A stretch of 35,476 bases of DNA. Source: Thermoplasmata archaeon. Its GTDB lineage: Archaea; Thermoplasmatota; E2; DHVEG-1. The stretch lies in NCBI GenBank assembly GCA_014894395.1, contig JADBLO010000107.1, positions 35,924-71,399 of the forward strand. Direction: 5' to 3'. Below, in pieces: positions 1 to 35,476 of this stretch (position 1 is its first letter; each line of letters opens with the position of its first letter). The translations under genes and the position numbers were made by a program. The notes below the pieces were generated by a model, which saw only the letters and a list, made by a program, of their open reading frames with translations, had not been told where the DNA came from and did no database searches.

Positions 1-663
1 AGGCGAGTCCGGCTGGTCCGTACTATTGGGGTGCTAGTGTGACTATTTGGGCGAACGTTAGTACTGGGAGTACTTTTGCTGGTTTCACTGGAGGTTTGAC
101 TGGGACGACTACGCCTCAGACTCTTGTCATGAATGGACCTAAGTCTGTGGATGCGGCTTTCACATTGAATGGGCCATATTCTTTGACTCTTACTACAAGT
201 GGTACTGGTAGTGGTACGATTCAGGCGAGTCCGGCTGGTCCGTACTATTGGGGTGCTAGTGTGACTATTTGGGCGAATGCGAGTACTGGGAGCACTTTCA
301 CTGGTTTCACTGGAGATCTGACTGGGACGACTACTCCGCAAACTCTTATCATAAATGGACCTAAGTCCGTCGATGCTCAATTTACACTGCAGGCTGGTTA
401 TACACTGGGGCTAAGTACGAGTGGAACTGGGAGTGGTACAATTCAAGCCAGTCCTGGACCATACTACTATGGAACGATTGTAACAATCTGGGCGAATGCG
501 AGTATTGGGAGTACCTTTACGGGTTTCTCTGGAGATCTCACTGGGACGACTACTCCGCAAACTCTTATCATGAATGAGTCTAAGCATGTGGATGCTCAAT
601 TTACATTACAAGGTGGTTTTACGCTGACAATCACGATCCAGGGTTCTGGTTCTGTCGTGAAGG
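1..663 (+). repeat. 222-bp in-frame tandem coding repeats
   Basis: A block starting aggcgagtccggctggtc at position 1 recurs at 223 with almost no change over its first 50 nt, and in a slightly diverged form at 445. The period is 222 bp (74 codons). The third unit is about 219 bp because PAGP has become PGP. The array continues upstream of the window. A fourth, strongly diverged unit follows from about 640. Confidence 0.85.
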
Positions 664-1235
664 TTCCGGATCAAGAGAGTTATACATATGGTCAGGTGGT
701 TCAACTTACTGCGAATCCAGCGGCTGATTGGGTGTTTAATCATTGGGCTGGTGATCTTTCTGGGTCTACGAATCCTACGACGATTACAATGACGGGAAAC
801 AAGGCGGTTACTGCAAACTTTACTCTAGCGGGAGATGATACAATACCCCCTGTTGTTGAAATAATAAAACCTATAAACGCAATTTACATCTTTAATAAGC
901 CAATTCTTCCCTTTAGAATGCCCGTCGTCGTTCAGTTGATAACCATCGAAGTGAATGCATCAGACAATCAATCAGGCATAGATCGAGTAGAATTCTACAT
1001 CGATGGAGTATTAAAAGGCAATGATTCCTCAGCACCATATTCATATGACTGGAACGAGATCCGCTCTGGAAAACGTACCATAAAAGTGACTGCCTACGAT
1101 AACGCGGGAAACATTGCAAGCGCCGAAATCCTCGTATTCAAATGGAGATTCCATCCGATCCTTATCATACCTATCCTCTTACTTGGTATGTTATGGGCAA
1201 GATACGGTAAAGATTCAGGCTGGACTGCGAAGTAG
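1..1235 (+). CDS. Repeat-rich cell-surface protein, 5' truncated by window edge
   Basis: The reading frame is already open at position 3, so the start lies upstream of the window. The visible ~411 residues hold three near-identical ~74-residue repeats (GSGTIQASP...YYWGASVTIWANAS...FTGFTGDLTGTT pattern). A more divergent fourth repeat follows (NHWAGDLSG...MTGNKAVTANF), of the type called divergent InlB B-repeat. Next comes an Ig-like domain of the Big_9 kind (VEVNASDNQSGIDRVEFYIDG ... YDNAGN). The C-terminus has one hydrophobic segment (HPILIIPILLLGMLWARYG) followed by a short basic tail, consistent with anchoring in the membrane with the repeats outside. The function is probably adhesion or cell-envelope structure; this is inference from architecture. 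The DNA of the repeats is highly conserved, which suggests recent amplification. Confidence 0.8.
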   Translation, partial: ASPAGPYYWGASVTIWANVSTGSTFAGFTGGLTGTTTPQTLVMNGPKSVDAAFTLNGPYSLTLTTSGTGSGTIQASPAGPYYWGASVTIWANASTGSTFTGFTGDLTGTTTPQTLIINGPKSVDAQFTLQAGYTLGLSTSGTGSGTIQASPGPYYYGTIVTIWANASIGSTFTGFSGDLTGTTTPQTLIMNESKHVDAQFTLQGGFTLTITIQGSGSVVKVPDQESYTYGQVVQLTANPAADWVFNHWAGDLSGSTNPTTITMTGNKAVTANFTLAGDDTIPPVVEIIKPINAIYIFNKPILPFRMPVVVQLITIEVNASDNQSGIDRVEFYIDGVLKGNDSSAPYSYDWNEIRSGKRTIKVTAYDNAGNIASAEILVFKWRFHPILIIPILLLGMLWARYGKDSGWTAK

Positions 1236-1421
1236 GGAGACTACTTACTCCCTTTCTATTTATCCATACAATTGATTAATAACCAATCGATAATTTTCTC
1301 CACCTTTGTTAACAAATACAATACATATTCCTCTATACATAAAAAACAATAGATAGAGAATTGAAAATTCTAAAACCAGATTTATTTCACCTCTGACAAA
1401 CCATTTCACCCTTTCCATATC

Positions 1422-1432
1422 CTTTAAATATC
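1422..1432 (+). promoter_or_regulatory. TATA box of rps8e
   Basis: CTTTAAATATC is centred about 27 nt upstream of the rps8e ATG, the usual archaeal spacing for a leaderless or nearly leaderless transcript. No Shine-Dalgarno sequence precedes the ATG, which agrees with leaderless translation. Confidence 0.55.
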
Positions 1433-1453
1433 CCTTCTCCATTCGGAATTCTC

Positions 1454-1837
1454 ATGGCAGTATGGCACGGAAACTCAAAAAGAAGTAAAACCGGACGACG
1501 CATCCGATACGCACGAAACAAGAAACGATTCGAGATAGGACGAGAACTCCACCTCACCACCATCGGGACAATGAAACGAAAACCGATCCGAACCAGAGGA
1601 AACAACAAAAAATCCCGAATTCTCACCGCAGATACCGCATACGTTATCGACCCAAAAACCAATAAAACCACAAAAACAGAAATCGTCACCGTCGTCGAAA
1701 ACTCAGCTAACGTCCACTACGTCCGACGAAACATCATGAATAAAGGAGCGATTATCAACACAAAAATCGGCAAAGCAAAAATAACCTCCAGGCCTGGACA
1801 AAGTGGCGTCATCAACGCAGTCTTACTCACTAAATAA
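1454..1837 (+). CDS. rps8e: 30S ribosomal protein eS8
   Basis: The 127-residue basic protein matches the archaeal eS8 family in length and pattern. The N-terminus reads MAVWHGNSKRSKTGRRIRYA, close to the family's W-x-G-x-S-(R/K)-x-K-x-TGGR start. It continues through KKRFEIGRE and a glycine-asparagine turn (RGNNKKSR) to the conserved end NKGAIINTKIGKAKITSRPGQSGVINAVL. It is a component of the small ribosomal subunit. The SRP19 gene follows after 17 nt, and the two are probably cotranscribed. The start is set by the upstream TATA box. Confidence 0.95.
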   Translation: MAVWHGNSKRSKTGRRIRYARNKKRFEIGRELHLTTIGTMKRKPIRTRGNNKKSRILTADTAYVIDPKTNKTTKTEIVTVVENSANVHYVRRNIMNKGAIINTKIGKAKITSRPGQSGVINAVLLTK

Positions 1838-1854
1838 AACCGTCGTGATTACCA

Positions 1855-2130
1855 ATGGTCTCCAGAGATGAAAACAAATATGTGATATACCCTCTGTATT
1901 TTGATAGCGCGGTTTCTCGATTGAATGGACGAAAGGTCGCAAAGAAACACGCGGTCGAAAAACCATCTTTAGAAAACATCGCAAAAGCAGCAAAATCCCT
2001 CGGATTAAACCCCATTTTAGAAAAAGACGGGATTCATCCGTCCACACCCTGGAAAAAAGAAGGGCGAATCCTCGTGGAAAAAAAAGGACCAAAAACCAAA
2101 CTTCTCATACAGCTCGCAAACCGACTCTAA
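1855..2130 (+). CDS. srp19: Signal recognition particle subunit SRP19
   Basis: The 91-residue protein has the SRP19 fold signature: a start VIYPLYFDSAVSRLNGRKV, then PSLENIAKAAKSLGLNP, and a basic C-terminal part with GRILVEKKGPKTKLL. SRP19 binds the two distal helical tips of 7S RNA and prepares it for SRP54 in cotranslational membrane targeting. The length is normal for archaea. It lies 17 nt downstream of rps8e and upstream of psmA, which has its own TATA box, so it probably shares the ribosomal protein promoter. Confidence 0.93.
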   Translation: MVSRDENKYVIYPLYFDSAVSRLNGRKVAKKHAVEKPSLENIAKAAKSLGLNPILEKDGIHPSTPWKKEGRILVEKKGPKTKLLIQLANRL

Positions 2131-2139
2131 GGTCAGAAA

Positions 2140-2151
2140 GTATATAATATA
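2140..2151 (+). promoter_or_regulatory. TATA box of psmA
   Basis: GTATATAATATA lies 39-50 nt upstream of the psmA ATG. A Shine-Dalgarno-like GGAG lies 7 nt before the ATG, so this gene is likely to have a short leader, unlike rps8e. Confidence 0.5.
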
Positions 2152-2189
2152 AACATTACATTCTGGTTCAACTCTCTTGGAGCCGGATT

Positions 2190-2918
2190 ATGGAACAATC
2201 AGGACAACAGTACGACGAAGCAAGTACGATTTTTTCTCCTGATGGAAGGCTTTATCAGGTTGAATATGCCCGGGAAGCCGTAAAAAAAGGCTCTACTACC
2301 ATGGGATTCAAATGGAAAGATGGAGTTCTTCTTCTTGCACACAAGCCAGAAACCAGCCGGCTTGTCAACTTACGATCTCTTGAAAAGATCTATCAGATTG
2401 ACGACCATATCGCCTGCGCAGCAACAGGTCTTGTTGCGGATGGACGACACCTCGTCGAAATCGCACGTGAAGAAGCACAATGGAACAAGGTCCGCTACGA
2501 CGAACCAATCTCTGTCAAAGATCTCGTAAATCTCCTCTGCGAATACGAACACATGTATACCCGGTTTGATGGCGTAAGACCTTTCGGTGTGGTGTTACTC
2601 ATCGGTGGTATCGATGACACAGGCAAGCACTTATTTTCAACGGATCCCTCTGGTGCTTATCTTGGATATAAGGCGGTTTGCGAGGGCAAAAAAAGCAATG
2701 ACGCTATGACCCAGTTCACGAAAAACTACGCCTCAGATATTTCATTAAATCAGGCACTTGAACTCGGGTTTCAAACACTGAAGAAAATAACCAAACAGAA
2801 ATTCAACACAGAGATGGTCGAGGCAGCAGTTATTGACCAAAAAGACGGGTTTCATAAATTATCATCAGAAACACTCAAACGATTAGCAGAAAAACAATCC
2901 CCTAATGAAAAAGAATAA
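2190..2918 (+). CDS. psmA: 20S proteasome alpha subunit
   Basis: The 242-residue protein forms the outer heptameric rings of the 20S proteasome, which gate substrate entry. The N-terminal gate is intact: YDEASTIFSPDGRLYQVEYA places Tyr8, Asp9, Pro17 and Tyr26 at the positions known from the Thermoplasma alpha subunit. The rest follows the family (AVKKGSTTMGFK, CAATGLVADGRHLV, RPFGVVLLIGG, DPSGAYLGYKA). As expected for an alpha subunit, there is no processed N-terminal threonine. GGAG 7 nt upstream supports the start. The beta subunit is not in this window. The next gene converges from the other strand. Confidence 0.96.
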   Translation: MEQSGQQYDEASTIFSPDGRLYQVEYAREAVKKGSTTMGFKWKDGVLLLAHKPETSRLVNLRSLEKIYQIDDHIACAATGLVADGRHLVEIAREEAQWNKVRYDEPISVKDLVNLLCEYEHMYTRFDGVRPFGVVLLIGGIDDTGKHLFSTDPSGAYLGYKAVCEGKKSNDAMTQFTKNYASDISLNQALELGFQTLKKITKQKFNTEMVEAAVIDQKDGFHKLSSETLKRLAEKQSPNEKE

Positions 2919-2942
2919 ATTGTTACCAGTTCTTTTTTCTTA

Positions 2943-3524
2943 TTATTTACCTTTTCGATGCCATTGTAACAATCTATGTTGATGATATGGAAACATAGCT
3001 TCTCCCACCGATCGAACGTCCTCCACTGAATAAAACGCATGCGGATGAATCTTATGGATTCGATCCAAGATATCATGCAGATCCTCTCGCCGGATCACCG
3101 CGAAGATAATCTTCACAGGTCCTTTCACGCCTTCTGCGTCATGCGTAGTAACCCCGTACTCCGCTGCTTGGAGTGATTTGATAAGTTCAGAGGCATCATG
3201 TTTGCAGATCACACGAACCATGACCATGCCAATTGACAGCTTCTCCTCAATTAACATGCCAAAAAAAGCGCCCAATGCAAACCCACTTGCGTACGCGAGG
3301 GAGCAGACAAGATTGTTCAGGTTCTGCATGATTTGTCCGATGGCAAGCAACCAGATGTTGATTTCAACGAACCCTACGATCGGTGCAATATATTTCAGTC
3401 CATGAGACACAAAAATTATCCGTAACGTCCCAAGGCTTACGTCCATTAAACGTGCGACGAAAATCAATATGGGAAGAATAACCCATTTGAAGAGGTCTGA
3501 ATTATAAAACGATAGTGCATCCAA
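2943..3524 (-). CDS. UPF0316 / DUF2179 membrane protein
   Basis: The 193-residue protein has three predicted membrane segments in the N-terminal half (about residues 12-30, 45-63 and 70-88). They contain the family-typical MDVSLGTLRIIFVSHG and the stretch YASGFALGAFFGMLIEEKLSIG. A soluble DUF2179 domain follows, with two halves recognisable by VRVICKHDASELIKSLQAAEYGVT and VKIIFAVIRREDLHDILDRI. The function is unknown; the family is widespread in bacteria and archaea. It converges on psmA with a 24-nt gap. An AGGAG sequence precedes the ATG but at a long 14-nt spacing, so the exact start is less certain. Confidence 0.85.
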   Translation of the reverse strand: MDALSFYNSDLFKWVILPILIFVARLMDVSLGTLRIIFVSHGLKYIAPIVGFVEINIWLLAIGQIMQNLNNLVCSLAYASGFALGAFFGMLIEEKLSIGMVMVRVICKHDASELIKSLQAAEYGVTTHDAEGVKGPVKIIFAVIRREDLHDILDRIHKIHPHAFYSVEDVRSVGEAMFPYHQHRLLQWHRKGK

Positions 3525-3644
3525 GTTTTTTTTCTCCTAGTTCACCTGATCAAAGCGATTTCATGTATCGTTTATCTTCATATAAATCTTTATTTTTTCT
3601 TCTTTTGTCGTATGCTTCGAGGGAGGCAATGTTGGATAGAAAAA

Positions 3645-3656
3645 TCAATATAAATC
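3645..3656 (+). promoter_or_regulatory. TATA box of the small zinc ribbon gene
   Basis: TCAATATAAATC lies about 41-52 nt upstream of the ATG at 3697. A similar box on the minus strand near 3577-3590 could serve the divergent UPF0316 gene. Confidence 0.4.
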
Positions 3657-3696
3657 TTTTTTGATATCTATTCTCACGACACCTGGTCGATAGACT

Positions 3697-3984
3697 ATGA
3701 AAAAGAAGGTAAAGACGACCGTAAAAAAAAGGCCTATTATATCGACGGAAAAGAGAGAGAAGAAAGATATCCATACGACGGTACAGAAGGTTATAGTTGG
3801 TGAGGATGAGTTTTGCCCTACGTGTATGGAATGGCGGGCGTATGACGAGGCAACTGGAAAATGTACGGTCTGTGGACGTCAAATAAAAAAAGCGGGTGCT
3901 CGTTCTCACACGATTAGTGAAGAATATGATCTTAAAGATTTTACGATTGAGCAAGACGAACAGCAGGAAACACCTGAAAATTAA
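3697..3984 (+). CDS. Small zinc ribbon protein, function unknown
   Basis: This is a 95-residue protein with a strongly basic N-terminus (KKKVKTTVKKRP), a single zinc ribbon made by Cys40-x2-Cys43 and Cys56-x2-Cys59, and an acidic C-terminal tail (EEYDLKDF...EQDEQQETPEN). The basic tail plus ribbon suggests binding to nucleic acid or to a transcription or translation complex; that is inference. I do not recognise a named family. A TATA box lies upstream. It is the last housekeeping-type gene before the AT-rich recombinase island. Confidence 0.7.
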   Translation: MKKKVKTTVKKRPIISTEKREKKDIHTTVQKVIVGEDEFCPTCMEWRAYDEATGKCTVCGRQIKKAGARSHTISEEYDLKDFTIEQDEQQETPEN

Positions 3985-4205
3985 ATAAAATAGTTTATAT
4001 TGTAAATATTGTAAATATATTAGATTAACTTGTTAATCTCAAACATTAACATTAACTATTCTTGTTAACATGCAGCAAAGTAGCTTATTATAAAAAGCTA
4101 GAGTTTATCTAGCATACAGCAAGCTTGTTAAATTTTGATAGATAATATTTAGCATGGTAAGCATCACAAAATCTTTATAAATTCACAACCGCTAGCAAAT
4201 GTTGG
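3985..4205. other. AT-rich leader of recombinase island with inverted repeats
   Basis: This gene-free stretch is clearly more AT-rich than the DNA to its left. It holds a perfect inverted repeat GATTAAC-TT-GTTAATC at 4023-4038, then TAGCTT...AAGCTA arms at 4081-4086 and 4095-4100. CTAGCATA at 4109-4116 recurs inverted (TATGCTAG) at 5989 and 6023, on the far side of the recombinase genes. These could be recombinase or regulator binding sites, but in AT-rich DNA short repeats also arise by chance. Confidence 0.4.
4173..4182 (+). promoter_or_regulatory. TATA box of first serine recombinase
   Basis: CTTTATAAAT is centred about 28 nt upstream of the ATG at 4206, which fits a leaderless transcript. 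No Shine-Dalgarno sequence is seen. Confidence 0.5.
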
Positions 4206-5060
4206 ATGGATGCACAAGCGATACGCGCAGCAATTTATACCAGAGTATCTACTGAGGAGCAGGCAAAAGAGGGATTTTCACTCGATGCACAACTCGACAA
4301 ACTCAGGTCCTATTGTAAAGCACGGGATTGGATAGTTGCAGGTGAATATGTCGACGATGGATACTCCGGTAGAAAAACAAAACGACCCGCTTATATGAAA
4401 ATGCTTGAAGAGATAGACAAATGGGATGCACTTCTCGTCATCAAGATGGACAGAATACACAGGAACCAGAAAAATTTCATGTTCATGATGGAGCATCTCA
4501 ATAAAAACAAAAAAGAATTTGTCTCCATGAGTGAATCGTTTGATACTTCAACTGCGATAGGACGTTTTGTGATGAATATCATTCAAGGGATTGCTCAATT
4601 AGAATCCGAACAAATCGGCGAACGCGTGTACATTGGCATGGAACAAAAAGCAAAAATGAATGGTGGCGTGCTAGGTTTTAACATACCATACGGTTATGAT
4701 TATACGGACGGAAAATTAAACGTCAACCAGACAGAAGCACTGGTGATTAAGAATATTTACTCCTGGTATTTAGATCGCAAGAGCATGGGTGAAATAGTGA
4801 CAATGCTCAACGATGCAAAAGTTCCTACGAAAAACCAGGGGTTGTGGGCCAAAAAGATGGTTTCTACGATATTAAAAAATCCGATCTACTGTGGATATCT
4901 CCATTGGGAAAAATATGTGAACAAGAGCGATCACGAACCAATCATTCCCGTGCAATCCTTTAACACTGTTCAAGGATTCATCGCGGATCAAGGCGGGAAG
5001 CCCGCAGATTTTTTGGCTGAAGAGACCTCAAATCAGTTACTATCGGTCTACCGAAGGTAA
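4206..5060 (+). CDS. Serine recombinase (resolvase/integrase), short form
   Basis: The 284-residue protein has an N-terminal resolvase catalytic domain. The nucleophile is Ser15 in YTRVST, with Arg13 beside it and the catalytic triad-like Asp82-Arg83-x2-Arg86 in KMDRIHRN. SFDTSTAIGRFVMNIIQGIAQLE and the long E helix follow. Then comes a Recombinase domain (GFNIPYGYDY ... EIVTMLNDAKVPTKN ... VSTILKNPIYCGYLHW). The protein stops soon after this, at VYRR. It lacks the zinc beta-ribbon and coiled coil of full large serine integrases (usually 450 residues or more). All catalytic residues are present, so the chemistry could be intact. It is followed after 72 nt by a second, different serine recombinase. 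Confidence 0.9.
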   Translation: MDAQAIRAAIYTRVSTEEQAKEGFSLDAQLDKLRSYCKARDWIVAGEYVDDGYSGRKTKRPAYMKMLEEIDKWDALLVIKMDRIHRNQKNFMFMMEHLNKNKKEFVSMSESFDTSTAIGRFVMNIIQGIAQLESEQIGERVYIGMEQKAKMNGGVLGFNIPYGYDYTDGKLNVNQTEALVIKNIYSWYLDRKSMGEIVTMLNDAKVPTKNQGLWAKKMVSTILKNPIYCGYLHWEKYVNKSDHEPIIPVQSFNTVQGFIADQGGKPADFLAEETSNQLLSVYRR

Positions 5061-5132
5061 CTTTCCTAAGGCATAAAATATAAGTAATGTTTATCATATA
5101 TCTGGTCTTGTCATATATGAGAGGTAAATTAG

Positions 5133-5873
5133 ATGTCTAAATATAGAGCGGCTTTTTACATTCGAGTAAGCACAGGAGAACAGACAAAAGGATACAGCCT
5201 AGAAGGACAAAAAGACATCCTCAATGCATGGGCTATGGAGATGGAATGGAAGTGGGTAAAAACATATTATGATGAGGCTAGTGCAAAAGATACGAAACGG
5301 AAGAAATTCCAGGAGATGATCACCGATGCGAAAAATGGCCTTTTTGATGGGATATGCATCGTCGATAGTGATAGATTCAGTAGATCCACAAAAGATTTGT
5401 TAACAGTTATGGATGATCTCCTTGCATATTCAGTAAAATTGCATATTCATAACCTACAACATATTGATATTTATAGTGAACAAGGGAGATTTACACTTAC
5501 GAATCTAGCTGCATTCAGCGAATTTTTTAGAGGGCAGCTGGCTACTAAGATTCGTGCAGGTGTAAAACAGAAGATGAAAAAGGAATGGTTTGGACAAGCA
5601 CCATATGGGTACTCCATTGTATCTGATGCCGAAGGCAGTAGGAAAAAAAACACTCATCTTGTGGTAAATCCAACTGAACAGGAAGTTCTTACGCAAATGA
5701 GAACATTGAAAAATCAAGATAAGAGTTATAGCGAAATCGCTGCTATTCTCAATAAAAATTCGGTACCTACAAGGTTACAAAGAAATGGGAATACCTGCAG
5801 CTGGCATGCATGTACGGTCAGGAATATTCTTACGAGGCCACAGGTAGACCTCAAGAAAAAGAAAGAACTTTGA
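5133..5873 (+). CDS. Second serine recombinase, short form
   Basis: The 246-residue protein has Ser13 as nucleophile in YIRVST, Arg11, and Asp80-Arg81-x2-Arg84 in DSDRFSRS. A shortened E-helix region (GRFTLTNLAAFSEFFRGQLATKIRAGVKQKM) leads into a compact Recombinase domain (APYGYSIV ... YSEIAAILNKNSVPTR ... TVRNILTRPQVDLK). It ends there in a lysine-rich tail without a zinc ribbon. It differs too much from the protein encoded just upstream to be a recent duplicate. GAGGT 8 nt upstream of the ATG is a good Shine-Dalgarno sequence. Tandem, non-identical serine recombinases recall the CcrA/CcrB pair, but these are much shorter. Confidence 0.9.
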   Translation: MSKYRAAFYIRVSTGEQTKGYSLEGQKDILNAWAMEMEWKWVKTYYDEASAKDTKRKKFQEMITDAKNGLFDGICIVDSDRFSRSTKDLLTVMDDLLAYSVKLHIHNLQHIDIYSEQGRFTLTNLAAFSEFFRGQLATKIRAGVKQKMKKEWFGQAPYGYSIVSDAEGSRKKNTHLVVNPTEQEVLTQMRTLKNQDKSYSEIAAILNKNSVPTRLQRNGNTCSWHACTVRNILTRPQVDLKKKKEL

Positions 5874-6518
5874 CTTTTTTAATAGTATAGAGAAAACGTC
5901 TTCTAAAGGGCCAACACATAAATCAAATATTCAGAAGTAGATCCGCATAGCATTTTTTTTCTTTGAACTCTACAGCCAATTAAAGTTATATGCTAGAAAT
6001 TATCAATCACACTATGATGGCATATGCTAGTCTTTCTCAATCATATTGCATGATATTGTATAGCAAATTATAATGATAATTGCTAACACGAAAAAATAAA
6101 GTTAAACTTAGATATTAACTAATTAATCATATTTAGCTACAAACATAATTAAATAATGGTTTAATGTAAATTTTTCAATATTTTTATTATTCGGTGATCA
6201 CAATAGTAATCGAACGAAATTTTACCAAAAAATCATGTCAAAGATTAGCACAAAAACACACAACAAAACACAAATTTAAGTACAAAAATTAATTAGTTTA
6301 TAAAATAACGTAATATACTAAAAAAATTATGATTCCTACTTAATTAATTCAAAAAATTTAGAATTAAATAATAAAATCAAAAAAACATAGCCAACTTTTC
6401 AAACCGAAGAGATGAACTTATGTAAAATACCATTCTTTTTAATGCTCATTATTCTTTAAAAAAAGGTGCTCTTGTCATTTCAACGAAATATCTAAATACA
6501 AGTCGTTAAATATAAATA
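5874..6518. other. AT-rich gene-free stretch after the recombinases
   Basis: About 645 nt with no plausible gene on either strand and a very high A+T content. ATATGCTAG occurs twice as a direct repeat (5988-5996 and 6022-6030), and its inverse occurs left of the recombinases. Several short TTAATTAA-like palindromic patches are present. The last 30 nt carry two TATA-like boxes (6486-6499 and 6506-6518) for the exported protein gene that follows. It may hold an attachment site or the end of the inserted element; I could not define a boundary. Confidence 0.4.
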
Positions 6519-7259
6519 ATGATTATTATGAAAAATATGGGAAAAATTATTTGTTTGACTGTGCTTCTTGTTGCAGGTCTAATGGTCACACCAGCAATCG
6601 GAAGCATGAGTAAAACTGGTCACAGAAACATCACAACACAGTACGTAACCACTGAGTCGGTAACACTTGATTTTGTAGATTGTACTGGTGCTGTTCCAGT
6701 AAAAAAAGAAATCACTATCTCTAAAGCAGAATGGATTTCGGTTTGTAATGAACTGCAAGAAATTTCTACCCCTGGAGCATCAATGAAAGAAACCCTATCT
6801 GTTCAACTCACAGTTTTTCAAAAACATCATCTTGTCTCTCAGGAAATAAACTTTGATTCTCTTCTCGCTAAATTCAATGAGAAAACAAATACCGGAAAAA
6901 TCAAATCTCTTCAAGAACGGATACACGCCGCGCCACTTATTAATAATTCACTCTTCAGTGTAATGAGTGCGATAACGTACACATTAGAAAATGGGACGAC
7001 CGTTGTTTTAGGATTAAACTCCTTCGTAAACTATATTGGTTTTGATATTATCAGTTTCCATAAGGGATATGCAACGAGCGGAATCCAGACAAACGGGTTG
7101 ATTTCACGATCTGTACCTCCTGGAACATATGTTGGTGTAATGTTCGGTTTCTTCGGGTACTGGTTTGGAGTAAAAACATCGACTGGTGTCTATTCAAGTG
7201 TGACTGTTGCAGGATTAACCATTATTACTTTCTGGTTACCGATTGCATCAGCCTCTTAA
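6519..7259 (+). CDS. Exported protein of unknown function
   Basis: This is a 246-residue protein with a signal peptide: a basic start, the hydrophobic core IICLTVLLVAGLMVTPAIG, and probable cleavage near residue 28. The mature part begins with a beta-rich segment (VTLDFVDCTGAVPVKKEITI, then a WISVCNELQEI helix). A middle charged region follows, then a glycine-rich, hydrophobic C-terminal third (VVLGLNSFVNYIGF ... TVAGLTIITFWLPIASAS) that could insert in or lie on a membrane. Three ATGs (6519, 6528, 6537) compete as start, and the TATA spacing does not decide between them. No family is recognised with confidence. It lies next to the recombinase island and may be its cargo or a host gene. Confidence 0.65.
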   Translation: MIIMKNMGKIICLTVLLVAGLMVTPAIGSMSKTGHRNITTQYVTTESVTLDFVDCTGAVPVKKEITISKAEWISVCNELQEISTPGASMKETLSVQLTVFQKHHLVSQEINFDSLLAKFNEKTNTGKIKSLQERIHAAPLINNSLFSVMSAITYTLENGTTVVLGLNSFVNYIGFDIISFHKGYATSGIQTNGLISRSVPPGTYVGVMFGFFGYWFGVKTSTGVYSSVTVAGLTIITFWLPIASAS

Positions 7260-7281
7260 AAAAACATCACAGATCGCTCAA

Positions 7282-7310
7282 GGACTACAACGCTTAAAAA
7301 GTTGTAGTCC
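7282..7310. terminator. Bidirectional hairpin terminator
   Basis: GGACTACAAC and GTTGTAGTCC form a perfect 10-bp stem with a 9-nt loop, located between the convergent genes ending at 7259 and 7294. The right arm and loop include the stop codon and last codons of the minus-strand gene. A T-rich tract follows on the plus strand at 7316-7325. Confidence 0.6.
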
Positions 7311-8199
7311 GAATACTTTCTTTTGTTCCATGATATAATTCTATAAAATGATCAGGTTGGTAGGAAAGTTTCGCCTGTCTCAATCCTGGAATCCCAAGAT
7401 CTTCTTCCCGGTCAATAAACGGAACCAGATGTCGCACACGTTGCGCAGTTTCCATGTTAATCGCCTTGTAGATACCATCAAAATCAGGAGATCCTTTTTC
7501 GAAATGGACAACCACGGTATCCGCATTCATTTTTTCATACACCGCGATCGCCTCAATTGAACCATTTATCCTCAATGCAAGTCCAGAAAGACCAAGGTCA
7601 AAAAAATGCGACATCGCATACACGATTGCTTTCCGCTCGTTTTCCAACACTTCATCAGATCCACAGTCCTTCCAGAGACACCATCGTTTCAGGAACTCAT
7701 CTACCTCGTCCATATTTTTCTCTGAAATGTCCTCGATCGCATATGCGTAGTTTTTTGTGAACTTGTTCAATCGATTTCGTATCTTCCCGTACTTTGTTCC
7801 AGGAAGTTCTGCCAGATCAGACGCACGATATATATAATCAAAAAAATCTCTATCTTCGACAAACGTCAACGAAGGAAATTGTTTTGCAAGCAGATTTTTC
7901 TCCGATGTTTTAATGAATCCGAAGACCGCATTTTCCTTTATCGCAAGGGTAATGACTTGTTTGAGGAGGTCCAGATTGAATTTCCCAGATGGTGCATGTA
8001 AAACCGCTCCATCTTTATCTTTACTCATGAGGATAATATTGTTTTCAATGAGTGCATACCGATATTCAACATACTCCCCCCAGCTGATCATAGTTGTGAA
8101 TACTTCACCACTATGAATTGGAGGAAATCGCGCGTAGTATCTGTCAAAAACAGGTTTATCATTTTCACCAATTTTTTGGAAATCATCAAGAGAAATCAA
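7294..8199 (-). CDS. DUF2156 (phosphatidylglycerol lysyltransferase C-terminal-like) protein
   Basis: The 301-residue protein has the tandem-GNAT fold pattern of the DUF2156 family. The diagnostic central part is FFDYIYRASDLAELPGTKYGKIRNRLNKF, followed by a second acyltransferase-like half with LSGLALRINGSIEAIAVYEKM and the conserved end YINMETAQ-like / EEDLGIPGLRQAKLSYQPDHFIE. In bacteria this domain transfers aminoacyl groups from tRNA to lipids or other acceptors; the stand-alone archaeal versions have no established substrate. It lies 2 nt downstream of a GNAT gene on the same strand, so the two are surely cotranscribed and may act together. Confidence 0.82.
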   Translation of the reverse strand: MISLDDFQKIGENDKPVFDRYYARFPPIHSGEVFTTMISWGEYVEYRYALIENNIILMSKDKDGAVLHAPSGKFNLDLLKQVITLAIKENAVFGFIKTSEKNLLAKQFPSLTFVEDRDFFDYIYRASDLAELPGTKYGKIRNRLNKFTKNYAYAIEDISEKNMDEVDEFLKRWCLWKDCGSDEVLENERKAIVYAMSHFFDLGLSGLALRINGSIEAIAVYEKMNADTVVVHFEKGSPDFDGIYKAINMETAQRVRHLVPFIDREEDLGIPGLRQAKLSYQPDHFIELYHGTKESIRTTTF

Positions 8200-8201
8200 G
8201 G

Positions 8202-8627
8202 TTATCGCTCCCTTGTATAAAGCATGGGGATAAAGTGCTCCATTGGTTTGAAACCAAGGGTTGTGTAGAACTGACTGCTCCCTGGTTCTGCAATCAATCC
8301 TATCCAGAGGATTCCCTTTGAGAAACAGTGGTCAACGAGTGCTTGAACCAGTTTTTTCCCTAGATTCTGACCACGATAGGGTGGGAGAATCACCAAGTCT
8401 TGGATATATGCGTCAGAGGTACCATCTGAGAGAACACGGCCCATTCCTATTGCTTTTTCGTTTTTTTTATCGACAGCTACCGCGAATGCAAAACTCCCTA
8501 CAATCAACTGAGGGATCCCTGCTTTGTCATAGGAGTCTTTCCACCAGCCTGCTGCTTTGTATAATGCGACGATTTCGTCTTCAGGCCAAGAGTCGACAAG
8601 ACGTATTTCTATCTGTTTTTTCTCCAT
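8202..8627 (-). CDS. GNAT family N-acetyltransferase
   Basis: The 141-residue protein has the acetyl-CoA-binding motif A of the GNAT fold: IQDLVILPPYRGQNLGKKLV, with Arg85-Gly86-Gln-Asn-Leu-Gly90 as the pyrophosphate loop. The typical terminal strand-helix FYTTLGFKPMEHFIPM follows. The substrate cannot be told. It sits 24 nt downstream of the ferredoxin gene and 2 nt upstream of the DUF2156 gene, all on the minus strand, which indicates an operon. Confidence 0.88.
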   Translation of the reverse strand: MEKKQIEIRLVDSWPEDEIVALYKAAGWWKDSYDKAGIPQLIVGSFAFAVAVDKKNEKAIGMGRVLSDGTSDAYIQDLVILPPYRGQNLGKKLVQALVDHCFSKGILWIGLIAEPGSSQFYTTLGFKPMEHFIPMLYTRER

Positions 8628-8651
8628 ATAAAATCCAAATGAATTTTTAGA

Positions 8652-8861
8652 TCAGCAGGAACTGTGCTCAATCGCCGTATATGGACATGCGTTGACGCAA
8701 GCGCAACATTCGATGCATTCCCCTATGTTTTTTACGGCAGCCTTGCCGTTGACAAGTTCAAAGATTTGAACGGGGCATGCAGTCACGCATTCACCTGCGC
8801 CTTTACATTTATCATAGTCGACGGTTATGGTGATATTGCCTTCTTTAAATTCTTTCTTCAT
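8652..8861 (-). CDS. Two-cluster ferredoxin with one missing cysteine
   Basis: This small ferredoxin (69 residues from the chosen start) carries electrons between redox enzymes. The second motif, CIECCACVNACP, is a complete C-x2-C-x2-C-x3-CP [4Fe-4S] site. The first, CKGAGECVTACP, has Ala22 where the second cysteine normally stands (Cys19, Cys25 and Cys29 present). The first cluster is therefore probably [3Fe-4S] or absent. A longer in-frame start exists at 8888, but the ATG at 8861 has a perfect AGGAGGT 9 nt upstream, which decides the start. It leads the GNAT/DUF2156 gene group. Confidence 0.9.
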   Translation of the reverse strand: MKKEFKEGNITITVDYDKCKGAGECVTACPVQIFELVNGKAAVKNIGECIECCACVNACPYTAIEHSSC

Positions 8862-8870
8862 AGCAAAACA

Positions 8871-8877
8871 ACCTCCT
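8871..8877 (-). promoter_or_regulatory. Strong ribosome binding site of ferredoxin gene
   Basis: AGGAGGT on the minus strand lies 9 nt upstream of the ATG at 8861. It is one of the strongest Shine-Dalgarno matches in the window and excludes the upstream ATG at 8888 as the main start. Confidence 0.75.
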
Positions 8878-9037
8878 TTGTAGCACACTCTGTAACCACT
8901 GCTATTATTTTAGATTTCTTGTTTACCGGAAATGAGCTTGTGAAAAAATATGAAGGTTCTTTTATAAAAAACAACTCTATGAGAAACCAAAAGACTAATC
9001 AGCACCTTCTCCTATTCTTCATACACGAGGTAATTCT

Positions 9038-10411
9038 TTGATACAACGAGCAAACGAGTTAGTAGACATCATACGAAAATCCAAAGAGATCCATATCGTG
9101 ACGCATATCGATGCAGATGGGATTACCGCAGGAGCAATCGCCTCGGAGACCCTTCGGAGACTCGGAAAAAAATATTCCATTGAATGCATTAAACAGCTCG
9201 ATGAGGTTGTGATTAATAAATTACTTACTGAGAACCATGAACTCGTGTGGTTTACCGACCTGGGGAGTGGGATTAGCACCCAGTACCCGGAAATCAAAAA
9301 AATCATCACGGATCACCATGAATGTCCCCCGGATTCAGATGCCTCGTTTCATTTCAATCCTCACTTGTTTGGTCGTGATGGGTCTTACGAACTGTCTGGT
9401 GCAGGGGCAACTTATCTGGTCTCCAAAGCACTTGACCTGAAAAACAGGGATTTATCTGGTCTTGCGATCATAGGAGCAATCGGTGATCTTCAGGATCGGA
9501 AGTTCTGTGAGCTTCGAGGGATGAACACAGAGATCGTAAAGGATGGGAAAGACGCTGGTGTTCTTCAAACAATCAAGGACATCCGGTATTTCGGAAAAGA
9601 AACTAGGCCTCTTGCAAAATTCCTTCAGTATGCAAGTGACCCGCTTATCCCTGGTGTCAGCGGACGTGAAGACGCATGCGTTGCCTTATTGCAGGAATTA
9701 CAGATTCGATTAAAAGATGGGGATGCGTGGAGGACATGGGTTGATCTTGACAAAGAGGAGAAAAGGAAGATCATCTCCACGATTATTCAGATGCTCCTTT
9801 CGAAAGGCTTTGGGTATCAGGCGGCAAGTAGGGTCCTAGGAGACTCTTACATCCTTTGTAAAGAGGAAGAAGGAACCGAGCTGCATGATGCCAAAGAATT
9901 CGCCACGCTTCTGAATTCCACGGCACGGTACGGTCAGTATGAGGTCGGACTGCAAGTATGCCTAGGTGACCGGGGGAAATGGCTCAAAGAAGCGTTAAAT
10001 CTCCTCAGTGGCCATCGCCATAATCTCGTGGAAGGCTTACAGTTCGCACGAGAAGAAAAGATCCAGAAACGAACCCACCTCCAATATTTCCACGCACGTG
10101 ACGGTATCCGCGATACCATTATTGGAATTGTCACTAATATGTTGTTGAACACAGAAGACGTCGATAAAGAATTACCCCTCATCGGGTTCGCATTCACTGA
10201 AAATGGGGATGTGAAGGTCTCCGCACGGGCGACACAAAGCCTGGTGGACCGCGGATTGGATCTTGCTACAGTTCTCACCCGTGCCGCAAAAGAATTAAAG
10301 GGCGTAGGTGGTGGCCATAACATCGCTGCTGGCGCGACCATCCCTAAAGGAAAAGAAGAAGAGTTTTTACAGATGGTAGAACGTGAGATAAAACTTCAGC
10401 TTGTCTCCTGA
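9038..10411 (+). CDS. DHH-family single-strand nuclease (archaeal RecJ-like/GAN)
   Basis: The 457-residue protein has the DHH phosphoesterase metal site: His23-x-Asp25-x-Asp27 in VTHIDADGIT, Asp74 in WFTDLGSG, and Asp92-His93-His94 in ITDHHECP. The C-terminal DHHA1 domain ends in GVGGGHNIAAGA (GGGHN at 424-428). Archaeal RecJ-like nucleases of this type degrade single-stranded DNA or RNA and some bind the GINS/CMG replication complex; a role in replication or repair is likely. The start is TTG, backed by GAGGT about 6-7 nt upstream. No in-frame ATG precedes the first motif closely enough to compete. Its 3' end overlaps the convergent FKBP gene by 16 nt. Confidence 0.9.
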   Translation: MIQRANELVDIIRKSKEIHIVTHIDADGITAGAIASETLRRLGKKYSIECIKQLDEVVINKLLTENHELVWFTDLGSGISTQYPEIKKIITDHHECPPDSDASFHFNPHLFGRDGSYELSGAGATYLVSKALDLKNRDLSGLAIIGAIGDLQDRKFCELRGMNTEIVKDGKDAGVLQTIKDIRYFGKETRPLAKFLQYASDPLIPGVSGREDACVALLQELQIRLKDGDAWRTWVDLDKEEKRKIISTIIQMLLSKGFGYQAASRVLGDSYILCKEEEGTELHDAKEFATLLNSTARYGQYEVGLQVCLGDRGKWLKEALNLLSGHRHNLVEGLQFAREEKIQKRTHLQYFHARDGIRDTIIGIVTNMLLNTEDVDKELPLIGFAFTENGDVKVSARATQSLVDRGLDLATVLTRAAKELKGVGGGHNIAAGATIPKGKEEEFLQMVEREIKLQLVS

Positions 10412-11526
10412 GACGTTTTATACACTTTTTCGACGATGACTTCAAAGGTTAATGATTCTCCCGCCAATGGGTCTAAGCTGTATCCTGCTTTCTCCATATC
10501 CTGTGCATAGAAATATGAGATGTACATAGACGGGATGTCTTTGTAGAGCCGAGGGAGGACAAAGGTCCGATTAAATGTAAATGTCTTGTAAACCTCCAGG
10601 TATGTTGGCTCTGGGCTCTCGTCATTGATAATGGAGACGTTAATTTTTTCACCAGTAATATTTTTTATAGATACGGTTATATTTATCATCCCAGTAGATC
10701 CTTGTGTCTCGAAAGAATAATTCGTACCCAACTGTGGCGAGCAGGTGACTGTTATTGTCTCATTATTCCATGATGCAGTCGTTGCATTTGGGAAAATCAG
10801 CATTTGTTTTTCTCCATATCGCACATCTTTTACAGCATTTGTAAGATTCGTGGTTTTTGTTGGTGTTGTAATTACGGTTACGTTCGTATCAGTGATGTTG
10901 ATGATGGAGGTGGAATTCTCCCAAATGTAATAGGGGGCTGGATAGATGACCATCTCTGTTTCATTGGAACTTTGTAGATTATTAATGACTAATTGAGGCA
11001 TGGTAAAATTGCTAAGATTCTCCATGGCTATCCATTTTAAGCTAAGATTTTCGCCGGTATAGTCAGTGACTTCTACGGTCTGGTTCATCCCAAAAGCAAG
11101 ATATTGGGTAGTAAAAATCGCCCCTACTGTAAGTTTTTTTGCTCCATATGCTTTCTCTGGGGGAATAGGACCAATTATTTTTGTCTGACCTTCTTGCATT
11201 CCGATGAGTCCCTCTCTGAATCCTTCTATCATTCCAGCGGTGTATCCTGGTTTCGGGGATGTCGCATTTGTATTGTTGCTTACAAAGATTTTTAATGGCG
11301 TCCCGCCTGATTTATTTTCAACGAATTGATACGAGTTATCAAAAATTGTGTTATTCGAAGCGTACCTACCAATGTAATTGACGTCAGCACAATCACCTTC
11401 TGAAATAGTCAGTTTCTCCTTAAAGAGATTTTCGAAGATGTCACTATTAACCGCTATTAAAAATACAGATAGTGCTGCGACAACGATGACCACTAGCGCG
11501 ATAAGAGCAATTTTTTCCTTTTGCAT
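10396..11526 (-). CDS. Membrane-anchored FKBP-type peptidyl-prolyl isomerase
   Basis: The 376-residue protein has an N-terminal hydrophobic anchor (about residues 7-27, IALIALVVIVVAALSVFLIA). An FKBP domain follows with VNYIGRYASNNTIFDNSY and a SlyD-like insertion, then GFREGLIGMQEGQTKIIGPIPPEKAYG, the usual FKBP signature. The C-terminal half is a beta-rich, Asn/Thr-rich region with many N-x-S/T sites, as expected for a domain outside the membrane and possibly glycosylated. It would catalyse proline isomerisation or chaperone secreted proteins at the cell surface. A TATA box overlaps the end of the agmatinase gene, giving a near-leaderless transcript. The 3' end overlaps the DHH gene by 16 nt. 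Confidence 0.88.
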   Translation of the reverse strand: MQKEKIALIALVVIVVAALSVFLIAVNSDIFENLFKEKLTISEGDCADVNYIGRYASNNTIFDNSYQFVENKSGGTPLKIFVSNNTNATSPKPGYTAGMIEGFREGLIGMQEGQTKIIGPIPPEKAYGAKKLTVGAIFTTQYLAFGMNQTVEVTDYTGENLSLKWIAMENLSNFTMPQLVINNLQSSNETEMVIYPAPYYIWENSTSIINITDTNVTVITTPTKTTNLTNAVKDVRYGEKQMLIFPNATTASWNNETITVTCSPQLGTNYSFETQGSTGMINITVSIKNITGEKINVSIINDESPEPTYLEVYKTFTFNRTFVLPRLYKDIPSMYISYFYAQDMEKAGYSLDPLAGESLTFEVIVEKVYKTSQETS

Positions 11527-11544
11527 GACCGAGCTGAATGAAGT

Positions 11545-11560
11545 GGGTATATATTAACTT
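11545..11560 (-). promoter_or_regulatory. TATA box of FKBP gene
   Basis: On the minus strand AAGTTAATATATACCC is centred about 26 nt upstream of the ATG at 11526. It overlaps the stop region of the agmatinase gene, so FKBP can be transcribed separately from the polyamine/translation gene group. Confidence 0.5.
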
Positions 11561-12425
11561 AAGCCTCTCGGTTTCTCCATATCCCACTGATACATGTTTG
11601 AACTAATTTTGCTGCAAGAACCGCGGTTTGTCCATGGTCGTATGGCGGGCAGACTTCTACGACATCACAACCGATGAGTTGAGGTGAAAATGCTCCGATG
11701 ATTTCTAGTACATCCAATGGGGTAAGCCCGAACGGTTCTGGTGTACTTGTTCCAGGTGCATAGGCGGGATCAACGACATCGATATCCAACGTCAGATAGA
11801 TTTGTTTCCCCTTCAGGTGCGTTTTTGTTTGTTGGATGCTCTTCTGAATCCCTATTTTATTAATAGTAAATACATCACGGAAAAAGAGTCCCTGCTCTTG
11901 CGCCTGTTCATATTCTTCTTTTTCAGCGGATCGTATCCCTAACACAGCAATGTTCTGGAGAGGAATATGATCGGCAACCCTACGGATTACACAAGCATGA
12001 TTGTAGATATCGTTTTTATATTTCTGACGGAAATCCATATGAGCATCAAGGGAAATGACCGCGATATCCTTTGGAAACGCTGCGATGATGCCCGGGGTGA
12101 TCGAATGGTCTCCCCCGATAGCTATCGGGATTTTCTTTTTTACAAGCAATTTTGAGGTAAACGTCTTTGTTGTTTCAAACACCTCTTTTGATGTCAGATT
12201 CTGGGCATCAAGATCCCCATAGTCATGCACGAGGATTTCCTCAAAATTAATACCGGTTCGAAGATCATACCGCTCAAAATTCCAGCTCGCCTGTCGTACC
12301 TCATAGGGTGCTTTATCTGCTCCATGGCGGAATGATGAGGTTTTTTCAAAAGGGACACCAAACAGGATGAACGATGCATCATCAAAACTTGATTCTGCAT
12401 CTGCAAAATAGTTAGGGAAATCCAT
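11559..12425 (-). CDS. speB: Agmatinase (ureohydrolase)
   Basis: The 288-residue protein has the full binuclear manganese site of the arginase/agmatinase family. His107 lies in GGDHS, Asp127/His129/Asp131 in SLDAHMDFR, and Asp214/Asp216 in LDIDVVDPAYAPGT. The early VPFEKTSSFRHGADKAP and late CDVVEVCPPYDHGQTA also match agmatinases better than arginases. It would hydrolyse agmatine, or in some archaea N1-aminopropylagmatine, to the polyamine and urea. It lies 37 nt downstream of the aIF5A gene on the same strand. aIF5A needs hypusine made from spermidine, so the pairing is functional; this neighbourhood is common in archaea. A TATA-like GAGTATAAAA at 12461-12470 may add a separate promoter. 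Confidence 0.94.
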   Translation of the reverse strand: MDFPNYFADAESSFDDASFILFGVPFEKTSSFRHGADKAPYEVRQASWNFERYDLRTGINFEEILVHDYGDLDAQNLTSKEVFETTKTFTSKLLVKKKIPIAIGGDHSITPGIIAAFPKDIAVISLDAHMDFRQKYKNDIYNHACVIRRVADHIPLQNIAVLGIRSAEKEEYEQAQEQGLFFRDVFTINKIGIQKSIQQTKTHLKGKQIYLTLDIDVVDPAYAPGTSTPEPFGLTPLDVLEIIGAFSPQLIGCDVVEVCPPYDHGQTAVLAAKLVQTCISGIWRNREA

Positions 12426-12462
12426 AATGATCGTAACCTACATAATACGTGGATAAAAGGTT

Positions 12463-12849
12463 TTATACTCTGGTAATTTTTCGTTTTCCCATGGCGTGCA
12501 AGTACAGGATTTCTTTTCCTGGTTCAAGCTGGCCTTTAAGGTCTTCAGGGATTGGCATATCAAAGGTCTCATAGGTCTCCAAATCCATCAATTGAACGAC
12601 ATCAGCACCCATCAGCGCAAGTATCTGTGCACTTCGTTTATCAATGATAGGGACCCCAACTTTGTGTTTTACTGGGTGTACCACACTGCGTTTCTGCTCA
12701 TCAAAGATACCGACTGCATCGATTCTTGCCTTTGCCTCACCATGCTTTCCTGGTTTTGATGTAGAAATACTCTGGATCTTGCATGGTTCCTCATCAATAA
12801 TGATATATCGTCCTACTTTTAGTTCTCTTACTTCAGCCATTTCCTTCAT
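12463..12849 (-). CDS. eif5A: Translation factor aIF5A
   Basis: The 128-residue protein has the eIF5A SH3-like domain with the hypusine loop [21 protein letters not shown]. Lys35 in PGKHG is the residue modified by deoxyhypusine synthase. The C-terminal OB domain follows ([17 protein letters not shown]). aIF5A relieves ribosome stalling at difficult peptide sequences. The ATG overlaps the upstream gene's TGA by 4 nt (ATGA), with GGGTGA 6-8 nt before it, which supports this start; the ATG three codons later is an alternative. The overlap indicates translational coupling with the EF-Tu-domain-like gene. Confidence 0.95.
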
Positions 12850-13115
12850 GCTGTTTCACCCTTTGGAATTTTATAAACAATATCGTGATCCCGAACCTTG
12901 TCTGTTACCTTTATCCCGATCGCATCGCCTGTTTTGGCGATTTGAACAGGAGCTCGATTGATTTCCATGCGATCAATTTGCTGGGTAACATCTGTATGTG
13001 CGCCGACAAAATGAACGGTATCTCCTATTTTAAGCTCACCATCGGTGATTTTAATGGCAGCGACGTTAATATTTGTGAAGAAATGCTCAACGATTCCGAT
13101 TTTTTCTTCAACCAT
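12846..13115 (-). CDS. EF-Tu domain 2-like translation factor protein
   Basis: This 89-residue protein consists of one beta-barrel domain like domain 2 of EF-Tu/EF-1A/IF2. The pattern is [31 protein letters not shown], then [27 protein letters not shown], and the end [11 protein letters not shown]. There is no GTPase domain. Stand-alone proteins of this type are common in archaea and are annotated as translation elongation factor-like; the molecular role is unknown. Overlap with the aIF5A start and the shared strand suggest a common transcript and a role in translation. Its promoter contains a palindrome at 13143-13158. Confidence 0.82.
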
Positions 13116-13142
13116 ATCTATTCACAACCCCATAATAGAAAA

Positions 13143-13158
13143 AGGTATACTTATACCT
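13143..13158 (-). promoter_or_regulatory. Palindromic promoter element upstream of the EF-like/aIF5A genes
   Basis: AGGTATA-CT-TATACCT is a perfect 7-bp inverted repeat 28-43 nt upstream of the ATG at 13115, exactly where the archaeal TATA box is expected. It could be simply a symmetric TATA element or an operator that blocks TBP binding. Confidence 0.4.
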
Positions 13159-13171
13159 GTCACCTTTCTCC

Positions 13172-13480
13172 CTATTTCACAACCAGTTCATAGATCGCTT
13201 TCTTCCCATGTTTCGTACAGGTAAATGCTTCCCAGTTATCATCCCAGAGCATCTCGTTTTTACATTCAGGACAAGCAAGGCTTTCAATGACTTTCCGTTG
13301 ACTTCTGACCGTGGTCTTAACAACTTGAACCTGTATTTTCTTCCCTGGGTCTAACGAATCAATGACATAGACGATGCCATCAAGCGGTAAATACGGAGTA
13401 CTGTCATTTTTCATTCTTTTCTTCCGGTAGGCTTTCATTTGTATCTTATATTTTTCCATCATCGTTTGTCTTCGGCCCAT
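13172..13480 (-). CDS. Small zinc ribbon protein, function unknown
   Basis: The 102-residue basic protein has a lysine/arginine-rich N-terminus (MEKYKIQMKAYRKKRMKND), a middle beta segment (GIVYVIDSLDPGKKIQVQVVKTTVRSQ-like), and a C-terminal ribbon with Cys70-x2-Cys73 and Cys88-x2-His91. This suggests a nucleic-acid or ribosome-associated role, but I recognise no family. GGTG just before the ATG and a TATA-like CTTTTATTC further up support the start; ATGs at codons 7 and 8 are alternatives. It is divergent from hel308 (75-nt gap) and upstream of the EF-like/aIF5A/speB genes. Confidence 0.68.
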   Translation of the reverse strand: MGRRQTMMEKYKIQMKAYRKKRMKNDSTPYLPLDGIVYVIDSLDPGKKIQVQVVKTTVRSQRKVIESLACPECKNEMLWDDNWEAFTCTKHGKKAIYELVVK

Positions 13481-13555
13481 ATGTTCACCACAATACTTGA
13501 ATAAAAGGAATAACGTTTTTCTTTATTAAGCTCTTTCCCTATTGCGAGTACAGAT

Positions 13556-15727
13556 ATGAAAAGTATTCACTTGGCACTTGATAAAGAGATTCAAGAGATC
13601 CTCAAAGAACAAGGAATAGTAGAGTTGTACCCACCTCAGGCAGAGGCACTCCCTTATGCATTACGGGGGGAAAATCTTGTCCTGTCCATCCCAACCGCCG
13701 CTGGAAAAAGCCTGGTTGCATATCTTGCTATCGTCCAACGATTAAAAAATGAAGGAGGAAAAGCATTTTATATCGTTCCTCTCAGAGCACTGGCACGCGA
13801 GAAATATGAGGATCTGAAGTGTTTTGAGAAACTCGGTTTAAAGGTCGGGCTTTCCACCGGAGACCTTGATGAATCTGATGTTCGTCTCTCAAAATACGAT
13901 ATAATCGTATGTACCTCTGAAAAAGCTGATTCACTTCTACGGCATGGGCTCCACTGGCTCGATAAAATAAAGGTGCTGGTCATCGACGAAATACATCTTA
14001 TTCATGACCCGACAAGAGGACCGACTCTTGAGGTAATTATCGCGCAGTTTAAAACACTCAACCCGCACACACAACTTATTGCTCTTTCTGCAACCATTAA
14101 GAATGCTGTTGAGCTTGCTGATTGGCTGGGTGGGAAACTCATTCAATCCGATTGGCGGCCCGTGGTATTAAAAGAAGGCGTGTTTTTTAAAAATTCAATC
14201 AAGTACAATGACGGATCAACAAAAAAGATCACGGGTGACTCAAAGCAAACACTTGAGCTACTTGTTGAAGAATCTCTCAAAGACGGCGGGCAGACACTCA
14301 TTTTTGTAAACAACCGCAAATCAACTGTGTCTCTTGCTGTACGAATGTCCCTTGTTGTTGCGGAACTGCTTTCCGATAAGGAGAAAAAAGACCTTAAAAA
14401 CCTTGCTTCTAGTTTGAAACGGGAACAGAACGAGATAGTCTCTATTGAACAAACGCTCTTGTCCTGTGTAGAAAAGGGTGTCGCATTCCACCATGCGGGG
14501 CTTGAGAGTAGTCAACGCCGAGCGGTTGAGCAAGGATTTAAAGAACGTCAAATTAAATGTATCGTTGCAACTCCAACGCTTGCTGCTGGAGTAAACATCC
14601 CAGCGCGCCGTGTTATTATTCGTGATTTATGGCGGTACGACGAAAACTTTGGGATGAAGCCGATCCCTATTCTTGAGTACAAGCAACAAGCAGGACGAGC
14701 AGGCAGACCACGCTATGATACCGAAGGAGATGCAATCACAATAGCAAAGGATAGTAACCAACGGGATCAAATATTCTATAATTATATATTGGCGGACACG
14801 GAGCCGATTTATTCAAAATTAGGCAGCCAACCAGCATTACGGATGCATCTTCTATCTGTTATAGCGACTCAGTTTGTCCACGATGCTGAAGGTATGTACA
14901 AGTTCATACAGAGTACATTTTATGCATATCAAACCGATGAGTTCACCATTAAAAAAGAGGTTGATACGGCACTGGAGTTTCTCTTGGAAAATCAACTCAT
15001 AGAAAAGATGGATGATGGGTATCTTTCAACCTTGTTTGGCACCAGGACATCCTCGTTGTATATCGACCCGTTATCAGCGATTCAATTAAAAAAAGCGCTA
15101 GAAAGGTCTTGTGATAAGGAAACAACGCCGCTGTCGTTTCTGCATGCGATCTGCTCAACACCGGATTTGCGGTCGTTATACCTCCGGGGAACGGATACAT
15201 GGGTTGAGGAAAAAGCAGAACAGATCCAACAGAGCCTTCTGCTTGATATCCCTAGTTCTTCAAATGAGGATTATGAATGGTTTTTAAGTGATTTGAAAAC
15301 CGCGTTCTTGCTGGAGGATTGGATAGAGGAGCTACCGTACGATGCTCTTGTTTCGAAGTATAACATATGGCCTGGTGATGTCCACAATGTAGTAGATATC
15401 GCGGAGTGGTTACTGCATGCGACTAGGGAGTTTGCCAGGATGTATAATTTTTCATGCGTCTCTAATATCAATGATCTTCTGATACGAGTACAAAACGGAT
15501 GTAAAGAAGAGCTACTAAATCTAGTATCATTAAAAGGAATCGGGAGGGTCCGTGCACGAGCCCTATATCATGAAGGTTTTAAAACCGTGAATGATTTACG
15601 GAATGTTCCCCTCGAGCGCATCGCAAAGATTAAGACGATCGGAAAAGCAATTGCAACAAATATAAAACAGCAGATCGGCGAAAGCGATGTACGAGGAAAT
15701 AAAGAACTAAGGGGTTTTAAACGATGA
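13556..15727 (+). CDS. hel308: ATP-dependent DNA helicase Hel308
   Basis: This is a 723-residue superfamily 2 Ski2-like helicase. The Q motif is YPPQAEAL (Gln28). Walker A is PTAAGKSL (Lys51), motif Ib/TxGD is at 101-103, motif II is DEIH (144-147), and motif III is SAT (178-180). GVAFHHAGLE, VATPTLAAGVNIPARRVII and motif VI QQAGRAGRPRYD (about 376-387) follow. The winged helix and ratchet regions come next, then a helix-hairpin-helix end (LKGIGRVRARALYHEGF, IKTIGKAIATNI). Hel308 unwinds lagging-strand forks and helps restart stalled replication. The length is typical. The stop overlaps the cgi121 start by 4 nt, so the two are translationally coupled. Confidence 0.94.
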   Translation: MKSIHLALDKEIQEILKEQGIVELYPPQAEALPYALRGENLVLSIPTAAGKSLVAYLAIVQRLKNEGGKAFYIVPLRALAREKYEDLKCFEKLGLKVGLSTGDLDESDVRLSKYDIIVCTSEKADSLLRHGLHWLDKIKVLVIDEIHLIHDPTRGPTLEVIIAQFKTLNPHTQLIALSATIKNAVELADWLGGKLIQSDWRPVVLKEGVFFKNSIKYNDGSTKKITGDSKQTLELLVEESLKDGGQTLIFVNNRKSTVSLAVRMSLVVAELLSDKEKKDLKNLASSLKREQNEIVSIEQTLLSCVEKGVAFHHAGLESSQRRAVEQGFKERQIKCIVATPTLAAGVNIPARRVIIRDLWRYDENFGMKPIPILEYKQQAGRAGRPRYDTEGDAITIAKDSNQRDQIFYNYILADTEPIYSKLGSQPALRMHLLSVIATQFVHDAEGMYKFIQSTFYAYQTDEFTIKKEVDTALEFLLENQLIEKMDDGYLSTLFGTRTSSLYIDPLSAIQLKKALERSCDKETTPLSFLHAICSTPDLRSLYLRGTDTWVEEKAEQIQQSLLLDIPSSSNEDYEWFLSDLKTAFLLEDWIEELPYDALVSKYNIWPGDVHNVVDIAEWLLHATREFARMYNFSCVSNINDLLIRVQNGCKEELLNLVSLKGIGRVRARALYHEGFKTVNDLRNVPLERIAKIKTIGKAIATNIKQQIGESDVRGNKELRGFKR

Positions 15728-16248
15728 TCACGGTCATTGGTGCGTACGGGACCATCAAGAATATTGACTTGTTTTTACAACAACTTCTTACGTTTTCAAA
15801 GAAAGAAAACCTGGTGATACAAGCACTGGATGCAGCGGTTGTCTATGGAAAGGATCATCTGATTTCTGCTACAAAGCATGCTCAGAGAGCATTTGAACAA
15901 AGGACAAACGCAACAAACTCACTTGCTTTAGAAATCTTATTATATGCAGCTGGTGAACGACAGATACAAAAAGCAATCACAAAAATGGGGGTAAAAAAAG
16001 GAAAACAAACGATCGCGTTTGTCCTGGTAGACCAGCTGAAAAGAAAACCAGATAAAAAAACATATGATGCAGTTGTTGATAAACTTCTCCGGATGTTTCA
16101 TCTCACATCCGATGACAAGGTACTCGAAGGCGACAAAGATACTCTTAAAAGATTTGGTATCACAGACCAAGAGTTACACACCCTGCCAGAAAGCAAATAC
16201 AATGATCTTATCCTTGAGAAAATAGCATTAGTTGACGTCATTAAATAA
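15724..16248 (+). CDS. cgi121: KEOPS complex subunit Cgi121
   Basis: The 174-residue protein has the Cgi121/TPRKB pattern: ALDAAVVYGKDHL (34-46), then an alpha-helical part with EILLYAAGERQIQKAITKMG, and a C-terminal strand (KKGKQTIAFVLVD). Cgi121 is the KEOPS subunit that binds the CCA end of tRNA and recruits it for t6A37 modification. It is longer than usual: about 40-50 C-terminal residues with a charged helix (EGDKDTLKRFGITDQELHTL) extend past the core. ATGA overlap with hel308 implies one operon; a hel308-cgi121 neighbourhood is known in several archaea. Confidence 0.85.
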   Translation: MITVIGAYGTIKNIDLFLQQLLTFSKKENLVIQALDAAVVYGKDHLISATKHAQRAFEQRTNATNSLALEILLYAAGERQIQKAITKMGVKKGKQTIAFVLVDQLKRKPDKKTYDAVVDKLLRMFHLTSDDKVLEGDKDTLKRFGITDQELHTLPESKYNDLILEKIALVDVIK

Positions 16249-16254
16249 TGTCTG

Positions 16255-16280
16255 TATAGGGTATTAACCCCCTTTTTTTC
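16255..16280 (+). terminator. T-tract terminator of hel308-cgi121
   Basis: A short GGG...CCC element (GGGTATTAACCCCC) immediately followed by seven T residues (16273-16279) lies just after the cgi121 stop. Archaeal termination needs mainly the T-tract, so this is a plausible end of the operon. Confidence 0.45.
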
Positions 16281-16583
16281 TCCTGCTCTAGGAAACCGAG
16301 TACCAGGTTTTTTTATCAAAAGAGGAGTCTACTGAGAATTTGAACCTGATTCCTATAACAGGATTATAACTCGCTATGCCTATGAATTTACTTGCATACG
16401 GTATCTTTTTTATCCTCTGTATTGGGTGGATATGGCATTACTCGATAGACGTATACATTGTAATGTTGTTTTATTTGTTCCTCTCTGTCTCTGATTCTTT
16501 TTACTTCGTCCCATTTGTTTATATCATCAATTACTTCCCAAATGAAATAAGGGTTAACCCTTATTTCATTAATAAAACGATCA
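16281..16583. other. Gene-poor stretch before the Lrp-like pseudogene
   Basis: No convincing gene. An open frame of 79 codons at 16376 encodes only hydrophobic, aromatic-rich residues without a family match or ribosome binding site, and runs through the 30-bp palindrome and into the pseudogene. It is probably chance. Confidence 0.4.
16541..16570. repeat. Perfect 30-bp palindrome
   Basis: The two 15-nt halves (AATGAAATAAGGGTT and its exact reverse complement) meet without a spacer. As RNA it would fold into a long hairpin; as DNA it offers a two-fold symmetric binding site. It lies 13 nt upstream of the ATG of the Lrp/AsnC-like pseudogene and has no T-tract after it, which fits an operator better than a terminator. 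Confidence 0.85.
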
Positions 16584-16872
16584 ATGCAAATACTAGAAAA
16601 GAAAAACGTGGATGAAATTGCAGTGGATAAATTAGAAAAAATTTATTCAAAAATGGGGATTACTATTGAAAGTAGTTACTATGTCCATGGTGAATACGAC
16701 TGGATTTACTCTTTACTGCTAAGGATTTAAAACAAGCAAAAAAATTCGCCGGTTTATTATTGGAAGGATACCTGGTATTGTCGCAAAGATTAGCCTTTTG
16801 CAGACACTTTTTATTCAGAGGGAACATAAAATCCTCAACCCTGATCCAACGAAACTGAGTGAATTTTTATAA
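16584..16872 (+). pseudogene. Lrp/AsnC-type ligand-binding domain protein, frameshifted
   Basis: Three consecutive frames together read as one protein of about 95 residues. The pieces are an N-terminal part ending YYVHGEYDWI, then TAKDLKQAKKFAGLLLEG, then YPGIVAKISLLQTLFIQREH and the end NPDPTKLSEFL. The GEYDW, AKDLKQAKKF and G-x-V-x-x-x-x-LL features match the RAM/AsnC C-terminal domain of Lrp-like regulators. Frame changes occur near 16706-16712 and near 16770, each fitting loss of a single base. No DNA-binding domain is seen upstream, so it was either a stand-alone ligand-binding protein or is also truncated. Two sequencing errors cannot be excluded. Confidence 0.7.
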
Positions 16873-16978
16873 AATCATGTTAACGCTGCTCCGATACCCT
16901 TATAATAAGATTTCTGTTTTCGAGTTTTGAACACGATTTTTGTCAATTTTACGTGTGAAGTAGTTAAACTAAAGACCA

Positions 16979-17052
16979 GCCCGTATGGGGTAGCTTGGAT
17001 ATCCTAGAGGCCTGCGGAGCCTCAGACCCGGGTTCGAATCCCGGTGCGGGCG
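16979..17052 (+). tRNA. tRNA-Arg(GCG)
   Basis: The sequence folds as a complete cloverleaf. The acceptor is GCCCGTA with TGCGGGC (one G-T pair), the D stem is GGGT/ATCC, and the anticodon stem GAGGC/GCCTC has the 7-nt loop CTGCGGA, giving anticodon GCG (reads CGC). A 4-nt variable region is followed by the T arm CCGGG-TTCGAAT-CCCGG and discriminator G at 17052. No CCA is encoded. The same arrangement of D stem and variable region is known from haloarchaeal tRNA-Arg(GCG). The 3' end of this gene recurs at 19006 and 27853. Confidence 0.93.
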
Positions 17053-17056
17053 TAAC
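17037..17056 (+). other. Candidate attachment site: tRNA-Arg 3' end
   Basis: AATCCCGGTGCGGGCGTAAC, covering the 3' side of the T arm, the acceptor and 4 nt downstream, matches 19006-19024 (one mismatch) and 27853-27872 (one mismatch) in the same orientation. Integrating elements often duplicate exactly this part of a tRNA gene. Here the intact tRNA would be the left junction. Confidence 0.5.
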
Positions 17057-17446
17057 ATTATCTTCAGCAGTTCGTTAACTCTTGCAGCAGAAGAACCGAG
17101 AAATGTGATGTCATTTACGCGTTAAAATCCCAGTTTTATAATAGGTTATTCTTTCTTTTTTTTCATGATTGTATAAGGTTTTTCTAGGGGTTAAGTTTTT
17201 AGAGGTATAGGTTTTTAAAGAAAGAACCAACGAATATGTCTACATAAAAAGGGAAAAATATCCTCTTTTCTTCTATAATACTTCTCTATCTCTCATGGTG
17301 GCGACATCGCGTCTGCTCGACGATGAATCTGAACTCAGTAAAATTATTGTTACAAATGTTACAATTATATTCCAATGAAATGATTTAAATAGAGTTAAGT
17401 TATATCTTTTTCTATAAGAATATTATTTAAGGGAGAAGTAGGCATT
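17053..17446. other. Region between tRNA-Arg and secreted PKD protein, with repeat copies
   Basis: Holds a 35-nt repeat (17100-17134, starting GAAATGTGATGTCATTTACG) that recurs at 18980-19014 with one difference and in altered form at 27827. A second repeat at 17190-17223 (GGTTAAGTTTTTAGAGGTAT) recurs at 18870-18903. The first repeat copy diverges from the others exactly at the point where they continue into the tRNA-like tail. A TATA-like TTTAAATAG at 17384-17392 probably serves the gene at 17447. Confidence 0.6.
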
Positions 17447-18799
17447 ATGAAAGAATTGGGGAAGAAAGAAAATGTTATGAAAAATATATGTACGCTGCTG
17501 CTAGCTGCTATTCTCTTCGGCTCTAGTTTCTTACCAATAACCAATACCGCTCTCGGAACATCGAAACTGTATAGTAACCTCAATACATCCTCATATGAAT
17601 CCATGGGTTCTCCCACATCAGATTCAAGTTTTGAAGTAATATTGTCTGAAAACTTTACTGATGGAAACATGCCTCCAACTGATCAGCCCTGGGAACTTAA
17701 ACAAACAAACCCTTCTGAAACCTGGCATATCGACAATAGTATACCACAGTATCCAGTTTCGAAACCATCTGCTACAGTCCATCGTGGAGCTAATACTGCG
17801 CTTCAAGATGAATGGCTTATAACCCCAAGTCTCAATCTCAGTAAGTACACAAAAGTGTATCTGAAATTCTATTGGTATACCTGTTATTATGTTACGGTGT
17901 ATAAACGGTACGTTGAACTGAACGTGAGTGTTTCAACAGATGGAGGAGCGAATTGGACGAACGCCTGGAGTTTTGATGACGTCGGCGAGTTTTTCCATGA
18001 TTGGACATGGTACGATTCAATTTTACCCAACAATAATCTCATTGATTTATCTAGTTACGCAGGAGAAAGCGATGTGAAGATTGGCATCCAATATTATAGT
18101 AACAGTACAGCACAACCAGACGAACAGATGTTTAGTATCGATGATATCCTAGTTCTTGGCAATTTGACAGGAGATAAACTTTCGTGTGATGCAGGCGGCC
18201 CCTACGACTGGTGGTGGCCCATGCAATACGATTACTTCCCCGCAGGCGTACGATTCCATGGGAATCTTACCAACGGAACACTTAGAACACAATGGCTTTG
18301 GAATTTCGGCGACGGCAATACCTCCACCATTCCGTATTACCCAATCTATTTTTATGATGAGGTCGGAATCTTCAACGTTACCTTAATGGTAAAAGATAAT
18401 ACGACTACAACGCCTCGGATTGCTTTCAGCCATACAACTGTAAACTTATTCTTACTCAAACCACCGGAAATAGATATCACTGCGCAACCAATTTCACTGG
18501 GGATAAAAGCCGAAATCAATAATGGCGGGGAATACAATGCTTCATTTGTTAATTGGACGATGAAGATTTCCTGGGGTCCATTACAAATATTCGGAAAGAC
18601 TGTCGCAAATGGAACTTGTGAGAATATCGTAGCGGGAACTTCAGAGACCATTCGAAGTCCACTGTACTTCTTTGGATTTGGCAGAATGCATTTTATAATT
18701 TCTGCATATCCTGAAAATCTTCCAGGTATCATTAAACATTACAATGGCCTTAAGCTAGGACCACTGGTCCTCGTTTTAAAAGAAACAGGGATCCAATAA
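17447..18799 (+). CDS. Secreted choice-of-anchor J / PKD-domain protein
   Basis: The 450-residue protein has a signal peptide whose core is ICTLLLAAILFGSSFLPI. A cleaved-adhesin or choice-of-anchor-J-like beta domain covers about residues 62-240 (SENFTDG-MPP-W, WLITPSLNLS, VELNVSVSTDGGANWTNAWSF, DVKIGIQYYSN ... FSIDDILV). A PKD domain follows (WLWNFGDGNTSTIPYYPIYFYDEVGIFNVTLMVKD), then a C-terminal beta domain without a membrane anchor. It is probably bound at the cell surface or released. Many N-x-S/T sites suit archaeal glycosylation. GGGAG 11 nt upstream supports the ATG at 17447; an ATG ten codons on is an alternative. It is flanked on both sides by copies of the same short repeats. Confidence 0.8.
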   Translation: MKELGKKENVMKNICTLLLAAILFGSSFLPITNTALGTSKLYSNLNTSSYESMGSPTSDSSFEVILSENFTDGNMPPTDQPWELKQTNPSETWHIDNSIPQYPVSKPSATVHRGANTALQDEWLITPSLNLSKYTKVYLKFYWYTCYYVTVYKRYVELNVSVSTDGGANWTNAWSFDDVGEFFHDWTWYDSILPNNNLIDLSSYAGESDVKIGIQYYSNSTAQPDEQMFSIDDILVLGNLTGDKLSCDAGGPYDWWWPMQYDYFPAGVRFHGNLTNGTLRTQWLWNFGDGNTSTIPYYPIYFYDEVGIFNVTLMVKDNTTTTPRIAFSHTTVNLFLLKPPEIDITAQPISLGIKAEINNGGEYNASFVNWTMKISWGPLQIFGKTVANGTCENIVAGTSETIRSPLYFFGFGRMHFIISAYPENLPGIIKHYNGLKLGPLVLVLKETGIQ

Positions 18800-19130
18800 G
18801 CACACAAGATCACAGCTCGCCCCCCATCTTTTTTCTTTTTATATCTATTAACGATTAGCCTAAAACCTGGGTTAAGTTTTAGATGTATAGATTTTTTAAG
18901 AAATAATCTAATAGGAGTTACTATTGGAAGTGATTCGAAGAAATCAATTTTTACTTTGTCTCAACAGATAAGACATACTGAAATGTGACGTCATTTACGC
19001 GTTAAAATCCCAGTGCGGGCGTAATTTTTCCATTTTTAGTGAAGAAAAAAAAAGAAAGAAATAGATATTCGGTGGATTACGGTCTATTCCTGAACTGGTA
19101 ACGCAGTGTTTCAATTGCCCCTTTCATGTT
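18800..19130. other. Downstream region with repeat copies between convergent genes
   Basis: Directly after the PKD gene a C-run and T-tract (CCCCCCATCTTTTTTCTTTT) may end transcription. Copies of the repeats seen at 17190 and 17100 follow in reverse order (18870-18903, then 18980-19014). The latter runs directly into the tRNA-like tail at 19006-19024. From 18932 onward the sequence belongs to the long direct repeat shared with 27779-28118. Confidence 0.6.
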
Positions 19131-19228
19131 TTATTTCAATAGATTTTGAAGGAACTGCAATAGATTGTGAAGGAACTGTGCAAGTAACGACATCATCTGC
19201 GTACTCTTGCTTGTAGGCATGGTAATCG
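18932..19228. repeat. Long direct repeat, copy 1 (with tRNA-Arg tail)
   Basis: From GATTCGAAGAAATC to GGCATGGTAATCG this block matches 27779-28118. It contains the tRNA-like tail AATCCCAGTGCGGGCGTAA (19006-19024), an A-rich stretch, and the last 98 nt of the C25 peptidase gene with its 3' flank. Over 19076-19228 I see a single mismatch to copy 2 (A/T, giving Met or Leu). Copy 2 has an extra ~41-bp tandem unit. Confidence 0.9.
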
Positions 19229-21281
19229 GCAGAGGATCTGACCAGCTGCTTTCTGCATTATAGGTATCCTTTGCTTTCACCCTGACTTCATAGCTCCCTT
19301 TTTTATCCCACCTGTGAGCAATACTTATTTCTTCGCCAGAAGTGTATGGTCCTAACCATTCAGACAAATTGTTGTCTCCCCAGTCCCATTGACAATAAAC
19401 AAGATTCCCATCAGGATCCGTTATGGTTGTAGTGTAGAGATAATTCTCCCCAACATGTCCTGATTCGGCACCTACTGGTTTCTGGGGTTTTTCTGGTGGA
19501 GAGTTGCCAAGGCCTACCATTGGATCGCCGAACAGATTCAACTCATAAAAAACCCAGCGCATAATTTGGTCATCATCGTTGATACGGTAGATGTTGTCTT
19601 CTTTAGAATCTTGATTTGCTTTACTGATTACGGTGATGTTCTCACCAAAGATAGCATCCCAAAATTCTCGATTATACCGTTGCGATGGCCCATCCGTACT
19701 CTCGTAATACCCCCATCCCTCTCGGGAATTCATAACAAGTGCAAACGCACCATACTCTGTCTTCACATTCATATGCTCCGCGAAACAATCCGCTAGATCA
19801 AAATGACCTGCGAGGCAGGTTTGAGAATAGATGAAACAGTGTTGAACATTCGTGAGGGCGTCAGCATCTGGGTTATACATTTTCATGGCATAGTCTATGT
19901 TTCCATGCCCGAGATGGTTTATGATGTGCACACCGTCATTGATGATGGCGATAATCTCTGATTTTGGCCAGTTGTAACCAGGTCGATCAAATAGTTTGTA
20001 GATAAGGTATTTATCGGGTTCATTAGGAATACCCACCGTTGTGTAGCCATGAGCACTGGATCCGTTTATCAGCTCCTCTAAAATATTTCCGGCGTACTCA
20101 GCGACACCACCAAACCCAAGATGCTCCCCCACCAGCCAAACATCATGATTGGATGTATCACTTTTGTTTATATACGCTAATGTTTTATTGATAAAATGAT
20201 CGACTTCAGCTACGGCACCAACGCATGCTCTGCCGACATAGACTTCAGCGATAAGGTCAACATCACCCCCATCGTCGCCATCAGTCGGTTCACCCCACAT
20301 CGTATCGCCGTCAGAGTTATAACTCCCGTCAAGACAGGCATAGTATAAATCAGACGGTATATCTTCATTGTTCACACGGAGTTTTCGTACTGGGACGATA
20401 TTATCATCGCCACCAATAAGAACATACTCGATACTGCAGTTGAGATAGACATCTCTGATGTAGTCACGGATATCCGCAGGGTCGTTACTTCCTATCTCAG
20501 TAAGTGTTTTTATTATCGTATTGTGTACTTGTTTCAACGGCTCGAACCCAGCCTTCAATGTTTCAGTCGTGACAATAAGCAAGTCATATGTTTCAGATGA
20601 GGGAGAACACGTATGTTCTGCATAGGTGTCGATCACTGCAGGATTATCGACTTTTCCTCTTACCCCTTCTGCATCTGTTGCCAACCCACGAAATAAACTG
20701 TTTATATGAGCATCAGTGGATGTCTCCACTGAAACTGTGAACTCCGTATAATAGAAAAGTCCACCCGTGTAGGGAATATATTGCACAGGATAGAGTCTCA
20801 AAATAAGAATAGTATAGCCTCTGAAACTATAGGTACCAACTTCAGTAAACAACTCGCCAGGATAGATTGCTGTAGACGTATAGTTCTTTTCACTTGATGT
20901 AGGTGTTGATACTGGCGGGTACTGTGAGAATGGTACAGGCTCGCCAACTGGAGGGACTATAAAGCCAGTCCCTAATGAATTTTGTGCACCAGGAACCACT
21001 GTTATCCTCTCAACTTTTGTGCCATACGGAAGGAGCAAAGATGCTCCATATGCCGGCAAAGAGGGTAAACCAGGATCGCCAGAGCATGGAGCACCATCCA
21101 AATCTACCTGATCATACGTGTTACTATCCACTGATATCTTCTGCATCACCGGCGTGGTAAATGAATATATCATCGTAATTGTATTGGAATCGTTATCTTC
21201 CACTGCAAAAACAGAACAGGAACTTGTTAGAAGAATAATAATGATTACACCTATCTTTAGAGTAATATTTTTTTTATACAT
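19131..21281 (-). CDS. Secreted gingipain-like peptidase (family C25) with PKD domain
   Basis: From the ATG at 21281 the protein has 716 residues. The signal peptide starts MYKKNITLKIGVIIIILLTS. A propeptide-like region leads to a C25 catalytic domain (LLIVTTETLKAGFEPL, YVLIGGDDNIVPVR, VYVGRACVGAVAEVDHFINKTL). His459 lies in NHLGHGN and Cys489 in YSQTCLAGHF as the catalytic dyad, spaced as in gingipains. The domain ends with NLFGDPMVGLG. A PKD domain follows (WDWGDNNLSEW ... VRVKAKDTYNAESSW), then an amphipathic tail ending FLHNLLQFLQNLLK. A longer open frame begins at 21356, but that ATG lies inside a terminator hairpin and lacks a signal-peptide context. CGGAG 5-6 nt before 21281 supports the chosen start. 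Confidence 0.88.
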   Translation of the reverse strand: MYKKNITLKIGVIIIILLTSSCSVFAVEDNDSNTITMIYSFTTPVMQKISVDSNTYDQVDLDGAPCSGDPGLPSLPAYGASLLLPYGTKVERITVVPGAQNSLGTGFIVPPVGEPVPFSQYPPVSTPTSSEKNYTSTAIYPGELFTEVGTYSFRGYTILILRLYPVQYIPYTGGLFYYTEFTVSVETSTDAHINSLFRGLATDAEGVRGKVDNPAVIDTYAEHTCSPSSETYDLLIVTTETLKAGFEPLKQVHNTIIKTLTEIGSNDPADIRDYIRDVYLNCSIEYVLIGGDDNIVPVRKLRVNNEDIPSDLYYACLDGSYNSDGDTMWGEPTDGDDGGDVDLIAEVYVGRACVGAVAEVDHFINKTLAYINKSDTSNHDVWLVGEHLGFGGVAEYAGNILEELINGSSAHGYTTVGIPNEPDKYLIYKLFDRPGYNWPKSEIIAIINDGVHIINHLGHGNIDYAMKMYNPDADALTNVQHCFIYSQTCLAGHFDLADCFAEHMNVKTEYGAFALVMNSREGWGYYESTDGPSQRYNREFWDAIFGENITVISKANQDSKEDNIYRINDDDQIMRWVFYELNLFGDPMVGLGNSPPEKPQKPVGAESGHVGENYLYTTTITDPDGNLVYCQWDWGDNNLSEWLGPYTSGEEISIAHRWDKKGSYEVRVKAKDTYNAESSWSDPLPITMPTSKSTQMMSLLAQFLHNLLQFLQNLLK

Positions 21282-21334
21282 TTTTTCTCCGCATCCTTTT
21301 GTTTCTCCTTTCATTGATAGCTGAGCACCGCTAT

Positions 21335-21373
21335 AAAAAAAAAGAGAGGTAGACATCTACACTGTAGATGTCT
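21335..21373 (-). terminator. Hairpin plus T-tract between beta-helix and C25 genes
   Basis: AGACATCTACA and TGTAGATGTCT form a perfect 11-bp inverted repeat with one central base (21351-21373). On the minus strand it is followed by CTCTC and nine T residues (21343-21335). It lies 9 nt after the stop of the beta-helix gene and before the C25 start, so it should end or attenuate transcription between them. Confidence 0.7.
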
Positions 21374-21381
21374 TAGAGAGA

Positions 21382-24300
21382 TTACTCCCCGCCTAATATT
21401 CCAAGGCAGAATATCCGCATATCCTGTGTTGTAGCCGTGCTTAATCCAGCATTATCGAATGCAGTTGTCGTTAGTGTATAGAGGCCGACACGTTTGGTGT
21501 TTAACTCCCATTCGTATGGTGATCCGTCATCGACATGGTCTGGTGCTGTACCGAAGGTGAACTCTACGCGAGTTATGTTAGATACGTTATCGGATGCTTC
21601 AGCAACGACTGTAATAGGTCCGATTATCCTTGTCGTTTTAAGGCCTGAAAGTATCTTTATGCCAAAGAAGTAAAACCCCCCGTCTACAGGGGTTGTAACC
21701 TCGAGGGTAGGCGCTGTCTTGTCAATTTTGACTTCTGCTGCCTTTTCGTTTTCTTCGTTTCCAGCACTGTCAACAGACTGGTAGTATAATGTATGTACCC
21801 CTTCTTCTGTTATTATGAATGGTGCGCTATACGTAGTCCAAGATCCCTCATCAAGTTTGTAGCGTGTCTCAGCTACACCAGATGTGGTATCGGCTGCTGT
21901 AAGTTTTACTTCGACATCACTGATAAACCAATTGTTGTCTCCTGCCTCAGCAGTGAATTTTACGGTGGTAGTTGGTGGCGTCTGATCTATCTTAAATGTT
22001 ACTGATTTCTCTGTCTCTTGTCCTCCTGCATTGTCGTAGGAATAGAAAAGAACAATGTGTTCCCCGTTTGTCGTCACAGTGAATGGCGTGGAGTAGATCT
22101 GGTAAAACCCGGTATCGACTTTATACCATGTTGATGCTACACCAGAGCCTTCATCGGTTGCAGACAGGGTTACCTCAACGGAACTAATGTACCATCCGTT
22201 TTCTCCGTTTGGTGTCAAGGGATCAAGTACGGCTGTTGTAACTGGCGGTGTTTGGTCGATCTTGAGTACCACTGTTTTTGTAGTTTCTGTGTTTCCTGCC
22301 TTGTCAGTAGAGTTGTAGAGCAAGGTGTGTACGCCATTGGTAGTTACGGTAAACGTATTCGTGTATTCTTGCCAAGGACTGCCATCGAGTTTGTACCATG
22401 TCGATTCAACGCCAGAGCCTGCATCGGTTGCGGATAACATTACGTTGACGTTGCTGACATACCATCCGTTGCTACCCATTGTTCCAGAGAATGAATGTGT
22501 CGTAACGGGTGGTGTACCATCTGTTAGGATGGTGAATGTCCAAACATCTGACCAGTTCCCGACATTTTCAGCTACATCGGTTGCTCGTGCGTGCCAGTAA
22601 TACTGTCCAGATGATAACCAATCATCTGGCGGTACTTGATACTGCGATACGTTAACATCTACTGAAAAGACGATATTGCTAAATAGGTGGTCGTATGCTA
22701 CCTGGAGGGTGTAATGGTCGACATCTCCAGCATCATACGAATCTGTCCAGTTAAAGAACGGTTGCGAGCTTTCTAACTCAGATCCATTAAGAGGTGCTAT
22801 AGGTGTTGGTGCCGTTGGCGGCGTTGCATCTTCAACAGTGTTGAACACACCAATTATTGACCAGTCGCCAAGACGTCCTAATACATCGACGGCTCGTACT
22901 TCCCAGTAATATGTTTGGGGAACGAGCAATGTACTTATTGTTTGATAGGAGGAGCTTGTAAGACCGGTTTTATTAATGACGGTATTGACAAAGTTGAAGT
23001 CGGTTGCGACTTTAAGTCGATATTCGCTTATGCCACATACATCAGTAACATTTCCCCAGTCAAACAACGGCTTTAATTTTTCTATATCCCCCAGTGGTGA
23101 TACAAGGGTTGGCGCATTGGGTGGTGTTTGGTCAATGGTGAATGTCTTGTTTCTCGCGTATTCAGTATTGCCGAGGACATCAACGGAGTAATAATACACT
23201 TTATGTGGGCCATCAGCACTGACAACAACGGGAGCGGTATATTCAACCCAACTTCCTCCATCAACCTTGTAGTAGGTGGCATCAACGCCTGTATAGTCTA
23301 CCGCGGTAAGCGTTATTTGTACGTTACTTACATACCAGCTGCCTATGTATGCTCCAGTAAGTATAGCGGTTGTCACCGGTGGTATGTCGTCCTTCGTCGG
23401 GTTCATTAATGGGTAATCGTCTTGGTTGCCACTACCACCAGCAATGTTAGTGTATGGTGTATCTCCGATGCCGTCACTACCACTGATGTTTTGTCCAGGT
23501 CCCTGGAAGATATCTGTACCAGTATAGTCGTCCCAGAAGTTTCCACCAGAGGGATACCCGTCATCCCAAGTAGATGGATTAATATCGTAAGCATTATAAG
23601 GGGTGTTGTTGACAAAGTTGTTGTGGTAGAGATGACAGGCGGAGTTATACTTCAGGTAAATTCCATAGAGTCCATTGGTGTAAATGCTGTTGTTTGCTAT
23701 TTCAGAACCGCTTGATGAGTGATACAAGTATAGTCCTTGCTGTTTGTTGTTATGGACTGTGCAGTTCTTGATTTCGAGACCACTGCTGAAATACGCGTAA
23801 AGCCCTACAGTGAGGTTTGCCATTTCACAGTTTATGATTTTACATTCTGGGCCGTTATAAAATCTAAACCCATTTCCAACAATATCTAATACGGCACAGT
23901 CTATAAAGTCAATAGTCGTAGAACTGACAATATCGAATCCGGATCCGCCGTGTCTGGTAACGTTTTCAAAGGTACAGTCAAAGGAATTAATAACGAATGC
24001 GCCTTCTGGTTCTGAGTTGAGTACCGTGATATTAGAACAGCTCGATAGTCCTATCCAGCCAACATTATCTGTCTCATCCAAGGCGATATTTTGCTTTTGG
24101 TAAAGATAGTATATTGGTTTACCGTTGACGGTGTTGGAGGTATCGATGTCGCAATTTGGGTAAAACCCTGCGAAGTTGATGGCGTTATTGTTCATACTAT
24201 TATTTCTCATTGTAACTGGTTTTTCTACAGTTCCCGCAATTTGTATTCCCATGCCTATATTGTTATGAACAGTATTGCCTGTTAAGCTGTGGTAACCAAG

Positions 24301-27207
24301 AACTACGGGGTTCTGACACTCTAGTTTTATACCTGAACTTGATGCACCGTTACCGTTGTTATAGACGTCACAGTTGATGACCTGGTCGTGGTGGCCAGTC
24401 GTTATACAGATACCGTGGTTATAATTGTTATAGATTGTGCAGTTGATAATAGTATTATAGAAATCCCAGCCCCCGTATATACCAGCTTGGTACTGCGCCC
24501 CTCCGACAACTCTGTTGTCATGGAAGGAACTATTCTCAATTGTTGCGTATGATCCGTAGGATGAAAAGTAGAACCCGTAGCTGTTCCCATATGCTTCACA
24601 GTTATACCAGTGGTTGTTGATTGCTGCTGTGTCTCGTACATAGAATCCGATGTAACAACCACCATGAATAACGGTGTCTGTTACGTGATTATTTTTTGCT
24701 TGGTCTTGCCATCGTTGTGCTATGTAATAATTGGCTATGTCACAGTTGCTTATGGAATTGTTGTGCGATGCACCGTTTCCACGTATTCCAAAGGTATTCA
24801 CGGCATAGATGTCATTATAAATCGTGCATTCTGTAATCGTGTTATGATGGGAGTTGATAAGATAGATCCCATAGGCAGCGTTATGAATGGTACAGTTAGT
24901 TATTGTTGTATATGATGTGGCAAATAAGTATACTCCCACTGCTGCGTCATGAATAAGCGTGTCAGCCAGTGTTATCTCGTTAGAGTTGATAATAATTGCA
25001 CCTGGGATATTTTGTTCTTCAACCGTAACATTATGACAGGAGATCAAGCCAAGGAACCCGATGTCTTCTTCCACGGTCATATCGCTTATATTGGATACGT
25101 AAAAGATTGTCTTTCCTTGAATGGTATTTGAAGTATCCATATCGTAGGTGTAAAAATCGTTCACGTCATCATTGTCGATTTTGAAGTTGAAGGTATTATT
25201 ATAGATATGTATATTTCGCATTTTCACTTTTGAAGAGTATAAAAACTGTACACCAAAATTACAATCATAGAATTCACTGTTTGTCAGATTAATACCATCA
25301 ACATTAGTGCAAAAGAGTGCGTTTCCTCCACCATGAGAATCTACATTGGTAAGGTTAACTCTTTTACTGTTTACGATAATTGCACCATTCATATCTGAGT
25401 CGCTGACGGATACATTTGTACAACCAATCAATCCTAAGAATCCAACATTACTGAGCGTCTTATTCACTTGTGAGATAAGATAAAAGATAGGCTTACTGTT
25501 TATGGTGTTGGTTGGACCAATATTTTGAGTGTAATCAGCTATTACTCCTTGTACATCAAAGTTAATGTCATTGTTGTTAATGCTATTGCCTGAGAGTACA
25601 CAATTTGCCGACTTGATAAGTACTACTCCCCAGTGGCTATCAGCAAAGGTACACCCAGTAAGTGTAGTAAGTTTCCCATTATTCAGAAGGATAGCGTACC
25701 CACTGTTATTATATGAGGCACAGTTTGTAAAGACATTATTGATCGATGCTGGATCATATCCAATACGGGAATTGCTTATACCGCTCTTGCCATTGTTGTA
25801 GAACTCACAGTTGGTAAAGACATTCCAACTTGAACCAGATTCCATTTCGATACCATCGTTATCGTTATTATAAAAATGGCAGTTGGTAAATGTGTTATCT
25901 GTGGAAGTATACATATCCATGCCTATGCCTGTATAATCGGAATTTAGCCCACCTTTAGATACCCCATAGATGGTAAAATTAACAAAGGTAGAGTGGGTCG
26001 TTGTGTGGAGCCAAGAGCCATATGATTCAGGATACGATGCATGAGAGGCACTACAGTTAATAATGGTGTTGTATGAAGGATTTGCTGTTATACTGAAACT
26101 GCTGCCGATGCTATGACAGTTGATATATGTGTTACCCGTGCCGTAATATCCATAGATGCCTGAATAAGATACGCAGTTTATATGCGTGTTATTCCGAGCG
26201 TTACTGGAATAGACGCCATCGCCGATGTCATCATAGGAGAGAATGTTAATAATCTGATTGTATCTGCAGTACTTCGAATCTGTATACCACAAGAAAAGCC
26301 CGTATTCGTTGTCATGCGTAGTACAGTTTATGATTGTACTATACCATGAAATAACGAAGATACAGTAGAAGTTTTCATAGAGTTCACAGTTTTCAAAAGT
26401 AACGTAATTACCCAGTATTTGAACGCCAGCATCTCTATTTGGGGCCCATTCTTCACCGCCGTCTTTGACCTGGAAGTTCTTCATTACAACATTATCGGCG
26501 GTAATAACAACAACCGTTGCATAGTTTTGGGCGTCGATGATTGTATTCTCCTTGCTTTCGCCGATGAGTTGTATTGCTTTATCTACGATAACGTTTTCAT
26601 AGTAGGTACCGTTGAGCACATACACAGTGTCCCCTGCTGTTGCATTCTCTATACCCTGCCAGATGTACTGATATGGATATTGTTGTGTGCCTGCCCAGGG
26701 TCCTGCAGTATTGTCATCGTCAACATAGATTGTAATGCCTGTTGGAATCACTTGTGTTCTCTCACCGGCAAGATCTACATCTCCAAACCGGTCAGTAGGT
26801 GGCACGTAAGGCTCAGCTTCTCCGTCATTTCCTTCTCTATATATAGTATAGACATCCTGGGGAACTTCTTGCTCTGGTGTGACTTCCCCGGTAACTTTAA
26901 CAAAGACTTTATCAATCCGTCTCTCGGCATCAGTATTTGTTTCCCCTTCTAGCATATATTCTGTATCGGCCAAAGCCGGTATATCACCAGTAATTCCTGT
27001 ATTATCACTATTACTTACAGTAGTTTTAGCTGTTTCTTTAGTATCAGCATTGGTAGTTTCTACCATATTTTTTATGCTAGCAGTATTCCCACTATTGGAC
27101 GTTACTCCAATTGTCCCGACGTTAGCAAACGCGGCTGTCCCCGGCAACACAAACGCCAAGGCAACGGCGAATACTACAATTACTTTATACATATTTTTTT
27201 TATGCAT
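21382..27207 (-). CDS. Giant secreted NosD-type beta-helix protein with Ig-like repeats
   Basis: The 1941-residue protein has a signal peptide (VIVVFAVALAFVLPGTAAFA, cut near residue 28) and a Thr/Asn/Ser-rich linker. A right-handed beta-helix runs from about residue 170 to 1270. It opens with ITIYVDDDNTAGPWAGTQQY, then GDTVYVLNGTYYENVIV, and continues with dozens of ~22-residue N-C-x-I/F-x-N-x-x-x-G turns. The end is NosD-like (YHNNFVNN ... GGNFWDDY). Next come an OmpL47-like Ig repeat (YKVDGGSWVEY), two fibronectin-III-like domains (PLFDWGNVTD, PFFNWTDSYD), three more OmpL47-like repeats and a final Big_9-like domain. There is no membrane anchor. It could bind or cleave polysaccharide or act as a surface adhesin. 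GAGGTAG 6-7 nt upstream supports the start. Confidence 0.85.
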   Translation of the reverse strand: MHKKNMYKVIVVFAVALAFVLPGTAAFANVGTIGVTSNSGNTASIKNMVETTNADTKETAKTTVSNSDNTGITGDIPALADTEYMLEGETNTDAERRIDKVFVKVTGEVTPEQEVPQDVYTIYREGNDGEAEPYVPPTDRFGDVDLAGERTQVIPTGITIYVDDDNTAGPWAGTQQYPYQYIWQGIENATAGDTVYVLNGTYYENVIVDKAIQLIGESKENTIIDAQNYATVVVITADNVVMKNFQVKDGGEEWAPNRDAGVQILGNYVTFENCELYENFYCIFVISWYSTIINCTTHDNEYGLFLWYTDSKYCRYNQIINILSYDDIGDGVYSSNARNNTHINCVSYSGIYGYYGTGNTYINCHSIGSSFSITANPSYNTIINCSASHASYPESYGSWLHTTTHSTFVNFTIYGVSKGGLNSDYTGIGMDMYTSTDNTFTNCHFYNNDNDGIEMESGSSWNVFTNCEFYNNGKSGISNSRIGYDPASINNVFTNCASYNNSGYAILLNNGKLTTLTGCTFADSHWGVVLIKSANCVLSGNSINNNDINFDVQGVIADYTQNIGPTNTINSKPIFYLISQVNKTLSNVGFLGLIGCTNVSVSDSDMNGAIIVNSKRVNLTNVDSHGGGNALFCTNVDGINLTNSEFYDCNFGVQFLYSSKVKMRNIHIYNNTFNFKIDNDDVNDFYTYDMDTSNTIQGKTIFYVSNISDMTVEEDIGFLGLISCHNVTVEEQNIPGAIIINSNEITLADTLIHDAAVGVYLFATSYTTITNCTIHNAAYGIYLINSHHNTITECTIYNDIYAVNTFGIRGNGASHNNSISNCDIANYYIAQRWQDQAKNNHVTDTVIHGGCYIGFYVRDTAAINNHWYNCEAYGNSYGFYFSSYGSYATIENSSFHDNRVVGGAQYQAGIYGGWDFYNTIINCTIYNNYNHGICITTGHHDQVINCDVYNNGNGASSSGIKLECQNPVVLGYHSLTGNTVHNNIGMGIQIAGTVEKPVTMRNNSMNNNAINFAGFYPNCDIDTSNTVNGKPIYYLYQKQNIALDETDNVGWIGLSSCSNITVLNSEPEGAFVINSFDCTFENVTRHGGSGFDIVSSTTIDFIDCAVLDIVGNGFRFYNGPECKIINCEMANLTVGLYAYFSSGLEIKNCTVHNNKQQGLYLYHSSSGSEIANNSIYTNGLYGIYLKYNSACHLYHNNFVNNTPYNAYDINPSTWDDGYPSGGNFWDDYTGTDIFQGPGQNISGSDGIGDTPYTNIAGGSGNQDDYPLMNPTKDDIPPVTTAILTGAYIGSWYVSNVQITLTAVDYTGVDATYYKVDGGSWVEYTAPVVVSADGPHKVYYYSVDVLGNTEYARNKTFTIDQTPPNAPTLVSPLGDIEKLKPLFDWGNVTDVCGISEYRLKVATDFNFVNTVINKTGLTSSSYQTISTLLVPQTYYWEVRAVDVLGRLGDWSIIGVFNTVEDATPPTAPTPIAPLNGSELESSQPFFNWTDSYDAGDVDHYTLQVAYDHLFSNIVFSVDVNVSQYQVPPDDWLSSGQYYWHARATDVAENVGNWSDVWTFTILTDGTPPVTTHSFSGTMGSNGWYVSNVNVMLSATDAGSGVESTWYKLDGSPWQEYTNTFTVTTNGVHTLLYNSTDKAGNTETTKTVVLKIDQTPPVTTAVLDPLTPNGENGWYISSVEVTLSATDEGSGVASTWYKVDTGFYQIYSTPFTVTTNGEHIVLFYSYDNAGGQETEKSVTFKIDQTPPTTTVKFTAEAGDNNWFISDVEVKLTAADTTSGVAETRYKLDEGSWTTYSAPFIITEEGVHTLYYQSVDSAGNEENEKAAEVKIDKTAPTLEVTTPVDGGFYFFGIKILSGLKTTRIIGPITVVAEASDNVSNITRVEFTFGTAPDHVDDGSPYEWELNTKRVGLYTLTTTAFDNAGLSTATTQDMRIFCLGILGGE

Positions 27208-27778
27208 TTTTTTCTACCTCTTTTTTGTTTTCTTTTTTATATTTGCGGGGAGCCCGCCCCACGACGTTCCAAACACTTCTGCAGCGTAGTTCATATCATT
27301 AATCCAATGCCGCCCTCATTTTGTTCAGTGAATCCATCGAGTAACTAAAAAACCTAAAAATTGCCTGCGCTAAAATTCTCAAGCGATATCCACCTCCAGG
27401 ATAGATAACTCCATAGCATTTCTAATACCTCCTCCAAGAGCCAGATGTGAGAAGAAAGGCGAGATACCAAATTTCCCCGTACCTGGCATAACTATTATTC
27501 CTAATCTGCGAATGCTTAATAAATGTTACTTATAACTTCCGTAAACTGGTTTAGACTGAGGACTATATGAAACGTTTATAACATTAAATGGTATAGCAAC
27601 TCCCTAGTCTACTAGACAAAAAATATAATAAAAGAACTATAAATCAGCAAAATGTGTTAACAAATGCGAGTCAGAATCTCCCCCGCGCTTTTTTATGGGG
27701 AGTTATACATGTAACTCCTACTTATCAAGAGGATAAGAAAAAAAACAAAACTCGTGCAGAGATTAATGTTGTAATTAC
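27208..27778. other. Upstream region of beta-helix gene; no gene
   Basis: About 570 nt without a supported gene. A TATA-like run (27233-27245, minus strand) precedes the beta-helix start. A GC-rich hairpin GCGGG-GAG-CCCGC at 27245-27257 abuts it in otherwise AT-rich DNA. At 27699-27718 GGAGTTA-TACATG-TAACTCC forms a 7-bp stem. The rest (27300-27690) shows no repeat, tRNA or conserved reading frame that I can see. Confidence 0.5.
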
Positions 27779-28118
27779 GATTCGAAGAAATCACTGTTTA
27801 CTTTGTCTCAACAGATAAAGCATACTGAAATGTGACGTCATTTACACGATCAAATCCCAGTGCGGGCGTAACTGTGACGTCATTTATACGATGAAATCCC
27901 AATGTTGGCGTCATTTTTCCATTTTTAGTGAAGAAAAAAAAGAAAAAAAAATAGATATCCGGGAGATTACGGTCTATTCCTGAACTGGTAACGCAGTGTT
28001 TCAATTGCCCCTTTCATGTTTTATTTCAATAGATTTTGAAGGAACTGCAATAGATTGTGAAGGAACTGTGCAAGTAACGACATCAACTGCGTACTCTTGC
28101 TTGTAGGCATGGTAATCG
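27779..28118. repeat. Long direct repeat, copy 2 (with tRNA-Arg tail)
   Basis: Matches 18932-19228. It carries the tRNA-like tail AATCCCAGTGCGGGCGTAAC at 27853-27872, then an extra ~41-bp unit (27873-27913) that repeats the preceding TGTGACGTCATTTA...CCCA...GGCGT segment with changes. The conserved flank and the last 98 nt of the M14 carboxypeptidase gene follow. The offset to copy 1 is 8890 bp in the nearly identical part. Confidence 0.9.
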
Positions 28119-30030
28119 ATAACGGATCTGACCAGGCGCTCTCTGCGCCATAGGTATCTTTGGCTTTCACTTTAATGTTGTAATCCCCTTTAGCACTCCA
28201 GGAGTTCTGAGCGGATGCCTGAGCTCCTGAGGCGAACGGTCCGAGCCATTCACTCATGTTACCATCACCCCAGTCCCACATGTAGTACAACGCATTTCCC
28301 TCTGGGTCTGTTGTACTTGTCCGATAGAGATATGTTTGACCTGGTTTTCCTGAGGCTGGTCCACTGGGCTTGTTCGGTTTATTGGGTGCCTCGTTTTCTG
28401 GTATTACCGTAACATGGAGGACTGGGCTGTACCACCAGGTCTGCCCAAAGATTTCTTCGGTGCCATCGGTTCCTTCCAGTACTTCATGATAAGAATCATT
28501 CGTCCGTTCTTTTATGATTCTCAAATAAGGATTACTACCATAGATATCTGGTCTTAGTACGGTGTTGTAGATTTGATCTACTTGTCCTTTGGCGACAAAA
28601 TAATATTCTCCAGGGGTGGTTATTACAATGCCTTCCTCATAGGTCGTAGCTGTGGTGTGTCCATTTAACGCATTATCCCATCCGGTTCCACCAATGTAAT
28701 CACCACTATGTTCATCATGATCTGTTGTGGTATATGTCCATATATTGATTGGATCCGGGTTGTTTCCATATTGAACGGAGGTATGGTCGACAACCATGCT
28801 TCCATTCACTTGCCATGTGAAATTAATTGGTGTATTTGTGTACACAACAGCATTATTTTCAACGGAATCAGATTGCCAACGGAGGTACGGTTGTGCAAGA
28901 TCGGCTTGATGTAACATAACGCGGCGTACTTCTGCTCCATATCGAGGGACTGTATCGTTTCCAAATGTAGATTCAGCGGGGTTTTTAGTATCCGACATTT
29001 CAGGGGAAAGCCAAAGGATTCCTGCTCCGGGATATGGACCAAAATCTACGTAAGGATCTTCTACTGGATTTTTTATTATGTCTGCCCCATACGCCCATGG
29101 ACCAAGTCCTCCCTCTACCGAATATCCTACTGTCTGTGGAATTGTGCCGACGCTGTACTTGTCGAGGTTTCCACCATAATCACCCATATAATCACCAAGT
29201 CTGAGGCTTGATGCATCAAAAAAGTTGAAATCAGGGGGTGCATATGTGTAGGAATATCCTGTTATTGGGCTGATTCCTGTGATGGACGAATGGGTAGATC
29301 CCCAGGGATACAGCAATAATCTTGCTCCGCCATGGAAGTCGCCTCCTAATCGAATCGTGTGGTTATTGACAAAGGCAACTAAGGTTTTTCCATTGACACT
29401 TGCCCAAATACCACCAGTTGGGTATCCTGGACCATCCATATCAGATTCCCTATTGAGATCCCAACCATGGGAATCGTATCTTTGATCGGTATCAAATCCA
29501 TAGGGATTATGCGATGCTTCGATATAGATTTCTCTGTTATCGATCAGCCATCGAAGCCAGTCTTTTGAATAATCTGGACTCTGCTCATCGGTAAAAGCCA
29601 TACGCATAAGCCAATCAGTAAACCAGTACATTCCTATTGTTCCGACGGTTTCATCACCATGAGGACCGCCAATGAAGAGAACCTCTGGCTTATGCAAGCC
29701 TAGTGATTCATTTGTAATTCGTATATAATAGTCATCATATCCGTTTGGAATTGTTCCTGTGCTGTAGAGAACATTTGCTTTAAAGACCTCGATATAACCA
29801 GGATAGTTGGTTTCTAGTGCTTGGTACCAACTAATCAGCTGTAAATAGGTAGTTGGTTTATTGTACCAATTCGGGCCGATGATCCCCATATCATCGGTTT
29901 CTTGATTGGTTTGTATATCGGTGTTTTGCTTCTGCATTTCATGTGAATATGCAGAAACAGGTTGGATGGTAGTAAGCAGCGTTATACATACAATTCCAAT
30001 GAGTATTACGTTCAATAGGTGTTTCTTCAT
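28021..30030 (-). CDS. Secreted M14 zinc carboxypeptidase with PKD domain
   Basis: The 669-residue protein has a signal peptide (LLNVILIGIVCITLLTTIQPVSA). An M14 domain follows with zinc ligands His124 and Glu127 in GGPHGDETVG and His233 in LGGDFHGGARLL, plus substrate-binding Asn193-Arg194 in GWDLNRES. A beta-rich region leads to a PKD domain (MWDWGDGNMSEWLGPF ... IKVKAKDTYGAESAW). The protein ends in the same amphipathic tail as the C25 peptidase (MPTSKSTQ ... FLHNLLQFLQNLLK). It would trim C-terminal residues from peptides outside the cell, complementing the C25 endopeptidase. TTTTATATCA at 30061-30070 is a likely TATA box and GGGG before the ATG a weak ribosome binding site. Confidence 0.9.
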   Translation of the reverse strand: MKKHLLNVILIGIVCITLLTTIQPVSAYSHEMQKQNTDIQTNQETDDMGIIGPNWYNKPTTYLQLISWYQALETNYPGYIEVFKANVLYSTGTIPNGYDDYYIRITNESLGLHKPEVLFIGGPHGDETVGTIGMYWFTDWLMRMAFTDEQSPDYSKDWLRWLIDNREIYIEASHNPYGFDTDQRYDSHGWDLNRESDMDGPGYPTGGIWASVNGKTLVAFVNNHTIRLGGDFHGGARLLLYPWGSTHSSITGISPITGYSYTYAPPDFNFFDASSLRLGDYMGDYGGNLDKYSVGTIPQTVGYSVEGGLGPWAYGADIIKNPVEDPYVDFGPYPGAGILWLSPEMSDTKNPAESTFGNDTVPRYGAEVRRVMLHQADLAQPYLRWQSDSVENNAVVYTNTPINFTWQVNGSMVVDHTSVQYGNNPDPINIWTYTTTDHDEHSGDYIGGTGWDNALNGHTTATTYEEGIVITTPGEYYFVAKGQVDQIYNTVLRPDIYGSNPYLRIIKERTNDSYHEVLEGTDGTEEIFGQTWWYSPVLHVTVIPENEAPNKPNKPSGPASGKPGQTYLYRTSTTDPEGNALYYMWDWGDGNMSEWLGPFASGAQASAQNSWSAKGDYNIKVKAKDTYGAESAWSDPLSITMPTSKSTQLMSLLAQFLHNLLQFLQNLLK

Positions 30031-30100
30031 AATATCCCCATGTGTTAATATAGACCCTCCTGATATAAAACTTTCTATTAAAAAAAATCTTAAAGGTTTT

Positions 30101-30610
30101 TTAGGTAATTTCGGTTTTTTTCTTCTTAATAATTTCAGCTTGTCGCTTCGAATATTCCTGAATGAGACGACTCAAAGAAACCTCACCAATCAGTCGTTCG
30201 TTTTCATCAACAACTGGGAGTTGTTTGATTTTATGTTGTTTCATCTTTACTATCACGTCGATAATTCTTTCGTTAGGGTCTGCGGTGATTGGTCGTTTGG
30301 ACATAATCTCCTCCGCTGTCGTTGCAAGCCCGTATTGAAATGATTGAAGCGTAGGTTTATCAAAAGATTGCAGAGGTGTGTAGGGGGGTGCAAAAAGCTG
30401 GAGTGTATCAGACTCAGTAATAACCCCAAGAACATGTAATGTGATACTATCATCAACTACCCAGACATGATTTTTTTTACCCAACAGCAAGAAAACTTGT
30501 TCAATAGCATCTGTTTTTTCTACATATGAGATCTTTGCATTGATGGGCTCTAAAAGGTCTTTTACCTTGACCTCATATAACTCGGTAATCACAGAATGTT
30601 TCTCACTCAT
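30101..30610 (-). CDS. Two-CBS-domain protein
   Basis: The 169-residue protein is made of a CBS pair. The first domain runs from VKVKDLLEPINAKISYVEKTDAIEQVFLLL to VLGVITESDTLQLF. The second runs from AEEIMSKRPITADPNERIIDVIVKMKQHKIKQLPVVDENERLIGEVSLSRLI. A lysine-rich end follows. CBS pairs bind adenine nucleotides or S-adenosylmethionine and regulate partner proteins. It is divergent from a CPA-type antiporter with a 114-nt gap, so it might sense energy state for that transporter; this is inference. The short gap between its TATA box and ATG implies a very short leader. Confidence 0.87.
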   Translation of the reverse strand: MSEKHSVITELYEVKVKDLLEPINAKISYVEKTDAIEQVFLLLGKKNHVWVVDDSITLHVLGVITESDTLQLFAPPYTPLQSFDKPTLQSFQYGLATTAEEIMSKRPITADPNERIIDVIVKMKQHKIKQLPVVDENERLIGEVSLSRLIQEYSKRQAEIIKKKKTEIT

Positions 30611-30640
30611 CGTCCTCAGTATTATTAATCATGAGAAGGT

Positions 30641-30650
30641 TATATAAAAT
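30641..30650 (-). promoter_or_regulatory. TATA box of CBS-domain gene
   Basis: ATTTTATATA on the minus strand lies 31-40 nt upstream of the ATG at 30610. Confidence 0.5.
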
Positions 30651-30674
30651 CTCTGAGAAGTGATTTTTCCATGA

Positions 30675-30685
30675 TTTTAAATACC
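30675..30685 (+). promoter_or_regulatory. TATA box of antiporter gene
   Basis: TTTTAAATACC lies about 40-50 nt upstream of the first ATG of the antiporter gene. It and the divergent CBS promoter share a region of about 115 nt. Confidence 0.45.
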
Positions 30686-30724
30686 AAGAATCGATACCCA
30701 TTTCCATAGGTTTACTGTTAAGGG

Positions 30725-32305
30725 ATGCATGGGATGTTACTGGAAATTACTCTCGCGATTATTTTTGCAAAAATCTTCAATGTTCTCTTTGAAAAGATGA
30801 AACAACCGGGGGTCATCGGAGAAATCATCGCTGGAATACTACTTGGCCCTTGTTTCATCGGCGCTCTTTCAGGTTCCTCGATTATTCTCTTCGGCACATC
30901 AGTGTTCAACTTACATCTAAATTTAGCATCTCCGGAGTTTAAAGAGATTGCATATATTGGTGTGATTTTTCTCCTGTTCACCGTTGGATTGGAAATAAAC
31001 ATGGGCGAGTTAAAAAAGGCAAGACGGACCGGGTTTTTTGTTGGTATCTTTGGCATCGTTATTCCTTTCGTTCTTGGATATATAGTTGGAATGCTCTTCA
31101 ACATGAATGCTATACAAAGTGCGGTTGTTGGCACTATTTTTTTAGCCACGTCAACGACAATGGCGATCCGCATCCTTTCAGATTTGGATATGTTATCAAC
31201 CCGTGTCGGATTAGCCCTCTACACAGTGATTGTCATCAATGATGTTATTGCAATGATTATTTTTGCTTTAGTGTTTAGCACTGGAAATTCTTTTATTGTG
31301 TTATTACAAGTTGCCTTTTTTTTCCTGTTTACCATCGGAGTAGGACTCTTTATCGTTGCATATACAAAAAAGAAAAAAGTAACAAGAAAAGCGCCAATTA
31401 TTATTCTTACAATGGGATTAGTATTATGTTTTATTTTTGCATCCTTGGCTGAGAATATGGGCATTACCGCGATTATCGGAGCTTTTATTGCTGGTCTTTT
31501 TATAGGAAGAACGCCACAAGCAAATATCATTGCTGATTATATTAAAACAATTGGCTATGCTTTTTTTATCCCTCTTTTCTTCGTATGGATCGGAGCAAGT
31601 TTCAACTTTTTATACCTCATACAATCTGAACAAATTGTTTCACTCTTATTTTTCATTATTATTTTTGTAATATTTGGCCTCTTGGGTAATTTTCTTGGAG
31701 GCTTTACCGGAGGAAGACTGTCCGGGCTGGGCAGAAGAGAGTCTATCAGCATCGGCATTGGAATGATGCCTGTAATGGCAGTCGCATTGATTGTTGTTAC
31801 CACAGGAATTGACCGAGGCATGTTTGGTGACCCAGCAGGCCTCTTAGCCAATAAGCTACGAACCGCAACTCTTTTCCTGATTCTTACAAGTTGCCTCCTT
31901 ACACCTGCTCTCCTGAAACGGAGTATGCGATCTCCTCTTTTCAAGCGAATTGGAAAATCAAAAACAAAACCCTCTTTTTACCATCATCCACACTGTCCAG
32001 AGTGTGTTTCTGCTCTTCGGTTAGATCCTTCTAACAACAAATGGTACTGTGACACCTGTCAGAGATATACGGAGATACGTAAAAAAGCCCCTCCGTATGC
32101 TCCGCAAGGGAAAGAAAAAACTGACAAGCTCATTAAATACGTCATCGGAGCAGGCACTATTCTCTTGTGTGGTTATGTGATACAAAGTTCAGCAAGTATG
32201 ACGTTGTTTGAAAAAATTTCTGCGATCATCGGGATCTTTATCGGAACAACACTGGCTTTCCTTACGATAAAGCTTCTGTTTGCAAATAAAAAAACCATCA
32301 GCTGA
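30725..32305 (+). CDS. CPA-type cation/proton antiporter with internal zinc ribbon
   Basis: The 526-residue protein has about 12 membrane helices in residues 1-400, of the KefB/NapA-like Na+/H+ exchanger fold (QPGVIGEIIAGILLGP, IGVIFLLFTVGLEI, VVGTIFLATSTTMAIRIL). The ion-binding pair is Asn172-Asp173 (VIVINDVIA), where electrogenic CPA2 proteins have Asp-Asp. After the core comes a cytoplasmic zinc ribbon, Cys424-x2-Cys427 and Cys442-x2-Cys445, then two further hydrophobic segments (about 470-525). AAGGG is 9 nt before an in-frame ATG at 30734 but abuts the ATG at 30725, so translation probably begins three codons in. It is divergent from a CBS-domain gene. Confidence 0.88.
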   Translation: MHGMLLEITLAIIFAKIFNVLFEKMKQPGVIGEIIAGILLGPCFIGALSGSSIILFGTSVFNLHLNLASPEFKEIAYIGVIFLLFTVGLEINMGELKKARRTGFFVGIFGIVIPFVLGYIVGMLFNMNAIQSAVVGTIFLATSTTMAIRILSDLDMLSTRVGLALYTVIVINDVIAMIIFALVFSTGNSFIVLLQVAFFFLFTIGVGLFIVAYTKKKKVTRKAPIIILTMGLVLCFIFASLAENMGITAIIGAFIAGLFIGRTPQANIIADYIKTIGYAFFIPLFFVWIGASFNFLYLIQSEQIVSLLFFIIIFVIFGLLGNFLGGFTGGRLSGLGRRESISIGIGMMPVMAVALIVVTTGIDRGMFGDPAGLLANKLRTATLFLILTSCLLTPALLKRSMRSPLFKRIGKSKTKPSFYHHPHCPECVSALRLDPSNNKWYCDTCQRYTEIRKKAPPYAPQGKEKTDKLIKYVIGAGTILLCGYVIQSSASMTLFEKISAIIGIFIGTTLAFLTIKLLFANKKTIS

Positions 32306-32372
32306 TTTGTTAAAAAAAAACTGCTGTTTCTTTACTAATGTTTAAATTCCGAAAATCCATAGACGACAAAAC

Positions 32373-32377
32373 GGAGG
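32373..32377 (+). promoter_or_regulatory. Ribosome binding site of alcohol dehydrogenase gene
   Basis: GGAGG lies 7 nt before the ATG at 32385 and fixes that start. A TATA-like GTTTAAATT at 32339-32347 suggests a separate promoter from the antiporter gene. Confidence 0.6.
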
Positions 32378-32384
32378 CAGACCA

Positions 32385-33548
32385 ATGCTTGATTTCAATT
32401 ATATGGTTTCTACAAAGGTCCTGTTTGGGAAAAATAAAATTGAGCGACTCGGTGAAGAACTCAAACAATATGGGAAAAATATCCTGTTTGTCTACGGTAG
32501 AGGAAGTATTAAAAAAAACGGGTTATATGATTCGGTAACGAATATTTTTTCAAGGAATTCTATCGTCTATCACGAGCTTCCTGGAGTACAGCCAAACCCC
32601 CGGATCACTAGTGTACGACAGGGGATAAAACTCTGCAGAGAACAAAACATTGAGTGTATTGTCGCAGTGGGTGGTGGGAGTGTCATTGATTGTGCAAAAA
32701 CGATAGCGGCAGGCTTCTACCATGAGGGAGATCCCTGGGACTTGTTCCTCTTAGGAGACTCAACAATAAAAAAAGCATTGCCCATTGGGACCATCTTGAC
32801 GTTTGCAGGAACCGGCTCTGAAATGAATGGTAATGCTGTGATATCAAATGAAGAAACAGAACAAAAACTCGCGATCCATAATGACGTCCTCCGACCAAGG
32901 TTTTCTATTCTTGATCCAACCTATACGTTCACCGTTCCGAGGAATCAAACCGCGGCAGGAACCGTAGATATTTTCAGTCATATTCTAGAACAATATTTTA
33001 GTCCAACCAAAGACGCATTTGTACAAAACAGAGTAGCAGAAAGCCTCCTTAAAACCTGTATCTACTATGGTCCTATAGCACTCACAGAACCGACGAATTA
33101 CGAGGCACGAGCGCAGTTGATGTGGACAAGTAGCTTAGCACTCAACGGACTCTTAAGCTATGGGAGGATAACGGATTGGGCGACCCATGGTATTGAACAC
33201 GCGGTAAGCGCGGCCTACGACGTTACCCATGGAGCTGGTTTAGCAATCTTAACCCCGTATTGGATGCAGTATGTACTCAGTGAAGAAACCACAGAAAAGT
33301 TTGTTGAATACGCCCAAAACGTATGGCAGGTAAAAGGCAAAAACGATCTCGCAGTCGCAAGAAAAGGAATCGAAAAAACACGGGAATTTTTTACAGACCT
33401 CGGGATGCCTAAAACATTACGAGACGTCGGAGTACAAGAAAACAAACTTGAGGACATGGCCGAGAAAACTGTTTTGTACGGAGACGTCGGTAAATTCAAA
33501 AAACTAGGGAAAAACGATGTACTGACGATTCTCAAAAACGCGTTCTAA
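32385..33548 (+). CDS. Iron-containing alcohol dehydrogenase (YqhD/BdhA-like)
   Basis: The 387-residue protein has an N-terminal nucleotide-binding domain with AVGGGSVIDCAKTIA (GGGS 96-99) and ILTFAGTGSEMNGNAVI. The helical C-terminal domain holds the metal ligands Asp195 and His199 (VDIFSHILEQYF), His268 (THGIEHAV) and His282 (YDVTHGAGLAIL). These correspond to the E. coli YqhD ligands with a shift of one residue. It would reduce aldehydes or oxidise alcohols with NAD(P)H. The length is normal. The strong GGAGG sets the start; a longer frame in another register is a shadow. Confidence 0.94.
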   Translation: MLDFNYMVSTKVLFGKNKIERLGEELKQYGKNILFVYGRGSIKKNGLYDSVTNIFSRNSIVYHELPGVQPNPRITSVRQGIKLCREQNIECIVAVGGGSVIDCAKTIAAGFYHEGDPWDLFLLGDSTIKKALPIGTILTFAGTGSEMNGNAVISNEETEQKLAIHNDVLRPRFSILDPTYTFTVPRNQTAAGTVDIFSHILEQYFSPTKDAFVQNRVAESLLKTCIYYGPIALTEPTNYEARAQLMWTSSLALNGLLSYGRITDWATHGIEHAVSAAYDVTHGAGLAILTPYWMQYVLSEETTEKFVEYAQNVWQVKGKNDLAVARKGIEKTREFFTDLGMPKTLRDVGVQENKLEDMAEKTVLYGDVGKFKKLGKNDVLTILKNAF

Positions 33549-33568
33549 CAAAGAGGAAAAAGAAGACA

Positions 33569-33590
33569 ATCTGAGAAATCAGATGTTTTT
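33569..33590. terminator. GAAA-loop hairpin terminator
   Basis: ATCTGA-GAAA-TCAGAT is a perfect 6-bp stem with a stable GAAA tetraloop, followed by GTTTTT, between the convergent alcohol dehydrogenase and MFS genes. Confidence 0.55.
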
Positions 33591-33604
33591 ACACTATCTC
33601 CTCG

Positions 33605-34873
33605 TTACGTCATCCTTTGTTTTTTCCGATGTTTCAGTTCAACATAGCGAGCAATCATCAGGCACAACATCGCTATCGCGCACCCGATCATAAAGAACAA
33701 CACACCCGGTCCTCCATATCGGTCAAAAATCGCTGCGACTGCAGGCACCCCAACAAACATCCCTGCGCTAATCACAATACTATACACCGCCATGGTCACC
33801 CCGCGTGTTTTCTCCTGCGCCTCATCTGCAAGAGACGACAACGCAGACGGGCCAAACGCAAGAGCCATGAGCCCAAAAACCCCGAGAAGCGGCCAGAACC
33901 GGATGATGCTGTTTTTCACATCTTCTCCATTGGTTGTCGGAGCAAGACCATACCCGATTCCTATGACTGTCATCAATCCAACAAACCCGATAGTACCCAC
34001 TACCATAATCGGCAGACGGCCATACTTATCAGAAAGTCGCCCATAAAAAATCTGTGTCAGAATCAATACAACCCCTGCTCCACCGATAATGGCTGAGAGA
34101 AGAAGCGGTGAAATCGTAAGAACACCCTGAGACGTCGAGACCGTCAGAAACGTCATCACCGCCCCAATAATCATAAACACGATAAACCACGGAAGCGTCA
34201 GCAGAAGAATCGAACGTTGCTTGAGCACATCTATAATCGCATCAAACCTGATTTTCTTGCAAACAACATCGTATTTCTTTGGCTCTGTGATATTTAAAAA
34301 ACAATACACACACCCAAACAACGCCATCGCAGCAGCAATCACAAACGTCTGCCCGAGAGAACCTTTTAAAAACTCAAGGAATAGTGCCCCCACTGCGTAG
34401 CCAACAACCCATCCAAGCATATTGAACGCATCAAACGCGCCCATTTCCCGTCCTCGTCTGTTCTCTGGTGCGTAATCGGTTAAGAGCGCTAATGATGAAA
34501 CAAGGATAGCACCTGCAGCCATCCCATGAGCCGCATTTATACAAAAAATCAGATACAGGTTTTTTGTAAGGGAAAGAAGAAAAAGAAACAGTGCCGCAGT
34601 GAGAAGACCAGATAACAACACAATTTTTCTCCCATACCGATCCACCACCGCTCCGATAAACAAAACAGTACCCATCTCAAATAAGGGTGAAGCCGCGGCA
34701 ACAACACCATATCCAATAAACCCTGTGGTAATATTCAAATAAATAGGAAGCGTCGCCAGCATAATACCAAAACTTGCACGAATAAAAAACGTTGAGATAT
34801 ATAATGACGAAAGCAGACGAAGATAAAACCGATCGTGCATAGTCAGTAGATGACCAAATCTTTTCAAACCCAT
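33605..34873 (-). CDS. Major facilitator superfamily transporter
   Basis: The 422-residue protein has about 12 predicted membrane helices in two halves. The MFS motif A between helices 2 and 3 is GAVVDRYGRKIVLLSGLLTAAL, repeated in the second half as GRLSDKYGRLPIMVVGTIGFVG. The short central loop (ITEPKKYDVVCKKIRFDAI) is typical. RRGREMGAFDAFNMLGWVVGYAVGALF fits the motif B/C region of antiporter-type MFS carriers, so drug or metabolite export is possible, but no substrate can be assigned. The ATG at 34873 has no clear ribosome binding site; an ATG 11 codons later is possible. Confidence 0.88.
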   Translation of the reverse strand: MGLKRFGHLLTMHDRFYLRLLSSLYISTFFIRASFGIMLATLPIYLNITTGFIGYGVVAAASPLFEMGTVLFIGAVVDRYGRKIVLLSGLLTAALFLFLLSLTKNLYLIFCINAAHGMAAGAILVSSLALLTDYAPENRRGREMGAFDAFNMLGWVVGYAVGALFLEFLKGSLGQTFVIAAAMALFGCVYCFLNITEPKKYDVVCKKIRFDAIIDVLKQRSILLLTLPWFIVFMIIGAVMTFLTVSTSQGVLTISPLLLSAIIGGAGVVLILTQIFYGRLSDKYGRLPIMVVGTIGFVGLMTVIGIGYGLAPTTNGEDVKNSIIRFWPLLGVFGLMALAFGPSALSSLADEAQEKTRGVTMAVYSIVISAGMFVGVPAVAAIFDRYGGPGVLFFMIGCAIAMLCLMIARYVELKHRKKQRMT

Positions 34874-35030
34874 AAGCTAGTGGAGTCAAAACACATGGTC
34901 TTGCATGTCTTTTCTAGCCAACGAACCGGTACCAAAAGCGCCCTATGATGACAATCGTGATAATCCCCCTGGAAAAGATGCATGAACGATGAACTCAGCA
35001 TAGTTCTTCCAGTAAGGGAAACAAGGAGAA

Positions 35031-35476
35031 TTATACGTTGAAAAATCGCTCTGCTACTTTTTCGAACTTGTCATAGTGTTCTGGGTAGATCATGCCGTAT
35101 TTCACCATGAAAATAATCATGCAGATTTTTAGGTTTGCCAGGGTGAAATCTTCCCCAAGGAACTGCTGGAAAAATTTCCAGATATTGTAGACAAGACAGG
35201 TGAACATGAACAGGAAATACCGTATCAGCGCGCAGGTGGAAGTGGTATAGATCCGGATGTCATCGGTGACCCGAAAAATGGTTTCTATTGCCCATCGTTT
35301 CTTATATCGCTTCACATACGAGGCAGCAGTGTTCTTATCCAGATTTGTGGCAAACAACCAGTCATACGTTTTCCCTTCATACTCAAGTTGTTTGATTAGC
35401 ACAAACCGTGAGCGAACATGATAGGTGGTTTTCCCGCGGTTGTATATACCATGATGAACAACCGTGGTGTATTCTC
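35031..35476 (-). CDS. DDE transposase, C-terminal part (continues past window)
   Basis: The frame is open to the window edge, reading ...EYTTVVHHGIYNRGKTTYHV before the first possible start inside, so this is the 3' part of a longer gene. YKKRWAIETIFR gives the Y-x2-R-x3-E signature around the catalytic glutamate of IS4-like transposases. The usual lysine seven residues on is replaced by Asp. The hydrophobic helical stretch after it (ALIRYFLFMFTCLVYNIWKFF) is typical of archaeal IS4/ISH-type transposases. The 157 nt between its stop and the MFS gene should contain the insertion sequence end, but no inverted repeat can be recognised without the other end. Confidence 0.82.
   Translation of the reverse strand, partial: EYTTVVHHGIYNRGKTTYHVRSRFVLIKQLEYEGKTYDWLFATNLDKNTAASYVKRYKKRWAIETIFRVTDDIRIYTTSTCALIRYFLFMFTCLVYNIWKFFQQFLGEDFTLANLKICMIIFMVKYGMIYPEHYDKFEKVAERFFNV

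Follow-up and report, generated by a model that had tools for sequence, protein, structure and literature searches.

Genomic islands inserted by tyrosine integrases carry an intact, regenerated tRNA gene at one end and a displaced 3' fragment of it at the other (Islander, PMC4383910; archaeal recombinases, PMC8371274). The review of archaeal recombinases also describes integrase-less elements and tandem integration (PMC8371274). CIMEs, known from bacterial conjugative elements, keep their att sites without recombination genes and stand in tandem at one target, and microCIMEs are very small gene-free units (PMC7563491). By definition, a CIME derives from an ICE or IME by deletion and moves by cis-mobilization. 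Integrons and CALINs, including the archaeal ones, form head-to-tail arrays with one or few genes per site and mostly no local integrase (PMC9668308). Integrons are also marked by attC sites folding as single-stranded hairpins and by IntI, an integrase that has a specific extra domain. The main MBG-D genome paper reports C25 peptidases, and its text makes no mention of integrases or tRNA. The tRNA-Arg locus analysed here resembles each of these systems in part.

The window, that is, the whole 35,476-nt stretch of archaeal DNA analysed, contains an intact tRNA-Arg(GCG) gene on the + strand (16979–17052; ARAGORN), the proposed attachment gene, which lies 3' of Hel308 and CGI121 in most relatives. 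Its 3' end, AATCCCGGTGCGGGCGTAAC, is exact at 17037 and recurs in the same + orientation at 19006 and at 27853. The copy at 27853 has 1 mismatch, and that at 19006 has 2 over 20 nt, or 1 over the 19 nt delimited by the first-pass annotation. Shuffled sequences gave an expectation of zero chance matches, and, with up to 3 mismatches allowed, the 2.73-Mb assembly holds no copy beyond the three in the window. The reported recurrence downstream of the tRNA is thus confirmed, and the match is not scattered through the genome, which had been named as grounds for rejecting the idea. The intact tRNA and the displaced 3' fragments in one orientation are as in a tRNA island. Between them, Pfam identifies a 450-aa, apparently secreted PKD-domain protein in the first block (17447–18799, + strand), and a 741-aa C25 (gingipain-type) peptidase with a PKD domain (19131–21356, – strand) and a 1941-aa beta-helix/Ig-like protein (21382–27207, – strand) in the second. 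An M14 zinc carboxypeptidase with a PKD domain (28021–30030, – strand; Pfam) forms the conserved right flank and is syntenic in four relatives (G002, G004, G005 and G007). Inspection of open reading frames and Pfam matches revealed no integrase gene between tRNA-Arg and the tails, bearing out the first-pass annotation.

The 19–20-nt match to the tRNA end is real, but it is only one end of a conserved site of ~83 bp, itself inside a longer direct repeat. Positions 18932–19024 and 27779–27871 are 92% identical, and positions 19045–19301 and 27935–28191 are 89% identical. The duplicated stretch of ~370–410 bp (copy 1, 18932–19301; copy 2, 27779–28191; both +) comprises site 1 and the C25 peptidase gene's 3' end in the one copy, and site 2 and the M14 gene's 3' end in the other. 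Because this repeat surrounds the tails, homologous recombination or duplication must also have shaped the window, and homologous recombination between the long repeats probably contributed. Site 1 (18932–19024, +) consists of a CGATTCGAAG-type box, CAACAGATA, the palindrome GACGTC (18987–18992), 9 nt, the T-loop from 19002 and the tRNA-Arg tail (19006–19024); a second palindrome is absent at this tail. Site 2 (27779–27881, +) has both palindromes: GACGTC (27834–27839), 9 nt, the core from 27849, the tail (27853–27872) and GACGTC again (27876–27881). Three degenerate units, all +, accompany these sites. The first (17104–17132) has no tail and carries the hexamer GATGTC (17107–17112). The second, a 42-bp tandem copy of the site, shares the palindrome at 27876 (27876–27910, with the unit starting at 27873 by repeat comparison) and recalls the very small gene-free microCIMEs (PMC7563491). 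The third (27656–27688) pairs GTTAAC with a tail similar to that of tRNA-Ser(GCT) and is a weak candidate, since its gap departs from the 9-nt rule by one nt.

Elements at other tRNAs that do carry an integrase show the same geometry. At eight related loci, tRNA genes are adjoined by homologous operons that encode a tyrosine integrase and an RHH-like partner, namely at Ser(GCT), Gly(GCC), Ser(GGA) twice, Leu(TAA), Leu(CAG), Leu(CAA) and Glu(CTC), with ~570–620 nt from the palindrome to the integrase gene. The integrase has Phage_integrase and SAM-like domains; its partner has no Pfam match and appears RHH-like on reading of its sequence. A palindromic hexamer lies exactly 27 nt after the T-loop start at seven of these eight tRNAs, and at the eighth with one mismatch, as compared with 2 of 38 other tRNAs (Fisher p about 5e-6). 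One of these two is the tRNA-Arg of the sister genome G002, where the hexamer is GACGTC. A complete element on contig C27 of G029 comprises tRNA-Leu(CAA), ACCGGT, the RHH-like gene, the integrase and an MCM helicase, and ends 9.4 kb on at a displaced tail, again with ACCGGT ahead of it across a gap of 9 nt; it is probably an integrated plasmid or virus. This element (L206) also encodes serine resolvase. Both window tails have GACGTC at the same 9-nt gap, and tail 2 also has GACGTC at +27. Since this geometry is shared with the RHH-integrase elements, the window tails are best assigned as attR-type sites of a tRNA-Arg version. The complete relatives thus resemble tRNA islands in that a tyrosine integrase adjoins the tRNA (PMC4383910, PMC8371274), whereas the window differs from such islands (PMC4383910) in blocks that contain no integrase, in tails standing in series and in the strict layout of palindrome, 9 nt, core, +27 and palindrome. 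A small search of open-licence papers turned up no account of this geometry, nor of arrays of this kind in Thermoprofundales.

Sister genomes vary at this locus. Hel308, CGI121 and tRNA-Arg on the left, and M14, 30101, NaH, FeADH and MFS on the right, are conserved in G002 and G007, and in G004 the same order is traceable as far as NaH. Between tRNA-Arg and M14, G002 carries 2.6 kb with a beta-lactamase-family protein and a 153-aa protein; G007 carries 3.5 kb with a 540-aa apparently secreted protein, a 95-aa protein and an Lrp-like regulator; and G004 carries 6.4 kb with an MMPL-like protein, others and a variant tail. The window blocks, including the PKD-protein gene, are absent between the same flanks in all three. 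G005, like the window, has a site with a tail next to M14, but there the neighbouring genes encode an M28-like peptidase and a different beta-helix protein. Because the sisters vary between constant flanks and G005 keeps the tail, the locus is a hotspot, with the M14-side tail a stable boundary in two species. The first-pass annotation had anticipated strains without the blocks and clean joins inside the 20-nt match. Genomes without the blocks exist, but no empty-site join is seen, because they carry other genes at this place.

Of 45 genomes from the archaeal family, a Thermoplasmata family of Thermoprofundales/MBG-D relatives represented almost entirely by MAGs, 23 have the site according to pattern and profile searches, compared with 0 of 35 genomes from other families of the same class. 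G034, G009 and G014 each consist of one contig interrupted by stretches of ~100 N, and long-range positions in them were disregarded. The anatomy of the site is fixed (CGATTCGAAG, 31–32 nt, CAACAGATA, 38 nt, CGCTCGAATCCCG); most copies have TGACGTCA, variants have ACTAGT or ACCGGT, and the tRNA-Arg acceptor end follows in a subset. The larger site comprises a 6-bp palindrome, 9 nt, and the tRNA T-loop and 3' end; in some cases a further palindrome lies 27 nt downstream of where the T-loop starts. Copies in the same orientation lie 3' of the same tRNA-Arg in G000, G025, G027, G063, G064 and the scaffolded G009, and weaker copies show the same arrangement in G010. Wherever one contig has several copies, they share one orientation, forming head-to-tail arrays. 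As in the window, copies lie between convergent genes, and their orientation to the neighbours is mixed, which rules out an integron-like rule placing the site always at a gene 3' end. The arrays with one or few genes per site and mostly no local integrase are like those of integrons and CALINs; by comparison with these (PMC9668308), the site is tRNA-derived, is anchored at a tRNA gene rather than attI, and has genes in both orientations. Nor does the site show an attC-like hairpin, its consensus fold having only 8 pairs. Relatives carry a mixed cargo that includes kinases, dehydrogenases, transporters and glycan genes, so that the earlier proposal of surface-protein cassettes as a dedicated device for diversifying the envelope is not demonstrated; envelope diversity as the selected benefit is only one possibility.

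Blocks bracketed by tRNA tails also occur elsewhere. On contig C119 of the window's own genome, three tRNA-Ser(GCT) tails, each with GTTAAC and a 9-nt gap, stand in one orientation. The first interval encodes an ABC permease, an ATPase and a 168-aa protein, and the second a 139-aa protein and two peptidases that are C25-like by sequence resemblance; neither contains an integrase. Integrase-free blocks between tRNA tails are therefore not unique to tRNA-Arg. The tRNA-Ser(GCT) gene itself lies on contig C81 together with an RHH-integrase operon, so that the genome does possess an integrase of the class. At tRNA-Gly(GCC) of G064, a 2.9-kb block encodes a histidine kinase and a response regulator, with the gap one nt off the 9-nt rule. 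Insofar as the window tails are att sites, the window blocks retain them without recombination or transfer genes and in tandem at one target, as do CIMEs (PMC7563491); a difference is that cassettes here recur alone in several genera.

Segments shared between genera end in or beside these sites. One, of 2.25 kb, carries a B12-binding radical-SAM gene and occurs in G019, G063 and G064 at about 94% identity. At one end, the point of divergence between G063 and G064 falls exactly on the junction of tRNA tail and T-loop. At the other end, the similarity between G019 and G063 runs through the complete site and its tail before breaking off, and G064 switches to the ACCGGT variant inside the site. 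The Hel308 proteins of G019 and G063/G064 are 82–83% identical over about 210–220 residues, so transfer of this segment is supported with a moderate contrast. G027 and G064 share a second segment, of 2.6 kb, at 91% identity, as against only 70% for their Hel308 proteins; one of its ends lies inside the tail, and the other lies about 15 nt from a tail in G064. In addition, a zinc dehydrogenase gene (protein 56–62% identical) adjoins related sites in three genomes.

Taken together, the att geometry, the head-to-tail arrays, the variation among sister genomes and the cassette ends in or beside att sites in other genera make it probable that tRNA-Arg(GCG) is an attachment site for a class of site-specific recombination, with the displaced tails as attR-type sites and homologous recombination also contributing. 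The claim that the tails are a footprint of site-specific integration stands on the geometry, the sister variation and the cassette ends, but needs qualification, as the 370–410-bp duplication implies homologous recombination or duplication as well and the site in relatives also occurs away from tRNA-Arg. The blocks themselves are most likely cassettes that lack an integrase, or remnants that tRNA-targeting integrases left behind. A tyrosine integrase would bind the two palindromes and exchange strands in the core at the tRNA 3' end. Insertion would restore the tRNA at the left and push the old right end away, leaving a tail, and cargo would accumulate between tRNA-Arg and M14. Repeated events, or reuse of an old attR as target, may generate head-to-tail arrays, and blocks without their own integrase would move only with an integrase supplied in trans. 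The enzyme acting at tRNA-Arg is presumed to be a tRNA-Arg version of the RHH-operon class. No integrase for the tRNA-Arg/GACGTC version was found among the 45 family genomes or the IMG/VR viral contigs, and no parental element was found at tRNA-Arg.

Alternatively, the site could be a dispersed non-coding repeat, formed long ago at tRNA-Arg. Duplication, gene conversion and unequal crossing-over would since have copied it together with its neighbouring genes, and nothing site-specific would happen today. The inclusion of the 3' ends of two paralogous genes in the long repeat fits such a history, as do the many copies lying away from tRNA-Arg in G034, G063 and G014. It also fits that the site shows no general linkage to tyrosine-integrase genes: only the RHH-integrase operons share the geometry. 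Weighing against the site-specific reading itself, these operons were found in just 9 of the 45 genomes and not in several site-rich ones (e.g., G025 and G034). Passive copying is opposed by the exact 9-nt and 27-nt geometry held in common with elements that bear an integrase at other tRNAs, by cassettes whose homology breaks off in the T-loop or tail, and by a uniform orientation wherever one contig has several copies; we consider this explanation unlikely. Much less probable still is a chance or functional resemblance, in which the tails are tandem tRNA remnants or conserved regulatory DNA and the gene differences reflect ordinary turnover near a tRNA. Some copies do lie near gene starts, CAACAGATATAAAAC is TATA-like, and the region between tRNA and M14 varies even where tails are absent, but the expectation of zero chance matches, the position between convergent genes with mixed orientation to neighbours and the att geometry all argue against it. 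That the site represents a family of tRNA-like RNA genes or pseudo-tRNAs dispersed across the genomes is scarcely credible: it contains the T-loop and the acceptor 3' strand, but the tRNA 5' half is absent and the 8-pair fold shows no compensatory change, by which a structured RNA was also rejected.

Beyond site-specific recombination at tRNA-Arg, we tentatively propose, as a possibility somewhat short of even chances, a family-wide archaeal gene-cassette system that is analogous but unrelated to integrons, in which integrase-free cassettes would be exchanged between genera at tRNA-derived att sites, palindromes would set specificity, and tRNA-Arg(GCG) would be a common docking point. If this is right, uncultured sediment archaea of the MBG-D/Thermoprofundales type swap genes in the form of cassettes at tRNA genes, those for secreted peptidases among them. 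The geometry of the tails would then provide a simple signature by which such cassettes could be recognised in any genome assembly, and the rule linking integrase to palindrome would become testable in vitro.

Several further observations concern recombinases and neighbouring genes. Three IMG/VR viral contigs (L212, L213 and L215) encode 43–46% identical integrases. In two of the three, TTTACGCGTAAA lies 545 nt before the integrase gene, and one of the three starts with tRNA-Ser(GCT). None of the viral integrase relatives in IMG/VR adjoins a tRNA-Arg tail, and viral contigs contain 0 exact matches to the site. PF00589 tyrosine-recombinase matches number 43 in G063 and 39 in G064, compared with 1–19 in relatives, and several of the proteins in these two genomes are ~320 aa long with no adjoining tRNA. 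Two serine-recombinase genes lie ~11 kb upstream of tRNA-Arg (4206–5060 and 5133–5873, both +); they were rejected as the recombinase, recurring in relatives without evident link to the sites. The two genes are also found side by side in G007, where the first is 97.5% identical, and in G014 and G025. Between CGI121 and tRNA-Arg, positions 16588–16872 resemble a broken Lrp-type regulator gene, an intact relative of which lies 3' of the tRNA in G007 (L024, 5670–6197). Finally, many apparently secreted proteins near sites (L029, L033, L073, L080, L081, L098 and others) share a C-terminal motif like LFERFPNAFPILRxLLG, which is possibly a sorting or anchoring signal.
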